Shown: positions 1 through 64,000 of the stretch, in pieces
How the letters are laid out: every line of letters begins with the position of its first letter
How positions within the stretch are numbered: the stretch's first letter is position 1
From: Cognatazoarcus halotolerans
GTDB taxonomy: Bacteria; Pseudomonadota; Gammaproteobacteria; Burkholderiales; Rhodocyclaceae
Assembly: GCF_009800965.1 (NCBI RefSeq)
Contig: NZ_WUAF01000002.1
Coordinates: 108,299 to 172,298 of the forward strand
Reading direction: 5' to 3'
DNA length: 64,000 nt
Made by a program: the position numbers and the translations under genes
The notes under the pieces: generated by a model
Databases searched by the model: none
What the model was told of the DNA's origin: nothing
What the model saw: only the letters and a program-made list of their open reading frames with translations

Positions 1-357
1 AAACCACGCATGTTGACGCTTCGTGAGCTCGTCGAACAGCCGGTACCTGCCAACAGGGGCGAACTGCTGGCGCGTATCGGGACGCCGGTGGCTGCCCTGC
101 TGCTGTCCCTGCTGGCGATCCCGATGTCCTTCGTCAACCCTCGGGCAGGCCGTACCAACAACCTGATCGCGGCGATTCTTACGTATCTGGTGTACACGAA
201 TGCGATCAGCATCGCCCAGGCCTGGGTGACCCAGGGCAAGATCAGTTTCGCGCTCGCCCTGTGGATTCCTCACCTCCTGGTCCTGTTGCTGCTGGGGGCC
301 TTGTTCTACAAGCGGCTGTCGCTGCTTTCGATCTGGCGCAGGCGGACATCATCATGA
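1..357 (+). CDS. lptF: LptF, lipopolysaccharide export permease (3' part)
   Basis: C-terminal part of an LptF/YjgP-family permease; the 5' end lies before the window and the frame is open from base 1. LptF and LptG form the inner-membrane pair of the LptB2FG complex that extracts lipopolysaccharide and passes it to LptC. What is visible is the end of the periplasmic domain and three hydrophobic segments, including a run of Leu/Ala around 'VAALLLSLLAIPMSF', as in the conserved C-terminal membrane bundle. The last codon overlaps the start of the next gene in ATGA (354-357), so the two are translationally coupled. The identification rests on this C-terminal region and on the adjacent lptG. Confidence 0.9.
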   Translation, partial: KPRMLTLRELVEQPVPANRGELLARIGTPVAALLLSLLAIPMSFVNPRAGRTNNLIAAILTYLVYTNAISIAQAWVTQGKISFALALWIPHLLVLLLLGALFYKRLSLLSIWRRRTSS

Positions 358-1427
358 AGGTGCTGACCCGCTACCTGGCAAGCCAGATCTATGTCGCGAC
401 GGGCGGAGTGCTGGTGGCGTTCCTCGGTCTGTTCGGCTTTTTCGATCTGCTCAACGAGCTCGATAGCGTCGGCAAGGACGGCTACCAGATGCATCACGCG
501 CTGGTGTATGTGCTCTTGCTGGTGCCGGGCCGGGTTTATGAGCTGCTTCCGATTGCGGTGCTGATCGGCTCGCTCTACGCGCTGACCACGCTGGCGCGCA
601 ACTCCGAGATCACGGTCATGCGGGCGTCGGGACTGTCCACCGCAAGGGCGCTGGGTGTGCTTGCCGCGATCGGCTCGCTGTTCGTGATCGCGACCTTCGT
701 GTTCGGCGAATATGTTGCGCCGCCGGCCGAGCGGGCAGCGCAACAGTGGCGCCTCACGGCGACCCGCTCGAACGTTTCGCAGGAGCTGTCGAGCGGTCTG
801 TGGATTCGTGATGGTGCGCTCTTCGTAAACGTTCGTACCTTGTTGCCGGACCGCACCCTGAAGGATGTCCGTGTCTACGAATTCGATGATGATCACGCCC
901 TGCGATCCATCGCAGACGCGGCGACCGGTCAATACGAGGGGGCGGCCGGCTGGAAGCTCAGCCGCGTTGCGCGGACGGTATTCGAAAAGACCTCGACGCG
1001 CGTCGAGCAACTCGACGAGCTGTACTGGAAATCGGAACTGACGCCCGAGGTCCTCAGTGTGCTGATGGTTGTGCCCGAGCGCATGTCGGTGAGCACCCTC
1101 TATGCCTATGTCGCTCATCTCAAGGAAAACGGCCAGAAAGCGGACCGTTACGAGATTGCGCTGTGGAAGAAGCTGGCCTACCCGCTGGCGGCCCTGGTGA
1201 TGCTCGCGCTGGCCTTGCCCTTCGCCTACGGTCACGACCGCATGGGCGGCGTCAGCCTCAAGGTCTTCCTCGGCGTGATGCTGGGCATCGGGTTTCATCT
1301 GCTCAACGGGCTGTTCTCGAACCTCGGGGTCATCAACGCTTGGCCTGCACCGGTTGCGGCGCTGACGCCGAGCCTGCTGTTCCTGTGTGCTGCGGGCGTG
1401 ATGCTGTGGCTTCAGGAACGACGCTGA
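354..1427 (+). CDS. lptG: LptG, lipopolysaccharide export permease
   Basis: Full-length LptG/YjgQ protein of 357 residues, the partner of LptF in the LptB2FG lipopolysaccharide exporter. It starts with 'MKVLTRYLASQIY', typical for LptG, at the ATG overlapping the lptF stop. Three membrane segments lie in roughly the first 120 residues, then a periplasmic beta-rich domain (about 125-265), then three C-terminal segments (about 295-355). The longer frame starting at 261 would put an implausible leader inside lptF, so the start at 354 is preferred. The gene ends before a terminator that serves the convergent ribosomal operon. Confidence 0.95.
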   Translation: MKVLTRYLASQIYVATGGVLVAFLGLFGFFDLLNELDSVGKDGYQMHHALVYVLLLVPGRVYELLPIAVLIGSLYALTTLARNSEITVMRASGLSTARALGVLAAIGSLFVIATFVFGEYVAPPAERAAQQWRLTATRSNVSQELSSGLWIRDGALFVNVRTLLPDRTLKDVRVYEFDDDHALRSIADAATGQYEGAAGWKLSRVARTVFEKTSTRVEQLDELYWKSELTPEVLSVLMVVPERMSVSTLYAYVAHLKENGQKADRYEIALWKKLAYPLAALVMLALALPFAYGHDRMGGVSLKVFLGVMLGIGFHLLNGLFSNLGVINAWPAPVAALTPSLLFLCAAGVMLWLQERR

Positions 1428-1461
1428 TCGAGGCTGCCGCGGCGTTTTGGCGGGCACAAAA

Positions 1462-1489
1462 AACGGGGCGCCCCGTGAGGCGCCCCGTT
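1462..1489 (-). terminator. Rho-independent terminator of rpsP-rimM-trmD-rplS
   Basis: Perfect 11-bp inverted repeat (1462-1472 and 1479-1489, six-base loop). Read on the minus strand it is followed by a run of six T, just downstream of rplS. It also separates the convergent lptG gene. Confidence 0.85.
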
Positions 1490-1512
1490 CGCAGCAAAGC
1501 GGATTTCCCGGA

Positions 1513-1896
1513 TCAGGAAACGGCTTTCTTGCGTTTGAAGTCCAGCTTTTCCTTGATACGTGCCGACTTGCCGGAACGCTGACGGAGATAGTACAGCTTG
1601 GCGCGACGCACATCACCGCGGCGCTTGACCTCGATGCTGGCGACCAGCGGCGAGTAGGTCTGGAACGTGCGCTCCACGCCTTCGCCCGAAGAGATCTTGC
1701 GGACGATGAAGCTGGAGTTGAGACCGCGGTTGCGCTTGGCGATCACCACGCCTTCATAGGCCTGGAGACGCTCGCGCGTACCTTCCTTGACCTTCACCTG
1801 GACGATCACCGTGTCGCCGGGGGCGAATTCGGGAATCGGCTTGTCCTGGGTCAGGCGGGAAATCTCTTCCTGCTCGAGTTGCTGAATCAGATTCAT
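1513..1896 (-). CDS. rplS: 50S ribosomal protein L19
   Basis: Ribosomal protein bL19, 127 residues, at the 30S-50S interface. The sequence contains the family core '[20 protein letters not shown]' and the C-terminal '[10 protein letters not shown]' segment. Length is within the usual 115-130 range. It is the last gene of the rpsP-rimM-trmD-rplS operon, 21 bp after trmD, and is followed by a strong terminator. Start is ATG at 1896 with a purine-rich 'caggagt' stretch upstream. Confidence 0.97.
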
Positions 1897-1917
1897 TGCG
1901 TAACTCCTGTCAAAAAG

Positions 1918-2772
1918 TCAGTGGCCGCTGGCCTTGGGGCAGAGCAGGTCGCCACCTGATGCCTCCGTTTGTGTTTCCGTTGCCGCTCCCCTTGCGGGGG
2001 CTGCAGCGGATTGTGTCTGCCTGAAAGTCTCAAGCAGGCGCAATTCCTGTTTGCCCAGCGCCCGACCCGTCAGCAGGTCCGGCCGCCGGGCCTCGGTCCG
2101 CCCCAGCGACTGCTGCAGGCGCCAGCGCCGGATTTCGGCGTGGTTGCCCGAGAGCAGAACCGGGGGAACCGGCATGTCCCGATACACCTCCGGCCGGGTG
2201 TAGTGGGGGCAGTCGAGGAGCCCGTCGACGAAGGAATCCTCCACCGCCGAGTCGGCATCGCCCAGAGCCCCCGGCAACTGCCGGACAATCGCGTCGAGCA
2301 GCACCATGGCCGGTAATTCGCCTCCCGACAGCACGAAATCGCCGAGAGATATTTCTTCATCCACGCAGCGGTCGATAAGCCGCTGGTCGATGCCTTCATA
2401 ACGTCCGCAAAGCAACACCAGCGACGGCTCCGCCACCAGTTCCATCACCTTGCCGTGATCCAGCCTGCGCCCCTGGGGCGAGAGGTAGATCACCCTTCCT
2501 GCCGGCACGCCGGCCTGTAACTGCGCGGTCTTCGCCGCCTGAATCGCCATTTCCAGCGGTTCGACCAGCATCACCATGCCGGGGCCGCCCCCGTAGGGCC
2601 GGTCATCCACGGTGCGGTGCCGGTCAGTGGCAAAGTCCCGCGGATTCCAGCAGTCGAGCCGGTAGAGATCCCTTTCGAGGGCGCGCCGCGTGATACCGCT
2701 GCCGGTCAACGCCCCGAACATCTCCGGAAAGAGGGTGATGATGTCGTAGCGCCGTCTGCCGGTCGCCGTCAC
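1918..2772 (-). CDS. trmD: tRNA (guanine-N1)-methyltransferase TrmD
   Basis: TrmD methylates G37 of tRNAs carrying G36, preventing +1 frameshifting; it is a trefoil-knot SAM enzyme acting as a dimer. Visible are '[11 protein letters not shown]' at the N-terminus, the knot region '[16 protein letters not shown]' and '[12 protein letters not shown]'. I place the start at the GTG at 2772 because it overlaps the rimM stop as GTGA and has an AAAAGGA ribosome-binding site just upstream. An in-frame ATG 15 bp upstream (2787) is the alternative but lacks a good site. The C-terminus carries a low-complexity Ala/Thr-rich extension. Confidence 0.95.
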
Positions 2773-3275
2773 CAGTCCTTTTCCCATTCCACGTGAATCA
2801 CACCCGCGGGTACATCCACTTCCTTGATGAAGGCTTCGACGAAAGGAATCAACCTTTCCTCCTCGCCCTCCTGGACCTGCAGCACTGCATGCGCGCCGGT
2901 TTCCATGAGACCGGCAACCGTGCCGAGCGCTTCGCCAGCCAGATTGCGTACTGCAAGGCCGGTCAGATCAGCCCAGTAATACTCATCCTTGCCGGTGGCA
3001 GGCAGTGCTTCGCGCGGTGCACCGACGTACATCTGTTCCACGGCTTCCGCCGCATTCCTGTCGGGCAACTCGTCAAATGCTGCGACGAGCGAGCGACCCT
3101 GCGCCCTGCATGCCTTGAGGCGATATGCCTTCCATTCGGTTTCCGGCGCATCGGCATCGGCGCATAGCCACCAGTGCGACATCTTGCGCCACGACAGCGG
3201 ATCGTCGCCGAAGGGGTGGATTTTCACCCAGCCCTGAATGCCGAAAGGGGCGACGATGCGCCCCAGTACTATCAT
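2769..3275 (-). CDS. rimM: Ribosome maturation factor RimM
   Basis: RimM, 168 residues, binds ribosomal protein S19 and assists 30S head maturation. The N-terminal RimM domain begins '[19 protein letters not shown]' and the C-terminal PRC-barrel half contains '[12 protein letters not shown]' and ends '[13 protein letters not shown]...'. It lies between rpsP (26 bp upstream) and trmD (4-bp overlap), the standard bacterial order, supporting one transcript. Confidence 0.96.
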
Positions 3276-3301
3276 CTCGGCCCGGACGGAATCTGTCTGC
3301 T

Positions 3302-3550
3302 TCAGGCGGCCTTGGCGGCGCCTTTGACGAGACGGGCTACGGTCGGCGACAGCTGCGCGCCGTTCTGCTGCCAGTGGGCAAGACGCTCGGCGTTGATGGT
3401 GAGCGGAATTTCTTTGCCGGACGCCATCGGGTTGTAGAAACCGACGCGCTCGATGAAGCGGCCGTCACGACGATTGCGAGAATCGGCGGCGACGATGTTG
3501 AAGAACGGGCGCTTCTTGGCGCCGCTGCGGGCAAGGCGAATGACAACCAT
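3302..3550 (-). CDS. rpsP: 30S ribosomal protein S16
   Basis: Ribosomal protein bS16, 82 residues, beginning '[20 protein letters not shown]', the family signature. The frame remains open upstream, but homology and length fix the start at the ATG at 3550. It is the first gene of the rpsP-rimM-trmD-rplS operon. A candidate promoter lies at 3587-3615. Confidence 0.97.
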
Positions 3551-3586
3551 CGTGTAGTCCTGATCCGGGTTTTCGGAAAACGAGCA

Positions 3587-3615
3587 AGGATACGGGAAAA
3601 CATGCCGGAGAACAA
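3587..3615 (-). promoter_or_regulatory. Candidate sigma-70 promoter of rpsP operon
   Basis: On the minus strand TTGTTC is followed after 17 bases by TATCCT, about 37 bp upstream of the rpsP start. The spacing is ideal, the match to consensus moderate. Confidence 0.35.
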
Positions 3616-3739
3616 GCCACCCCATAGCGGTGGATACAGATGTCCGACCGGTCAGGGGGATTCGATCGCGGGCTGTTGCCGGCACCTCCGACAATATAGA
3701 ATGCGCGGGACCGAATAAACGGAAAGCGTGTGTCCGCGG

Positions 3740-5209
3740 ATGTCTCTCTCGTCAAAGCCTGATAACGATTCGCTCGGCTCCGTCGGGGGGAATGCCGGCG
3801 AGGCCGCAGCCTCCGACGGGCTGGCCAGCGAGCTCCAGCAGCTCCGACAGCGTATCGATCTTTTGCCGGGCTCGCGGGCCGCAGGGGACGATCTCAAGGT
3901 GCTCGCCGATGATCTTTCCGGCGAATCGGACCGGGTGGTATCGCAACTCGTCGGCGTTGCACTGCCTCTTCCGCACGATCTGCATGCCCTGCAGCAGATC
4001 GCCGTCGAGACCCTGGTGGCGACTGCCAGGGCCTGTAGCGGGGCGACGCGGGAAGGACGATCCGGTTTCCTTTCCGGTTTCCGGCGTGACGATGAGGTGG
4101 TTGCCCGCGGGCTTGCCTTGTTGGTCGAGGCCTACGAGATCTGTTGTCTGGCGGGTTGTTCGCCTCCTTACGGCTTCTGGCTGCTGGCACATGGTCTGTT
4201 TCATTCGGCTTGTCCGTCGGGCGTCTCGGCCGGTGAGCCGGAGCGTCACAATAGTGCGGTGGCCTCGTACAAGCGCCTGTTGGCCATCAATACGTTGCAG
4301 CCCGAGGGCTTTACTTCCACGGAACTCCAACAGGCATACGCGCTGCTGGACGAGATGGCATGTATGGCCACGGTTGGCGTCGCGGCCGGCGAAGCGGCAC
4401 AGTCGAATTTCTGGATCGACTATGCACAGGACACGCCGCCGGTTCCGATCGTGCGTCGCGAGCCGCCGCCGGTGGACGGGTTGGGTTTTTTCTCGGCGGT
4501 GCCGCTGGGACACCATCTCACCACCTTGCTCGATTCGCTCGGCGAACAAGAGCCGGATGAGAACGCAAACGCGTGGGATGTTGGAGTCGATGCCGTGCGC
4601 CTTTCGCTTTATCGGCGACTGCGCGAACGATGGGCGATGCCGCCCAGGCGTGAACAGGCCCGGCGGAGGAGCGAGTACTCGGTTCAGGTGTGCATTGGGC
4701 TGAATCCGATCTGGCGACGGCTGTCGGATCCCGCGTCGGCCGGCCGCCTTGCCGAATGGACGGTCCAGAACGAGAGCCCCGGGGGATATGCGATCATGCG
4801 CCTTTCGGGCGTGGCCGATACGCTGACCTCGGGGATGCCGATCGCCCTACGAAAGAACACAGATCAACCCTGGTCGATCTGCGTAGTCCGTTGGGTGCGC
4901 AGCGAGACGCCCGATCAGCTGGAGCTTGGGCTGCAGCTGGTTTCGCTGGCCGGCATCCCGGTGCGTATCGCGTTCAGGACCGGGGCGTCGGCTGCAGGGC
5001 CGGTGCGTGCGCTGGTGCTGCCGCCGCTCGAGGCGGTCCGGCGCCATCAGGCGATCCTTGCGCCTTTGGGAACCTATACTTCGAGGCGCTTCGTACTGCT
5101 GCACGAAGGTGCCCGTCTTTACGTGGCGCAGGGAAGACTGCTGAGCCTCGACATGCAAACCACGAGTGTCGAGCTGTTCCAGTTCGAGGTTGATCCCTAC
5201 CCGATCTGA
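3740..5209 (+). CDS. PilZ-like domain protein of unknown role
   Basis: Protein of about 489 residues that I cannot assign to a characterised family. The N-terminal two thirds is mostly helical with no signal peptide or membrane segment. The C-terminal part resembles a PilZ c-di-GMP-binding domain: an Arg-rich stretch '[12 protein letters not shown]' precedes a strand, and 'NESPGG' near residue 344 fits the PilZ [D/N]xSxxG motif. It continues with beta-strand-like segments ('ICVVRWVRS', 'LELGLQLVS'). An alternative GTG start lies at 3728, with GGAAA upstream. It is divergent from rpsP and its 3' end overlaps the convergent yihY-family gene by 13 bp. The function is inferred only from the motif. 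Confidence 0.6.
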
Positions 5210-6441
5210 TTGCCCGTCGATGCGGTGTCGAGCAGGCGGTCAAGCGAGTCGGCGAGCGGGTCGTCGGCCAGTTGCTCGATGCGCTCCGCGAGGGCAGGAC
5301 CAAGCTGCCCGCCGCGCGAGCGCAGGCCCTTCGGTGAAACGCTAAGGGCCTGCAACACCTGCCCCAGTCGAACGTTCTCGCAGCGGATGGTCAGGACCCA
5401 GCCGAGTCGATCGGTGTTGGCGACCCAGCCTGCGAGGTTCAGGTCCTCCAGGCGTGCCTCGGTATCCGCGAGCGAGAGGCCGGTGTCGTTCGCGATCTGT
5501 CCGGTTTCCGGCGTTTCTCCGCGTTGCTGGGCGACGCGCAGTCGCGCCATGACCTGCAGACTGTCCAGCAGCGCGTCGCCCGGAAAGCGGTCGCGGTTCG
5601 ACATGTTGAACGCAGCATCGGGCAGCACGGCGACAATCGCGGCACCGATCAGGACGATCAGCCAGGAAAGATAAAGCCATAGCAGGAAAATGGGGAGTGC
5701 CGCGAAGGTGCCGTATATCAGCGTGTAGGCGGTGAAGTGTCCGATGTAGGCGCCGAACAGGCGCTGCATGCCGGCCAGTGCCACGGCGCTGAACACGCCG
5801 CCCATGATTGCATGAGCGACCCTGACCGGTCGGTTCGGAAGGCCGTGGTACATGAGGCTGAAGACGGCAGCGAGCAGCAACAGCGTCATGACGCGCAGCG
5901 AGGCAGCGTGCAGCCACTGCGCCTCGCTGATCAACCCGAGTGAAAAGCTCAACAGCTGAGAGCTGGCGAAGATGCCCGCGGCCAGCGCGAGCGGGCCGAG
6001 GGTCAGGCCGACCCAGTAGATCGTGAGTCTCGAGAGCAGAGGGCGCGGATGGGCGACGGCCCAGATCTGATTGAACGCCTTGTCGATGGTGAGCATCAGC
6101 ATCAACGCGGTGACGACCACCAGCAGCGTGCCGATGAGGGTAAGGTTGGCCGCCTTCTGCGAGAACTGGAATGCGTAGGTGGCGATGATCTGACCGGCCT
6201 TTTCCGGCAGCAGCGTGTCGAGCATGAAGCTGCGCAGGGCGTCGCTGATGCCCTGCACCCCGGGCATGTGCCCGAAGATCACCAAGCCCACGGTAAGCAG
6301 GGGAACCAGCGAGAGCAGGGTGGTGAAGGCCAGACTGCTTGCCACCTGGGGGCAGCGTGCCGCCACCATGCGGTCGCGAAGCAGGCGCGCGAAGCCGAGC
6401 AGCTGCTGCAGTGGGGCGTCCGGAGGGGGGGCGGGAATCAT
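5197..6441 (-). CDS. YihY/BrkB family inner-membrane protein
   Basis: 414-residue polytopic protein of the YihY/virulence factor BrkB (UPF0761) family. The conserved N-terminal stretch 'VASSLAFTTLLSLVPLLTVG' and several further hydrophobic segments to about residue 290 are visible. A cytosolic C-terminal region (about 300-414) resembles a winged-helix extension seen in proteobacterial members. The biochemical role of the family is not settled. The 3' end overlaps the convergent PilZ-like gene by 13 bp. The gene is divergent from wrbA, with only 56 bp between the two starts. Confidence 0.88.
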   Translation of the reverse strand: MIPAPPPDAPLQQLLGFARLLRDRMVAARCPQVASSLAFTTLLSLVPLLTVGLVIFGHMPGVQGISDALRSFMLDTLLPEKAGQIIATYAFQFSQKAANLTLIGTLLVVVTALMLMLTIDKAFNQIWAVAHPRPLLSRLTIYWVGLTLGPLALAAGIFASSQLLSFSLGLISEAQWLHAASLRVMTLLLLAAVFSLMYHGLPNRPVRVAHAIMGGVFSAVALAGMQRLFGAYIGHFTAYTLIYGTFAALPIFLLWLYLSWLIVLIGAAIVAVLPDAAFNMSNRDRFPGDALLDSLQVMARLRVAQQRGETPETGQIANDTGLSLADTEARLEDLNLAGWVANTDRLGWVLTIRCENVRLGQVLQALSVSPKGLRSRGGQLGPALAERIEQLADDPLADSLDRLLDTASTGNQIG

Positions 6442-6463
6442 CGGGTGAGGGGTCAGGCTTCGC

Positions 6464-6469
6464 TATAAT
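6464..6469 (+). promoter_or_regulatory. -10 element of the wrbA promoter
   Basis: A perfect TATAAT lies 28 bp upstream of the wrbA start codon in the 56-bp gap to the divergent yihY-family gene. No convincing -35 is seen at 16-18 bp spacing. Confidence 0.5.
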
Positions 6470-6482
6470 CCCGTAATTCTAG

Positions 6483-7447
<965 letters not shown>

Positions 7448-7455
7448 ATGAAAGA

Positions 7456-7474
7456 GGGGAGCGTGAAGCTCCCC
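7456..7474 (-). terminator. Likely terminator of pssA-leuA
   Basis: A 7-bp GC stem (7456-7462 with 7468-7474, five-base loop) lies 28 bp past the leuA stop. It is followed on the minus strand by a T-rich stretch (tctttcatt). It may also stop wrbA-DUF2069 transcription. Confidence 0.6.
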
Positions 7475-7502
7475 CTGTCACTTCGGGTCGTGTCGGCTGC
7501 GC

Positions 7503-9038
<1,536 letters not shown>

Positions 9039-9243
9039 CTGTTGCTCCTCGGGGGGCTTCCCGCAGCGACTCTTCAGGGGCGCTCAGTGCCGGGCGGGCC
9101 GGTGTGTCGCGATCAGGGTAGTGAACTTGCGTGCCGCTGCGCCGAGCGCAGCAAGGGACGGTTGCATGCGGCGGGGTATCGGTGAGTCCGGCGGTGCGGC
9201 ATGGCTGCGCTTCATGCGTCGAAATATAAGCGAGTCGTGGTGC

Positions 9244-10035
9244 TCAGGCAATCTTGTCGCCGGGCTCTTCGCGTTCGGGCTCGCTGGGCGCCGAACGCTC
9301 GCGCCGCCAGCGCAGCGCGGCCATGACATAGCCCGATGCGGCGTAGCAAAGAAAGAGCATGAAGAGCACCAGCGCGGGGTCGATCGACACCAGCGCAAAG
9401 GCGAGCATGATCGTCAGCACCGCAAAGAACGGCACGCTGCGGCGAAGGTTGATTTCCTTGCCGCTGTAGTAGAGCACGTTGCTCACCATGGTGAGGCCGG
9501 CAAAGATGGTGAGGAAACAGGCAAACCATCTCAGGTCGGGGCCATGGAAGCCGTTGTCGATCCCGACCCAAACCAGGCCCGCGATGAGCGCCGCCGCAGC
9601 GGGGCTGGGGAGGCCCTGGAAATAGCGCTTGTCCACCACGTCGATGTTGGTGTTGAAGCGGGCCAGGCGCAGCGCCGCGCCGGCGCAGTAGATGAATGCG
9701 GCGATCCAGCCGACCTTGCCCAAGCCGCGCAGCGCCCACTCGTAGATCACCAGAGCGGGTGCGGCACCGAAGGACACCATGTCGGAGAGCGAATCGTATT
9801 CGGCGCCGAACTCGCTCTGAGTGCGGGTAAGCCGGGCCACCCTCCCGTCCAGGCCATCGAGCACCATGGCCACGAAAATCGCGACCGCGGCATATTCGAA
9901 GCGCTGGTTCATGGCCTGCACGATGGCATAGAAGCCGGCAAACAGCGCGGCGGTGGTGAACAGGTTGGGGAGGATGTAGATGCCCCGGCGGCGGCGGTCG
10001 GGACTGAGGAGCGGAGTACGGGGCGTGTGGGCCAT
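9244..10035 (-). CDS. pssA: CDP-diacylglycerol-serine O-phosphatidyltransferase
   Basis: Phosphatidylserine synthase of the CDP-alcohol phosphatidyltransferase family, 263 residues, making phosphatidylserine as precursor of phosphatidylethanolamine. The family motif DG-x2-AR-x8-G-x3-D-x3-D is intact in 'DGLDGRVARLTRTQSEFGAE' and the following YDSLSD. Several membrane segments follow, as in the Bacillus-type enzyme. The usual betaproteobacterial neighbour psd (phosphatidylserine decarboxylase) is not present upstream, where unrecognised sequence and the nar block begin. Confidence 0.95.
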   Translation of the reverse strand: MAHTPRTPLLSPDRRRRGIYILPNLFTTAALFAGFYAIVQAMNQRFEYAAVAIFVAMVLDGLDGRVARLTRTQSEFGAEYDSLSDMVSFGAAPALVIYEWALRGLGKVGWIAAFIYCAGAALRLARFNTNIDVVDKRYFQGLPSPAAAALIAGLVWVGIDNGFHGPDLRWFACFLTIFAGLTMVSNVLYYSGKEINLRRSVPFFAVLTIMLAFALVSIDPALVLFMLFLCYAASGYVMAALRWRRERSAPSEPEREEPGDKIA

Positions 10036-11150
10036 GCGAGGTGGTCACCGCGAATGTGCAGGGCTCCGAATTGTACTCCTTCCGGCCGCCGCCGATGCGC
10101 CAAGTCCCGCCATCGCGCCAGCTGGCCGATCGGGATGGCCGGAACAGAATGACCCGGGGGCTCTGTGGACCACACGCTCTGCGCGTTGACCCGGCAGGGG
10201 TGGGTAGTCGGCCTGCGGCGCGCTGCCACGGCGCAGGACTTCGCCTGGGCGGTGCATTGCGAGCGCGGCCATCGTTGCCGTGGTGCCAAGGGCCGCAGCC
10301 GTCGGCGCAGCAGCGACGATTGTGGCGGTCGGGTTCCGCACGCTGAGTACAGACCTCGCCGGCTGCTGCAAGCGGGCCGCGGCGCTTTCGGCAAGAGACT
10401 CTGTCAGTGCTGGTCGCAGCTGCGCGGCGCATCGAGTCGATTGCCCGAACTTGCAGGCACTGCGCAGGCGGCACGCCGAGCGTGCGTTTCTCGCTGGCTG
10501 GGGTGATGGCGTGGCGGCGCCGGGCAGTCGCCATCCGCTAAGGGCAGACTGCCCGGAAGCCACAAACGACGGCTTCCGCATATAGGGTAAGAGGCTGAAT
10601 GTTCGGCGCTTGTCGGTGTCGACAAGGGTCACCCAGCGGGTGAGGGCACCACACGCCCAATCACACATCTGGCGCACCGCCTGGCTGAGCTGCGCCTCGT
10701 CGTGCCTCGCCGGGCAGTCCGCCCGAGCACTGCGGCGCGTCCAAGTGCGGCTTGCAGGACCATCGACGCGACCGCTCGCCAGGGCCCGCCGCGCGAGCTG
10801 TCGGATAGGCTGTCGCGCGAATGGCTCAGTGCAACGCCCTGACCAACAAGGTCGAGGCGGGCATGGACCGCTCCATCGAGGTCGACCGCGTTGCATGGCC
10901 CCACGATGCGCCTCCAATCCGCCCGGATCTTGCCTCGTCTTCCCACGCGGCTTGCGACAATCGGTCAAGGCCGACAGGTCTCTAGTGCTTTCGGACTAGG
11001 CCATCCCCCTCCTTCGGGGGGTGGTCGTCTGGCCGATTGTCGTGAATGTCCTTCCTTCGTATCGTCGGTGCCACGGAGGGTCTGTCCGTGTGTCCGGTGG
11101 TCGGAGGCAGCCACGATCCTCGAAGTCGGAACGACGAGGTGCGCTTGGAC
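10036..11150. other. 1.1-kb stretch without a recognisable gene
   Basis: Between pssA and the Crp/Fnr-type regulator. Both strands have open frames (for example 10045-10968 minus and 10280-10585 plus), but their translations are rich in Arg, Ala, Cys and Ser without domain-like character, and I recognise none. A stem of C5/G5 occurs near 11005-11022. This is where psd would be expected if the ilv-psd-pssA-leuA operon were intact; I see no Psd motif here. The promoters for pssA (minus) and for the regulator (plus) must lie at its two ends. Confidence 0.6.
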
Positions 11151-11936
11151 ATGCGAATCACTCAGGCGCGGTGCGGGATGGTCGCCAGCCAGACCAAACG
11201 TCGGGCAGACATCATCGCCTTGCTCAAGACGATGCCCTTGCTCGAGGGGATCCAGGCCAGCACGCTCAGCCTGCTCGCCCGCGATGCCGCGATGCTTCGC
11301 TACAAGCGCGATGAAACCGTCTATCAACGTGGGTCGGTGCCGACCGGATTGTTCTTCGTGCTCCAGGGTGGCATCAAATTGCTCGCGCTGGAGCCGGACG
11401 GGCGAGAAAAGGTCATCGAACTCTTTACCGAAATGCGCTTCTTTGGCGAGATTGGTGTTTTTCGGCTTTCCCGCTACCGCGCCCGGACCCAGGCGGTGCG
11501 AACGACACGCTTGCTGCATGTGCCCTCCGATGCCTTGCGCCAGGCGGTGCGGGAAGATCATGAGCTGGCTTTGCGCATGCTCTCCGAGGTCTCCGGACGG
11601 GTGCAGGCCCTGATCGAATCCATCAGCCAGACCGCACCCCTTCATACATACAAACGGGTGGCTGCCTATCTGATCGAGCAGGACGGTGTCGGCGGTGCGG
11701 AGCCCGGATGGGTCCGCCTGGCCGCCCCTAAATGCACCATTGCCTCCATGCTCAACATGAGCAGCGAGGCCATGTCCAGGGCCCTGCGCAAGCTGCGCGA
11801 CGCCCGCATGATCGAGGGCGGTGGGCGAGACATCCGCATTGTCGACTACGACAGCTTGAGCGCACTGCTCAATGGCCGATGTCCGCTGTCTGCTCCCCGC
11901 GGGGGGGGGGCAGACGTGCCGGGGGCGTGTGGTTGA
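11151..11936 (+). CDS. Crp/Fnr family transcriptional regulator
   Basis: Regulator of about 261 residues with an N-terminal cyclic-nucleotide-binding-type sensor domain ('FFVLQGGIKLLALEPDGREK') and a C-terminal winged helix. The recognition helix contains 'SSEAMSRALRKLRD', whose E-x-x-S-R pattern is the one FNR and Dnr use to read TTGAT half sites. The N-terminal cysteine cluster of oxygen-sensing FNR is absent (only one Cys near the start), so a Dnr/Nnr-like sensor, possibly haem/NO, is more likely than an Fe-S one. It sits directly upstream of narK1, so control of the nar genes is the natural inference. The start is uncertain; ATG at 11151 is chosen, 11178 is possible, and the frame is open to 11046. 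Confidence 0.85.
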   Translation: MRITQARCGMVASQTKRRADIIALLKTMPLLEGIQASTLSLLARDAAMLRYKRDETVYQRGSVPTGLFFVLQGGIKLLALEPDGREKVIELFTEMRFFGEIGVFRLSRYRARTQAVRTTRLLHVPSDALRQAVREDHELALRMLSEVSGRVQALIESISQTAPLHTYKRVAAYLIEQDGVGGAEPGWVRLAAPKCTIASMLNMSSEAMSRALRKLRDARMIEGGGRDIRIVDYDSLSALLNGRCPLSAPRGGGADVPGACG

Positions 11937-12102
11937 CTGTCGATATGGGACATCCGACCTGCGACGATCTATCGCATAGTCATTGTGACCTAGTTCCTTT
12001 GCATCCTCGCCCCCCTGCGGACGGCCGATGTTGCGTGTGCCCGCCTGGCGGTACGCTACATCCCAACAGAATAAGCTGCCTGCCACAGGTGGAGGATCGG
12101 CA

Positions 12103-13350
12103 ATGGCGACACTGCGTCATCGGCAAATTTCTGTGCTCTCGTCGAGCACGGTGGCATTCACGGTGTGCTTTGCGGTGTGGATGATCTTCGCGGTCATCGG
12201 TGTGCCGATCAAGGCACAGCTGAACCTCAACGAAACCCAGTTCGGCCTGCTCGCCTCGATGCCTGTGCTCACCGGTGCGCTGGTGCGCCTGCCGCTCGGT
12301 CTGTGGGGCGACAAATATGGCGGCCGACTGGTGTTCTTCTTGCTGATGCTCAGTACGGTGCTGCCGATCTATCTCATTGGCCACGCCACCAAGTACTGGC
12401 AATTTCTGGTGATCGGGCTGTTCGTCGGCCTGGCCGGCGGCTCCTTCTCGGTGGGTATTGCCTACTGCGCCCGCTGGTTCGAACGCAATCGTCAGGGGCT
12501 GGCGATGGGCATCTTCGGGGCCGGCAACTCGGGCGCGGCGCTGACCAAGTTCGTGGCGCCGGCCATCGTCGCCGCCTGGGGCTGGGAAATGGTGCCGACC
12601 GTGTATGCCATCGCGATGCTTCTCACTGCCCTGGCCTTCTGGTTCTTCAGCTACGACGACCCCGCGCACCGAATCGCCTCTAACGTGAGTTTTGCCGATC
12701 AGTTGCGCGCCTTGAAAGACCCGCGGGTGTGGAAGTACTGCCAGTACTACTCGATCGTCTTTGGCGGCTATGTGGCGCTGGCCCTGTGGATGACAAAGTA
12801 CTACGTCACCGAGTACGGCTTCTCGCTGCAACTGGCGGCCATGCTGGCGGCGGCGTTTTCCTTGCCAGGTGGCGTTCTGCGCGCCTTCGGCGGATGGTTT
12901 TCCGACCGCTTCGGCGCCCACAAGGTGACCTGGTGGGTGTTGTGGGTGTCGTGGATCTGCCTGTTCCTGCTCTCCTACCCGCAGACCCATCTCACCATCC
13001 AGACTGTCAGCGGACCGAAGAGCTTCGATATCGGCCTCAACCCGTGGATGTTCACCGCGTTGATGTTTACCGTCGGCGTCGCCTTCGCGTTCGGCAAGGC
13101 CTCGGTCTTCAAATACATCGCCGACGAGTTCCCGCATGACATCGGTGCGGTATCCGGCATCGTCGGCCTGGTCGGTGGCCTGGGCGGCTTCCTGCTGCCG
13201 ATTCTCTTTGGTGCGATGGTCGATCTGACCGGCGTGCGTTCCAGCTGCTTCATGTTGCTCTACGGCGTGACCTGGGTGTCGCTCATCTGGATGTACTGGA
13301 CCGAAGTGCGCGCGACCGACGTGATGCACTCGGCGTCAACAAAGTCTTGA
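12103..13350 (+). CDS. narK1: Nitrate transporter NarK1 (MFS)
   Basis: Major facilitator of the nitrate/nitrite porter family, 415 residues with about 12 membrane segments. 'GLAGGSFSVGIAYCARWFER' followed by 'GLAMGIFGAGNSGAALTKF' is the nitrate signature region. The shorter NarK1-type proteins are thought to be nitrate/proton symporters that start nitrate uptake when no internal nitrite is available. The start at 12103 has a strong ribosome-binding site (GGTGGAGGA). It lies 22 bp ahead of narK2, so this is a tandem of separate genes rather than the fused NarK seen in Paracoccus. Confidence 0.92.
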   Translation: MATLRHRQISVLSSSTVAFTVCFAVWMIFAVIGVPIKAQLNLNETQFGLLASMPVLTGALVRLPLGLWGDKYGGRLVFFLLMLSTVLPIYLIGHATKYWQFLVIGLFVGLAGGSFSVGIAYCARWFERNRQGLAMGIFGAGNSGAALTKFVAPAIVAAWGWEMVPTVYAIAMLLTALAFWFFSYDDPAHRIASNVSFADQLRALKDPRVWKYCQYYSIVFGGYVALALWMTKYYVTEYGFSLQLAAMLAAAFSLPGGVLRAFGGWFSDRFGAHKVTWWVLWVSWICLFLLSYPQTHLTIQTVSGPKSFDIGLNPWMFTALMFTVGVAFAFGKASVFKYIADEFPHDIGAVSGIVGLVGGLGGFLLPILFGAMVDLTGVRSSCFMLLYGVTWVSLIWMYWTEVRATDVMHSASTKS

Positions 13351-13372
13351 TAAAAGCAACGAGGGGGTGAAT

Positions 13373-15028
13373 GTGAATTCCAGCAGTGTCGAGCGCGTGC
13401 CGCTCGAAACACAGAAGAAAGGTGGGGCGGACATCGACCACTGGGATCCAGAGGACGAGAAGTTCTGGGAGAGCACCGGCAAGCGTATCGCCAATCGCAA
13501 CCTGTGGATCTCGATCCCGGCGCTGTACTGCGGATTCGCGGTGTGGGCGATGTGGGGAATCATCTCGGTGCAGATGCTGAACCTCGGCTTCCCTTTCTCC
13601 AAGGAGCAGTTGTTCACGCTGACCGCGATCTCCGGCCTGTCGGGCGCGACGATGCGTATCCCCTCGTCGTTCTTCATCCGACTCGCGGGCGGGCGCAACA
13701 CCATCTTCCTGACCACGGCGATGCTGTTGACGCCGGTCATCGGCACCGGCATCGCGCTGCAGCACCAGGATCTCCCGCTGTGGGTATTCCAGCTTCTGGC
13801 GCTGTGGTCCGGTGTGGGCGGCGGCAACTTCGCCAGCTCCATGTCAAACATCAACCCCTTCTTTCCCAAGCGGCTGCAGGGTACGGCGCTGGGTCTGAAT
13901 GCGGGTCTGGGCAATTTCGGCGTGACCGCGACACAGATTTTCATCCCGCTGTTCATGACCGTAGGCCTGTTTGGCGCCATCGGCGGCGAGCCCATGACAC
14001 TCGTCAAGGACTCGGGCTGGTTGTTTGGCAAGATCCCGGCGGGCGCGCCCACCTACATCCAGAACGCCGGTTTCGTGGGCATCCTGATCCTCGTGCCGGT
14101 GTCGATCGCCGTCTGGTTCGGCATGAACAATCTGCGCTCGGTTTCGCCGCAGACGGGTGTCGTTGCGGGCTTCGCCAAGATCACTTGGCTATACACGCTG
14201 GCCTTCATTCCCGCGATCTTCGGTCTCTACCTTTACCTGCCGGCGCCGACCGGCCTGGGCTTGATCAATGCGTGGTTCCTGGTGCCACTGGATATCTCCA
14301 TGGCGCTGTTGATCATGAAGCTTGCTGCGTTCGGCCCAATGAAGGAGAACGTTGCGAAGCAGTTCGCGATCTTCTCGAACAAGCACACCTGGGCAATGAC
14401 CGCGCTCTACGTCGTGACCTTCGGGTCTTTCATCGGCTTCTCGCTGGCCGCCCCGCTGGCGATCACGGTGATCTTTGGCGACAAGCACATTCTTGATGCG
14501 GCGACGGGGATGTGGACACACGTCAAGAACCCGGCCGCGCCCTCGGCGCTGACCTACGCGTGGATCGGCCCCTTCCTGGGAGCGGCGGCACGGCCGTTCG
14601 GCGGCTGGATTTCGGACAAGCTTGGCGGTTCCGTCGTGACGCAGGTGGTGTCGGCGGTGATGGCGGTGGCCTCGGTCGCCACGGGCTACGTGATGTTCCT
14701 CGCCTATCACTCCGAGACCCCGGAGCAGTACTTCCTGATCTTCATGCTGCTCTTTTCGCTGCTTTTCCTCGCGTCGGGCGTCGGTAACGGTTCTACCTTC
14801 CGCTCGGTGGGCCACATCTTCAACCGCGAGCAGGCTGGCCCGGTGCTGGGTTGGACTTCCGCGGTTGCGGCCTACGGGTCTTTTGTGGCCCCGACCATGA
14901 TTGGCGGACAGATCCATGCCGGTACGCCGGAAAACGCGATGTACGGCTTCGCGCTGTTCTATGCCATTTGCCTGGTCATCAACTGGTGGTTCTATCTGCG
15001 CAAGAACGCCTACGTCCGCAATCCCTAA
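13373..15028 (+). CDS. narK2: Nitrate/nitrite antiporter NarK2 (MFS)
   Basis: Larger nitrate/nitrite porter (about 551 residues) with a hydrophilic N-terminus of about 45 residues and a longer C-terminal half. The nitrate signature 'GGGNFASSMSNINPFFPKRL' followed by 'GLNAGLGNFG' is clear. NarK2-type proteins exchange nitrate for nitrite, removing the toxic product of NarG. The start is most likely the GTG at 13373, preceded by GAGGGGG at good spacing; a second GTG at 13367 lies in that site. The gene is 66 bp upstream of narG. Confidence 0.92.
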   Translation: MNSSSVERVPLETQKKGGADIDHWDPEDEKFWESTGKRIANRNLWISIPALYCGFAVWAMWGIISVQMLNLGFPFSKEQLFTLTAISGLSGATMRIPSSFFIRLAGGRNTIFLTTAMLLTPVIGTGIALQHQDLPLWVFQLLALWSGVGGGNFASSMSNINPFFPKRLQGTALGLNAGLGNFGVTATQIFIPLFMTVGLFGAIGGEPMTLVKDSGWLFGKIPAGAPTYIQNAGFVGILILVPVSIAVWFGMNNLRSVSPQTGVVAGFAKITWLYTLAFIPAIFGLYLYLPAPTGLGLINAWFLVPLDISMALLIMKLAAFGPMKENVAKQFAIFSNKHTWAMTALYVVTFGSFIGFSLAAPLAITVIFGDKHILDAATGMWTHVKNPAAPSALTYAWIGPFLGAAARPFGGWISDKLGGSVVTQVVSAVMAVASVATGYVMFLAYHSETPEQYFLIFMLLFSLLFLASGVGNGSTFRSVGHIFNREQAGPVLGWTSAVAAYGSFVAPTMIGGQIHAGTPENAMYGFALFYAICLVINWWFYLRKNAYVRNP

Positions 15029-15094
15029 GCCACTTTCCACATCGCGTTTGCGATCGAATCGCATGCCAGAACTGCGAATTGACAGGAGCAATCC

Positions 15095-18000
15095 ATGAGT
15101 CACTTTCTTGACAGACTGAAGTATTTCTCGAATCCAAAGGAGCGTTTCTCCGGTGAGCACGGTGTGACCACCGGAGAGGACCGTACTTGGGAAAACGCCT
15201 ACCGCGACCGCTGGGCACACGACAAGATCGCCCGCTCGACCCACGGTGTCAATTGCACAGGCTCCTGTTCGTGGAAGATCTACGTCAAGGGCGGAATCGT
15301 CACCTGGGAGACACAACAGACCGACTACCCGCGCACGCGCGCCGATCTGCCCAACCATGAGCCGCGCGGCTGTGCCCGCGGCGCGAGTTACAGCTGGTAC
15401 CTGTACAGCGCCAACCGCCTCAAATATCCGCTCGTCCGCGGTCGCCTGCTGCGCAGTTGGCGCGACATACGCCGCCATCACGACCCGGTCGACGCCTGGG
15501 CCGAGATCGTCGAATCCGAATCCAAGCGGCGCGATTACCAGCAGGTACGCGGACTGGGCGGTTTCGTGCGCGCCAGCTGGAAGGAAGTCAACGAGCTGAT
15601 CGCCGCCGCCAACGCGTACACGATCAAGAAATACGGTCCCGACCGCGTTGCCGGCTTTTCGCCGATTCCTGCCATGTCGATGGTTTCCTACGCCGCCGGC
15701 AGCCGCTATCTGAGCCTGATTGGCGGCACGCCCTTGAGCTTCTACGACTGGTATTGCGACCTGCCGCCGTCCAGCCCGCAGGTTTGGGGCGAGCAGACCG
15801 ACGTGCCCGAATCGGCCGACTGGTACAACTCCAACTTCATCATCGCCTGGGGCTCGAACGTGCCGCAGACGCGCACGCCGGACGCGCATTTCTTTACCGA
15901 GGTGCGCTACAAAGGCACCAAGATCGTCGCCGTCACGCCCGACTACTCCGAAGTGGCCAAGCTTTCCGATTTGTGGCTGCATCCCAAGGCCGGCACCGAC
16001 GCGGCAGTATCGATGGCGATGGGGCACGTGATCCTCAAGGAATTCTATTTCGACAAGCGCAGCCCCTACTTCGATGACTACGCGCGGCGCTACACCGACC
16101 TGCCCATGCTGGTCATGCTCAGGGAGCACACCACACCGGGCGGCGACACCGTGATGGTGCCGGACCGCTACGTGCGCGCGGCCGATTTCGCCGATCACCT
16201 TGGTGCCGACAACAATCCGGAATGGAAGACCGTGGCGCTCGCGGAAGGTGGCAAGGTGGTGCTGCCCAATGGCGCGATCGGTTTTCGCTGGGGCGCGGAC
16301 GGCCGTGCCGACCAGGGACAGTGGAACCTCGAAGCCAAGGACGCCCGCGACGGCAAGGATACGAAGCTGATGCTGTCGCTGCTCGAGGACGAAGCCCACG
16401 GCGCTGAAACCGCGCGCGTCGGTTTCCCCTACTTTGGCGGCGTCAAGAACCCGCACTTCACCGACAACCCGCAGGACGAAGTGTCGCTGCGCACGGTGCC
16501 GGTACGCACTTTGCCGCTGACCGTGGATGGCGAGCAGCGCGACGTGATGGTCGCCACGGTGTTCGACCTGCAGGCCGCCCAGTACGGTGTGGCGCGCGGT
16601 CTGGAGGGCGAGAACGCGGCCGCCGATTACGACGACGACGCGCCCTACACGCCTGCCTGGCAGGAAAGGATCACTGGCGTGCCGCGCGACAAGGTCATCG
16701 CCGTGGCCCGCCAGTTCGCCGACAACGCCGACAAGACGAAAGGCCGCTCGATGGTCATCATCGGCGCCGGCATGAACCACTGGTATCACTGCGACATGAA
16801 CTACCGCGGCATCATCAACATGCTGATGATGTGCGGTTGCATCGGCAAGAGCGGTGGCGGCTGGTCGCACTACGTGGGGCAGGAGAAGCTGCGCCCGCAA
16901 ACCGGCTGGACAGCGCTGGCCTTCGCCCTCGACTGGATCCGCCCGCCACGTCAGATGAACGCCACCAGCTACTTCTATGCGCACAGTGACCAGTGGCGTT
17001 ACGAAAAGCTCGGCCTTGATGAGGTGCTCTCGCCCTTGGCCGACAAGGACGCCTATGGCGGCAGCATGATCGACTACAACGTGCGCGCTGAGCGCATGGG
17101 CTGGCTACCGTCGTCGCCGCAGTTGCAGCGCAACCCGATCCAGATCGTCAAGGACGCCGAGAAAGCCGGTATGGACCCGGTCGAGTACACGGTGAAGTCG
17201 CTTACCGAAGGCAGCATCAAGATGAGCTGCACCGATCCGGATCACCCCGACAACTGGCCGCGCAACCTGCTGGTGTGGCGCTCCAATCTGCTCGGATCGA
17301 GCGGCAAGGGGCATGAATATTTCCTCAAGCATCTGCTGGGCACCAGCAATGGGGTGCAGGGCAAGGATCTTGGCCCGAGCGACGCCAAGCCGGCCGAAGT
17401 GGCCTGGCACGACAAGGCCCCCGAAGGCAAGCTCGACCTGCTGGTGACGCTCGATTTCCGCATGAGCACGACCTGCCTGTATTCGGACGTGGTGCTGCCG
17501 ACCGCGACCTGGTACGAAAAGAACGACCTGAACACCAGCGACATGCACCCGTTCATCCATCCGCTGTCGACCGCCGTCGATCCGGCCTGGGAGTCGCGCA
17601 GCGACTGGGAGATCTACAAGGGATTGGCGAAGGCATTCAGTGAGGTGTGCGTCGGCCATTTGGGTGTCGAGAAGGAGGTGGTGCTCACTCCGCTCATGCA
17701 CGACACCCCGGACGAGCTGGCGCAGGCGATCGGCGTCAAGGACTGGGCGCGGGGCGAATGCGAGCTGATTCCCGGCAAGACGGGTCCGTCGATCAAGGTG
17801 ATCGAGCGCGATTACCCCAACCTCTACAAGCGCTTCACCTCGCTCGGCCCGCTGATGAAGAGCGTCGGCAATGGCGGCAAGGGCATTGCCTGGAACACCG
17901 AGACCGAGGTCGGAAATCTCGCCGATCTCAATGGCAAGGTACTCGACGAAGGGGCCAGCCAAGGCTTGCCGAACATCGACACCGACATCGACGCGGCCGA

Positions 18001-18877
18001 GGTCATCCTCACGCTGGCGCCCGAAACCAACGGCCATGTGGCCGTCAAGGCGTGGGCTGCGCTGTCTAAGATCACCGGCCGCGACCATACCCACCTCGCG
18101 ATCCATCGTGAAGACGAGAAGATCCGCTTCCGCGACATCCAGGCGCAGCCCCGCAAGATCATCAGCTCACCGACCTGGAGCGGCCTGGAAAGCGAGCATG
18201 TGTCCTACAACGCCGGCTATACCAACGTGCACGAGCTGATTCCGTGGCGCACGCTGACCGGCCGCCAGCAATTCTATCTCGATCACCCGTGGATGGTGGC
18301 CTTCGGTGAAGGCTTCAGCACCTACCGTCCGCCAGTCGACCTGAAGGCGACCGCCGACCTGCACAACATCCGCTCCAACGGCAACAAGGAAGTGCTCCTC
18401 AACTTCATCACACCGCACCAGAAATGGGGTATCCACTCAACCTATACCGACAACCTGATCATGCTCACGCTCAACCGCGGCGGGCCGGTAATCTGGATCA
18501 GCGAAGACGACGCCAAAATAGCTGGCATCGTCGATAACGACTGGGTCGAGCTGTTCAACGTCAATGGCGCGATTGCGGCCCGTGCGGTGGTCAGCCAGCG
18601 CATCAAACCGGGCATGACACTCATGTATCACGCGCAGGAAAAGACGGTGAATACACCGGGCTCGGAAATCACTGGGGTGCGCGGCGGCATCCACAACTCG
18701 GTCACCCGCGTGGTGCTCAAGCCGACCCACATGATTGGCGGCTACGCGCAGTTCAGTTACGGCTTCAATTACTACGGCACGATCGGCACCAACCGCGACG
18801 AATTCGTGGTGGTGCGCAAGATGGCGAAGATCGACTGGCTCGACAACGAACCGGTCGCCACGGCCGAACAGGCATAA
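15095..18877 (+). CDS. narG: Respiratory nitrate reductase alpha subunit NarG
   Basis: Catalytic molybdenum subunit, 1260 residues, facing the cytoplasm and reducing nitrate to nitrite. The N-terminal 'STHGVNCTGSCSWKIYVKGG' holds the His and Cys ligands of the FS0 cluster. 'SNVPQTRTPDAHFFTEVRYK' holds the conserved Asp that ligates Mo. It has no Tat leader, as expected for the cytoplasmic-facing Nar enzyme. Length and full-length similarity to the E. coli protein are evident. It is followed 11 bp later by narH in a narGHJI order. A 5-bp inverted repeat lies in the 66-bp gap before it. Confidence 0.98.
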   Translation: MSHFLDRLKYFSNPKERFSGEHGVTTGEDRTWENAYRDRWAHDKIARSTHGVNCTGSCSWKIYVKGGIVTWETQQTDYPRTRADLPNHEPRGCARGASYSWYLYSANRLKYPLVRGRLLRSWRDIRRHHDPVDAWAEIVESESKRRDYQQVRGLGGFVRASWKEVNELIAAANAYTIKKYGPDRVAGFSPIPAMSMVSYAAGSRYLSLIGGTPLSFYDWYCDLPPSSPQVWGEQTDVPESADWYNSNFIIAWGSNVPQTRTPDAHFFTEVRYKGTKIVAVTPDYSEVAKLSDLWLHPKAGTDAAVSMAMGHVILKEFYFDKRSPYFDDYARRYTDLPMLVMLREHTTPGGDTVMVPDRYVRAADFADHLGADNNPEWKTVALAEGGKVVLPNGAIGFRWGADGRADQGQWNLEAKDARDGKDTKLMLSLLEDEAHGAETARVGFPYFGGVKNPHFTDNPQDEVSLRTVPVRTLPLTVDGEQRDVMVATVFDLQAAQYGVARGLEGENAAADYDDDAPYTPAWQERITGVPRDKVIAVARQFADNADKTKGRSMVIIGAGMNHWYHCDMNYRGIINMLMMCGCIGKSGGGWSHYVGQEKLRPQTGWTALAFALDWIRPPRQMNATSYFYAHSDQWRYEKLGLDEVLSPLADKDAYGGSMIDYNVRAERMGWLPSSPQLQRNPIQIVKDAEKAGMDPVEYTVKSLTEGSIKMSCTDPDHPDNWPRNLLVWRSNLLGSSGKGHEYFLKHLLGTSNGVQGKDLGPSDAKPAEVAWHDKAPEGKLDLLVTLDFRMSTTCLYSDVVLPTATWYEKNDLNTSDMHPFIHPLSTAVDPAWESRSDWEIYKGLAKAFSEVCVGHLGVEKEVVLTPLMHDTPDELAQAIGVKDWARGECELIPGKTGPSIKVIERDYPNLYKRFTSLGPLMKSVGNGGKGIAWNTETEVGNLADLNGKVLDEGASQGLPNIDTDIDAAEVILTLAPETNGHVAVKAWAALSKITGRDHTHLAIHREDEKIRFRDIQAQPRKIISSPTWSGLESEHVSYNAGYTNVHELIPWRTLTGRQQFYLDHPWMVAFGEGFSTYRPPVDLKATADLHNIRSNGNKEVLLNFITPHQKWGIHSTYTDNLIMLTLNRGGPVIWISEDDAKIAGIVDNDWVELFNVNGAIAARAVVSQRIKPGMTLMYHAQEKTVNTPGSEITGVRGGIHNSVTRVVLKPTHMIGGYAQFSYGFNYYGTIGTNRDEFVVVRKMAKIDWLDNEPVATAEQA

Positions 18878-18888
18878 GGACTAAGCAA

Positions 18889-20421
18889 ATGAAGATACGC
18901 GCTCAAATCGGCATGGTGCTCAACCTCGACAAGTGCATCGGCTGCCATACCTGCTCGGTCACCTGCAAGAACGTGTGGACCAGCCGTGCCGGCATGGAAT
19001 ACGCATGGTTCAACAACGTCGAGACCAAGCCCGGTATCGGCTACCCGAAGGAATGGGAAAACCAGGAAAAATGGAACGGCGGCTGGATTCGCAAATCCGA
19101 CGGCAGCATCGAGCCGCGTCAGGGCGGCAAGTGGAAGCTGCTGATGCGCATTTTTGCGAATCCGAATCTGCCGCAGATCGACGACTACTACGAGCCCTTC
19201 ACCTTCGACTACGGCCACCTGCACTCGGCGCCCGAAATGAAGGCCAGCCCGGTGGCCCGCCCGCGCAGCCTGATCACCGGCAAGCGCATGGAGAAGATCG
19301 TGTGGGGCCCGAACTGGGAAGAAATTCTCGGCGGCGAATTCTCCAAGCGCAGCAAGGATGCCAACTTCAACGGCTTCGAGCAGGCACAAAAGGAGATGGT
19401 CGGCCAGTTCGAAAACACCTTCATGATGTATCTGCCGCGGCTGTGCGAGCACTGTCTCAATCCCGCCTGCGTGGCCAGTTGTCCGTCGGGCTCAATCTAC
19501 AAGCGCGAGGAAGACGGCATCGTGCTGATCGATCAGGACAAGTGCCGCGGCTGGCGCATGTGCGTGAGCGCCTGCCCGTACAAGAAGATCTATTACAACT
19601 GGAAGAGCGGCAAGGCCGAGAAGTGCATCTTCTGCTACCCGCGCATCGAAGTCGGCCAGCCTACCGTGTGCTCGGAAACCTGCGTCGGCCGGATCCGCTA
19701 TCTGGGCGTGTTGCTGTATGACGCCGACCGTATCGAAGCCGCTGCAAGCGTCGAGCATGACCGCGATCTCTACCAGGCGCAGCTCGATATCTTCCTCGAT
19801 CCGAACGATCCGAAGGTCATCGAACAGGCGCGCGCGGACGGCATCTCCGAAGCCTGGCTGGAAGGCGCCCGCAACAGCCCGGTGTACAAGATGGCGGTGG
19901 ACTGGAAGGTGGCGCTGCCGCTGCATCCCGAATATCGCACGCTGCCGATGGTGTGGTACGTGCCGCCCCTGTCGCCGATCACCGCCGCGGCCAATGCCGG
20001 CCAGATCGGTGTCAACGGCTCGATTCCCGACGTCAAGGAACTGCGCATCCCGGTCAACTACCTGGCCAACCTGCTCACCGCCGGCGACACCAAACCTGTG
20101 GTGCGGGCGCTCGAGCGCATGCTGGCGATGCGCGCCTACCAGCGCGACAAACACGTCGATCAGGTCGAGAACCTCGAAGTGCTCGAGCGCACTGGGCTGA
20201 GCGTTGCCCAGGTCGAAGAGATGTACCAGATCATGGCGATCGCCAATTACGAAGACCGCTTCGTGATTCCTTCGACCCATCGCGAGTACGCTGAAAACAC
20301 CTTCGACCTGCGCGGCGGCTGCGGCTTCAGCTTTGGCAACGGCTGCTCCGACGGTATCAGCGACACGAGTCTGTTCGGTGCGACCAAGAGGCGCACCATC
20401 CCGATCAAGGCGGAGGTCTGA
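18889..20421 (+). CDS. narH: Respiratory nitrate reductase beta subunit NarH
   Basis: Electron-transfer subunit of 510 residues carrying four iron-sulfur clusters between the NarI haems and NarG. Four cysteine groups are seen: 'CIGCHTCSVTCKNVW', 'CEHCLNPACVASCPSGSIYK', 'CRGWRMCVSACPYKK' and 'CIFCYPRIEVGQPTVCSETC'. The Trp in the third group (CRGWRMC) is the usual replacement that gives a [3Fe-4S] cluster. It is separated from narJ by one base. Confidence 0.98.
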   Translation: MKIRAQIGMVLNLDKCIGCHTCSVTCKNVWTSRAGMEYAWFNNVETKPGIGYPKEWENQEKWNGGWIRKSDGSIEPRQGGKWKLLMRIFANPNLPQIDDYYEPFTFDYGHLHSAPEMKASPVARPRSLITGKRMEKIVWGPNWEEILGGEFSKRSKDANFNGFEQAQKEMVGQFENTFMMYLPRLCEHCLNPACVASCPSGSIYKREEDGIVLIDQDKCRGWRMCVSACPYKKIYYNWKSGKAEKCIFCYPRIEVGQPTVCSETCVGRIRYLGVLLYDADRIEAAASVEHDRDLYQAQLDIFLDPNDPKVIEQARADGISEAWLEGARNSPVYKMAVDWKVALPLHPEYRTLPMVWYVPPLSPITAAANAGQIGVNGSIPDVKELRIPVNYLANLLTAGDTKPVVRALERMLAMRAYQRDKHVDQVENLEVLERTGLSVAQVEEMYQIMAIANYEDRFVIPSTHREYAENTFDLRGGCGFSFGNGCSDGISDTSLFGATKRRTIPIKAEV

Positions 20422-20422
20422 G

Positions 20423-21109
20423 ATGGCAGCAAAAAATATGTCAATGAGCCTGCGTGCGCTTTCGCATCTGCTCACCTATCCGGATGCCGAACTACGCGCC
20501 CACCTGGCCGAGCTGCAACAGGTGCTGCATGGCGAACACGCGCTCGATAAGGCGCGGCTGGCAGCGCTCGACGCGCTCGTCGCCACGCTGCTGGCCGAAG
20601 ATGCGCTCGATTGCGAGGCGGTGTACGTGGACCTGTTCGACCGCGGCCGCTCAACCTCGCTGCACCTGTTCGAGCATGTGCATGGCGATTCACGCGATCG
20701 CGGCACGGCGATGGTCGATCTGGGCAAGACTTACGCCGACGCGGGGCTCGTTCTGGCCCCCGGAGAGTTGCCCGACTACCTGCCCGCGGTGCTCGAGTTC
20801 GTGTCCACCCAGCCACCGCGACAGGCGCGCGCCTTTCTCGGTGAAATCGCCCACATCCTCAACGCGGTTCACACTGCGCTGCAGCAGCGCGGCAGCCATT
20901 ACGCCACGGTGCTGGCGGCACTTCTCGAGCTGGCCGGTGAGCAAGTGCACTCGGTGGAGATTGCACCGGAACCGGACATCGACGAGGCGTGGCAGGAGCC
21001 GCAGGCCTTCGACGGCTGTTCGACTCGTGGCCAGGCTCGCCCCGACACACCGCAAACCGTGCATTTCGTCCGCGACCGCGCATCCACTCAAATCGGAGCT
21101 GCCAAATGA
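20423..21109 (+). CDS. narJ: Nitrate reductase assembly chaperone NarJ
   Basis: TorD/NarJ-family chaperone of 228 residues that holds NarGH until molybdenum cofactor insertion and membrane docking. The family stretch 'YVDLFDRGRSTSLHLFEHVH' followed by 'GDSRDRGTAMVDL' is present. The start at 20423 has GGAGG in the narH 3' end and the reading frame overlaps narI by ATGA. The C-terminal tail is low-complexity. Confidence 0.95.
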   Translation: MAAKNMSMSLRALSHLLTYPDAELRAHLAELQQVLHGEHALDKARLAALDALVATLLAEDALDCEAVYVDLFDRGRSTSLHLFEHVHGDSRDRGTAMVDLGKTYADAGLVLAPGELPDYLPAVLEFVSTQPPRQARAFLGEIAHILNAVHTALQQRGSHYATVLAALLELAGEQVHSVEIAPEPDIDEAWQEPQAFDGCSTRGQARPDTPQTVHFVRDRASTQIGAAK

Positions 21110-21828
21110 ACCCCATTCACAACTTCGTTTTCGGGATTTATCCTTACATCTGCCTGACCGTATTCTTCGTCGGCAGCCTGATCCGCTTCGACCGCGATCA
21201 ATACACCTGGAAGAGTGATTCCTCGCAAATGCTGCGCATGGGCCAGTTGCGCTGGGGTAGCAACCTGTTCCACGTCGGTGTGCTGTTCCTGTTTTTCGGC
21301 CATTTCATCGGCATGCTCACGCCGCACGCGGTGTACAACATCTTCATCAGCGCGGGCACCAAACAGCTGCTGGCCATGGTCAGCGGCGGCATCGCCGGCC
21401 TGGCCGCGCTGGTGGGTGTGGGACTTCTGCTGCAGCGCCGCCTCACCGAGCCGCGCATTCGCGTCAACTCCAAAACCAGCGACATCGTCATCCTTTGGCT
21501 GTTCCTGATCCAGTTGGCGCTCGGCGTCGCCACCGTGCCCATCTCGGGCCAGCACCTCGACGGCAGCGTGATGATGCTCCTTGCCGACTGGGGCCAGCAC
21601 ATCGTTACTTTCCGCGGTGGCGCGGCGGATCTGATTATCAGCGTAAGCTGGGTGTTCAAGCTTCACCTGTTCCTCGGCATGACCATCTTCCTGATCTTCC
21701 CATTCACCCGGCTGGTGCATATCTGGAGTGGCTTCGCCTCGCTCGGCTATATTGTCCGTCCCTTCCAGGTGGTGCGTAGCCGCCGGCTCAATGTACCCGC
21801 CGGACACAACCAGCCCGGCCGCTCCTGA
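21106..21828 (+). CDS. narI: Respiratory nitrate reductase gamma subunit NarI
   Basis: Membrane cytochrome b subunit of 240 residues that oxidises quinol and anchors NarGH. It starts 'MNPIHNFVFGIYPYICLTVF' and has five membrane segments with His residues for two b haems, including 'NLFHVGVLFLFFGHFIGM' and 'FKLHLFLGMTIFLIFPFTRL'. The start codon overlaps the narJ stop (ATGA at 21106-21109). It completes the narGHJI set. Confidence 0.97.
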   Translation: MNPIHNFVFGIYPYICLTVFFVGSLIRFDRDQYTWKSDSSQMLRMGQLRWGSNLFHVGVLFLFFGHFIGMLTPHAVYNIFISAGTKQLLAMVSGGIAGLAALVGVGLLLQRRLTEPRIRVNSKTSDIVILWLFLIQLALGVATVPISGQHLDGSVMMLLADWGQHIVTFRGGAADLIISVSWVFKLHLFLGMTIFLIFPFTRLVHIWSGFASLGYIVRPFQVVRSRRLNVPAGHNQPGRS

Positions 21829-21837
21829 GGAGAATCC

Positions 21838-22614
21838 ATGATGTCTGATTTCGATGCCGCCAAGGTCAATGGCGTCACCCTCAACACACCCGATCTCGCG
21901 TTGGGTGACGAAGAGTTGCGCCAGCGGGCGTGCACGGAATTGTTGCGTCAGGCGGCACAACATGAGGGCTTGCTCGACGCCGACGACGCGCCATCGACCG
22001 ATGGCGTGATCAGCGAAGCGGCAGCAAACGCCATCGAGGCGCTGCTCGAACGCGAAATCGTGCTGCCACTACCCAGCGACGATGCCTGCCGGCGACACTT
22101 CGAAGCACACAAGGCCAAGTACGCCATCGGCGAAAAGGTCCGCTTGCGCCACATCCTGTTCGCCGTCACTGTCGGCGTGGATGTCGTCGCCCTGCGCAAT
22201 CGCGCGGAACATGCGATGCTCGATGTGCGCTGCTACAAGGACACCGCGGACGACAGATTCGCGCAGCAGGCGCGCGAGCTGTCCAACTGCCCGAGCGCTG
22301 CCAACGGCGGCGATCTCGGCTGGCTGCAGGACAGGGACTGCGCGCCCGAATTCGCCCGCGAGATATTCGGTCGCAACGAGGTCGGCGTGCTGCCGCGCCT
22401 GGTGCATAGCCGCTTCGGCCTGCATGTGGTCGAGGTGCTCGAACGTATGCCCGGCATCGAGCCGGATTTTGAAGCGGTGAAAGGCGCGGTGATGATGTCC
22501 TTGCAACAAAACGCCTATGTCACCGCTCTACGACAGTACATTCAAGTGCTCGCCGGTGAAGCGCATATTGAGGGTGTCCTCATCGACGGTGCCGACACCC
22601 CATTGGTGCAGTAA
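21838..22614 (+). CDS. Parvulin-type peptidyl-prolyl cis-trans isomerase of the nar operon
   Basis: 258-residue cytoplasmic protein with a parvulin (PpiC-like rotamase) domain in the C-terminal half. Motifs include 'EKVRLRHILFAV', 'SNCPSAANGGDLGWLQ', 'EFAREIFGRNEVGVLPRLVH' and the terminal 'RFGLHVVEVLER'. There is no signal peptide. A NifM-like protein of this kind follows narI in several betaproteobacterial nar operons; a role in folding or maturing NarGH is an inference from position. An alternative start is the next ATG at 21841. A terminator follows 18 bp after the stop, so this is the last gene of the nar structural operon. Confidence 0.88.
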   Translation: MMSDFDAAKVNGVTLNTPDLALGDEELRQRACTELLRQAAQHEGLLDADDAPSTDGVISEAAANAIEALLEREIVLPLPSDDACRRHFEAHKAKYAIGEKVRLRHILFAVTVGVDVVALRNRAEHAMLDVRCYKDTADDRFAQQARELSNCPSAANGGDLGWLQDRDCAPEFAREIFGRNEVGVLPRLVHSRFGLHVVEVLERMPGIEPDFEAVKGAVMMSLQQNAYVTALRQYIQVLAGEAHIEGVLIDGADTPLVQ

Positions 22615-22632
22615 GGCGTCACACGCAAACAA

Positions 22633-22658
22633 CGCCCGGCATCTCGCGGTGCCGGGCG
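22633..22658 (+). terminator. Rho-independent terminator of the nar operon
   Basis: A 9-bp perfect stem (22633-22641 with 22650-22658, eight-base loop) is followed by ctttgccttttgc. It separates the narK-narGHJI-ppi genes from narXL. Confidence 0.8.
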
Positions 22659-22715
22659 CTTTGCCTTTTGCTTGCGGCCGCGCAGGATTTTTTTCGTCGG
22701 CCATCGGGATCGGGG

Positions 22716-24653
22716 ATGTTTCACGCCAAACGGACGCTCGCAGTCAAGATCACGTCAATGCTGGTGATCTTCTTTCTGGTCGCACTCACCGCGATCGGAC
22801 TGACGCTGTTTGTCTCATGGCAACTCGAGGGTGCCTCGGCGGCTTTGAACGACGCCGGCAGTCTGCGCATGCGCACCTACCGCATTGCGCACCAGTTGAG
22901 CCATCCGCCCGAAGGCGAGGCAGCGGGCGCGCAGTTCGCCGCGCAGTTGCAGCGGGAAATCCACGAGATCGACGCCATTCTCAACGACCTCGTGCTCGGC
23001 GATCCAAAACGGCCGCTGTTCATTCCCCGCGATATCGGCATTCCCGGCGATGTGGACGCGCTGGTCAGCCTGTGGCATCAGCGCATCCGGCCCATACTCG
23101 ATGGCATCGCAACGCAAGAGCGGAGTACCGGCAAACACGGGATCAGCTTCGATCCGGTCGTCGAGGACTTCGTCAGCCGCATCAATAGCACCGTGCTCAA
23201 AATGGAAGTGAGCTACGGGAAGAGCATTGACGTGCTGCGAAACTTGCAGATTCTGCTTATCGTCCTGGCGGTTATCGGCACGATTGTCCTGCTCCGTTTT
23301 TTCTTCAATCTCGTGATTCGACCGATATCAACCCTTGGCGATGGCCTGCGCCGGATCAGCGAAGAAGACTTCACGATCCGCGTGCCGGTGCGTACCCAGG
23401 ACGAACTGGGCAAGCTGGCCAAAGGTTTCAACACCATGGCTGGGCACCTCGAAAGCCTCTACACGACCCTCGAGGAACGCGTTGACGACAAGACGCGCAC
23501 GCTCACAGCAAAAAACAAGGAACTGGAAATTTTGTACGCGGTTGGTGCCTTCCTGCGCGCGCCAACCGATGTTGATTCCTTGTGCCGCGGCTTTCTCGAC
23601 CGCGTGCAAGTCGCGCTGGGGGCAAGCGCCGGCTCGGTGCGCCTGCTCGACGCAAGCGCGGAGAATCTCTGCATTACCGTCGATTCCGGGCTCGACACCG
23701 ATTTCCGCGATCGCGAAGCGCTGTTGCCCTGCGGAGAGTGTCTGTGCGGCGAGGCGACCGCCCGCAAGGTGGCGCTGGTCGCCAATATCGCGGAGAGCAA
23801 CCCCAAGCTTACCCTCGACACCTGCCGGCTGGCCGGCTTTCAGGGGGTTGCCGCGACATCGGTCAGTGTCGGCAAGAAGCCCATAGGGGTGTTCAACCTG
23901 TTCTTCAAACAGGCCAATACCCTGGGCGAATCAGAGCGCAAACTGCTCGAGACGCTCGGCCAGCAACTGGGAAGCGCAATCGACAATTTGCGTCTGCGGG
24001 CGCGTGACCGCGAACTGGCGGTATCGGACGAGCGCAACCTGTTGGCGCACGAACTGCATGACTCGATCGCTCAGGGCCTCGCTTTTCTCAATATCCAGCT
24101 CCAGTTGCTTGAAAAATCGCTCGACCGCCACGACGACGCACTGATGCGTTCCACGCTCAAACTGATCAGGCGCGGCGTAGACGAGAGCTACGATGACGTG
24201 CGCGAACTGCTGGTGCATTTCCGTGCGCGCATCGACACGCGGGATCTCGACAGCGCGATAAGTGCCGCGCTGCGCCATGTCGCCGAACAGGCAGGCGTGG
24301 TCACCGAGTTCGAAGTTGACGGCGGCGGTGCCCCGCTCGATCCCGAGACCGAAACGCAGGTGCTCTACATCGTGCAGGAAGCGCTTGCCAACATCCGCAA
24401 ACACGCCCGCGCAAAATCCGTCAAGATCAGCCTGCGGCGTGGTTTCGAGGGGCTGTCGGTGATCGTGCGCGACGACGGGGTGGGCTTCAAACAGCAGACC
24501 AAGCCACGTCATGGCAATGACGCGCACATCGGCCTTGATATCATGCAAGAACGCGCCGCACGTATCGGCGGCCGCATTTCGGTACGCTCTTCGCGTGGCA
24601 AAGGCACCGAGATCCGTTTTGATCTGCCACGTCAGAGCGCCGAGGTCACATGA
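22716..24653 (+). CDS. narX: Nitrate/nitrite sensor histidine kinase NarX
   Basis: Sensor kinase of 645 residues. The first membrane segment (about 12-34) is followed by the NarX/NarQ P-box 'NDAGSLRMRTYRIA' (about 45-58), which binds nitrate or nitrite in the periplasm. A periplasmic helical bundle, a second membrane segment (about 175-200), HAMP, a GAF-like central region with Cys residues ('LPCGECLCGEA') and a HisKA_3 dimerisation domain follow. The phospho-acceptor is His445 in 'HELHDSIAQGL', and the ATPase ends with 'DDGVGFK' and 'IMQERAARIGG'. It pairs with narL 116 bp downstream. Start at 22716 is chosen because the P-box spacing then fits; the frame is open to 22668. Confidence 0.95.
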   Translation: MFHAKRTLAVKITSMLVIFFLVALTAIGLTLFVSWQLEGASAALNDAGSLRMRTYRIAHQLSHPPEGEAAGAQFAAQLQREIHEIDAILNDLVLGDPKRPLFIPRDIGIPGDVDALVSLWHQRIRPILDGIATQERSTGKHGISFDPVVEDFVSRINSTVLKMEVSYGKSIDVLRNLQILLIVLAVIGTIVLLRFFFNLVIRPISTLGDGLRRISEEDFTIRVPVRTQDELGKLAKGFNTMAGHLESLYTTLEERVDDKTRTLTAKNKELEILYAVGAFLRAPTDVDSLCRGFLDRVQVALGASAGSVRLLDASAENLCITVDSGLDTDFRDREALLPCGECLCGEATARKVALVANIAESNPKLTLDTCRLAGFQGVAATSVSVGKKPIGVFNLFFKQANTLGESERKLLETLGQQLGSAIDNLRLRARDRELAVSDERNLLAHELHDSIAQGLAFLNIQLQLLEKSLDRHDDALMRSTLKLIRRGVDESYDDVRELLVHFRARIDTRDLDSAISAALRHVAEQAGVVTEFEVDGGGAPLDPETETQVLYIVQEALANIRKHARAKSVKISLRRGFEGLSVIVRDDGVGFKQQTKPRHGNDAHIGLDIMQERAARIGGRISVRSSRGKGTEIRFDLPRQSAEVT

Positions 24654-24769
24654 TCTTTGAATCCATCGTCGGCCGCTCGTCATTCCGGGGAAGCCCCAAT
24701 GTCAATTGAATTCGCCATTCTCCAAAGGATGCGGCTGAGCGGTGAGCGTGCGACCCAGGCGAGGTTTTC

Positions 24770-25435
24770 GTGACCACGCCGCAGCCGGTTCGCGTCTTGC
24801 TCGTTGACGACCACGCCCTGTTTCGAAGCGGCATCCGCGCGCTACTGCAGGAGTATCCCGATTTTGAGATCGTCGGCGAGACCGCTGACGGCATGGAGGG
24901 GGTCAAGCGCGCCAAACAATTGCGGCCGGATGTGGTCCTTCTCGACCTGAACATGCCCGGCGTCAGCGGGAGCGATGCGCTACGGCTGATGCTTCAGGAT
25001 TCGGGCGATGTGCATGTGCTGATGCTGACCGTCTCGGAGGATGCGGACGATCTGCTCGATACCCTGCGCGCCGGCGCAGCCGGCTATCTGCTGAAGAACA
25101 TCGAAGCCGATACGCTCGCCAACGCCATTCGCATGGCCGCGCGCGGCGAGCCGGTGATTTCTCAACCCATGATGAGCAAGTTGCTTGCCGTCCATAACGA
25201 GCGTTCAAGCACGCCAGCCGCCGACACCGCCGCTCTGGGCAAACTCACCCCGCGCGAGCGGGACATACTGGTGTGTGTCGCCAAGGGCTTGAGCAACAAG
25301 CACATCGCGCGCGACCTGGAGGTGGCCGAAAGCACCGTCAAGATTCACGTACAGAGCATTCTCAAGAAACTGCAACTGAACAGCCGCGTGCAAGCTGCCG
25401 TATTCGCGGTCGAACATGGCGTGGCCCGCCCATGA
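24770..25435 (+). CDS. narL: Nitrate/nitrite response regulator NarL
   Basis: Response regulator of 221 residues in the NarL/FixJ class. The receiver domain has the acidic pair in 'LLVDDHALFRSG', phospho-acceptor Asp59 in 'VVLLDLNMPG', Thr in 'MLTVSED' and Lys in 'GYLLKNIEAD'. The C-terminal LuxR-type helix-turn-helix is 'LTPRERDILVCVAKGLSNKH' plus 'VAESTVKIHVQSILKKL'. It starts at a GTG with GGCGAGG upstream. It is expected to act on the nar promoters with NarX. Confidence 0.95.
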   Translation: MTTPQPVRVLLVDDHALFRSGIRALLQEYPDFEIVGETADGMEGVKRAKQLRPDVVLLDLNMPGVSGSDALRLMLQDSGDVHVLMLTVSEDADDLLDTLRAGAAGYLLKNIEADTLANAIRMAARGEPVISQPMMSKLLAVHNERSSTPAADTAALGKLTPRERDILVCVAKGLSNKHIARDLEVAESTVKIHVQSILKKLQLNSRVQAAVFAVEHGVARP

Positions 25436-26030
25436 AGAATGGGCCCCCGGCCTGCTCGCGGCCCGTCTGTCAGGCACCGTGCAGCTGGCGAATCAACGTG
25501 TGCTCAATCTGGATCGTGAAGGACGCGCCGACCTGGCGGGCAGGTTGCGCCGCTGACCGGTCTGGGTCGAGTCGTTGAAGGGAAGCGATGCGGCCCGCGC
25601 ACTCTACCTCCAGCGTGCTGGACCGCGTCGAAAACTCACCGTCTGCCCAAGCGGAGGCAGGGGGCTTGCAGGACTTGGCTTCCCGTTCCGCATATCCAGG
25701 ACATGTGGCACAAGTCGATATTCTTATGGGTGGGAGATGTTGTGGGCGCACATGGTGTCGTTGAAGCTTCGAAGTAACCGGCGTGGTGCTTTGCTCTTGG
25801 AGCAAGGCGTAATCAGCCTGAACGCCCCTCTTGTTCCGCGCGAATTGATGGACTGAAGCCATGGTGCGAGCATGCTTGCGCGAAAGGGCCAAGGCGGGTG
25901 GGCAGCGCCGGCAATCGGCAGGCCAGTGGCGCGCGTATCGACCGTTCCGCCAGCCTGGCCCGAGATCTTCTTCATCGCGCGTTGTCGGGGAAGGCTTGAC
26001 CGGCGGCTCCGAGCTGGCGCGTCCGGCAAT
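25436..26030. other. 0.6-kb stretch without a recognisable gene
   Basis: Between narL and the ilvC terminator. Short open frames exist on both strands (25575-25856 plus, 25470-25892 minus, 25416-25556 plus overlapping the narL end), but none has a recognisable domain or a persuasive ribosome-binding site. No repeat or tRNA marks it as an insertion point. It is the right-hand junction of the nar block. Confidence 0.55.
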
Positions 26031-26035
26031 GGAAA

Positions 26036-26070
26036 AAGGCCGGGGTCCGGCATGTCCGGACCCCGGCCTT
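26036..26070 (-). terminator. Rho-independent terminator of ilvBHC
   Basis: A 15-bp perfect inverted repeat (26036-26050 and 26056-26070, five-base loop) is followed by a T run on the minus strand, 18 bp past the ilvC stop. This very strong stop means ilvBHC is not now co-transcribed with pssA-leuA. Confidence 0.9.
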
Positions 26071-26087
26071 CACGAAGCAGGCGACGC

Positions 26088-27815
<1,728 letters not shown>

Positions 27816-29525
27816 TTAGAGGTCTTCGGCGGAGAGGATCATCTCGGTGAGGCCCTTGCCGCCCTGGACCATCGGATATACGTTCTCGGTCTGATCGACC
27901 TGGAAGTCGAGGAACACCAGGTCGTTCTTGCGTTTGAAGGCTTCACGCAGGGCGCCTTCGACGTCACCCGGCTTATCCACCCGCAAGCCGACGTGGCCAT
28001 AGGATTCGGCCAGCTTGGCGAAATCGGGCAGGGAGTCCATGTACGACTCCGAATAGCGGCCGCCATGGAACATCTCCTGCCACTGGCGGACCATGCCCAG
28101 GTAGCGGTTGTTGAGGTTGCAGATCTTGATCGGCAACCTGAACTGCCGGCAGGTGGACAGTTCCTGGATGTTCATCTGGATCGAGGCTTCGCCTGTGACA
28201 CAGGCCACCGGACTGCCGGGGTGCGCGAGCTGGGCGCCCATCGCGTAAGGCAGGCCGACCCCCATCGTTCCGAGGCCGCCGGAGTTCAGCCAGCGGCGCG
28301 GCTTGTCAAAGCGATAGTACTGTGCCGCCCACATCTGGTGCTGGCCGACGTCGGAGGTGATGAAGGCGTCGCCGTCGGTGACCTCCCAGAGTTTCTGGAT
28401 CACGTACTGGGGCTTGATGATCTCGTCGGAATTGCGGTATTTCATGCAATCGCGTCGACGCCATTCTTCGACCTGCTTCCACCACACGCCGAGCGCTTCG
28501 GGATCGGGGCGGGCCGGATTGGCCTCAAGAAGCTTGATCATTTCATCGAGCACGTCGGCGATATTGCCGACGATCGGCACGTCGACCTTCACACGCTTGG
28601 AGATCGAGGACGGGTCGATGTCGATATGGATGATCTTGCGCGGTTCCGAGGCGAAATGGCTCGGGTCGCCGATCACGCGGTCATCGAAACGGGCGCCGAT
28701 GGCGATCAGCACGTCGGAGTACTGCATCGACATGTTGGCTTCGTAGGTGCCGTGCATGCCCGGCATGCCCAGATACTGGCGGTCGCTGGCGGGGTAGCCG
28801 CCGAGACCCATCAGGGTGTTGGTAATCGGGAAGCCGAGCATCCTGGTGAGCTTCGTGAGCTGTTCGGCCGCGTTGCCGAGCACCACGCCGCCACCGGTGT
28901 AGATCATCGGACGCTTCGCTTCGAGCAGCAGCTGAAGCGCCTTCTTGATCTGACCCTGGTGGCCCTTGACCACCGGATTGTAGGAGCGCATCTCGATGGT
29001 CTTGGGGTACTCGAAGGCGCACTTGGTGTTGGACACGTCCTTGGGAATGTCCACCAGTACCGGACCCGGACGACCGGTGCGGGCGAGGTAGAAGGCCTTC
29101 TTGATGGTGCTGGCGAGGTCCCGCACATCCTTCACGAGGAAGTTGTGCTTCACGCAGGGGCGGGTGATGCCAACCGTATCGACTTCCTGGAAGGCGTCCT
29201 GGCCGATCGCGCCGGTCGGCACCTGGCCCGAGATGATCACCATCGGGATCGAGTCGCAGAACGCGGTGGCGATGCCGGTTACCGCATTGGTGGCGCCGGG
29301 GCCCGAGGTCACCAGCGCAACGCCAACCTGCTCGGTGCTGCGCGAGTAGGCGTCGGCCGCATGGACCGCAGCCTGTTCGTGGCGTACCAGTACGTGACGG
29401 ATCTGTTCCTGCTTGAACAATTCGTCATACAGGAAGAGGACCGCGCCACCGGGATACCCGAAGACATATTCGACCTTTTCTTCCTGCAGGCACTTGATTA
29501 AGATTTCCGCACCAGTCAAGACCAT
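27816..29525 (-). CDS. ilvB: Acetolactate synthase large (catalytic) subunit
   Basis: ThDP- and FAD-dependent acetohydroxyacid synthase, 569 residues, the first common step to valine, leucine and isoleucine. The N-terminal 'YVFGYPGGAVLFLYDEL' and catalytic Glu in 'VLVRHEQAAVHAADAYSRST' are present. The ThDP/Mg motif that is GDG in the E. coli enzyme reads GEA here ('VTGEASIQMNIQEL' then 'NNRYLGMVRQWQ'). It opens the ilvBHC operon, divergent from a sigma factor gene with little space for both promoters. Confidence 0.96.
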   Translation of the reverse strand: MVLTGAEILIKCLQEEKVEYVFGYPGGAVLFLYDELFKQEQIRHVLVRHEQAAVHAADAYSRSTEQVGVALVTSGPGATNAVTGIATAFCDSIPMVIISGQVPTGAIGQDAFQEVDTVGITRPCVKHNFLVKDVRDLASTIKKAFYLARTGRPGPVLVDIPKDVSNTKCAFEYPKTIEMRSYNPVVKGHQGQIKKALQLLLEAKRPMIYTGGGVVLGNAAEQLTKLTRMLGFPITNTLMGLGGYPASDRQYLGMPGMHGTYEANMSMQYSDVLIAIGARFDDRVIGDPSHFASEPRKIIHIDIDPSSISKRVKVDVPIVGNIADVLDEMIKLLEANPARPDPEALGVWWKQVEEWRRRDCMKYRNSDEIIKPQYVIQKLWEVTDGDAFITSDVGQHQMWAAQYYRFDKPRRWLNSGGLGTMGVGLPYAMGAQLAHPGSPVACVTGEASIQMNIQELSTCRQFRLPIKICNLNNRYLGMVRQWQEMFHGGRYSESYMDSLPDFAKLAESYGHVGLRVDKPGDVEGALREAFKRKNDLVFLDFQVDQTENVYPMVQGGKGLTEMILSAEDL

Positions 29526-29650
29526 TCAGGCACCCAGTTGCTTGATTCATAGGAGAACCCGCAACCTTACCGGCCCCCAGAGGTTTGGTCAAGGCAGCAT
29601 ATTGTGGGCAGGCTCTTCCGCTAGTCTCAGGTTTCGCAAGGACTTTTCAG

Positions 29651-30214
29651 CTGGCATCCCGTAACGAACTGGAACGCTTTCTTGAGCAGGTGGAACGTCG
29701 TGCCTTCAAGCAGGCGATGTTCGCACTGCGTAACGAGGAGACCGCGCTCGACGTGGTGCAGGATGCCATGCTGCGCCTCGTGGCGAGTTATGCGAGCCGG
29801 CCGGCGGGTGAACTGCCGATGCTTTTCCAGCGCATCGTGCAGAACGCGATCCGTGACCAGATGCGTCGCCAGAAGGTACGGCGATTATGGATGTCCTTCG
29901 TTTCGGTCTTCGGTCGAAACGAAGAAGAGCTGTCCGATCCGCTCGACGCACTGATCGCAAGCGACGGTTCCAACGAGGCCCTGGCGCCTCACCGAGAAGC
30001 CGAGCAGAACCAGATGCTGGCGATCATCGAGCGGGAGATCGCCCGGCTGCCGGCGCGTCAACGGGAGGCTTTCCTGATGCGTTACTGGGAAGAAATGGAC
30101 ATCGCCGAGACTGCGGCGGCGATGGGCTGTTCAGAAGGGAGTGTGAAGACCCATTGTTCGCGTGCCACCCACACGCTCGCCGCAGCACTCAAGGCGAGAG
30201 GGATCAAACCATGA
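29651..30214 (+). CDS. RNA polymerase sigma factor (ECF-like)
   Basis: Sigma-70 family factor of about 187 residues. Region 2 is 'FKQAMFALRNEETALDVVQD' with 'FQRIVQNAIRDQMRRQKVRR'; region 4 is 'EREIARLPARQREAFLMRYW' with 'GCSEGSVKTHCSRATHTL'. The homologues I recall start with MAS just before 'ELERFLEQVERRAFKQA', which here corresponds to a CTG at 29651 preceded by AAGGA at ideal spacing. The only other in-frame start is a TTG at 29585 with no good site. It is the first gene of a cluster with DUF3619, DUF3106 and RDD genes and overlaps the next one in ATGA. Confidence 0.88.
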   Translation: MASRNELERFLEQVERRAFKQAMFALRNEETALDVVQDAMLRLVASYASRPAGELPMLFQRIVQNAIRDQMRRQKVRRLWMSFVSVFGRNEEELSDPLDALIASDGSNEALAPHREAEQNQMLAIIEREIARLPARQREAFLMRYWEEMDIAETAAAMGCSEGSVKTHCSRATHTLAAALKARGIKP

Positions 30215-30579
30215 TGACGGAGCGCCGTGTCGCGCGAAAGATGACCCTCGTGCTCGATCAGGGCGTGGATCGCCTCGATGTGCGCACCGCGTCGCGGCTC
30301 GCGGCCTCGCGCAGGCAGGCGCTCGGCATGCTCGGTGCGCCGGGGGGCGCCGGATTCCGGCGAGGAGCATGGCGCTTCCTGTTGGCACCGCTGGCCCGCG
30401 GATTGGCGGCGCTGCTGCTCGTGGGGGGCGTGGTGATCGCGGCCGATTACTGGGAGGGCGAGCAATTGCTGCGGGAGTCGAGCGAGGTCGACGCCGCCCT
30501 GCTCAGCGACGATCTGCCGATCGACGCCTACCTCGATTCCGGATTCAGAGCGTGGCTCGCCGAAGACGCGCGCTCCTGA
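30211..30579 (+). CDS. DUF3619 family protein, possible anti-sigma partner
   Basis: 122-residue protein with one hydrophobic segment (about 60-80) and an N-terminal helical part beginning 'MMTERRVARKMTLVLDQGVD'. It matches the DUF3619 family found directly after this sigma factor in Betaproteobacteria. It overlaps the sigma gene by 4 bp. The single-span architecture and coupling suggest an anti-sigma role, an inference not proven by motif. Confidence 0.8.
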   Translation: MMTERRVARKMTLVLDQGVDRLDVRTASRLAASRRQALGMLGAPGGAGFRRGAWRFLLAPLARGLAALLLVGGVVIAADYWEGEQLLRESSEVDAALLSDDLPIDAYLDSGFRAWLAEDARS

Positions 30580-30971
30580 GCGGCTGCCTGCTGCTGGCCC
30601 TGCAGATGCCGGTCGTGCATGCGGCCGGATCCGCATGGGAAGGGCTTTCGCCGCGCGAGCGGCAGATCCTCGCACCGCTCGCGCAGCAGTGGGGCGCAAT
30701 GGATGACGAGCGCCGTCGCCGCTGGCTCAGGGTCGCGGACACGTACGACGGCCTGACCCCGGCCGAGCAAGACCGGATCCGGCAGCGTATGACCGATTGG
30801 GCAGCGCTCAGCGCGCAGGATCGGGAGCAGGCCCGGGCGCGCTACCGCTCGCTGCGCGCGATCCCGGCCGAGCGCAGGGAAACGCTGCGTGACAAGTGGG
30901 ACGAATATCAGAGCCTGACGCCGGAAGAACGGCAGAGAATCCGCTCCGGCGGCGCGAGTGGTGCAAAATAG
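30552..30971 (+). CDS. DUF3106 periplasmic protein
   Basis: 139-residue protein starting at GTG 30552 inside the end of the previous gene (28-bp overlap). It has an N-terminal signal peptide ('RRRRALLSGCLLLALQMPVV' then HAAG). The mature part has repeats of the pattern 'LSPRERQILAPLAQQW', 'LTPAEQDRIRQRM' and 'LTPEERQRIR', typical of DUF3106. The helical repeats resemble periplasmic stress-sensor proteins of sigma-factor operons, but the function is unknown. Confidence 0.8.
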   Translation: MARRRRALLSGCLLLALQMPVVHAAGSAWEGLSPRERQILAPLAQQWGAMDDERRRRWLRVADTYDGLTPAEQDRIRQRMTDWAALSAQDREQARARYRSLRAIPAERRETLRDKWDEYQSLTPEERQRIRSGGASGAK

Positions 30972-31001
30972 CGCGCCTTGACCGCCGCTTTGCTCTGCCC
31001 G

Positions 31002-31457
31002 ATGACCGAAACTCCCCCTACAAGCAGGCTGATCGTTGAACTGGCCGGCCTGCGCCGCCGTCTTGCCTCGCTGCTTTACGAATCGCTGCTGCTGCTCGGC
31101 GTGCTTGGACTGACCTTCATGGTGCCGATGCTGATCATCGGCGTGGTGTGGCAGATATCGGTGCCCGGCTGGATCGAGTGGATCCACATCTTCGTGGTCC
31201 TTGGTGCCTATTTCATGTGGTACTGGCGTCGTGGCGGTCAGACGCTGGCAATGCAGACCTGGCGGCTGAAGCTGGTGGACGTGAGCTCCGGCGTGGAAAT
31301 GTCGCTTCGCCAGGCCGCGCTGCGTTACGTGCTGGCGTGGCCCTCGGTGCTGACCGGCATCGGTCTTCTGTGGGCACTCGTCGATTCCGATCGCCAGTTT
31401 CTCCACGATCGTCTGAGCGGCAGCCGTATCGTCCTGATGCCACCCGTGAAGAACTGA
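31002..31457 (+). CDS. RDD family membrane protein
   Basis: 151-residue inner-membrane protein with the RDD domain: 'RRRLASLLYESLLLLGVLGL' (here R..YE in place of R..DD), then a second segment, and 'RRGGQTLAMQTWRLKLVD' before a third. RDD proteins are of unknown or transport-like function. It starts 30 bp after the DUF3106 gene; an upstream TTG at 30978 is possible. Its stop is 17 bp before the promoter of the ABC importer operon. Confidence 0.85.
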   Translation: MTETPPTSRLIVELAGLRRRLASLLYESLLLLGVLGLTFMVPMLIIGVVWQISVPGWIEWIHIFVVLGAYFMWYWRRGGQTLAMQTWRLKLVDVSSGVEMSLRQAALRYVLAWPSVLTGIGLLWALVDSDRQFLHDRLSGSRIVLMPPVKN

Positions 31458-31474
31458 CCTTTCGTCCTCCGGGC

Positions 31475-31503
31475 TTGTTTGCTGCGGTGCACCCCGATAT
31501 AGT
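31475..31503 (+). promoter_or_regulatory. Promoter of the ABC importer operon
   Basis: TTGTTT (31475-31480), a 17-base spacer and TATAGT (31498-31503) form a good sigma-70 match. The predicted transcript would start near 31510, leaving a leader of about 113 bases before the start codon at 31623. Confidence 0.5.
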
Positions 31504-31509
31504 CCGCCC

Positions 31510-31622
31510 GGCAGTCTGAGTACTGCTTTGGTCTTATCCGGCGCTCGCACTCGTGCGACGCCATCGTAAGCCGCGGCGGGTTCTGCTTCCACGCCGGGGC
31601 GGTTTTCGTGGGGAGCCTTCCG
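31510..31622 (+). promoter_or_regulatory. Structured 5' leader, candidate riboregulator
   Basis: The leader holds a 5-bp stem (31511-31515 with 31522-31526), a long GC stem interrupted by one bulged C (31540-31550 with 31553-31562), and a third 5-bp pairing (31574-31578 with 31592-31596). GGGGAG before the start codon at 31623 would be the ribosome-binding site. It matches no riboswitch class I can recall. Whether it is regulatory is an inference from the stems only. Confidence 0.35.
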
Positions 31623-32495
31623 ATGATTCTTTCAGCTCATCGTCGCGCGTTGCTGCGCGGCATTCTTGCCGGCATTGCCGGCACCTGCATGATCTCGCAC
31701 GCGTCGGCCGAGACGGTGCTGCGGGTTTCCGCGATTCCGGACGAGTCGCCGACCGAGCTTCAGCGCAAGTTCGCCCCGCTTGGAACCTACCTGCAGGCCG
31801 AGACCGGGATGCCGGTGAAGTTCGTGCCGGTCACCGATTACGCCGCGGTGGTCGAAGCGCTCGCCAACGGCAAGGTCGACCTCGCCTGGCTGGGCGGCTT
31901 CACCTTCGTTCAGGCGAAGATCCGTACCGGCGGTACTGCGATTCCGTTGGTCCAGCGCAGCGAGGACGCAAGCTTCACCTCGAAGTTCATCACCGCCAGC
32001 GACAAGATCAAGACGCTTGCCGATCTCAAGGGCAAGACTTTTGCCTTCGGTTCGCCGTCGTCGACCTCCGGTCACCTGATGCCGCGCCATTTCCTGGCCG
32101 AAGCCGGGGTCGATGCGGACAAGGATTTCAAGTCTCTTGCGTTTTCCGGCGCGCATGACGCGACTGTTGCGTTCGTGCAGGCCGGCAAGGTCGAGGCCGG
32201 CGCGCTCAACGCCTCGGTGTGGGACAAGCTGGTCGAGCAGAAGAAGGTCGATACCACCAAGGTGCACGTCTTCTACACCACGCCTTCGTACTACGACTAC
32301 AACTGGACGGTGCGCGGTGATCTCGACCCGGTGCTGATCGGCAAGCTGCGCGATGCCTTCCTCAAGCTCGACCCGGCAAACCCCGCGCACAAGGAAATCA
32401 TGGCCCTGCAGCGCGCCAGCAAGTTCATTCCGACCAAGGCAGAGAACTACGCGGGTATCGAAAGTGCCGCGCGTTCGGCCGGTCTGGTCCGCTAA
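31623..32495 (+). CDS. Phosphonate/putative selenate ABC transporter substrate-binding protein
   Basis: Periplasmic binding protein of 290 residues in the PhnD-like (type 2) family, with an N-terminal signal peptide ending in 'MISHASA'. 'LRVSAIPDESPTELQRKFAP' followed by 'VPVTDYAAVVEALANGKVDL' and 'GSPSSTSGHLMPRHFLAEAG' are typical of the subgroup annotated as putative selenate-binding proteins, as I remember it. Phosphonate or another oxyanion is the alternative. It heads a four-gene importer operon. The start at 31623 fits GGGGAG at 31609-31614; a GTG at 31608 is upstream. Confidence 0.82.
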   Translation: MILSAHRRALLRGILAGIAGTCMISHASAETVLRVSAIPDESPTELQRKFAPLGTYLQAETGMPVKFVPVTDYAAVVEALANGKVDLAWLGGFTFVQAKIRTGGTAIPLVQRSEDASFTSKFITASDKIKTLADLKGKTFAFGSPSSTSGHLMPRHFLAEAGVDADKDFKSLAFSGAHDATVAFVQAGKVEAGALNASVWDKLVEQKKVDTTKVHVFYTTPSYYDYNWTVRGDLDPVLIGKLRDAFLKLDPANPAHKEIMALQRASKFIPTKAENYAGIESAARSAGLVR

Positions 32496-32555
32496 GGATG
32501 GCGTGATGGAAGGCGGTCGACCGGTGTCGATCGCCGTTTGGTCTGGATTCGAGCA

Positions 32556-33374
32556 ATGAGTTTCAATCTCGCAGGCGTCAGTGTGGTGCACCGCAATGGC
32601 GCGGTTGCGCTCGAAGACATCAGCCTCCGTGCCGGCCGCGGTGAGCGGATTGCCCTGATCGGGCCGTCCGGTGCCGGCAAGACGACCCTCCTGCGCCTGC
32701 TGGCGGCCAGCCTCAAGCCGACCCGCGGGCAGCTCGAGTTGCTCGATACCCCCGCATGGTCGATCGACGCGCGGGCCCTGCGCAGCTTGCGCGCGCGCAT
32801 CGGCATGGTCCACCAGAGTTCGGCGATCCCGCCGCGCCAGCGTGTCGTCACCGCGGTACTCGCCGGGCGGCTGGGGCGATGGCCGCGCTGGAAGGGGCTG
32901 GTGTCCTGGCTCTATCCGCTCGATCCGGCAGGCGCGCAGCGCGAGCTCGCGCGGCTCGATCTCGGCGAGCGGCTCTTCGATCGCTGCGACAGCCTCTCCG
33001 GTGGTCAGCTGCAACGGGTTGCGCTGGCGCGGGTGCTTTACCAGCAGCCGGAGCTGATCCTTGCCGACGAGCCGGTTTCGGCGCTCGATCCGACGCTCGC
33101 CGAGCTGATCACCCGGCTGCTCAACGAGGAGGCGACACGCCGCGGCGTGGGTCTCGTGGCGAGCCTGCACGCTGTCGACCTGGCCCTGCGATATTTTCCG
33201 CGGGTGGTGGGCGTGCGGGCGGGGCGCATCGCCTTCGATTGCGCCGCCGGGCAGGTCAGCGAAGCGATGCTTGCCGGGCTGTACGGACCTGTGCCCGGGG
33301 CTGCCGGAGAGAACCCCGAGGCCGATCGATCGGCCACGCCGGTTGGCACTGCGGTGCCGCTGATGTGCCGATGA
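32556..33374 (+). CDS. ABC transporter ATPase, PhnC type
   Basis: ATP-binding subunit of 272 residues. Walker A '[16 protein letters not shown]', Q-loop in '[10 protein letters not shown]', signature '[20 protein letters not shown]' and Walker B '[13 protein letters not shown]' are all intact. It follows the binding protein by 60 bp and overlaps the first permease in ATGA (33371-33374). It most resembles PhnC. The C-terminal tail after about residue 230 is low-complexity. Confidence 0.9.
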
Positions 33375-34195
33375 GCGTTCGCTCGCTGCGCGACCCGGCG
33401 GCGCTCGGCCGCCTCGGCTGGAGCATTGTTGCGCTGGTCTGTCTGTGGCCGCTGCTGGTCATCGCGCAATTCCGGCCTGGTGCATTGTTCGAGGCCGGCA
33501 ATCTCGATGCGATGGGGCATTTCCTGGCCGGCTTCTGGCCCCCCGAGGTGTCCGGTTTCTTCCTTCAGCTGCTGTGGACCGCAACGCTCGAGACCCTGGC
33601 GATGGCGACCGCCGGCATCGCGCTTGCCTTGCTGCTGGCGGTTCCGCTGTCGTTGGCGGTGACCCGTAGCCTGTCGGCCGCCTCGCTCGCTGGCGGGCGA
33701 CACAGCCTCGTGGTTTCGGCTGTCCGGGCCATGTTGCGCCTGTTGCTGGTGGTGCTTCGCGGGGTGCCCGAGCTGGTCTGGGCGCTGGTCTTCGTGCGTG
33801 TCTTCGGCCTCGGACCGGCAGCCGGCGTGCTCGCCCTGGGGATCACCTATGGCGGGATGCTGGCCAAGGTCTTCTCCGAAATCCTGGAATCCGGCGACCT
33901 GCGTCCGGCGCGTGCGCTGATGGAGGCGGGGAGCGGGCGCACCGGGGCGCTGCTCTATGGGCTCTTGCCCGGGGTGAGCCAGGAGCTGGTTTCCTACACG
34001 GTCTATCGTTGGGAATGCGCGGTGCGCGCTTCCGTGGTGATGGGCTTCGTCGGGGCTGGCGGACTCGGCCAGCTCATGGATCAGTCGATGAAGATGCTCA
34101 ACGGTGGCGAGGCCGCGACCATCCTGGCCACTTTCCTGGTGCTGGTGCTGGGTGCGGACGCGCTTTCCGCCTGGCTGCGCCGGCGGCTCGCCTGA
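33371..34195 (+). CDS. ABC transporter permease 1, PhnE type
   Basis: 274-residue inner-membrane permease with about six segments. The C-terminal '[20 protein letters not shown]' followed by '[18 protein letters not shown]' is the EAA-loop-like end of PhnE-type permeases. It overlaps the ATPase gene by 4 bp and is followed one base later by a second, diverged permease, so the two probably form a heterodimer. Confidence 0.88.
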
Positions 34196-34196
34196 G

Positions 34197-34997
34197 ATGC
34201 GTGGCATGGACAGTATCCCGCGACCACGACCCTGCCTCACATGCGTGCTCGGTGCGCTGGCCTGCTTCGCGGCGGTGTGGGCGAGCTTCGCGTGGCTCGA
34301 TCTTCCCTTCGGTGAACTGTTCGCCGCTTCCGCGCTGACGGACATGGGGCGCTTCGTTGGCGCCTTTTTCCCGCCCGACCTGTCGCCCGCCTTCCTCGCC
34401 AAGGTCGCGAGCGGAACCCTCGAGACACTGGCGATCTCGGCGATCGGGACGGTGCTGGCGGTGGTTGCAGCGGTGTTCCTGGCCTTGCCGGCCGCCGGAC
34501 GCTTCGGTCTGCCGGCGCGCGCGGGTGCGCGCCTGGTGCTCAATTTCCTGCGCTCCGTGCCCGAACTGGTGTGGGCCACACTGATGGTGCTGCTGGCCGG
34601 GCTGGGGCCCTTTGCCGGTGTGCTGGCGCTGGCGCTGCACACCGCGGGCGTGCTTGGCCGGCTGTTTGCCGAGGCGCTCGAGAACAGCCCGGCGGAGCCC
34701 GAAGCGGCGCTGCGCGAGCTTGGCGCTGGCCCGGTGTCCGCGTTCTGCTATGGCGTCATGCCGCTGGTCGGCGCACAGTGGCTGGCCTATGCGCTGTACC
34801 GCTGGGAGATGAACATCCGCATGGCCGCCATCCTCGGCTTCGTCGGCGCCGGCGGGCTGGGCACGATTCTGTATTACGAGCTGTCCCTCTTCCACGAGGC
34901 CCGGGCCAGCACGGTGATCATCGCCATGCTGGGCCTGTCGGTGCTGGTCGATACGGTCAGCGCGCTGTTCCGGCGCGGCCGCCTCGCCGCGCAGTGA
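34197..34997 (+). CDS. ABC transporter permease 2, PhnE type
   Basis: 266-residue permease, a diverged paralogue of the previous one. It shares the pattern 'RSVPELVWATLMVLLAGLGP' and 'YALYRWEMNIRMAAILGFVG' then 'AGGLGTILYYELSLF'. It ends the ABC importer operon. The 9-residue stretch 'MRGMDSIPR' gives two close ATG starts (34197, 34206). Confidence 0.88.
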   Translation: MRGMDSIPRPRPCLTCVLGALACFAAVWASFAWLDLPFGELFAASALTDMGRFVGAFFPPDLSPAFLAKVASGTLETLAISAIGTVLAVVAAVFLALPAAGRFGLPARAGARLVLNFLRSVPELVWATLMVLLAGLGPFAGVLALALHTAGVLGRLFAEALENSPAEPEAALRELGAGPVSAFCYGVMPLVGAQWLAYALYRWEMNIRMAAILGFVGAGGLGTILYYELSLFHEARASTVIIAMLGLSVLVDTVSALFRRGRLAAQ

Positions 34998-35020
34998 GTA
35001 CCGGCCTGCCGGCGCCTCGC

Positions 35021-35039
35021 TGGCAGATTGTCTGCCAGG
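35021..35039 (+). repeat. 8-bp inverted repeat after the ABC importer
   Basis: Arms 35021-35028 and 35032-35039 with a three-base loop, 24 bp past the permease 2 stop. No T run follows, so it may be an operator or a weak Rho-type stop for the importer. Confidence 0.4.
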
Positions 35040-35115
35040 GTCGTACACTTCGGCTTCGTCTGCCAGCCGATGCCGCTGCAGATTACCCGTCATAACGCAA
35101 GAACGCGGAGTCCCG

Positions 35116-37806
35116 ATGCGAACCGAGCATGCCCCAACGATCCAGCGCGCCGATTACCGGCTGCTTTCCTACACCGTCGATACGGTCGACCTGCATTTCA
35201 GGCTCGATGCCGAAGCGACCGAGGTTCGCAGCCGCATGCTGTGCCTGCGCAACCCCGAAGCCGCGGCCGGGCCGCTGGTGCTCTACGGGGATGCGCTGGA
35301 GCTGGTTTCGCTGACCATCGACGGACGCGAGCCCGCGCCCGAGACGATCCGGCGCAGCAGTGGCGTGATGGCGATCGAGGTCAGCGGTGATCGCATCGAG
35401 GTCGAGGTGGTGACCCGCATCAACCCGACCGCCAACACCGCGCTCTCGGGGCTTTATCGATCCCGCGACGGTCTGTTCACCCAGTGCGAGGCCGAGGGCT
35501 TCCGTCGCATCACCTGGTTTCCGGACCGCCCCGATGTGATGGCCCGCTTTACCGTCACGCTCGAGGGCGAGCGCGCCGCCTATCCGGTGCTGCTCTCCAA
35601 CGGCAACCTGATCGAGGCAGGTAGCCTGCCGGACGGGCGGCATTTCGCGCGCTGGGAAGATCCCTTCCCGAAGCCTTCCTACCTGTTCGCCCTGGTCGCC
35701 GCGCCGCTGGTCGCGCTGGAGCGTCGCGAACGCACGTCGTCGGGGCGCGAGGTGCTGCTGCAGGTGTGGGTAGAGGAGGGCAATCTTGACCGTGCTGGCC
35801 ACGCGATGGATTCGCTGGTCCATTCGATGCGCTGGGACGAAGAGACCTTCGGGCTCGAGCTCGACCTTGACCGCTACATGATCGTCGTGGCTTCGGACTT
35901 CAACATGGGGGCGATGGAGAACAAGGGTCTCAACATCTTCAACGCCAAGTACGTGCTGGCCAAGCCCGAGACGGCCACCGATTTCGATTACGAAGGTGTC
36001 GAGAGCGTGGTTGCCCACGAGTATTTCCACAACTGGACCGGCAACCGGGTGACCTGCCGCGATTGGTTTCAGCTCACCCTCAAGGAAGGGCTGACGGTCT
36101 TCCGCGATCAGCAGTTCTCGGCCGACATGCTCGCCGCGGCGGCGGGCGAGGCCGGTGCCGAGTCGGCCCGTGCGGTGCAGCGCATCAGCAACGTACGCGG
36201 GCTGCGTGCGGCGCAGTTCCCCGAGGATGCGGGGCCGATGGCCCACCCGATCCGCCCGGACAGCTACCAGGAGATCAACAATTTCTACACCGCCACGGTG
36301 TACGAGAAGGGCGCCGAGGTCATCCGCATGCTGCATACCCTGCTGGGGCGCGAGGGTTTCCGCAACGGCATGGATCTTTACTTCAGCTACCACGACGGCC
36401 AGGCGGTCACCTGCGACGATTTCGTCGAATGCATGGCGGAGGCCAACGGCGTCGATCTCGACCTCTTCATGCGCTGGTACGGCCAGGCCGGCACGCCCCG
36501 GCTCCGTGCGGAGGGCCGCTTCGATGCGGCCGACGGCAGCTATACGCTGACACTGTCGCAGCACACCCCGGGCACTCCGGGGCAGGCGGACAAGCAGCCC
36601 TTGCACATTCCCGTGGCGGTCGGCCTGATCGGGCCCGACGGCAAGGATCTGCCGCTGCAGATCGAGGGCGAGCATCATGCGCAGCTGGGCACCCGGGTGC
36701 TCGAGCTCAAGACCGCCGAAGCGAGCTTCCGGTTTGTTGGTTTGCCCGCCGAGCCGGTGCCTTCGCTGCTGCGCGGCTTTTCCGCGCCGGTGATCCTGGA
36801 ACTCGAGGAGGACGAAGCGCGGCTGGCCTTCCGCATGGCGCACGACAGTGATCCCTTCAATCGCTGGGATGCCGCGCAGCGCTACATGGAACGGGTCATC
36901 CTCGCGCAGGCCGGCGAACATGCAGCCGGGCGCAAGATGGTTACGCCGCAGGCGTTCGGCCATGCCTTCAGGGCGCTGCTCGTCGATGAGCGCCTCGACC
37001 CCGCCTATCTTGCGGAGGTGTTGGCGCTACCCTCCGAAGCCTACCTGCTGGACCGCATGAAGCCGGCTGACCCGGCCGCCTTGCGTGCCGCGCTGATCCA
37101 CCTGATGCGCGATCTCGGGCATGCCATGCAGGGCGACTTCCTGAGCCGCTACGCCGACCTCGAGGTGCCCGGACCGTATCGCTACCATCCCGCCGATGCG
37201 GGACGGCGCGCGCTGCGCAACCTGTGTCTGCGTTACATGACCGCGGCCGAAGTCGGCATCGCCTTCGAGCTGGCGCAGCGCCAGTTCGAACACGCCGAAA
37301 ACATGACCGAACGACACGGTGCGCTGCAGGCGCTGACCCAGAGCGTGGCGCCGGGGCGTGAAACTGCGCTGGCGGCCTTCCGTACCGAGTTTGCCGGCGA
37401 TGCGCTGGTGCTCGACAAGTGGCTGGCGCTGCAGGCCACCGCCTGGCGCTGGTCGGAAACGCAGCCGAGCGGGCTCGAACTGGTGCGCGCCCTGATGCAG
37501 GACGAGGCCTTCAGCCTCTCCAATCCGAACAAGGTGTATGCCTTGCTTGGCGGCTTCTTCCGGGGCAATCCGGGCGAATTCCATCGTGACGACGGGGCCG
37601 GCTATGCCTTCTGGGCCGATCAGGTGATCGCGCTCGATGCGCGCAACCCGCAGGTGGCATCGCGCATGGCGCGGGCGCTGGAGAACTGGCAACGCTACAC
37701 GCCCGCGCTGCAGGCGCTCATCAAGGCCGAGATGCAGCGGGTTGCCGCCTGCGAGGCGCTTTCGTCCGACGTGCGGGAAATCGTCGAGAAAGCACTCGGC
37801 GACTGA
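35116..37806 (+). CDS. pepN: Aminopeptidase N (M1 family)
   Basis: Zinc aminopeptidase of 896 residues, cytosolic, removing N-terminal residues from peptides. The exopeptidase motif 'MGAMENKGLNIFN' and the zinc motif 'VAHEYFHNWTGNRVTCR' with the downstream 'LKEGLTVFRDQQF' Glu are intact. Length and the C-terminal helical domain match the E. coli-type PepN. It is transcribed alone or with the short Yip1 gene 104 bp downstream. Confidence 0.96.
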   Translation: MRTEHAPTIQRADYRLLSYTVDTVDLHFRLDAEATEVRSRMLCLRNPEAAAGPLVLYGDALELVSLTIDGREPAPETIRRSSGVMAIEVSGDRIEVEVVTRINPTANTALSGLYRSRDGLFTQCEAEGFRRITWFPDRPDVMARFTVTLEGERAAYPVLLSNGNLIEAGSLPDGRHFARWEDPFPKPSYLFALVAAPLVALERRERTSSGREVLLQVWVEEGNLDRAGHAMDSLVHSMRWDEETFGLELDLDRYMIVVASDFNMGAMENKGLNIFNAKYVLAKPETATDFDYEGVESVVAHEYFHNWTGNRVTCRDWFQLTLKEGLTVFRDQQFSADMLAAAAGEAGAESARAVQRISNVRGLRAAQFPEDAGPMAHPIRPDSYQEINNFYTATVYEKGAEVIRMLHTLLGREGFRNGMDLYFSYHDGQAVTCDDFVECMAEANGVDLDLFMRWYGQAGTPRLRAEGRFDAADGSYTLTLSQHTPGTPGQADKQPLHIPVAVGLIGPDGKDLPLQIEGEHHAQLGTRVLELKTAEASFRFVGLPAEPVPSLLRGFSAPVILELEEDEARLAFRMAHDSDPFNRWDAAQRYMERVILAQAGEHAAGRKMVTPQAFGHAFRALLVDERLDPAYLAEVLALPSEAYLLDRMKPADPAALRAALIHLMRDLGHAMQGDFLSRYADLEVPGPYRYHPADAGRRALRNLCLRYMTAAEVGIAFELAQRQFEHAENMTERHGALQALTQSVAPGRETALAAFRTEFAGDALVLDKWLALQATAWRWSETQPSGLELVRALMQDEAFSLSNPNKVYALLGGFFRGNPGEFHRDDGAGYAFWADQVIALDARNPQVASRMARALENWQRYTPALQALIKAEMQRVAACEALSSDVREIVEKALGD

Positions 37807-37835
37807 GCGCTGCAGGAGGAAACCTTGTCGTCGTG

Positions 37836-37888
37836 CGGACGGTCTCAATGACATGAATGACCGTCCGGGCGTCGGCGGTTTTCGACGC
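37836..37888 (+). repeat. Two tandem hairpins between pepN and the Yip1 gene
   Basis: First stem 9 bp (37836-37844 with 37859-37867), second 6 bp (37869-37874 with 37883-37888). The second is not followed by a T run. They may be a weak terminator or a processing site. Confidence 0.4.
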
Positions 37889-37910
37889 CCCTTGCAAGAG
37901 GAGGTGTGAG

Positions 37911-38507
37911 ATGACGCCTGCAAATCTGCCGGGAATGTTCGTTTCCGAATCGGAAGGCTGGAACGAGATCAACCGGATTCATCCGGGTGTGACGAAGATG
38001 CTCCTCGCCGTGGTGGTGCCGCTGTCCTTGCTGCCGCCGCTGATGTACGCCTACGCCAACATGTTCCATCCGGGGCAGATCTTTCCTGCGATGGAGCCGC
38101 CACTGAGCGGTGGGGAAGCCATGCTGGTCGGCGGCGGCTTCTTCATTGCCGAATTGGTGATGGTGTTCCTGATGGCTGACATGATCCGCCAGATCGCGGC
38201 ATCGCATCGCGTGATCGCCGGCTTCGAGAACACCTTTGCGCTTGCCGCCGTGGCGCCCGCACCACTGTGGCTCGCGTCGCTGATGATGTTCGTGCCGAGC
38301 GTCTGGCTGAGCGTCATCGCCCTCGCCGTGGCATGGGTCGGGTCGGTGGCACTGATCCGCCATGGTGTGCGGCCGCTGCTCCATGTGGCGGACCGCGACC
38401 AGGCAAGGGATATCGCGAGCGGCATCACCATTGCGGGTGTCGTTGGCTGGATCGGCCTGATGGTGGTCATGGCGCTCATGGTCAGCGCCATTATCGGCTG
38501 GCGTTGA
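37911..38507 (+). CDS. Yip1 family membrane protein
   Basis: 198-residue inner-membrane protein with about five segments in the pattern of the Yip1/DUF1282 family: 'EGWNEINRIHPGVTKMLLAV' and 'PLSLLPPLMYAYANMFHPG'. Bacterial function is unknown. It starts at 37911 with AGAGGAGG upstream. No membrane-linked partner is evident nearby. Confidence 0.78.
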   Translation: MTPANLPGMFVSESEGWNEINRIHPGVTKMLLAVVVPLSLLPPLMYAYANMFHPGQIFPAMEPPLSGGEAMLVGGGFFIAELVMVFLMADMIRQIAASHRVIAGFENTFALAAVAPAPLWLASLMMFVPSVWLSVIALAVAWVGSVALIRHGVRPLLHVADRDQARDIASGITIAGVVGWIGLMVVMALMVSAIIGWR

Positions 38508-38562
38508 ACCGCCGGCCCCACGTTTGCTTCCACGGTCGTGGGGTGGCGGGGTTGCGTGTGCC

Positions 38563-38579
38563 GTTAACGATCGGCTAAG
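38563..38579 (+). promoter_or_regulatory. Possible PmrA/QseB-type box
   Basis: Two half sites with a TTAA/CTAA core (38563-38568 and 38574-38579) spaced by five bases, about 210 bp upstream of the response regulator gene. They roughly fit the PmrA/QseB pattern, so autoregulation is conceivable. The match is imperfect. Confidence 0.28.
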
Positions 38580-38790
38580 GAAACGCGTCCAGAATCGTCC
38601 GGATGGCAGGTGGTGTTGTGTCGTATCCCCGTGCCGGTCCGCTGACGCGTCATGTCCGCTGGGCCGGCAAGCTGCGATTCGACGCGTGGCTGTGGCGGGC
38701 ATGACAGACTTGCGGGCGGGCGACCGGAAAATCACCGCCGCGGCGTGACGACAGCGGGTCAGAAGAAGAACATCAAGGGAGATCGTGCGC

Positions 38791-39450
38791 ATGAGGGTGC
38801 TGCTGGTCGAGGACGACCGCCTGCTCGGTGATGGCTTGCAGGCAGGGCTTGCGGATGCCGGTCACGCGGTCGACTGGGTGCGCGACGGAGAAGCCGCGGT
38901 TGCCGCCCTCGGCAGCGAGCGCTTTGCGGCCGTGGTGCTTGATCTTGGCTTGCCCAGGCGTGACGGCCTCTCGGTGCTGGAATGGCTGCGCGGGCAGGGG
39001 GATGACACGCCGGTGCTGATTCTTACCGCCCGTGACGGTGTAGGCGACAGGGTCAAGGGTCTCGATCTGGGTGCGGATGATTATGTGGTCAAACCGTTCG
39101 ACCTCGACGAGATCGCCGCACGTCTTCGCGCATTGGTACGCCGTGCCAATGGCAGGACCCGGCCGCTGGTGCAGCATGGCGGCCTGATACTCGATCCCGC
39201 GGCGCGAAGCGTCACCCTGGACGGCGAGCCGGTGGTACTGACCGGGCGGGAGTTCGAACTCCTGCAGTTGCTGCTCGACAACGCCGGACGCGTACTGACG
39301 CGCCGTACGCTGGAGGAGCAGCTGTACAACTGGGAGGAAGCCGTCGAGAGCAATGCGCTCGAGGTCCATGTGCATCATCTTCGCCGCAAGCTCGGTGCCA
39401 GCCTGATTCGCACCGTTCGTGGCGTTGGCTACATGGTGGATAAGGGCTGA
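38791..39450 (+). CDS. Response regulator, QseB/PmrA type
   Basis: OmpR-family regulator of 219 residues with receiver acidic pair in 'LLVEDDRLL', phospho-acceptor Asp51 in 'AAVVLDLGLPRRDG', Lys in 'DYVVKPFDLDE' and a C-terminal winged helix ending 'TVRGVGYMVDKG'. It precedes its kinase by one base, so they form a pair. The start at 38791 fits AAGGGA upstream; a GTG at 38785 is too close. The stimulus is unknown. Confidence 0.9.
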   Translation: MRVLLVEDDRLLGDGLQAGLADAGHAVDWVRDGEAAVAALGSERFAAVVLDLGLPRRDGLSVLEWLRGQGDDTPVLILTARDGVGDRVKGLDLGADDYVVKPFDLDEIAARLRALVRRANGRTRPLVQHGGLILDPAARSVTLDGEPVVLTGREFELLQLLLDNAGRVLTRRTLEEQLYNWEEAVESNALEVHVHHLRRKLGASLIRTVRGVGYMVDKG

Positions 39451-39451
39451 A

Positions 39452-40852
39452 ATGGTGCGCCCCGCTTCGCAGGCCCTGGGTAGTGCAAAGACATATTCGC
39501 TGCGCAGGCGCCTGCTGCTGTTGATGACCGGTGCGGTGACCCTGATCTGGTTCGCCACCGCAGGCGTCGCTTTCAAGCACACGATCGACGAAGCGGATGA
39601 GGTGTTCGACGCGCAACTGGTGCAGACCGGCGAGCTCCTGCTGGGGATCGTCGCCGGGGCCGATGTGGAGTACGTCGTTCGGGAACTCCAGGAGCACGAG
39701 CATCGCTACCGCGTACCGGTGTTCTACCAGCTGTGGCTGCGCGAGGACGGTCGCGAACGCTTGCTCGCGCGATCTGCAAACGCGCCCGCGGAAGCGGTTG
39801 CGGACAGAACGGGTTTTTCGTCGGTGTTGCTGCAGGACCAGCGGTGGCGCATCTATGTCCGTGACGATGGCAAGCACTATCGCGTGCTTGTTGGTCAACG
39901 CGACTACCTCCGCAGCAAGCTGGCGTATGAGCTGGCGGAACACCTGCTCGTGCCGATGGCGTGGAGTCTGCCGCTGCTGGCGCTGTGCATCTGGTGGGTG
40001 GTGTCGCGGGCCCTGCGGCCGCTCAAGGGGGTGGCCGAAACCGTGGCCGGCATGGACGCCCGCAATCTGGCGCCGCTGCGGCTGGTCGATCGCTGCCCGC
40101 TCGAGATCGGCCCGTTGCTGACGGCGATCGATACCCTTACCGAGCGGGTCGGCCAGGCGATGGAGCAGGAGCGCCGATTCACCGCCGATGCCGCGCACGA
40201 GCTGCGCACACCGCTGGCCGCGCTCAAGGTGCAGGCCCAGGTGGCGGGCCGGACCGCGGATCCGGAGGCGCGCACGCATGCGCTCGCGCAGGTGGTGGCG
40301 GGCGTCGAGCGGATGACGCACCTGGTGCAGCAGCTGCTCACCCTTGCGCGGCTTGAACCGAGCGAAAGCATGCCGACCACACAGTGCGTGGATCTGTCGC
40401 AGGCGGCCGCCGTGGCCTGTGCCGAACTCACACCGCGCGCATTGGCGCGTGAGCAGGTGCTGGAGCTCGATGCGCCCGTTCCTGTCACGGTGCGCATGGC
40501 GCCGGCCTGGGCGGAGATCCTGTTGCGCAACCTCGTCGACAACGCACTGCGATACGGGTGCGATGCGGGGCGCGTCGAGGTGAAGGTCGCCATCGATGCC
40601 GGCGAGGCGCTCATCGAAGTGCGTGACGACGGGCCCGGCGTCGCCCCCGAGCTTCGCGGTCGTTTGCTCGAGCGCTTCTATCGAGGACTGGATGGAGACG
40701 TCGAAGGCTGCGGTCTTGGTCTGTCCATCGTCAGCCGGCTGGTGGAGCTTGCCGGCGCGCGTCTGGGCTTCGCTGATGGCCTTGCGCGCCCCGGCGGATT
40801 CGGGTTGGCGGTGGAGATACGCATCCCGCTGGCCAGCGCAACTCAGTCCTGA
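39452..40852 (+). CDS. Sensor histidine kinase, QseC-like
   Basis: Kinase of 466 residues with two membrane segments (about 30-52 and 165-190) flanking a periplasmic loop, HAMP, HisKA with His249 in 'FTADAAHELRTPLAALK', and ATPase motifs 'LLRNLVDNALRYG', 'VRDDGPGV' and 'GCGLGLSIVSRLVELAGARL'. The partner is the preceding regulator. The last 10 bp overlap the convergent hypothetical gene. Confidence 0.9.
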   Translation: MVRPASQALGSAKTYSLRRRLLLLMTGAVTLIWFATAGVAFKHTIDEADEVFDAQLVQTGELLLGIVAGADVEYVVRELQEHEHRYRVPVFYQLWLREDGRERLLARSANAPAEAVADRTGFSSVLLQDQRWRIYVRDDGKHYRVLVGQRDYLRSKLAYELAEHLLVPMAWSLPLLALCIWWVVSRALRPLKGVAETVAGMDARNLAPLRLVDRCPLEIGPLLTAIDTLTERVGQAMEQERRFTADAAHELRTPLAALKVQAQVAGRTADPEARTHALAQVVAGVERMTHLVQQLLTLARLEPSESMPTTQCVDLSQAAAVACAELTPRALAREQVLELDAPVPVTVRMAPAWAEILLRNLVDNALRYGCDAGRVEVKVAIDAGEALIEVRDDGPGVAPELRGRLLERFYRGLDGDVEGCGLGLSIVSRLVELAGARLGFADGLARPGGFGLAVEIRIPLASATQS

Positions 40853-41265
40853 TCATCGTCGGCCATTTCGTCGTTGCCCTGGGCGTAGAGCAGACTGAGA
40901 CCTTCGGCCCGTGCGCGGCACGCAAAATCGTGCAGTTCGTTCAGGGCCTCACCGCAGCCGGGGTTTCCGGTCACATTGGCCCAGCGGGTGGCAAGGACGT
41001 CGAGATCGTGTCGCGGCAGCGCGGCCAATGCGGCGATGAGCGTCCTGTCGATCTCCGCGATGATTTCGTCGGGGGCCTCTCCATCCAGAACAAGCGCGGC
41101 TTCATAGCCGCCAACCAGCAACATGCCGAGATGGCTGAGCTCGAAATCCGAAAATCCGATCAGCTGCATGCGCGGGATATCGTCCTCGGTGTCCTCGTCT
41201 TCAAATTCAAAAAAGGCTTGTTCGGCGTCCTGCCGGCGCGCAAGTGCAATGTCCAGCCACAACAT
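40843..41265 (-). CDS. Acidic hypothetical protein
   Basis: 140-residue soluble protein that I do not recognise. It is rich in acidic residues ('FFEFEDEDTEDDIPRM') with Leu/Ala-rich helices after residue 45. There is no signal peptide, membrane segment or metal motif. It overlaps the convergent kinase gene by 10 bp and follows the thioredoxin-like gene after 114 bp on the same strand. Confidence 0.6.
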   Translation of the reverse strand: MLWLDIALARRQDAEQAFFEFEDEDTEDDIPRMQLIGFSDFELSHLGMLLVGGYEAALVLDGEAPDEIIAEIDRTLIAALAALPRHDLDVLATRWANVTGNPGCGEALNELHDFACRARAEGLSLLYAQGNDEMADDDQD

Positions 41266-41379
41266 TAGATTCTCTCCCTGGGTTTCCGACCCCGATGCGA
41301 TGCGGCACTTTAATCCATTCGCGGCACGGAAGGCCGAGCATCCCTGTCCGTTCTCGCCGGTGCCCTGGCCAGTGTGCGC

Positions 41380-41901
41380 TCACCAACCGATGTGCTCGGC
41401 CCACCACAGACGCAGCCTCAGGCCGATCCCGCTGGTGTAACCGATCTCGACGAAACGGATCTCGCCGTGGGGATCGACGACGACGAACGCCGGCACGCCA
41501 TGCAGGCCGAAGCGGCGGCTGATCGCGCCGTCGGCGTCGATTGCCGTCGGCCACGCCAGGCCGCGTTCTGCGAGGTGCCTTGCGACCTGCCGGGCGTTGC
41601 CCGACTGCATGGCTACGGTGAGGACTGGCCAGCCCTTATCGAGGCTGTCTACATTGCCTTCCATGAGGCGACAGATCGGGCACCACTCGGCCCAGAAATA
41701 GAGTGCCGTCGCGCGGCCGGGATGTCCTGCGCGCCACGACCCGCTGGTGATCTCGCCGCCATCGGCAAGCACTGCGCTGAACGTCGGCAGACGACCGGAA
41801 ACCGCGTCGCGCTTGTGCCATGCCTGGACCACAAGGACGATGCCGACGATCAGCAGTGCTTCGAGAATCCAGCGCGTCAGACGCCGTGGTTTTCCAGTCA
41901 T
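41380..41901 (-). CDS. Membrane-anchored thioredoxin-like protein (ScsD/TlpA type)
   Basis: 173-residue protein with one N-terminal membrane anchor (about 11-28) and a periplasmic thioredoxin fold. The active site is CPIC in 'ALYFWAEWCPICRLMEGNV', followed by 'HGVPAFVVVDPHGEIR' with the cis-Pro. It resembles ScsD/TlpA-type disulfide oxidoreductases. Its substrate is not indicated by the neighbours. It lies divergent from eutB. Confidence 0.85.
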   Translation of the reverse strand: MTGKPRRLTRWILEALLIVGIVLVVQAWHKRDAVSGRLPTFSAVLADGGEITSGSWRAGHPGRATALYFWAEWCPICRLMEGNVDSLDKGWPVLTVAMQSGNARQVARHLAERGLAWPTAIDADGAISRRFGLHGVPAFVVVDPHGEIRFVEIGYTSGIGLRLRLWWAEHIGW

Positions 41902-42032
41902 TCGTCGTGATGGCGGTGGACAGCCTCGATCCCGATTGTTTCGATCAAGGGCTTGAGAGGCCCGCAGTGTACGATGTTTCGAGCGCGGCCGCGGGGCAGT
42001 GGCCGCGATATGCGTTTTATGGAGGTGGCGCG

Positions 42033-43415
42033 ATGGGTTTCTCGGCCTCTATCGGTATGCGGTGTTTTCATTTCGAGGATCTGCGAACCCTCTTGGCGAA
42101 GGCCGCTCCGGCACGTTCGGGCGATGCGCTGGCCGGGGTGGCTGCGGAAAGCGAGCTTGAGCGGGTGGCGGCCAGGATGGCCCTTGCCGATCTGCCGTTG
42201 CGCCACTTTCTCGAGGAGGCGGTGATTCCTTACGAGGCCGACGAGATTACCCGGCTGATCGTCGATAGCCATGACGCGACCGCCTTCGCCGTGATCTCCT
42301 CCCTTACCGTGGGCGAGTTCCGCGAATACCTGCTCGCCGATGAAACCGACGCCGCGCCGCTGCAGCGGTTGGCGGCGGGCATCACCCCTGAAATGGCCGC
42401 GGCCGTGAGCAAGCTGATGCGCAACCAGGACCTGATCCTCGTGGCCGCCAAGTGCAATGTCGTCACCCGTTTTCGGAACACGCTTGGCCTGCCCGGTCAC
42501 CTCGCGGTGCGCCTGCAGCCCAACCATCCCACCGACGACCCGAAGGGCGTCGCCGCGTCGATGCTCGATGGCTTGCTGTACGGCTGTGGCGATGCGGTTA
42601 TCGGCATCAACCCGGCCGGCGACAATCTTCCGTCGATCATCTCGCTGCTGCGCCTGATAGACGATTTTCTCGTGCGCTACGAGGTGCCTACCCAGTCCTG
42701 CGTGCTCACCCATGTGACCAACACCCTGCGGGCGATCGAATGCGGCGCACCGGTCGATCTGGTGTTCCAGTCGATCGGCGGCAGCGAGCAGACCAATCGC
42801 AGCTTCGGCATCGACCTGGCCCTGCTCGCGGAAGCGCGCGCCGCGGCGCAGTCGCTCGGCCGCGGAACACTCGGCGACAACCTGATGTACTTCGAGACCG
42901 GGCAGGGCAGCGCGCTGTCGGCCAACGCCCACGGCGGCGTGGACCAGCAGACCCTCGAGGCGCGCGCCTACGCGGTGGCGCGTGCCTTCTCGCCACTGCT
43001 GGTCAATACCGTGGTTGGTTTCATCGGCCCCGAGTATCTATACGACGGCAAGCAGATCATCCGTGCCGGGCTCGAGGACCACTTCTGCGGCAAGCTGCTC
43101 GGCCTGCCGATGGGCTGTGATGTCTGCTACACCAACCACGCCGAAGCGGACCAGGACGACATGGACAGCCTGCTGACCCTGCTCGGGGTCGCCGGGGTGA
43201 ATTTCATCATGGGCGTGCCGGGTGCCGACGACGTGATGCTCAACTACCAGCGCACATCCTTCCACGACGCCGCCTATCTGCGACGGGTGCTCGGCAAGCG
43301 CTGCGCTCCCGAGTTCGAGCGCTGGTTGATCGACAGCGGCATTGCCGACAGCACGGGGCGTCTGCTGCCACCCGATGCGCGGCAAGCGCTGCTGCAACTG
43401 GCGGCATCGCTCTAG
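42033..43415 (+). CDS. eutB: Ethanolamine ammonia-lyase large subunit
   Basis: EutB, 460 residues, with EutC forms the coenzyme B12-dependent enzyme splitting ethanolamine into acetaldehyde and ammonia. The sequence is similar to EutB over the full length (e.g. 'RLQPNHPTDDPKGVAASMLD', 'MGCDVCYTNHAEADQDDMD'). The start at 42033 has GGAGG upstream and a normal N-terminus. The open frame extends upstream to 41820, but that part does not look like EutB. No eut shell or EutA reactivase genes are seen. Confidence 0.95.
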   Translation: MGFSASIGMRCFHFEDLRTLLAKAAPARSGDALAGVAAESELERVAARMALADLPLRHFLEEAVIPYEADEITRLIVDSHDATAFAVISSLTVGEFREYLLADETDAAPLQRLAAGITPEMAAAVSKLMRNQDLILVAAKCNVVTRFRNTLGLPGHLAVRLQPNHPTDDPKGVAASMLDGLLYGCGDAVIGINPAGDNLPSIISLLRLIDDFLVRYEVPTQSCVLTHVTNTLRAIECGAPVDLVFQSIGGSEQTNRSFGIDLALLAEARAAAQSLGRGTLGDNLMYFETGQGSALSANAHGGVDQQTLEARAYAVARAFSPLLVNTVVGFIGPEYLYDGKQIIRAGLEDHFCGKLLGLPMGCDVCYTNHAEADQDDMDSLLTLLGVAGVNFIMGVPGADDVMLNYQRTSFHDAAYLRRVLGKRCAPEFERWLIDSGIADSTGRLLPPDARQALLQLAASL

Positions 43416-43450
43416 CTTGCCTGCTTAAGAACCAATGCACGGAGCGCACC

Positions 43451-44281
43451 ATGACCAGCAATGAAGACCAGGACGGCGCCATTGCGCGCGGCGCACGCGA
43501 CGATCCGTGGACACGGTTGCGCCGTTTTACACCGGCGCGCATCGCGCTCGGCCGGGCTGGGGGCAGTCTGCCGACCAGGGCGCTGCTCGAGTTCGGGGCC
43601 GCGCATGCCGGCGCACGCGACGCGGTCCATCACCCGCTCGATGCCGGGCCCTTGCTTGAGGGTCTGGCCGCGCGCGGGCTCGGGCAGCTCAGCGTTGCTT
43701 CCGCCGCCGGCGATCGTCCGACCTACCTGTGTCGGCCGGATCTCGGTCGCCGGCTGGATCAGGATTCGAGTGCGTCGCTCGAAGCCTGGCGGGCCGCCAG
43801 CGATGGCGATCCGCCCGATCTGGTGCTGGTGCTTGCTGACGGGCTTTCCGCGCTGGCGATCGAGCGTCACGCGCTGCCGCTCATCGATGCCTTGCTGCCG
43901 GTGCTGGGCGATCTTCGCCTCGGGCCGGTGGTGGTCGCCCGTCAGGCGCGGGTCGCGCTCGGCGACGAGGTCGGCGCGCTGCTGGCCGCTCGGCAGGTGG
44001 TGGTGCTGATCGGCGAACGGCCCGGCCTGAGCTCACCGGACAGCCTCGGACTCTACCTGACCCACGCGCCGCGTCCCGGGCGTACCGATGCCGAGCGCAA
44101 CTGCATCTCGAACGTGCGCCCCGAGGGGCTGGCCTACGTCGACGCGGCCCGGCGGCTGGCCTTCCTGATCCGCGGGGCCCGCGAACTCGGGGTGTCGGGC
44201 ATCGCGCTCAAGGATGACAGTGCGACACTGCCCGTGGGCCAGGTCGGTTCGGACGGTGATCCTGCGAAGCCGGCGGATTGA
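43451..44281 (+). CDS. eutC: Ethanolamine ammonia-lyase small subunit
   Basis: EutC, 276 residues, holding much of the adenosylcobalamin site. Visible are 'WTRLRRFTPARIALGRAGGS', 'LVLVLADGLSALAIERHALP' and the C-terminal 'RNCISNVRPEGLAYVDAARR'. It follows eutB by 35 bp and the pair forms a two-gene operon. It ends just before a hairpin that mainly serves the convergent fumarase gene. Confidence 0.94.
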   Translation: MTSNEDQDGAIARGARDDPWTRLRRFTPARIALGRAGGSLPTRALLEFGAAHAGARDAVHHPLDAGPLLEGLAARGLGQLSVASAAGDRPTYLCRPDLGRRLDQDSSASLEAWRAASDGDPPDLVLVLADGLSALAIERHALPLIDALLPVLGDLRLGPVVVARQARVALGDEVGALLAARQVVVLIGERPGLSSPDSLGLYLTHAPRPGRTDAERNCISNVRPEGLAYVDAARRLAFLIRGARELGVSGIALKDDSATLPVGQVGSDGDPAKPAD

Positions 44282-44309
44282 GACGGTTCAATCCGCTTGG
44301 GAAAGAAAA

Positions 44310-44331
44310 AAGCCCGGCACAGGCCGGGCTT
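44310..44331 (-). terminator. Rho-independent terminator, fumarase side (bidirectional)
   Basis: A 9-bp stem (44310-44318 with 44323-44331, four-base loop), 20 bp past the fumarase stop, is followed on the minus strand by a T run. It lies at the eutC end too and may act both ways. Confidence 0.85.
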
Positions 44332-44351
44332 CCTCTCGTCAAGCAGCGGCT

Positions 44352-45875
44352 TCAGGCAACCGCGACCGGAATCTTGCCGATCTTGGCTTGCCACTCGCGC
44401 GGGCCGGTGGTGTGCACCGAGGTGCCGCTCGAATCGACCGCCACGGTGACCGGCATGTCCTTGACCTCGAACTCGTAGATCGCCTCCATGCCGAGATCGG
44501 CGAAGCCAACGACCTTGGCCGACTTGATCGCCTTGGCGACCAGGTAAGCGGCGCCGCCGACGGCCATCAGGTAGGCCGACTTGTTGTCCTTGATCGCCTC
44601 GATGGCGACCGGGCCGCGTTCGGACTTGCCGATCATCGAGATCAGGCCGGTCTGCTCGAGCATCATGCGGGTGAACTTGTCCATGCGGGTGCCAGTGGTG
44701 GGGCCGGCCGGGCCGACCACTTCGTCGCGCACCGGATCGACCGGTCCGACGTAGTAGATGACCCGGTTGGTGAAGTCCACCGGCAGTTTCTCGCCCTTGG
44801 AGAGCATGTCGGCGATGCGCTTGTGGGCGGCGTCGCGGCCGGTCAGCATCTTGCCGTTGAGGAGCAGCTTCTGGCCCGGCTTCCAGGCGGCGACCTCGTC
44901 CTTGGTGAGGGTGTCGAGGTCTACCCGGGTAGCGGACTTGAGATCCGGTGTCCAGGTGACGGCGGGCCAGTCCTCGAGCTTCGGCGGCTCGATCTTCGCC
45001 GGGCCGGAACCGTCCAGATGGAAGTGGCAGTGGCGGGTGGCGGCGCAGTTGGGGACCAGCGCGATCGGCAGGTTGGCGGCGTGACAGGGGTAGTCGAGCA
45101 CCTTGACGTCGAGCACCGTGGTGAGGCCGCCGAGACCCTGGGCGCCGATGCCCAGCGCGTTGATCTTCTCGTAGAGTTCGAGGCGCAGCTCTTCGGCGCG
45201 GTTGCTGGCGCCACGTGCCTTGAGCTCGTGCATGTCGACCGGCGCCATGATCGATTCCTTGGCCAGCAGCATCGCTTTTTCCGGCGTTCCGCCGATGCCG
45301 ACGCCGATGATGCCCGGCGGGCACCAGCCGGCACCCATGGTCGGGACGGTCTTGAGTACCCACTCGACCAGGTCGTCGGAGGGATTGAGCATCGCGAACT
45401 TTGCCTTGGCTTCGGAGCCGCCGCCCTTGGCCGCGCAGATGACTTCGACGCCGTCGCCCGGGACGACCTCGAAATGCACCACGGCGGGGGTGTTGTCCTT
45501 GGTGTTCTTGCGGGTGCCGGCGGGGTCGGCCAGCACCGAGGCGCGCAGCGGGTTGTCCGGATTGGAGTAGGCGCGACGCACGCCCTCGTCGATCATCTGC
45601 TGGATGCTCATGGTGGCGTCCGGCCAGGTGACCTGCATGCCGACCTTGATGAAGACCATGCCGATACCCGTGTCCTGGCAGATCGGGCGATGGCCTTCGG
45701 CGGCCATGCGCGAGTTGGTCAGAATCTGGGCGATGGCGTCCTTGGCTGCGGGGCTTTCCTCGCGCTCGTAGGCTTCACCCAGCGCCGAAATGTAGTCGAG
45801 CGGATGGTAGTAGCTGATGTACTGGAACGCGTCTTCGATCGACTTGATCAGGTCGTCCTGGCGAATTGCGGTCAT
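44352..45875 (-). CDS. Class I (iron-sulfur) fumarate hydratase
   Basis: Fumarase of 507 residues, interconverting fumarate and malate, with an oxygen-labile [4Fe-4S] cluster. The Cys in 'RPICQDTGIGMVF' and family motifs 'PNCAATRHCHFHLDGSG' and 'VGPAGPTTGTRMDKFTRMML' are visible. It fits the single-chain FumA/FumB-type. It follows the YqhA-like gene by 62 bp on the same strand, so co-transcription is possible. Confidence 0.95.
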   Translation of the reverse strand: MTAIRQDDLIKSIEDAFQYISYYHPLDYISALGEAYEREESPAAKDAIAQILTNSRMAAEGHRPICQDTGIGMVFIKVGMQVTWPDATMSIQQMIDEGVRRAYSNPDNPLRASVLADPAGTRKNTKDNTPAVVHFEVVPGDGVEVICAAKGGGSEAKAKFAMLNPSDDLVEWVLKTVPTMGAGWCPPGIIGVGIGGTPEKAMLLAKESIMAPVDMHELKARGASNRAEELRLELYEKINALGIGAQGLGGLTTVLDVKVLDYPCHAANLPIALVPNCAATRHCHFHLDGSGPAKIEPPKLEDWPAVTWTPDLKSATRVDLDTLTKDEVAAWKPGQKLLLNGKMLTGRDAAHKRIADMLSKGEKLPVDFTNRVIYYVGPVDPVRDEVVGPAGPTTGTRMDKFTRMMLEQTGLISMIGKSERGPVAIEAIKDNKSAYLMAVGGAAYLVAKAIKSAKVVGFADLGMEAIYEFEVKDMPVTVAVDSSGTSVHTTGPREWQAKIGKIPVAVA

Positions 45876-45938
45876 GTGTTTTCCCCCGGATAAATCTGTC
45901 TTGATGGTTTTTCGTTCTGGCTGCTGCGGGCCGCGCGC

Positions 45939-46508
45939 CTAGTGATGATCGGCTTCCAGGCGGATGCTCTGGTTCATGACCTTGTCGGTATATGCCAGCA
46001 GCAGCGCGGAAACGAGGAGCGTAGCATGGATGATCACCTGCCACAGCAGGGTCTTTTCGCTGACATTGTCGGCGTTCATGAAGGAGGCCAGCAGGTGGAT
46101 CGACGAGATGCTGATGAGCGCGGTGGCAAGCTTGATCTTGAGTACGCCGGCGCTGATGTGGTTGAGCCATTCCGGCTGGTCCGGGTGGCTGTCCAGATCG
46201 AGTTTCGAGACGAAGGTCTCGTAGCCGCCGATGATCACCATGATCAACAGGTTGGCGATCATCACCACGTCGATGAGCCCGAGCACGATGATCATGATCT
46301 GGTCGCTGGTGAGACCGGGCAGGTCCTGGATGAGCGCGACCAGCGTCTTGATGAACTTGTAGGCATATACGCCCTGGGCAACGATCAGTCCGAGGTAGAG
46401 CGGGGCCTGGAGCCAGCGGCTCCAGAAAATGGTGGATTCGAGAATTCGGAGCATACGCATGATGGGCGGGATTTTTCCGGGATCCGGCAGTTTGCCGTGG
46501 CGGCGCAT
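45939..46508 (-). CDS. UPF0114 (YqhA-like) membrane protein
   Basis: 189-residue inner-membrane protein of the UPF0114/TIGR00645 family with three to four membrane segments. 'RILESTIFWSRWLQAPLYLG' and 'VMIANLLIMVIIGGYETFVS' are characteristic. Function unknown. It starts at 46508 (GGAG upstream); a later ATG at 46460 is possible. It is divergent from acs and upstream of fumarase. Confidence 0.88.
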   Translation of the reverse strand: MRRHGKLPDPGKIPPIMRMLRILESTIFWSRWLQAPLYLGLIVAQGVYAYKFIKTLVALIQDLPGLTSDQIMIIVLGLIDVVMIANLLIMVIIGGYETFVSKLDLDSHPDQPEWLNHISAGVLKIKLATALISISSIHLLASFMNADNVSEKTLLWQVIIHATLLVSALLLAYTDKVMNQSIRLEADHH

Positions 46509-46735
46509 TTTAACATCTCCGCGAGCCGCTTCTGCTGCGGTGCACATACGCCGATGCTTCCGGAATGTGTAAGTGCCGTGTAAGAATGGTTTTGTTAAAT
46601 CGTGACATTCACCGGAGCAATCGGGACGCCGACATAGCACTACGAATACGACCGGAGGGGCAACCCTTCGGCGCAAACCGATCAGGCGAAGCCTGGCATC
46701 TTTGAAACAACGATGAAGTTGAGGAGAGGTTAGCG

Positions 46736-48706
46736 ATGTCGAACAACGAAACCACCCAGCAGAAGATGTACTACCCCTCGGAAGCGTCGATGAAGAACGC
46801 TGCGATTTCCGGCATGGATGCCTACAACGCACTGTGCAAGGAAGCGGAAGCCGATTACCAGGGGTACTGGGCGCGTCATGCCCGTGAGCTGCTGGACTGG
46901 AAACAGCCTTTCACTACCGTCCTCGACGAGAGCAACGCTCCTTTCTTCAAGTGGTTCCCGGACGGCAAGCTCAACGTTTCCTACAATTGCCTGGATCGCA
47001 ACGTCGAGAAAGGGCTGGGCGACAAGGTCGCGGTGATCTTCGAAGCCGACAATGGCGAAGTCACCAAGGTCACCTACAAGGACATGCTCTCGCGTGTCAG
47101 CAAGTTCGCCAACGCGCTTCGCGGCATGGGCGTCAAGAAGGGCGACCGCGTCGTCATCTACCTGCCGATGTCGATCGAAGGTGTGGTCGCGATGCAGGCG
47201 TGCGCCCGTATCGGTGCAACGCACTCCATCGTGTTCGGCGGCTTTTCCGCCCAGGCGCTGCGCGATCGTATCGAGGATGCCGGCGCGGTTGCACTGATCA
47301 CTTCCGACGGCCAGCACCGTGGCGGCAAGGCCCTGCCGCTCAAGCCGATCGCCGACGAGGCGCTGACCCTTGGCGGTTGCGACTCCATCAAGAACGTCAT
47401 CGTGGTCAAGCGTACCGGCGGTGACTGCAACATCGTTGCCGGCCGCGACATCTGGTTCCACGACGCGGTGGAAGGCCAGTCCGAGGTCTGTGAGCCCGAG
47501 TGGGTCGATGCGGAGCATCCGCTCTTCATTCTCTACACCTCCGGTTCGACCGGCAAGCCGAAGGGCGTCCAGCACTCGTCGGGCGGCTATCTGCTGCAGG
47601 CGGTGATGTCGATGAAATACACCTTCGACATCAAACCCGACGACGTCTTCTGGTGCACGGCGGATATCGGCTGGGTCACCGGCCATACTTACATCACCTA
47701 CGGGCCGCTGGCCTGTGGCGCGACCGAGATCGTGTTCGAAGGCGTACCGACCTATCCCGATGCGGGTCGTTTCTGGAAGATGATCCAGAACCACAAGGTC
47801 ACGATCTTCTACACCGCACCGACCGCGATCCGTTCGCTGATCAAGGCCGCGGACAACAACGAGTCGGTGCATCCGAAACAGTACGATCTGTCGAGCCTGC
47901 GGATTCTCGGCTCGGTGGGCGAGCCGATCAACCCGGCCGCCTGGGAGTGGTACTACGAGAACGTCGGCGGCGGTCGCTGCCCGATCGTCGATACCTTCTG
48001 GCAGACGGAAACCGGTGCGCACATGATGACCCCGATGCCGGGCGCAACGCCGCTGGTGCCGGGTTCGTGCACGCTGCCCTTCCCGGGCATCATGGCCGCG
48101 GTCGTGGATGAGACCGGTACCGACGTTCCCTGGGGGCAGGGCGGCATCCTCGTGGTCAAGCGTCCATGGCCGTCGATGATCCGCACGATCTGGAACGATC
48201 CGGACCGTTTCGTGAAGTCCTACTATCCGCCGGATTTCCAGGGCAAGCTCTACCTTGCGGGCGACGGCGCCATCCGCGACGCGGAAACCGGCTACTTCAC
48301 CATTACCGGGCGTATCGACGATGTGCTGAACGTTTCCGGCCACCGCATGGGCACGATGGAAATCGAATCGGCTCTGGTCGCTCACGAGAAGGTGGCGGAA
48401 GCGGCCGTTGTCGGTCGTCCCGACGATGTGACCGGCGAAGCGATCGTTGCCTTCGTGGTGCTCAAGGGTCCGCGCCCGACCGGCGACGAAGCCAAGGCCG
48501 TGGTCAAGGAGCTGCAGAACTGGGTTGGCCACGAGATTGGCCCGATCGCCAAGCCGAAGGACATCCGCTTCGGTGAGAACCTGCCGAAGACCCGTTCGGG
48601 CAAGATCATGCGCCGGTTGCTGCGTCAGCTTGCCAAGGGTGAGGAAATCCTCCAGGACACCTCGACGCTCGAAAATCCGGCCATCCTCGACCAGCTCAAG
48701 GGCTGA
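46736..48706 (+). CDS. acs: Acetyl-CoA synthetase
   Basis: AMP-forming acetate-CoA ligase of 656 residues. The P-loop-like A3 motif '[18 protein letters not shown]', '[19 protein letters not shown]' for acetate binding and the C-terminal '[19 protein letters not shown]' with the lysine acetylated in homologues are all present. It makes acetyl-CoA from acetate; acetaldehyde from EutBC could feed this through acetate. The 227-bp upstream region has no clear -10/-35 that I can defend. Confidence 0.96.
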
Positions 48707-48726
48707 TCGAACCACTCGGGAAGGAT

Positions 48727-48829
48727 CGCCCCCGCAAGAGGGGCGAACTTCCGCAAAAGAATAATTGGAGGCAGTCGGCCCCTTAAGCCGACCGATGGGA
48801 GGGGGAGAAGGGCGCGGAAACGCGCCCTT
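48727..48829 (+). ncRNA. Structured acs 3' region, possible small RNA or 3'-UTR
   Basis: Three tandem stems between acs and dsbC: 48727-48732 with 48740-48745, 48774-48779 with 48787-48792, and the terminator stem 48808-48816 with 48821-48829. Unpaired GGAGG/GGGAGG stretches lie between. This could be an acs 3'-UTR or a processed small RNA. No sequence match to a known family is claimed. Confidence 0.3.
48808..48829 (+). terminator. Rho-independent terminator of acs
   Basis: A 9-bp stem with a GAAA loop (48808-48816 and 48821-48829) followed by TTTTC, a classic terminator. It faces the dsbC gene. Confidence 0.88.
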
Positions 48830-48840
48830 TTTTCTTGAGA

Positions 48841-48865
48841 CGCCGCCTGCATGCAGCAGGCGGCG
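48841..48865 (-). terminator. GC-rich hairpin at the dsbC end
   Basis: A 10-bp perfect stem (48841-48850 with 48856-48865, five-base loop) directly after the dsbC stop. The T run is on the plus side, so it can also act as a second stop for acs. Confidence 0.65.
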
Positions 48866-48871
48866 CATTTT

Positions 48872-49594
48872 TTACTTGCTGCCGACCTGACTCATCATCC
48901 GTTCGAGTTCCTTGGCCGGCACGAAGCCGCCGATGCGGTTGCCGTCGGCGAGGAAGATGGTTGGCGTGCCGTTAACCCGGTGCTTCTGGCCGAAGGCGGT
49001 GTTCTTCTGGATCGCCGAGGTGTCGCAGCTGGCGCTCGCAGGCGTCTTCGCGCTCAGCATCCAGTCGTTCCAAGCCCCACCCTTGTCCTTGGCGCACCAG
49101 ATGTTCTTTGACTTGTCGAGCGAATCAGGACCCAGGACCGGGTAGAGGAAGGTGTAGATGGTGATGTCGTCGACCGATTCGAGTTCCTTGGCGAGGCGCT
49201 TGCAGAAGCCGCAGTTGGGGTCCTCGAAGGTGGCGATGACCCGCTTGCCGTTCCCCTTGACCTGCTTGATCGCCTGATCGAGGGGCAGACTCGCGAAGTC
49301 GATCTTCAAGAGCTCATTCTGTCGTGCCTGAGTCACGTTGCGCCGGGTCTTGCTGTCGATGATGCTGCCATCGACCAGAAATCCGACCTTTTCGTCGGTG
49401 TAGATCAGATCGCCCGACTTGAGCACCACCTCGTAAAGGCCTCCGTATGGCGTTTTCGTGACCGATGCGACCGCAGGCGCATTGAGAAAGGCCTCGACCC
49501 CTTTCTTGACGGAGGCTTCGTCGGCATGGGCCAAGCCGGCCGCGGCCAGCATGATGGGCAGCACGGCCCGGGTAAAACGCAATTGCATCATCAT
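48872..49594 (-). CDS. dsbC: Thiol:disulfide interchange protein DsbC
   Basis: Periplasmic disulfide isomerase, 240 residues. Signal peptide about 1-24 ('VLPIMLAAAGLAHADEAS'), an N-terminal dimerisation part (about 25-80), and a thioredoxin domain with active site CGFC in 'FEDPNCGFCKRLAKELESV' and cis-Pro in 'VNGTPTIFLADGNRIGGF'. It precedes a GC hairpin and follows the UbiH-family gene by 174 bp. Start is the first of three consecutive ATG (49594). Confidence 0.95.
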   Translation of the reverse strand: MMMQLRFTRAVLPIMLAAAGLAHADEASVKKGVEAFLNAPAVASVTKTPYGGLYEVVLKSGDLIYTDEKVGFLVDGSIIDSKTRRNVTQARQNELLKIDFASLPLDQAIKQVKGNGKRVIATFEDPNCGFCKRLAKELESVDDITIYTFLYPVLGPDSLDKSKNIWCAKDKGGAWNDWMLSAKTPASASCDTSAIQKNTAFGQKHRVNGTPTIFLADGNRIGGFVPAKELERMMSQVGSK

Positions 49595-49768
49595 TTCCTT
49601 GTTGGTCGATCTCGAGAAGGATGTTAATCGTTTTCGGCGATGAGCCCGGAGTCCCTCAGGGACTTGTCCATCGAGGAAGGCTCGTTGGCCGTCATCGTTA
49701 AACAGGACTTCGCGTCGTTACGCCGTCCGCATCCGGTGCAGGCCGATGGAGCTGATCGGATAAATCAT

Positions 49769-50932
49769 TCAGAACTTTCCGCTGATCGCGTAGCGAACCA
49801 GCGCATTGCGTACGACCGGTATCCTGTTGGTGAGGTTCATTCCAAGATTGCGCAGGCCCGAGACGATCGGGTTCGTCGGCCTGAAGAGATGGTTGAGCCC
49901 ATGGGTGGTGTATTGCAGCAGGGCTGTTTCCTCTGCGCGCGCGCGGGCGTAGCTGCGCAGTACTTCGATTTCGCCGGGGTCGCGCCAGCCCGGCAGGGCT
50001 GCGAGCTTGTCGGCCAGGGTCATGGCGTCCTGATAGCCGAGATTGATGCCATGGCCCGAAAGCGGATGAATCGCGTGGGCTGCGTCTCCGATCAGCGCCA
50101 GCCGGGCGCCCACCGGATCATCCACTCGCATCAACCGTAGCGGAAAGGCCTGCGCCGGACCGAGTGCTTCGAGCACGCCGAGCTGATTTCCGCCCGCTTC
50201 GGCGACACGCCGTGCCAGTAAATCCGGCTCGAGCGCCATCAGTTCGTCGGCAACGGCATCGGGTGCCGACCATACGATCGAAATGCGATTGCCGGGCAGT
50301 GGCAGCCAGGCGAGGATCCCGTCCTTGCGGAACCATTGGCGCGCAACGCCGTGATGAGGTTTTGAGCAGCTGAAGTTTGCGACCACGCCCTTTTCCGCGT
50401 ACGGACTGAAGTGGGCTTCGATGCCCGCCTTGTCACGCACCCAGGACTGAACACCATCAGCCCCCACGATCAGCCTTGCATCGAGCCGGCGACCGTCCTC
50501 CAGGAAGATGCTGGCCTTGTCTTCTTCGCGGGCCAGCGATGCAGGGACCGCAGGGCAGAGCAGCTTGACGTTGTGCTGGCGTTTGATGCTCTCCCAGAGC
50601 TCGCGTTGCATCAGGCCCGATTCGACGATCCATGCCAGTTCGTCAAGTCCGCTGTCGTAACACGAGAAATCGAGACGACCGCCGTCGTCGCCGTGGATCT
50701 GCATGTCGTATACCGGCGCGATCCGGCTGTGGTCGAGATGCTCCCAGGCGCCGATCCTCTCGAGAAAGGCCGCATTGACCGGGCTGATTGCGTAAATGCG
50801 GGCGTCCCAGTCGCCAGCGGGGGCCGGCGGGCGAGCTTCGATGACGCCGATGCGTAGATGGGTGCCGCGTAGCGCCGCAGCGAGGCTGGCACCGGCCAGT
50901 CCGGCGCCGACTATGAGAATGTCGAAATCCAT
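49769..50932 (-). CDS. UbiH/UbiF-family FAD-dependent hydroxylase
   Basis: 387-residue aromatic-ring hydroxylase of the UbiH/COQ6 class. FAD motif 'ILIVGAGLAGASLAAAL' at the N-terminus, 'RIYAISPVNAAFLERIG', and the C-terminal GD motif 'ALIGDAAHAIHPLSGHGINL'. It probably hydroxylates a ubiquinone precursor; which position cannot be told from the sequence. It lies upstream of dsbC on the same strand. Confidence 0.9.
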   Translation of the reverse strand: MDFDILIVGAGLAGASLAAALRGTHLRIGVIEARPPAPAGDWDARIYAISPVNAAFLERIGAWEHLDHSRIAPVYDMQIHGDDGGRLDFSCYDSGLDELAWIVESGLMQRELWESIKRQHNVKLLCPAVPASLAREEDKASIFLEDGRRLDARLIVGADGVQSWVRDKAGIEAHFSPYAEKGVVANFSCSKPHHGVARQWFRKDGILAWLPLPGNRISIVWSAPDAVADELMALEPDLLARRVAEAGGNQLGVLEALGPAQAFPLRLMRVDDPVGARLALIGDAAHAIHPLSGHGINLGYQDAMTLADKLAALPGWRDPGEIEVLRSYARARAEETALLQYTTHGLNHLFRPTNPIVSGLRNLGMNLTNRIPVVRNALVRYAISGKF

Positions 50933-51136
50933 GCTTCAGGTCCCCGAACCTGTAATACCCGATACCGTGAAGCCCGAAGTTCAAGATTACCTTCGAGCCC
51001 GCTCCAGGCCGGGATTGTGCCCGACGCGCCTGGTCAAGTCACCCGCCCCGGCTGGCGACGCTATTGGACTGGACGTGCAGGCAGAGTAAAGTCGCGCCGG
51101 TCGGCCGCCGCGGGCGGCCCGCAACGTGGACATGCA

Positions 51137-51865
51137 ATGGAATTCCTGTTCGATGGTGGTTTCTGGCTGTCGGTGCTGCAGATCATCGCCATCGATATCC
51201 TGCTCGGCGGCGACAACGCGGTGGTCATCGCGCTCGCCTGCCGACGCCTGCCCGAGCATCAGCGCAACCGCGGCATCTTCTGGGGTGTGATCGGGGCCAT
51301 CGGCCTGCGTATCGTGCTCATCTACTTTGCGCTCCATCTGCTTGCGCTGCCCTTTCTCAAGATCGTCGGCGGCCTGCTGCTCCTGTGGATCGGCGTCAAG
51401 TTGCTGCTGCCCGAGGGTGAGGACGAACATGGCCGTATAGAGGGCGGAACGACTTTGTTCTCCGCGGTGAGGACGGTGGTGATCGCCGACGCGGTGATGA
51501 GCCTGGATAATGTCATCGCGGTTGCCGCCGCGGCGAAGGGGGATATCGCGCTCGTCATCTTCGGCATCGTGGTGTCGATTCCGGTGATCGTGTGGGGCAG
51601 CAGATTCGTACTCAGGCTGATGGACCGCTTCCCGGTAGTGATCGTCCTCGGTGGCGCGCTGCTCGGATGGATTGCTGGGGGTATGCTGGTCGGCGATGTG
51701 GTGTGGCACGACCGGATTGCGGCTCGGCTGCCGCACGCTGCGCTGGTGGCGGGTTTGGCGGGGGCAGCGCTGGTGGTGTTTGTCGGGCGTTGGCTGTCGG
51801 GGCGGATGACAGCCCGCAGCGCGCCGCTGCGTGAGATACCGCTGGACGGGCACGGTGACGGATAG
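51137..51865 (+). CDS. TerC family membrane protein
   Basis: 242-residue TerC/YjbE-like protein with seven or so membrane segments. The Asp-containing motifs 'ILLGGDNAVVIALACR' and 'VMSLDNVIAVAAAAKGD' are typical, and members are linked to metal (Mn) export. Start at 51137; an earlier open frame upstream is ignored. I looked for a yybP-ykoY-type leader upstream and saw no convincing one. It precedes a universal stress protein gene by 10 bp. Confidence 0.9.
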   Translation: MEFLFDGGFWLSVLQIIAIDILLGGDNAVVIALACRRLPEHQRNRGIFWGVIGAIGLRIVLIYFALHLLALPFLKIVGGLLLLWIGVKLLLPEGEDEHGRIEGGTTLFSAVRTVVIADAVMSLDNVIAVAAAAKGDIALVIFGIVVSIPVIVWGSRFVLRLMDRFPVVIVLGGALLGWIAGGMLVGDVVWHDRIAARLPHAALVAGLAGAALVVFVGRWLSGRMTARSAPLREIPLDGHGDG

Positions 51866-51875
51866 GGGAAAGGCG

Positions 51876-52304
51876 ATGACGCTGCGGGTACTGGTTGCGG
51901 TTGACGGCTCGCTGCCTTCGGGCAGGGCGCTTGGGCATGTGATCGACCTGGTGCGGGCAGGGGCCGGGCTCGAGATCCACATACTGAATGTCCAGATTCC
52001 GGTCGAGTCCGGGCATGTGCGCATGTTCGTCACGCCCGAGGAGATCGACGGCTGGTATCGCGACGAGGGTATCGCCGAACTCGAGCCGTCGCGCATTGCG
52101 CTCGATGCGGCAGGCATCGGGTACACCCAGCACATCGCGGTCGGCCATCTGGTCGAGACGATCTGCCGCTACGCTGCCGAGCAGGCGTTCGACATACTGG
52201 TGATGGGAACGCGTGGACGAAGGGGACTGGGCGGCGCCTTGATGGGGTCGGTCGCCCGTGGCGTGCTGGCTGCGACGACGATACCGCTCACCCTGGTGAA
52301 ATGA
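51876..52304 (+). CDS. Universal stress protein, UspA family
   Basis: 142-residue UspA-domain protein beginning 'MTLRVLVAVDGSLPSGRALG'. The nucleotide-binding pattern G-x2-G-x9-G-S is present in 'GTRGRRGLGGALMGSVARG', so ATP binding is expected. GGGGAAAGG precedes the start. It is probably co-transcribed with the TerC gene 10 bp upstream. Confidence 0.9.
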   Translation: MTLRVLVAVDGSLPSGRALGHVIDLVRAGAGLEIHILNVQIPVESGHVRMFVTPEEIDGWYRDEGIAELEPSRIALDAAGIGYTQHIAVGHLVETICRYAAEQAFDILVMGTRGRRGLGGALMGSVARGVLAATTIPLTLVK

Positions 52305-52316
52305 TGCCCCCGGCTT

Positions 52317-52829
52317 TTAGCGTGTCGTGTCGCCATCCGTCGTGACGACGCGGGCGCTGGTCCGCGCCCGTTCGGCGATCCGTGCAAGCAGCGCCCTTGC
52401 GTCCCGGTCGCCGGGGGTGTCGGTGGCTGGCGTGCGATAGACCATTTTCACCCTGCCGGGCTGGCTTTTGAGCTCGTAGATCCCGATGCTCAGGGGGCAC
52501 AGGGCGATGTTGTCGGGGTTTTCCAGGGCCAGTCTCGCGGCGATGCGCACGCTGCAGAAGGCGAAGACTTCCGCGTTTCGGTAGATGTTGCCGTGATGAC
52601 CGAGATCGGCTTCGGTGCGCTCGAGCATCGCGCCGAAGCCACTCACCGACGAAACGAGCAGCCCCTCGTCCTCGATCGATTCGATGAGCGCTTCACGGGT
52701 GCGTGCATAGGTGCTTGGTGCGATCTCGAGCGAGGTCGGGCCAGCCGCGTGTGATGGTGGGGCGGCAACGCAGAAGAGGCTCGCGGTCATGGCAAGGAGC
52801 CATGCCCCCGTGTTCAGGTAAGGACCCAT
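52317..52829 (-). CDS. DUF302 periplasmic protein at the end of the PQQ operon
   Basis: 170-residue protein with an N-terminal signal peptide ('LLAMTASLFCVAAPPSHA') followed by a DUF302-like region ('TREALIESIEDEGLLVSSVS', 'EVFAFCSVRIAARLALEN'). It overlaps the end of pqqD by 16 bp, so it is likely co-transcribed. Function unknown; the family is seen in many Proteobacteria. A link to PQQ is only an inference from position. Confidence 0.75.
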   Translation of the reverse strand: MGPYLNTGAWLLAMTASLFCVAAPPSHAAGPTSLEIAPSTYARTREALIESIEDEGLLVSSVSGFGAMLERTEADLGHHGNIYRNAEVFAFCSVRIAARLALENPDNIALCPLSIGIYELKSQPGRVKMVYRTPATDTPGDRDARALLARIAERARTSARVVTTDGDTTR

Positions 52830-53071
52830 CCCTTGGATTCCGCTTCTGAAAAGAAGCGGTATACACCTTCGGCAATGACGCCGTCCGGCGCGTCGAACTT
52901 TTGCTGCAAGGCGTCGATGATCTCGGGCGCACTGCGCCTGCCGTCGCACAGCGCGAGGATTTCACCCGCGCTGCCGTTGAGCTTGACCACGCCTTCGGGA
53001 AACAGCAGTAAATGGGCCTGCTGGGCGGGTTCCCAGCGCAGGATGAAGCGGGGGGCGATCGAGGGAGTCAT
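52814..53071 (-). CDS. pqqD: PqqD, RiPP recognition element of PQQ synthesis
   Basis: Small peptide-binding chaperone of 85 residues that holds the precursor PqqA and presents it to PqqE. The family pattern 'LLLFPEGVVKLNGSAGEIL' plus ALCDG and 'FFSEAESKGWV' near the end are present. It is preceded by pqqA (43 bp) and followed by the DUF302 gene (16-bp overlap). In the usual order pqqD is next to pqqC or pqqE. Confidence 0.93.
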   Translation of the reverse strand: MTPSIAPRFILRWEPAQQAHLLLFPEGVVKLNGSAGEILALCDGRRSAPEIIDALQQKFDAPDGVIAEGVYRFFSEAESKGWVLT

Positions 53072-53114
53072 GACGAGCCTCCTGGCGATGCGGGGCCTGG
53101 CCCCGCACCCGGGT

Positions 53115-53189
53115 TCAGCGGACGTAGACGTAGGCGGTGACTTCGAAGCCGAGGCGGATTTCCTGATAGGCGGGGGTTTCCCAGGTCAT
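53115..53189 (-). CDS. pqqA: PqqA, PQQ precursor peptide
   Basis: 24-residue ribosomal peptide from which PQQ is made: PqqE joins Glu16 and Tyr20, both present in 'GFEVTAYVYVR' (Glu16, Tyr20). The N-terminal 'MTWETPAYQEIRLG' is typical. It has an AAAGGAG ribosome-binding site. It lies between pqqC and pqqD, not at the operon head, about 110 bp after the pqqC stop. That gap contains a 7-bp inverted repeat (53212-53218 with 53223-53229). Confidence 0.93.
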   Translation of the reverse strand: MTWETPAYQEIRLGFEVTAYVYVR

Positions 53190-53298
53190 GATGCGCTCCT
53201 TTGGTGGTGGGCGACGACGGCTGTCGTCGGTGAACACAGTGTCGATCATCCCGGCCCGGCCTGCCGTCGAAATAAGCCGTGAGCCGGGCTCGCGAAAT

Positions 53299-54063
53299 TC
53301 ATGATTCCAGCGCGGAGGGTCGGTCGCGGCGCATCGGCAGGTAATCGCCGAAGCCGTCGATGTCCACCCGACAATAGTTCAGCAGCATGGCGTCGAGCAT
53401 GCTCCACAGGACGTCGAGCTTGAACTGCAGGATGTCGGTCGCCCGGCGCTGTTCGTCGCGCGTGCGAAAGTGCGTGAGCGTGATCTCCAGCCCGTGTTCG
53501 ACATCGCGGCGGGCCTCGGAGAGCCGGCGCCGGAAGTAGCCGTAGCCTTCCGTGTCGACCCACGGATAGTGCGTCGGCCAGTTGTCGAGGCGCGATTGAT
53601 GAATGGCCGGGGCGAACAGCTCGGTGAGCGACGCGGCCGCGGCTTCCTGCCAGGGTCGCTGCCGGGCAAAGTTTACATAGGCATCGACCGCAAAGCGCAC
53701 GCCTGGCAGCACATGGCGCTCCGACACGACTTCGTCGCGGCTCAGCCCGACGGCCTCGCCGAGGCGGATCCATGCCTCGATGCCGCCTGGCTCGCCGTCG
53801 CGCCCGTCGTGGTCGATGATGCGCTGGACCCAGTGGCGGCGGATCTCGCGGTCGGGACAGTTGGCGAGGATCGCGGCATCCTTGATCGGGATGTTGAGCT
53901 GGTAGTAGTAGCGGTTCGCAACCCAGCCCTTCAGCTGGCGGCGGTCCAGCCGGCCCTGGTGCATCATCTGCTGGAAGGGGTGGTGGATGTGATAGCGGTC
54001 ACCCATGCTGCGCAGGGCGGCCTCGAACAGTTCGGTCGAAAGCGGTGGGGCGTGACGGTCCAT
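53299..54063 (-). CDS. pqqC: PqqC, pyrroloquinoline-quinone synthase
   Basis: Cofactorless oxidase of 254 residues performing the final ring closure and oxidation to PQQ. Visible are '[20 protein letters not shown]', '[19 protein letters not shown]' and '[18 protein letters not shown]'. It follows pqqB by 12 bp. Confidence 0.96.
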
Positions 54064-54075
54064 GGCGGATGTCTC

Positions 54076-54993
54076 CTAGAGTTCGATCTTCATGCCGTCG
54101 AAGGCCACTTCGATGTCCGCGTTCTGCAGCATCCGTCGCTCATGGCTGGCCGAATCGAGTATCGGGTTGGTGTTGTTGATGTGGATGAGGATGCGGCGCG
54201 CGCTCGCGTAGGGCGACAGGCGGGCGATCATGCCGTCGCCGCCGGATTGCGGCAGGTGGCCGATTTCCCTGGCGGTCTTGCGCGAGAGGCCGAGGCGGAT
54301 CATCTCGTCGTCGGTCCAGAAGGTGCCGTCCACCATGATGCAGTCGGCCTGGGCCAGGAACTCGTCGAGGTGCGGTTCGATCGCGCCGAGGCCGGGCGCA
54401 TAGAACAGCTTTCGGCTGCTGCGCAGATCCTCGACCAGCAGGCCGATATTGTCCTCGCGGTGAGCGCGGCCGCGACGCGGCGAGAACGGCGGTGGCTGGC
54501 TCGCCAGCGCCACCGGCGTGAAGCGCAGGTCCGGCAATTCGGGCAGTGAAAATGGCGTTGGCGGGTCGGCGCGCAGCGGGTGCCAGTCGACGCCGCAGAA
54601 GTGCTGCAGCACGCCGAAAACCGGATTGCCGGTAGTGAGGTCCTGGTGCACCGGTTCGGTGCACCACACCGGTAGCTGCGAGGCGCGCTCGCGCAGCATG
54701 AACAGGCCGGTGGTGTGATCGATCTGCGCGTCCACAAGGATCACGGCGCTGATGCCGCTGTCGCGCAACATGCGGGCGGGCTGCAGTTCCGGGTGCTGTT
54801 TGAGCTGCGCGAGAATATCCGGCGAGGCATTGATGAGTGCCCAATGCACGCCGTCCGCGCTGATCGCGATCGACGACTGGGTGCGGGCGCGGAAGCGCGG
54901 GTCGCCCGCGCGTACGCCCGCGCAGTTGTGGCAGTTGCAGTTCCATTGCGGAAAGCCGCCGCCGGCGGCCGAGCCGAGTACGAGGATCTTCAT
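54076..54993 (-). CDS. pqqB: PqqB, metallo-hydrolase-fold hydroxylase of PQQ synthesis
   Basis: 305-residue metallo-beta-lactamase-fold protein starting 'MKILVLGSAAGGGFPQWNCN', with metal-site residues in 'VILVDAQIDHTTGLF' and a Cys pair in 'CNCHNCAGVRAG'. It oxidises the tyrosine ring of the crosslinked intermediate. The start codon overlaps the pqqE stop (ATGA at 54990-54993). Confidence 0.95.
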   Translation of the reverse strand: MKILVLGSAAGGGFPQWNCNCHNCAGVRAGDPRFRARTQSSIAISADGVHWALINASPDILAQLKQHPELQPARMLRDSGISAVILVDAQIDHTTGLFMLRERASQLPVWCTEPVHQDLTTGNPVFGVLQHFCGVDWHPLRADPPTPFSLPELPDLRFTPVALASQPPPFSPRRGRAHREDNIGLLVEDLRSSRKLFYAPGLGAIEPHLDEFLAQADCIMVDGTFWTDDEMIRLGLSRKTAREIGHLPQSGGDGMIARLSPYASARRILIHINNTNPILDSASHERRMLQNADIEVAFDGMKIEL

Positions 54994-56135
54994 TGCACCT
55001 CCTCGGTCGCTTCGGCGATCACCGCAGTGGCTGCCCGCTTGACCAGCGGCATGTGGAAATGGATCGGCTGGCCCGCCCGCCGGGTGATCTCAGCGACCTC
55101 CCGGTGGTCGGGCGAGCGGCTGCAGGCGGGGTCGGTGGCGGCGGCATCGCCGGTAAGCAGAAAGGCCTGACAGCGGCAGCCGCCGAAGTCCTTCTCCTTG
55201 TCCGGGCATTCGCGGCAGGTCGGCGACATCCAGTCGAAACCGCGAAAACGCTTGAACAGCGGCGACTCGTTCCAGATCCAGTCGAGGCTGTGCATGCGCA
55301 CCGAGGGGAACTCGAGTCCGGGGAGCACCCGCGCCTCGACACAGGGCATCGGAATACCATCGGGTGCGATCGTCAGGTGGATGTTGCCCCAGCCGTTCAT
55401 GCATGCCTTTGGGCGGCCTTCGTAATAGTCGGGGATCACGAAATAGAGGGTCATGCCGTGTTCGCCGCGCTTGCCCGCCTCGCGCCAGCGCTCGACCACC
55501 TGTTCGGCTTCGCGCAGCGCTTCGAGCGAGGGCATCAGCTCGGCGCGGTTCATCAGGGCCCAGTTGTAGTACTGGATGTTGGCAAGCTCCACGTACTCGA
55601 TACCGAGCTCGGCCGCCCAGCGCAGCAGCGCATCGATCTCGCCGAGGTTGTGACGGAAGAGCGGTACGTTGAGCACCATCGGCAGACCGCGTGCCTTGAC
55701 CATGCGGGCGGCTTCGAGCTTGAGCGCATGGGCGCGGGCATCGACGAGGCGGTCGGTGAGCGTTGCGGTCGAGGCCTGCAGCGAGAGCTGCACCTGCCGC
55801 AGGCCGGCTGCGATCAGTGCGTCGAGACGCGCTTCGGTGAGCCCCACGCCAGAGGTGATGAGGTTGGTGTAGAAGCCGAGCTTGTCGGCATGCGCGACAA
55901 GCACTTCGAGATCGTCACGCAGCAGCGGTTCGCCACCCGAAAGACCGAGCTGCACGGCGCCGAGCGCGCGGGCTTCGGTGAGGACGCGCTTCCACTCGTC
56001 GGTGTCGAGCTCGTTGGCGGTGTAAGCCGCATAGTCGAGCGGGTTGCTGCACCAGCTGCATTTGAGCGGGCAGCGGTAGGTCAGCTCTGCGGTCAGCCAC
56101 ATCGGCAGGCCGCGGGGAATGGAGAGGTCGGACAT
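54990..56135 (-). CDS. pqqE: PqqE, radical SAM enzyme of PQQ synthesis
   Basis: Radical SAM/SPASM enzyme of 381 residues that forms the Glu-Tyr carbon bond in PqqA. The SAM cluster motif is Cys22-x3-Cys26-x2-Cys29 in 'CPLKCSWC'; a C-terminal SPASM cysteine group is seen in 'SPTCRECPDKEKDFGGCRC'. It is the first gene of the operon, unlike the usual pqqA-first order. AAGGAG precedes the ATG at 56135. A GC-rich stem lies in its leader. Confidence 0.96.
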   Translation of the reverse strand: MSDLSIPRGLPMWLTAELTYRCPLKCSWCSNPLDYAAYTANELDTDEWKRVLTEARALGAVQLGLSGGEPLLRDDLEVLVAHADKLGFYTNLITSGVGLTEARLDALIAAGLRQVQLSLQASTATLTDRLVDARAHALKLEAARMVKARGLPMVLNVPLFRHNLGEIDALLRWAAELGIEYVELANIQYYNWALMNRAELMPSLEALREAEQVVERWREAGKRGEHGMTLYFVIPDYYEGRPKACMNGWGNIHLTIAPDGIPMPCVEARVLPGLEFPSVRMHSLDWIWNESPLFKRFRGFDWMSPTCRECPDKEKDFGGCRCQAFLLTGDAAATDPACSRSPDHREVAEITRRAGQPIHFHMPLVKRAATAVIAEATEEVQ

Positions 56136-56170
56136 CGCGTCACTCCTTGATCGTGCGCTCATCGTGCCGG

Positions 56171-56187
56171 GCCGGCGCGGCGCCGGC
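56171..56187 (-). repeat. Inverted repeat in the pqqE leader
   Basis: A 17-base, nearly closed palindrome (56171-56187), 36 bp upstream of the pqqE start. It may fold in the leader RNA. Confidence 0.35.
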
Positions 56188-56245
56188 GTGCAGATGGCGT
56201 CCGCTTGTCACTGGCGAATTTCTTGATATGCGGCGTCGAAAAAAA

Positions 56246-56265
56246 GCGGCGCCCGAAGGCGCCGC
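56246..56265 (-). terminator. Rho-independent terminator of the porin gene
   Basis: An 8-bp stem (56246-56253 and 56258-56265, CGAA loop) followed on the minus strand by seven T. It lies 76 bp past the porin stop and upstream of pqqE, so the pqq genes need their own promoter. Confidence 0.85.
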
Positions 56266-56341
56266 AATCACGAGGAAGAAACATGCCGGGAAGCACGATG
56301 AGCGAGGGAGAGCATCGAAATCCCCGGTGCAACAGGCAGGG

Positions 56342-57511
56342 TCAGAAGAAGATGACACCGCCGAGCGAGATGGTGCGGGCCTTGAAGCTGTCGCCATACA
56401 GGTCCGCGCCGCTTTTCTTTTCCTGGTTGTATTCGCCAACCAGGGTGATGTACTTGTTGAGGGTGTGATAGACGCCAAGCGTCACGCCACGACTCTTGTT
56501 GGTTTCGGTGAGCGTGCCGCTCTTGTCCTTGTTCTCGCCATAGTTCAGGCCGACCTTGGTCTTGCCGAACTTGTAGGTGCCCTGCAGGAAGTAGCCCTGG
56601 CTGTCGGTTTCGCCGAACGGTGAGAAGAACTGTGCGCCGACCGTCGAAAGACCGAGACCCTTGCCGTCGAAGCCGTAGGCGACTGCCTCGAAGTTGCCGA
56701 AGCCGACCTTGGCGCCGAGTTCGAAGCCGCGCGCATTGAAGGTCGGCGTGTTGGCCACGCCGCCGTCGGTGCTCTGGTGTACCAGGCCGCCCCACACCGA
56801 GCCCGGCGTCGCGCCTTTCCAGTCATAGCTGGCGATGGCCTGGAAGCCCGGCGTGCTGGTTTCGCCGCTGCCGATGAAATCCTTCGGCTGGAAGATGCCG
56901 GCCGATGCGGAGAAGCCGTTCATGTCCGGCGTGGTGTAGGTGATCTGCGGCTGGAAACCGGTGTACATGTAGCCGTGGCCGATCATCCCGAAGGTGGTGT
57001 TGAACGGGATCGACGCGTTGGTGGCGCCGCCCAGGCCGAGCAGGGTCATGTCGGAGAGGATGATCTTCTGCGCGAACAGGCCGATGTCACGGCCGAACTT
57101 GACCGTCCCCATGCTGTCGTTGCCGAACTGGAAGTACAGGTTGCGCACGTCGATCTGCGAGAACGGGCTGGTGGAACCGGCGGTGGAGCCTGCGCCCGGC
57201 GCGGTCGGCAGGCCGACCACGGTCGACGAATCGTTGATGCCCGGAGCAAGGCCGACGTGGGCCTTGATGTCCATGCCTTCGGTCTTGGTGGTGAACACGA
57301 AGTTGATCCAGCCTGGCAGCAGGCCGTTGGTAAGCGCCGAGTTGTCGGTCTTTGCGCCATTGTCATTGACCGAACGGAAAGAGTAGAAGCCGTTGATGGT
57401 GCCGTTGATGTCCAGGGTGGCATCGCCCTGGGTGAAGCTTACCGCCTGGGCGCTGCCGGCTGCCGAAACGAAGGCCAGGCTCACAAGCTTGGCAATGGTG
57501 GATCTCTTCAT
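56342..57511 (-). CDS. Outer-membrane porin
   Basis: Gram-negative general porin (porin_4 type), 389 residues. A signal peptide ('STIAKLVSLAFVSAAGSAQA') is followed by short amphipathic beta-strands, and the protein ends in 'SLGGVIFF', with the terminal Phe used for outer-membrane insertion. Solute specificity cannot be told. The open frame extends upstream of the signal peptide to 57649, but the start at 57511 is set by it. Confidence 0.9.
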   Translation of the reverse strand: MKRSTIAKLVSLAFVSAAGSAQAVSFTQGDATLDINGTINGFYSFRSVNDNGAKTDNSALTNGLLPGWINFVFTTKTEGMDIKAHVGLAPGINDSSTVVGLPTAPGAGSTAGSTSPFSQIDVRNLYFQFGNDSMGTVKFGRDIGLFAQKIILSDMTLLGLGGATNASIPFNTTFGMIGHGYMYTGFQPQITYTTPDMNGFSASAGIFQPKDFIGSGETSTPGFQAIASYDWKGATPGSVWGGLVHQSTDGGVANTPTFNARGFELGAKVGFGNFEAVAYGFDGKGLGLSTVGAQFFSPFGETDSQGYFLQGTYKFGKTKVGLNYGENKDKSGTLTETNKSRGVTLGVYHTLNKYITLVGEYNQEKKSGADLYGDSFKARTISLGGVIFF

Positions 57512-57641
57512 GGATTGTCTCCGTATGTCTGGTCTTTGTCTGCGCTGCACGAGCGGTGCCGCGCCCTCCCTGGCAGGCCGGGTCCTCCGGAGCCTGCGCG
57601 TCGTGACGCATGGAGCAGATCGCAAGGCGCGTGCCTCTCGG

Positions 57642-57660
57642 GTTGGCATGTCATGCCAAC
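57642..57660. promoter_or_regulatory. 19-bp palindrome, possible operator
   Basis: Perfect 9-bp arms (57642-57650 and 57652-57660) around one base. It lies about 131 bp upstream of the porin start and 320 bp from the osmC-like start, within 469 bp of intergenic DNA. I see no other notable element or gene in that gap apart from a 6-bp repeat flanking 57936-57958. Confidence 0.45.
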
Positions 57661-57980
57661 GTTCTTTCGGTTAGGTCGAAAACCGAGATCTGGCGCGGCT
57701 TGCGTACAAAATCGCCTTGCCCGTCAGGGGTTTGCACTGGGCGTCCAAGTGTTGCGGATTGGAGCAGGCGGCGTTGCGCGACGAAGCAGGTGATACCGCT
57801 CGACCTGATGCAAGCTGGAGCAGATCGGGCGTGGAGATCGCTCGGGCGGGGGCGGAGGAGGGCGCGGGGAAGGACCGGAAGGCAGGCGATGGCGGGTGTT
57901 TGGTTGCAGTCCCGGTTAGCAGTCCGTCGCCAGTCGATGTAAAAGGATGGATATCGACAGTGTGATGCGAGGCGTAATCA

Positions 57981-58481
57981 ATGGAGCACAACTTTACGAC
58001 CGGGATCGTATGGACCGGTAATCGCGGCGAGGGCACGCGCAGCTATCGTGGCTATGACCGGACCTGGGACATCGCAGTGCCGGGAAAGGCGGTGGTGCAT
58101 TGTTCGAACGACCCGATGCTGGGCGGGGATCCGGCCAAGATGAATCCCGAGGACTTGCTTCTTTCGGCGCTCTCGGCCTGTCACATGCTCTGGTATCTGC
58201 ACTACGCGAGCGACGCGGGGATCGTCGTGCTCGCCTACCGGGACGAGCCGGTGGGTTATGGTGAGACCCTGCCGTCGGGAGCGGGCCGTTTCGTTTCGGC
58301 GGAACTCCGGCCGGAAATCACCGTCGGCGCCGGGACGGACATCGCCGCGGCCGAAAGGATTCACGGCCGGATACACGAGGTGTGCTTCATCGCCCGTTCG
58401 GTGAGTTTTCCCGTCTCGTACCGCGCCCGCTTCCACGTGGCCGACGACTCGGGGTCGGGCGACCGGCACGCACCCGGCTGA
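57981..58481 (+). CDS. OsmC family protein
   Basis: OsmC/Ohr-fold protein of 166 residues. The family's first Cys is in 'LLLSALSACHMLWYLHYA' and the second in 'HEVCFIARSVSFPV', the pair expected for a peroxidase. It could reduce organic hydroperoxides. It stands alone, divergent from the porin and convergent with the peptidase. Confidence 0.88.
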   Translation: MEHNFTTGIVWTGNRGEGTRSYRGYDRTWDIAVPGKAVVHCSNDPMLGGDPAKMNPEDLLLSALSACHMLWYLHYASDAGIVVLAYRDEPVGYGETLPSGAGRFVSAELRPEITVGAGTDIAAAERIHGRIHEVCFIARSVSFPVSYRARFHVADDSGSGDRHAPG

Positions 58482-58511
58482 AGCGTGAGGCGACGGCGCG
58501 AGCCTGGTGTT

Positions 58512-59399
58512 TCAGGACGTCAGCGCATCCAGCGCGGCGAGGCTTGCTGCCAGGATTTCCGGATCGAACTGCCCATGTCCGGCGCCCGGAATCTCCTGCA
58601 ATCGCAATGAAGGGCAGGCGCCGGCCAGCGCCCGTGCGGCGCCTGGTGGGCAGATCGGGTCGTTGTCACCTTGGACGATGATGCCCGGCAAGACATGCCG
58701 GGCGGCCGCCTCGAGCAGTGTCGCTGCACGCGGATAAGCGTGCCGCGCCAGATAGTGAAGCTGGAGCCGGGTCTTCGCGATTGCGCTGGCCTCCGGCGGC
58801 GCGTCGGCAATCGTCTCGCCCATCAGCGCCGCCTCATGGGCCAACCACCGGCGTGTGATCTCTGCGCGGACACTGGCGGGACCGGATTCGAAATCGTGCT
58901 GCAGGCGGCGGATGCAGTCGCGGGCCGCCTCGTTCTCGGTGCGGCCTTGAAAGTTCGCCAGATAGGCATCCAGTTCGCGATCGCCGCCGAGAAAGATCCC
59001 GCGCAGCAACAGTGCGCGCACCCGTTCCGGACGCGTGGCTGCGTAGGCCAGCGCCAGCAGGCTGCCCCACGAGCCGCCCCAGACCAGCCAGGCTTCGATG
59101 CCGAGGTGGACGCGAATCAGTTCGATGTCGGCCACCAGGTGTTCGGCGGAATTGGCCCGGATCTCGCCGGCCGGGCGGCTGCGGCCGCAGCCGCGCTGGT
59201 CGAAGAGGATGGCGCGGTGACGCCGTGGATCGAAAAGGCGGCGATGTCGGTCGGTGCACATGCTGCCCGGCCCACCGTGGAGAAAGATCACCGGGAAGCC
59301 GTCGCGCGGGCCGCAGTCCTCCACGTAGAGTTCGTGGCCGTCACCCGCCGCCAGCCGATGGACCGCGCGGGGCTCGGCGGGCGGATGAAGTCCGGCCAC
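58512..59399 (-). CDS. pip: Proline iminopeptidase (alpha/beta hydrolase)
   Basis: S33 prolyl aminopeptidase, 295 residues. The oxyanion-side motif 'VIFLHGGPGSMCTDRHRRLF', nucleophile Ser in 'WLVWGGSWGSLLALAYA', and catalytic His in 'EIPGAGHGQFDPE' are intact. It removes N-terminal Pro from peptides. It follows the TonB receptor by 17 bp, so is probably co-transcribed with it. Confidence 0.92.
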   Translation of the reverse strand: MAGLHPPAEPRAVHRLAAGDGHELYVEDCGPRDGFPVIFLHGGPGSMCTDRHRRLFDPRRHRAILFDQRGCGRSRPAGEIRANSAEHLVADIELIRVHLGIEAWLVWGGSWGSLLALAYAATRPERVRALLLRGIFLGGDRELDAYLANFQGRTENEAARDCIRRLQHDFESGPASVRAEITRRWLAHEAALMGETIADAPPEASAIAKTRLQLHYLARHAYPRAATLLEAAARHVLPGIIVQGDNDPICPPGAARALAGACPSLRLQEIPGAGHGQFDPEILAASLAALDALTS

Positions 59400-59416
59400 G
59401 GGGCGGGGACGCCGGC

Positions 59417-61558
59417 TCAGAAGGTGTAGCGCGCGCTCACCCCGGCGTAGGCGCTGAAGGCTGGGCCGGGTTCGTAGAACTTGCTGTTGCTGTCATTGAC
59501 GATGACCGAGCCGATGTACTTGCGATCGAACAGGTTGTCGAGCCGCAGCATCTCCTGGAACTGCCACGCGCCCTGCTTCTGGGTGGCGGCAACGCGCAGG
59601 TTGAAGAGGGTGTAGCTGGGCGCGGTCCGTGCATCGTTGCCGTCGTTCACGAACACGTGGCTGCGATACACCGTCTCGAGCGCGGTGGTGAGGCCCTGCA
59701 TGGGCTGCCAGGCGAGTTCGCCATAGATACTGGTCGCGGGGATGCCGGGCAGGCGCTTGCCTGCGCTGATCGCACCGCTGCTCTCGTCGTAGATGGCACG
59801 CATGTGGGTGAAGGCCAGCTTGCCGCGCCACTGGCGTGAAAATTCGCTGTCGACCGCCACCTCGACACCCTGACGCAGGGTCGAGGCGGCATTGGTGTAA
59901 TAGGTGCGTCCACCGGTGGCGCCTGCCGGCACGATTTCGTCTTCGGTGCTGATCTGGAACACCGCGGCATTGACGCGGGTGTAGTCGCTGACGAAAGCCT
60001 TTGCGCCAAGCTCGTACTGGGTGCTGGTCGAGGGTTTGAGTCCGAGGTTGAAGCCGGCGCCGCCCGCCGAATAGGCCATCTCGCCGAGCGTCGGCGTCTC
60101 GTAGCCCTTGCCCGCGCTGGCATAGAGGTTCAGTGCGGGACTGAGCTCGTAGGTCACACCCACGGCCGGCGTGGTCTTGCTGAAACTCACGCTGCCGCTG
60201 TCGTCGCCATTGACCAGGTATTTGTCGTCGACCTCGGTCTCGACATGGCTGTGGCGCAGGCCGGCCTGCAAGCCCCAGCTACCCCTTTTCCAGCTTGCCT
60301 GCAGATAGGGGTCGAGACTGGTGACCGTGTCGATCTCGTCGCGGCGCAGGTTGCCGCGTACGCCCAGCGCTGTCGGCGCGGTTGCCGGGCCGAGGAAGTT
60401 CTCGTAGCCCTGGCGGTCGTCCTCTGAGCGGTCGTAGTCGATGCCGCCGGTGAGTGTGAGTTCGCCGCCGGCCGCGGCCAGGGTTTGTATCCACCTTGCC
60501 GACATGCCGTGGAATTCACGGTCGAAGTCGATCACGCCCCCGGCCTGGCCGGGGCGCGTGGCAATGTTCTGCACGATCGCGGGAATCGACTGGTACTGCA
60601 GTACGCTGCGCTTGCCCGCATAGGCGGAGAATTGCAGTGTGCCGGCACCGATGCGGCGCTCGTAATTCATGCCGCCCTGTACGTTGTCGATGTTCTTGCG
60701 CACGTTGTAGTCGATGGCGGCACTTTCGACCGCACGCGGATCTCGCTGAAAAGTGGCCCAGGTCACGCCCTGCGGGTCCTGGGTGTCGGCCTGATGGAGC
60801 GTCGCGGCGATGAAGTTGAGCTTGCTGTCCGCATCCGGCTTGAGGGTGATCTTGGCAAAGCTCTGGTCACGACTGGCGGCGCTGTGGTCGCGATAGCCAT
60901 CGGTCTCGAAGCGCGAGCCATTCACCAGGAAGCCCACGCCGCCTTTTTCACCCTCGGCCTCGAGTTCGTACTTGGTGGTGCCCCACGAACCCCCGAGAAT
61001 TCCGGCCTTGATGCTGGGTGGGCCACTGCCGTCGCGCGAGAAGAGCTGAATCACGCCGCCCGAGCTGGCGCCATACACCGTGGAGAAGGGGCCGCGCAGT
61101 ACCTCGATGCGTTCGGCGGTGTCGAGGTTGAAGGTGGCCGCCTGACCCTGGCCGTCCGGCGTGCTGGCGGGAATGCCGTCGGTGACGAGCTTGATGCCGC
61201 GTACCCCGAAGGCGGCCCGGGCGCCGAATCCGCGCGAGGAGATCTGCAGGTCCTGGGCGTAGTTCTGGCGGTTCTGCACCACCAGGCCGGGCACGGCGGC
61301 GAGCGACTCGGATACGTTGACCTTGAGCTGTCCCTCGCTGATGCTGCGCTGGTCCACCACGTCGACCGAGAAAGGCAGCTCGAAACTCTGAGCTTCCACC
61401 CGGCTGCCCGTCACGACCACCGGTTTGAGCTGAAGATCGGCTTCGGCTGCACCCGCGGCGAAGCTGCCCATCGAGAGGGCGAGCGCGAGGCCGATGCTGA
61501 TCGGGCGACGTTGCGGGACGTCTGTGTTGGTCGTGCGGCGTGATGTGTGTGTGGACAT
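59417..61558 (-). CDS. TonB-dependent receptor, PqqU/YncD-like
   Basis: Outer-membrane receptor of 713 residues with a signal peptide, plug domain and 22-strand barrel ending in Phe. From memory of E. coli YncD (PqqU, the PQQ receptor), the plug ('SESLAAVPGLVVQNRQNYAQ' then DLQISSRGFG, 'DGIPASTPDGQGQ') and barrel segments ('YASAGKGYETPTL', 'FNLGLKPST', 'DNLFDRKYIGSVIVN') match closely. Combined with the nearby PQQ operon, PQQ uptake is the best call. An alternative is a siderophore receptor. Confidence 0.85.
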   Translation of the reverse strand: MSTHTSRRTTNTDVPQRRPISIGLALALSMGSFAAGAAEADLQLKPVVVTGSRVEAQSFELPFSVDVVDQRSISEGQLKVNVSESLAAVPGLVVQNRQNYAQDLQISSRGFGARAAFGVRGIKLVTDGIPASTPDGQGQAATFNLDTAERIEVLRGPFSTVYGASSGGVIQLFSRDGSGPPSIKAGILGGSWGTTKYELEAEGEKGGVGFLVNGSRFETDGYRDHSAASRDQSFAKITLKPDADSKLNFIAATLHQADTQDPQGVTWATFQRDPRAVESAAIDYNVRKNIDNVQGGMNYERRIGAGTLQFSAYAGKRSVLQYQSIPAIVQNIATRPGQAGGVIDFDREFHGMSARWIQTLAAAGGELTLTGGIDYDRSEDDRQGYENFLGPATAPTALGVRGNLRRDEIDTVTSLDPYLQASWKRGSWGLQAGLRHSHVETEVDDKYLVNGDDSGSVSFSKTTPAVGVTYELSPALNLYASAGKGYETPTLGEMAYSAGGAGFNLGLKPSTSTQYELGAKAFVSDYTRVNAAVFQISTEDEIVPAGATGGRTYYTNAASTLRQGVEVAVDSEFSRQWRGKLAFTHMRAIYDESSGAISAGKRLPGIPATSIYGELAWQPMQGLTTALETVYRSHVFVNDGNDARTAPSYTLFNLRVAATQKQGAWQFQEMLRLDNLFDRKYIGSVIVNDSNSKFYEPGPAFSAYAGVSARYTF

Positions 61559-61674
61559 GGCTTACCTGTTGTGATTTGTGCGCCGGCGCGGGGTCGCGGG
61601 CGAGCCTGGGGCAAGTCTAAGCCAGGGCAGTCGGGTGCAGGCTCGTCGCAGTCTGTGTAGCGGGCTCAAGAAAA

Positions 61675-62049
61675 TCATGAGATCTCGCCGCAATCGTCGT
61701 CACCGCTTGCTTCGAGGAAGGCCTTGAGCGCGACCGCGTTGTTGCACTCGGCATCGCGGGCGGCAAACAGCAGGGTGACGGGGCCGCTGGCAACTGCTTC
61801 GCGGAGCTCCGCCAGCTCTGAATGCGAGCTGCGTAGCTCCGCGAGATAGTCCCGCCGGAAATCGTCCCAGCGAGCACGATCGTGCGCGAACCACTTGCGC
61901 AGGGTGTCCGATGGGGCAAGCTCACGCAGCCAGAGGTCGACCGCAGCGTCCGCCTTGCGAATTCCCCGCGGCCACAGACGATCGACCAGCACCCGCAGAC
62001 CATCGTCCGCTGCGGGTGCTTCATAGATGCGTTTGGTCCTGATCTCCAT
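61675..62049 (-). CDS. DUF488 family protein
   Basis: 124-residue soluble protein of the DUF488 family, with 'RVLVDRLWPRGIRK' and 'LWLRELAPSDTLRKWFAHD' plus Cys in the C-terminal half. Function unknown. It is the gene upstream of the TonB receptor, on the same strand, 116 bp away. Confidence 0.88.
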   Translation of the reverse strand: MEIRTKRIYEAPAADDGLRVLVDRLWPRGIRKADAAVDLWLRELAPSDTLRKWFAHDRARWDDFRRDYLAELRSSHSELAELREAVASGPVTLLFAARDAECNNAVALKAFLEASGDDDCGEIS

Positions 62050-62109
62050 TTTCCGGCCTCCCTTCGCCTCAGTCTGGCAGCCGCACCATCGTTCCGCCAG
62101 ACCGCCGTG

Positions 62110-62802
62110 TCATGCCTCCCGAGCAGTCACCACGTAGCGCAGCGGCCCACCGGCCTTCAGCGCGTTGAAGGGGTAGCAGGTGATGAGGGTCAGCTCGCGG
62201 GTCCGGCTGCCCTGGGCGAGTACGCGGGTATCGGATTTATCGACCACCTCGGTGTTGCTCACGCGGTAGCGGACAGTGGTGCCGCCTTGCGTGTCGAGTT
62301 CGATGAGGTCGCCGTTTCGCACCCATTGCAGGAATGCGAAGTGGGTGTCGCGGTGGGCGCCGATGACGCTGTTGCCGCGTTCGCCGGGCAGCGCGGTGCC
62401 GAACATGTAGCCGGGGCCGAAGGCAATCGTGCGGCCACTCGCGCCGGCCAACACGTAAGCCTCGGCGTGGCGGCCGGGCACCCGTAAGCGGGCCACCGGC
62501 CAGGTATCTGCCCACGGCCACGGTCGAGCTTCGCGCTCGCCTTCGAGGGTGCGTGACCATGCGTCGGCGATCAGCACCTGCGCGAACCAGGCCTTGGCCT
62601 GGATGTAGCCAGCCTGCCCGAGATGCCAGCAGGCAGTGACGGCGAGCGTGAGCGCCGCGATTGCCGCCAGGCGACGCGCCGGTGTGTGCCGGCGGACGAG
62701 TTCGGCGCGGGGTGTGCCGAGGTTGGCATTGGCAGGCCAGGCGCATTCCACGCCGAGGAATTCCGCGTAACCGCGATCGTGGCAGAAGTCATTGGTGTTC
62801 AT
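62110..62802 (-). CDS. Class GN sortase
   Basis: 230-residue transpeptidase with one N-terminal membrane segment (about 46-63). Catalytic His is in 'VIGAHRDTHFAFL', Cys in 'LTLITCYPFNAL' and Arg in 'GGPLRYVVTAREA'. Class GN sortases in Gram-negatives serve a single dedicated substrate, usually the adjacent VWA protein, and that gene lies 14 bp upstream. AAAAGGAG precedes the ATG at 62802. The cytoplasmic N-terminus is about 45 residues long. Confidence 0.92.
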   Translation of the reverse strand: MNTNDFCHDRGYAEFLGVECAWPANANLGTPRAELVRRHTPARRLAAIAALTLAVTACWHLGQAGYIQAKAWFAQVLIADAWSRTLEGEREARPWPWADTWPVARLRVPGRHAEAYVLAGASGRTIAFGPGYMFGTALPGERGNSVIGAHRDTHFAFLQWVRNGDLIELDTQGGTTVRYRVSNTEVVDKSDTRVLAQGSRTRELTLITCYPFNALKAGGPLRYVVTAREA

Positions 62803-62816
62803 CCTGATTCTCCTTT

Positions 62817-64000
62817 TCAGCGGGCGAGAGACGGGTTGGTGGGCTGGCGGCGCAGGGTGACCCACAGCGCCAGGGAAAGCAGCAGCGCGATGCCGCCGAG
62901 CAGCAGATGCCAGCGCGAGTCGGTCGCGCCGCGCGGCAGTTCGCCGAATACCGCCTCGTAGTTCCAGCCGTGGGGCAGCTTGGTGGGCATCGCGCCGCCG
63001 TCGAGGGCCGCGTCGGCGGGCCGTGCCGGCGTGCGGTCGACCGCGACGAAGCTGGTGTAGCGACTCATCAGCTGGTGCTCGATGGCGAGCGGGATCACCG
63101 CCGCGCGTACCTCGTCTTCGGGGGTGCCGCTGTTGAGGCGGTCCATCAGTGCGTCGATCTTCTGCCGCGCCCACAGGCTGCCGATGCCGGTGCCGGCATT
63201 GGCATCGCCCAGGGATACCGTGCTGGTCCAGCGAAAGTCACCCGCGTCGCCGCTGATTTCGATCTTGCCCACTGCAATGTCGAGGGCCGCGGCGATGACG
63301 ACCGGCTCGCCCAGGTATAGATCGGGTATGTGCGCCGGCCACGCCTCGACCGTGCTGCCGGCGGGCCAGCGCACCTCGATGTTCTTGAGCATCGGCGCCT
63401 CGAGGCGGCTGAAGAGTTCGGACATCCTGGCTTTCACTTCGTCGACCTTGCCGATGTAGGTGAAGCTGCCGCGGCCGGTCTCGGCCGCCTTGCGCATGAA
63501 GTGGCTGTTGGGGGCCGAGCCGATGCCGACGGTAAAGAGGCGGCTCGCGCCGAGACGCTGTTGGATCAGCGCGAAGAGCTCTTGTTCGTTGCCCACCGCG
63601 CCGTCGGTCAGAAAGATCACCTGGCGGACCCGGTCGCTGCTTGCATCACCGGTGAGGGCCTTCTTGAGCGCGCCGGCCATCTCGGTGCCGCCGTTGGCAC
63701 GCAGCCGTTCGACCCAGCGGACCGCGTGGTGGATGTTGCCGTCGCTGGCGGCTTGTGCGCTGTCGAAAAGGGCACGGCTGTCGGAGTTGAACTCGATCAC
63801 GTTGAAGCGGTCGGCCGGATCGAGGCGCCGCAGTGCCATGGCCAGCGCCTCGCGGGCCTGAACAATGGATTCGCCTTCCATCGAGCCCGAGGTATCGATT
63901 ACGAAGATCACTTCCCGCGGAAGCCGGGCGGTGGTGGTGAAGGGCGCCGGCGGCATCAGCGTGAGCAGCGCATACTGACGCCCGTCCTCGCCGGGCTCGG
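62817..64000 (-). CDS. Sortase-target VWA-domain protein (3' part)
   Basis: Partial protein (5' end beyond the window) with a von Willebrand A domain: MIDAS motif DxSxS in 'VIFVIDTSGSMEGES', later Thr/Asp loop 'GTEMAGALKKAL' and 'FLTDGAVGN'. The C-terminus has 'LPRGATDSRW', a hydrophobic segment and basic 'RRQPTNPSLAR', which fits a sorting signal for the adjacent class GN sortase. It matches the marine proteobacterial sortase target type. Confidence 0.88.
   Translation of the reverse strand, partial: EPGEDGRQYALLTLMPPAPFTTTARLPREVIFVIDTSGSMEGESIVQAREALAMALRRLDPADRFNVIEFNSDSRALFDSAQAASDGNIHHAVRWVERLRANGGTEMAGALKKALTGDASSDRVRQVIFLTDGAVGNEQELFALIQQRLGASRLFTVGIGSAPNSHFMRKAAETGRGSFTYIGKVDEVKARMSELFSRLEAPMLKNIEVRWPAGSTVEAWPAHIPDLYLGEPVVIAAALDIAVGKIEISGDAGDFRWTSTVSLGDANAGTGIGSLWARQKIDALMDRLNSGTPEDEVRAAVIPLAIEHQLMSRYTSFVAVDRTPARPADAALDGGAMPTKLPHGWNYEAVFGELPRGATDSRWHLLLGGIALLLSLALWVTLRRQPTNPSLAR

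Follow-up and report, generated by a model that had tools for sequence, protein, structure and literature searches.

The leader ahead of a putative selenate importer in Cognatazoarcus halotolerans is interpreted here, with moderate confidence, as a cis-acting regulatory RNA of a new translational class, probably a riboswitch, that belongs to a selenium (possibly selenium/sulfur) regulon; binding of a ligand has not been shown. The RNA is shared by a set of genes with links to selenium in Rhodocyclales and in a small number of Comamonadaceae. Three properties expected of a riboswitch are met, namely a conserved, structured 5' leader with covariation, a plausible expression platform in the form of complementarity between a hairpin loop and the Shine–Dalgarno sequence (SD), which is computed rather than measured, and downstream genes of one theme, selenium or selenium/sulfur. 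Among the points against this reading are downstream genes of sulfur type, encoding proteins that resemble flavocytochrome-c sulfide dehydrogenase (FCSD), TlpA, TusA and, at one weak site, EgtB; since there are several of them, a sulfur ligand is not excluded.

Architecture and conservation of the leader

The window (the whole stretch of DNA analysed, 64,000 nucleotides of contig NZ_WUAF01000002.1) carries the leader on its forward strand, from the predicted promoter at 31475 to the ATG at 31623. The promoter (31475–31503) consists of a −35 box, TTGTTT (31475–31480), a 17-base spacer and a −10 box, TATAGT (31498–31503). An earlier note on this DNA had called it good, which holds for the −10 box but not for the −35 box, which has only three of six matches; a consensus scan does not list the promoter. 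A TATAAT-like hexamer lies 6–9 bases 5' of the first hairpin, P1, in 33 of the 38 importer loci among the exact-pattern matches described below. This conserved −10 box supports a predicted, unmeasured transcription start near 31510 and not the start near 31600 that would have spoken against a structured leader. No such box precedes the RNA at any of 20 FCSD loci or 10 TlpA loci, and the RNA copies 3' of selA are probably part of a longer transcript. This speaks for an element that acts as RNA and against a DNA operator.

P1 occupies 31511–31526, with the arms GCAGU (31511–31515) and ACUGC (31522–31526) closing a CUGAGU loop. It is followed by P2 (31540–31562), which is strong in the fold, and by a conserved UAA (31567–31569) directly 5' of the hairpin P3 (31570–31600). 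In P3, positions 31570–31578 pair with 31592–31600, with one mismatch in the window copy, and the loop (31579–31591) contains an anti-SD segment, GCUUCC, at 31585–31590. A GGYU(G) element follows P3 (31601–31605, GGUUU in the window copy) and precedes the SD, GGGGAG (31610–31615) plus a C (31610–31616 in all), of which 31611–31616 can pair with 31585–31590 in a pseudoknot. Among 39 parsed leaders, 35 have UAA and four CAA before P3, and 38 have GGYU and one GGAU after it; the AA of UAA was used in the parsing, and GG[CTA]T was used to locate the element after P3. All three stems of the earlier description are present, but only P1 and P3 are conserved, as P2 varies in size and sequence or is absent in relatives and is not clear in the leaders L008, L021 and L023.

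Two further structures were considered and rejected on inspection. P3 is followed by several U's, as in a transcription terminator, in L004, L021 and L023, and these are absent in most leaders; a hairpin between the SD and a GGUUUUC stretch appears in the fold of the window copy and is not evident in L020.

A search with the binding protein encoded downstream, performed on 150 genomes of the same family, yielded 30 orthologous importer loci (at least 64% identity, own locus included), of which 20 carry a leader that agrees with it in its parts and their arrangement, namely P1, a variable segment, UAA, the 9-bp P3, GGYUG, the SD and the start codon. No recognisable leader was found at the other ten, which include those beside selD. 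A plain DNA similarity search for relatives gave merely two non-self matches, of 29–33 bases inside other sequence, and was discarded.

Leaders were picked by the sequence of P1 and the GGYU end and not by the pairing of P3, so that covariation in P3 constitutes an independent test. Unguided RNAalifold on an alignment of 19 leaders returned P1 and P3, with 14 pairs, ten of which show double-sided changes. In the count made against shuffles, 96.2% of cells are paired and the covariation score of 0.406 compares with 0.205 in shuffled alignments, none of 500 of which reached it, and sliding the register by 1–3 bases lowered it to 0.155 or less. In a 38-sequence alignment, 19 rows of which were chosen by a covariance model (R1), the score was 0.448 versus 0.199 (0/500). 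All nine P3 pairs show double-sided changes in both the 19 and the 38 sequences, and P1 is nearly invariant, its five pairs being formed in 100% of cells with covariation (GC/AU) at one pair only. L018 was omitted from both alignments (its linker is about 100 bases long), as was L082 from the second (variant P1 and a misplaced model match). The leader is thus confirmed, by comparison of sequences, to be real and conserved; the lack of covariation or conservation that would have refuted it did not occur, and the earlier proposal of a new regulatory RNA is supported.

The folding energy alone is unremarkable, both for the leader stretch (z = −1.81, with 9 of 200 shuffles equally stable) and for 31506–31625 (z = −0.92, 33 of 200), which leaves the case for structure beyond chance to covariation. 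A chance structure in GC-rich DNA, for which these two z-scores are the only argument, is already contradicted by the covariation, as well as by the conservation and the pattern-scan matches, and can practically be dismissed.

Genes downstream of the RNA and their link to selenium

The ATG at 31623 opens the gene for a substrate-binding protein of the TIGR04553 putative selenate ABC transporter family (31623–32495; 392.6 bits, cut-off 250); its reading frame is also open from a GTG at 31608, and the ATG was chosen as the start. On the same strand follow a PhnC-like ABC transporter ATP-binding protein (32556–33374; TIGR02315, 212.1 bits, below the cut-off of 266.1; start inferred) and two PhnE-like permeases, the first (33371–34195; TIGR01097, 191 bits, below the cut-off of 216.7) with an inferred start, as the tail of the open reading frame 32756–34195, and the second (34197–34997; 228.8 bits, above that cut-off) with an uncertain start within the frame 34104–34997. 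These matches agree with the importer for an uncertain oxyanion that the earlier note had placed here. The operon resembles the phosphonate/phosphite importers PhnCDE and PtxB in its PhnC/PhnE-like components and in the solved structures closest to its binding protein by sequence (7s6g and 5o2j, both phosphonate/phosphite-type), but the binding protein passes the TIGR04553 cut-off and not that of PhnD. Selenium is the probable substrate, although TIGR04553 owes the word selenate in its name to a hypothesis of the database and no binding data exist.

The RNA extends well beyond this operon. The model R1 matches at least 37 of 150 genomes of the family and at least two of 369 of the class, one of which is the own genome, and a second model (R2), built from 38 sequences, matches at least eight of 399 genomes of the order and at least four of 250 in the family of genome G415; 10–27 candidates were scored per genome, which makes these genome counts lower bounds. 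An exact-pattern scan of an 84,980-species collection gave 79 loci, which partly overlap the sites from the genome searches (e.g. L143 and L071), so that totals were not summed. Of these, 74 are genuine and belong to Rhodocyclales, Comamonadaceae and less precisely named metagenome-assembled genomes (MAGs); the remaining five, from other groups and with only 1, 1, 3, 3 and 6 of the nine P3 pairs, were taken as chance.

Clustering of neighbouring genes was swamped by antisense open reading frames, and loci were read individually instead, with seven classes of downstream gene assigned by regular expressions, tblastn and reading. The next gene at the 74 genuine sites encodes a selenate-type binding protein in 38 cases, an FCSD-like flavoprotein in 20, a TlpA-like protein in ten and a second binding protein in three, with single cases of a TusA-like protein, an acyl-CoA dehydrogenase and the Fe-S protein of a molybdenum oxidoreductase. 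An EgtB gene lies 3' of one weaker model match (L081, 44.2 bits); SenA of selenoneine synthesis was considered for it and rejected, as EgtB fits (578.2 bits, cut-off 360) and the SenA score of 384.8 stays below its cut-off of 420.

A true riboswitch that recognizes a sulfur species, a compound of molybdenum or some other metabolite would account for the sulfur-type FCSD-like, TlpA-like, TusA-like and EgtB genes, and for the molybdenum oxidoreductase found 3' of the RNA in L093 and within the operon in L129. The repeated linkage of the RNA to selA, selB and fdh, and to the putative selenate importer, makes such a ligand improbable. Binding of the RNA by an unknown protein instead of a metabolite is likewise unlikely; in its favour, leaders that bind proteins also typically have two small hairpins whose loops are conserved, and the distribution is narrow; against it, no single gene adjoins every site among the families mapped, and the RNA serves distant loci within one genome (G189) and lies on two contigs of another (G106).

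The selenium link that favours a selenium regulon comes from the loci read closely, where the RNA is frequently placed between selA and an FCSD-like or TlpA-like gene, in a cluster of the order fdh–fdhE–selA–RNA–gene–selB. One representative each of SelA (588.7 bits), SelB (478.5 bits), FdhE and Fdh-beta scored over its cut-off, and the L076 cluster includes a tRNA-Sec gene. At least 24 of the 79 pattern loci (at least 29 of 99 loci overall) have selA upstream and at least 15 (at least 19 of 99) have selB downstream, these being lower bounds as the loci are of limited extent. Among the 94 loci for which reading frames were called, 22 have the end of SelA within −33 to +9 of P1, 12–33 bases 5' of P1 in 21 of them and overlapping its first nine bases in one, which places the RNA between genes at these loci. 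A second importer, in the Thauera locus L107, is itself 3' of selA. The selD gene lies about 4.7 kb from the importer gene in G012, which has the RNA, and adjoins it in G023 and G139, both of which lack the RNA. Both selD and selU are over cut-off in all 40 RNA-bearing genomes tested, and lie side by side in the own genome; this fits a selenium role without proving it, because most RNA-free relatives also have both (selD in 28 of 31, selU in 27 of 31).

The frequent position of the RNA between selA and selB raises the question of whether SelB, with selenocysteyl-tRNA, reads the leader as a SECIS-like element, all the more as P1 contains GGUCUG in most leaders, which we take to be reminiscent of SECIS loops. 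Yet selB is over cut-off in just 19 of the 40 RNA-bearing genomes (and in 8 of 31 RNA-free ones; G004, whose SelB-like match is partial and sits at the edge of a contig, was counted as lacking it), and neither selB over cut-off nor selA was found in the own genome. Moreover, a search of 17 genomes with the RNA, of which 15 had been chosen for the absence of selB, found selA in two, and five SECIS regions of formate dehydrogenase (FDH) genes from these loci are, by eye, unlike P1, whose GGU is paired. SelB is thus not the general reader, since the RNA is also carried by genomes that lack selA or selB, and SelB/SECIS was rejected as a general mechanism on the strength of the selB-less genomes and the dissimilar local SECIS regions; what remains of this explanation is very unlikely.

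Several loci merit separate description. The earlier note had considered the RNA only ahead of the importer, and at selenium loci the RNA also precedes genes of several further families. In L143 (Azoarcus indigens) the order is selA, RNA, FCSD-like gene, TlpA-like gene, Rv1679-like acyl-CoA dehydrogenase and Rv1680-like binding protein, with a possible TusA-like gene after the latter (by eye); this cluster may be relevant to the mycobacterial Rv1679/Rv1680 pair, whose role is unknown. Molybdenum oxidoreductases of the DMSO/selenate family, weak to all NCBIfam cut-offs, lie between the binding protein and ABC genes in L129 (a Dechloromonas MAG, approximately 2200–5430) and, with an Fe-S protein, directly 3' of the RNA (6802–6878) in L093 (a Zoogloea MAG). 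In L167 and L068 the RNA is, on inspection, flanked by DsrE-like and TusA-like genes, and two short DsrE-like pieces in this context have no NCBIfam match. A good RNA copy in L067 (G127:C1:2889613-2889705) precedes a reading frame that stops after eight codons and is possibly a decayed gene. The binding-protein genes beside selD (G023:C1:2732785-2734764 and G139:C18:37883-39828) lie in 759-codon reading frames that are possibly selD fusions. Finally, a c-di-GMP-I riboswitch (64.1 bits; L037:1281-1366, minus) lies on the opposite strand 5' of the G172 leader.

Predicted Shine–Dalgarno pairing and the proposed mechanism

The C-rich segment of the P3 loop (UCCG, CUCC or CCCG) is complementary to the SD of its own gene (CGGA, GGAG or CGGG, respectively), a pairing that had not been seen at first reading. 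The window duplex of GCUUCC (31585–31590) with GGGAGC (31611–31616) has a computed energy of −11.8 kcal/mol, and in all 39 parsed leaders (L068 omitted) the duplex reaches −4.8 kcal/mol or better. The mean energy over these leaders is −7.86, versus −6.61 for swapped partners (0/5000) and −5.83 for shuffled loops (0/300). Across 95 distinct leaders, the longest loop–SD helix averages 5.11 bp, versus 4.60 for swapped partners (0/200); the longest helix of the loop overlaps the SD in 81 of them and is only 3 bp long in five. Eight of the 79 pattern loci were left out of this latter test, five as random and L093, L109 and L158 for a misparsed P3 or start. The complementarity is partly generic, as helices of 4.6 bp form even between swapped partners, and the leaders compared are related to one another. 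The evidence that a P3 loop–SD pseudoknot may hide the SD is accordingly good but not conclusive, because swapping ignores relatedness; as predicted, the pairing suggests control of translation.

The mechanism proposed for a riboswitch builds on this predicted pairing. By pairing with the SD of its own gene, the P3 loop could mask the ribosome-binding site. The P1 loop (of the CUGNGU type), UAA and GGYUG are natural candidates for a binding site, being conserved and unpaired, and would together form a pocket for a small selenium-related ligand, an inference for which no binding data exist. When selenium is sufficient, ligand binding would stabilize the loop–SD pseudoknot, and translation would then stop for the importers and for the redox proteins of the periplasm that serve in selenium acquisition. 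The ligand, the direction of control and the effect on expression are all inferred and have not been shown. A passive structure without any sensing role, which merely adjusts translation or the processing of the mRNA, would be compatible with the position of the RNA between genes in operons and with its overlap with the SD; the conservation of the unpaired P1 loop, UAA and GGYUG, and the reuse of the RNA before unrelated gene families, leave it hardly any credibility.

Relation to known systems and significance

The RNA appears to be absent from Rfam 15. A search of the window against Rfam 15 gave no family at threshold, the best hit to 31400–31700 was mir-505 with an E-value of 8.5, and no family reached threshold at 22 distinct related sites (24 loci), all of which is in line with the earlier remark that the leader fits no known riboswitch. 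One sub-threshold match, at the G180 site (L039:1508-1641, minus, identical to L065), is to the Pseudomonas small RNA P15, with 26.6 bits where the gathering score is 70; it lies on the motif strand and involves mainly the GC-rich P3 hairpin plus upstream sequence, and since it occurs at one site only it was judged to be chance. The open PubMed Central literature yielded no selenium riboswitch and nothing recognizable as this motif, and the main text of PMC11109978 contains no mention of "selen-", phosphonate, sulfide or three genera searched for.

The leader is rated as a new class within a known kind, the leader RNAs that control translation. The preQ1-I and SAM-II riboswitches are compact, stand before transport or metabolism genes and pair a hairpin loop with the SD in a pseudoknot. 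The leader shares this compactness, the predicted loop–SD pairing and the position ahead of transport and metabolism genes, but its core is different, no Rfam family reaches threshold, and its ligand has not been shown. In E. coli selAB, a SECIS-like element has been described ahead of selA. The leader is, like this element and SECIS in general, a hairpin RNA at selenium genes; in contrast to SECIS, its host genomes need not contain selA or selB, and it stands before start codons and not after UGA, and does not resemble the local FDH SECIS. LysR_Se and HrsM, which have been proposed to regulate selenium genes and may sense selenophosphate, are protein transcription factors (PMC5322559), whereas the element studied here is a leader RNA.

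A more far-reaching interpretation, which must remain tentative and falls somewhat short of an even chance, is that the RNA represents the first riboswitch class that senses selenium species, with selenophosphate, selenide and selenite as candidate ligands. In betaproteobacteria it would then act without the selenocysteine machinery, switching the translation both of a dedicated importer with high affinity for selenium and of enzymes that acquire selenium in the periplasm. According to a 2022 review, no high-affinity selenium transport system had been identified (PMC9312934). Both the sensing of selenium by bacteria and the identity of such an importer become testable through the leader RNA, which marks a regulon that in turn points to the importer and to uncharacterized selenium redox proteins. 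Binding of a selenium metabolite by this leader, if it occurs, would demonstrate that an RNA can discriminate selenium from sulfur.

Follow-up and report, generated by a model that had tools for sequence, protein, structure and literature searches.

A PqqU-type TonB-dependent receptor encoded close to a complete pqqABCDE set in Cognatazoarcus halotolerans

The receptor gene and its neighborhood

In the window, i.e., the whole 64,000-nucleotide stretch of C. halotolerans DNA analyzed here, a gene for a TonB-dependent outer-membrane receptor lies on the same strand as a full set of pqq genes (Table 1). It is one uninterrupted frame of 713 codons with an ATG start, exactly as the earlier note had delimited it, and a Shine–Dalgarno-like AGGTAAG is found just 5′ of the start codon. 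The protein begins with a signal peptide of approximately residues 1–38 (RRPISIGLALALSMGSFAAGA), and on direct reading of the sequence the segment KPVVVTGS at residues 45–52 resembles a TonB box. A plug domain (Pfam Plug PF07715, 1.2e-17, approximately residues 60–168), a transmembrane beta barrel (Pfam TonB_dep_Rec PF00593, 1.9e-48) and the C-terminal aromatic residue F713 give the protein all hallmarks of a TonB-dependent receptor. It is the only receptor of the PqqU group in the genome (4.97 Mb, 110 contigs), and its next homologue there reaches E = 2e-15. We found no regulatory element for the receptor gene: Rfam searches at gathering score yielded neither a cobalamin riboswitch nor any other family nearby, a sigma-70 promoter scan of positions 58400–62100 was empty, and a terminator scan of the same interval gave one terminator-like site, which is below the chance number.

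Read along the minus strand, the gene order is DUF488, pqqU, hydrolase, the plus-strand OsmC gene, porin, pqqE, pqqB, pqqC, pqqA, pqqD and DUF302. All five pqq genes score above their curated NCBIfam cut-offs. A pqq operon at a distance of 3.3 kb had been claimed before, and the measurements agree with this: the start codon of pqqE at 56162 is 3255 bases away from position 59417, pqqE, pqqB, pqqC and pqqD exceed their equivalog cut-offs, and pqqA lies between pqqC and pqqD. The PqqA peptide has 24 residues and the C terminus EVTAYVYVR, in which E-V-T-A-Y contains the PQQ-forming Glu and Tyr. PqqF (TIGR02110) was not found in the genome, where the best match was a generic M16 peptidase with 57.9 bits versus a cut-off of 320. 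A single operon from pqqU to pqqD was rejected because the OsmC gene stands between them on the opposite strand; the association of the receptor with the pqq genes is looser than an operon.

Table 1. Features of the receptor and pqq locus, and homologues of the hydrolase
Feature	Position	Strand	Assignment and remarks
pqqU-like gene	59417..61558	−	TonB-dependent outer-membrane receptor, 713 aa
Alpha/beta hydrolase, prolyl aminopeptidase type (S33)	58512..59399	−	TIGR01249, 210 bits, below cut-off of 259.75
OsmC-family gene	57981..58481	+	Pfam; divides the pqqU-hydrolase pair from the porin and pqq genes
Gram-negative porin (Porin_4)	56342..57511	−	Pfam; recurrent near pqqU in Rhodocyclales
pqqE (radical SAM/SPASM)	54990..56162	−	TIGR02109, 471 bits (cut-off 381); 4-base overlap with pqqB
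pqqB	54076..54993	−	TIGR02108, 417 bits (cut-off 245)
pqqC	53299..54063	−	TIGR02111, 369 bits (cut-off 240)
pqqA, precursor peptide MTWETPAYQEIRLGFEVTAYVYVR	53115..53189	−	TIGR02107, 42.2 bits (cut-off 20)
pqqD, chaperone	52814..53071	−	TIGR03859, 92 bits (cut-off 46)
Secreted DUF302 protein	52317..52829	−	Just past pqqD; the Met preceding the signal peptide is taken as the inferred start
Hydrolase homologues	G001 C5:53644-54528; G002 C44:11895-12797; G004 C213:40761-41663; G029 C47:8150-9052		
Further hydrolase homologues	G031, G033, G054, G058, L052, L082, L088		

Several features of this neighborhood recur in relatives. The position of pqqA between pqqC and pqqD, rather than at the head of the operon, is shared with locus L082, which has the same pqqE-B-C-A-D order, and with L094 for the pqqB-C-A-D stretch found there. 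In Rhodocyclales, relatives of the DUF302 protein occur near pqqU, sometimes adjoining it, in L046, L047, L050, L051, L055, L082, L089, L096, L102 and L120; a literature search on DUF302 and PQQ returned nothing relevant. The porin, with 61–77% identity among Rhodocyclales, is likewise found near pqqU in L046, L047, L051, L053, L055, L088, L102, G004 and G035.

Family assignment and PQQ-contact residues

Against all solved structures, phmmer matched the receptor to E. coli PqqU over residues 47–709 (6v81, 5e-148; 9c4o, 1e-147). The next solved chain was a heme receptor with 2.4e-10 in the plug region only, and heme, siderophore and colicin receptors in general scored 2e-10 or worse. The resemblance to YncD that the earlier note had pointed out is hence far above chance. 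The receptor has the same length and fold as E. coli PqqU (YncD; NP_415968.1), with 41% identity over 686 aligned residues, and the end-to-end alignment that had been proposed as a check preserves the PQQ-contact residues. Its top NCBIfam family is TonB_rec_PqqU (NF041535) with 646 bits, below the equivalog cut-off of 1200 bits, which is a naming threshold and not a biochemical feature. This cut-off looks set for close kin of the E. coli and enterobacterial proteins; all 22 aligned relatives match the same model.

The structure of PqqU with PQQ has been solved and its contacts were tested by mutation, so that contact residues and mutant phenotypes of the E. coli protein are available; Y/F/W99, R304 and R365 (E. 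coli numbering) form the family signature (Munder et al. 2025, PMC12124388). Nine of the 11 contacts are identical in the receptor, namely Q84, Q121, K274, R304, Q308, Q310, R365, Y481 and R536. The two that differ from E. coli are Y99, which is replaced by the Phe that the signature permits, and N477, which is Gly. The signature positions 99, 304 and 365 correspond to F117, R317 and R382, and the less conserved but important K274 and R536 are kept as K288 and R551. Conservation of these positions is also high among 104 PqqU-like relatives, where R304 and R365 are present in all, F99 in 103, K274 in 99 and R536 in 103. Ten weaker TonB receptors served as controls, including the others of this genome where covered; they do not keep the contact set, apart from the divergent homologue L041, which retains F99, R304, R365 and R536 and has Glu at K274.

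The predicted fold points in the same direction. The AlphaFold2 model, built with 35 homologues (mean pLDDT 80, pTM 0.82), was poor at residues 1–55 and 107–118, and the latter stretch contains the Y99 equivalent, so that the model is uninformative on pocket detail there. Its residues 57–713 align to the PqqU barrel structure. The best structural match was PqqU with bound PQQ (9c4o, Z 42.8, rmsd 1.9 over 638 residues), followed by 6v81 (Z 42.0), and the first other receptor was FoxA at Z 35.9.

It is therefore extremely improbable that the gene encodes an ordinary receptor for siderophores, heme or B12 and came to lie near the pqq genes by chance. The models for these classes (TIGR01783, TIGR01785 and TIGR01779) do match the receptor weakly, all under their cut-offs, and for BtuB in particular TIGR01779 gives 75 bits versus a cut-off of 599.7. 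Moreover, Rfam searches upstream and nearby detected neither a cobalamin riboswitch nor another family. A better match to siderophore or B12 receptors had been named beforehand as the finding that would overturn the assignment; instead, the phmmer E-values favor PqqU by about 137 orders of magnitude and the fold comparison by about 7 Z units. Profile scores, phmmer and fold comparison thus all reject these readings. A second alternative is a PqqU-family receptor whose substrate has shifted to a related compound, for instance PQQ complexed with a metal, an adduct of PQQ or some other small quinone or carboxylate. Global identity alone does not settle substrate specificity, and PQQ–metal co-transport was proposed for some homologues (Munder et al., PMC12124388). 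The altered N477 contact would fit such a shift. Nevertheless, we regard it as very unlikely: the variants proposed for metal co-transport carry Glu at K274, where the present receptor retains Lys, all other charged contacts are kept, and genomic ties to pqq and quinoprotein genes recur.

Linkage of pqqU and pqq genes among relatives

A strong PqqU and a PqqE were both present in 14 genomes of relatives, this one counted, and in four of these (G000, G014, G021 and G052) the two genes are at most 10 kb apart, whereas chance would bring about such linkage in roughly 0.4% per genome. Among 80 named loci, pqq genes occur within 10 kb of pqqU in L052, L054, L082, L088 and L094, and a quinoprotein alcohol dehydrogenase gene lies near pqqU in 22. 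Betaproteobacteria thus tend to keep the genes for PqqU, PQQ synthesis and PQQ-using enzymes together. Synteny of pqqU and pqq genes has been described in four Burkholderiales genomes (Munder et al. 2025, PMC12124388); the linkage is hence not new in kind. In those four genomes, as in the five loci and in G014, G021 and G052, all from Rhodocyclales or Burkholderiales, the receptor gene lies near the same genes as here, and our receptor is a largely ordinary new member in an already known sort of neighborhood. The arrangements differ in detail. L082 carries pqqE-B-C-A-D-pqqU on one strand with a gap of 66 bp between pqqD and pqqU, and L094 is similar; pqqU thus directly follows pqqD in both, whereas the porin, the plus-strand OsmC gene and the hydrolase intervene before pqqE in C. 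halotolerans. In the assembly of Thauera propionica, pqqU (L052:10001-12010) is interrupted by an in-frame stop codon close to its 3′ part.

Could a genuine PqqU have come to lie beside the pqq genes by chance, with no functional meaning in their proximity? The opposite-strand OsmC gene between the two groups would agree with this, as would the lack of pqq genes within 10 kb of pqqU in the closest PqqU relatives, L046 and L047. Furthermore, linked and unlinked receptors are interspersed on the PqqU tree, where no fewer than seven changes are needed, so that linkage to pqq was gained or lost repeatedly. Against coincidence stand the four linked genomes among 14, far more than expected, and the prolyl-aminopeptidase-like neighbor common to pqqU and pqq genes, which ties the two together. 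On balance we doubt that the proximity is fortuitous, while granting this explanation a substantial share of the probability.

Joint descent of PqqU and the pqq cluster is unsupported, because the two have different nearest kin. The receptor is closest to the Denitromonas type, which has no pqq genes nearby, and the pqq cluster is most like that of the Dechloromonas-type locus L082. By sequence, the nearest receptor is PqqU of Denitromonas iodatirespirans (L047, 67–69% identity), which unlike the present one has no pqq genes within 10 kb. Compared with L082, pqqE is 70% and pqqA 88% identical, but PqqU just 55%. The pqq cluster (52814-56162) also departs from that of its own genus: its pqqE is 54–55% identical to same-genus genomes and 69–70% to the Dechloromonas/G021 type. 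This likeness suggests, as far as sequence comparison can tell, that the pqq cluster was replaced or acquired. A plasmid origin was rejected, as no near match covers the region and the best matches are short pieces of pqq genes or receptor in large replicons.

Proposed PQQ recapture, the adjoining hydrolase and candidate client enzymes

The binding cavity of PqqU for PQQ lies between the plug and loops 7–8, and TonB pulls on the plug to let PQQ pass into the periplasm. We are highly confident that the receptor described here is PqqU, the outer-membrane PQQ transporter, and we infer that PQQ would be its substrate in this organism as well. The 646-bit NCBIfam score, the Gly at N477, the modest identity of 41% to E. 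coli PqqU and the empty regulatory searches weigh on the other side. The receptor would capture free PQQ with high affinity between plug and extracellular loops, TonB, powered by the proton motive force, would pull the plug, and PQQ entering the periplasm would load PQQ-dependent alcohol dehydrogenases. With 330 Da, PQQ is able to diffuse out across the outer membrane, and a producer would hence gain from its recapture. E. coli makes no PQQ, whereas C. halotolerans has the complete pqqABCDE set close to the receptor gene. Given these genes in the same genome, a twofold role is likely, in which the receptor would recapture the cell's own PQQ leaking via porins and scavenge that of neighbors. 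The bacterium thus probably both makes and takes up PQQ, and the earlier note's suggestion that it makes and recovers the cofactor is backed at the gene level by the complete pqqABCDE together with PqqU. PQQ producers with PqqU are a minority, accounting for 23% of PqqU holders (Munder et al. 2025, PMC12124388). The recognition of PqqU as a receptor specific for PQQ is recent, and a producer in which this gene lies near a full pqq set is a convenient system for asking whether producers recapture leaked cofactor of their own.

The part of the locus most worth following is the hydrolase gene. It follows pqqU on the same strand after a gap of 17 bp, is probably co-transcribed with it and has an intact nucleophile motif, GGSWGS. 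Of 17 genomes with pqqE, 10 have a prolyl-aminopeptidase-like hydrolase no farther than about 6 kb from it. In a phylogenetic tree the pqq-linked hydrolases fall outside a clade of 16 unlinked prolyl aminopeptidases; a second, canonical prolyl aminopeptidase copy of this genome, on C20, falls within that clade. In the publications consulted, the peptidases tied to PQQ belong to other families (PMC10531626, PMC12997753), and a literature search for prolyl aminopeptidase and PqqA found nothing. Judged from gene context and phylogeny, the hydrolase may trim PqqA and can be put forward as a concrete candidate for the peptidase that PQQ synthesis requires. We may speculate further that, in Betaproteobacteria devoid of PqqF, the non-canonical, pqq-linked lineages provide the missing peptidase that helps to release cross-linked Glu-Tyr from PqqA, although we consider this rather unlikely. 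If true, the pqqU-hydrolase pair would place the recapture of PQQ and its maturation on a single transcript.

Three candidate PQQ-dependent alcohol (quinoprotein) dehydrogenases are present in the genome as potential clients, two of them above the TIGR03075 cut-off. One candidate, on C88, exceeds the family cut-off and another, on C99, falls just under it. The third is PedH-like and located on the same contig as the receptor gene, about 31 kb beyond the window end, with W-D-F-D at the metal site, as is typical of lanthanide enzymes. In the interval L127:2788-9789 (G000:C33:197787-204788), outside the window, a TonB receptor and a TonB-like protein on the other strand lie about 3 kb from this PedH-like gene, and the three might possibly form a lanthanide uptake set.
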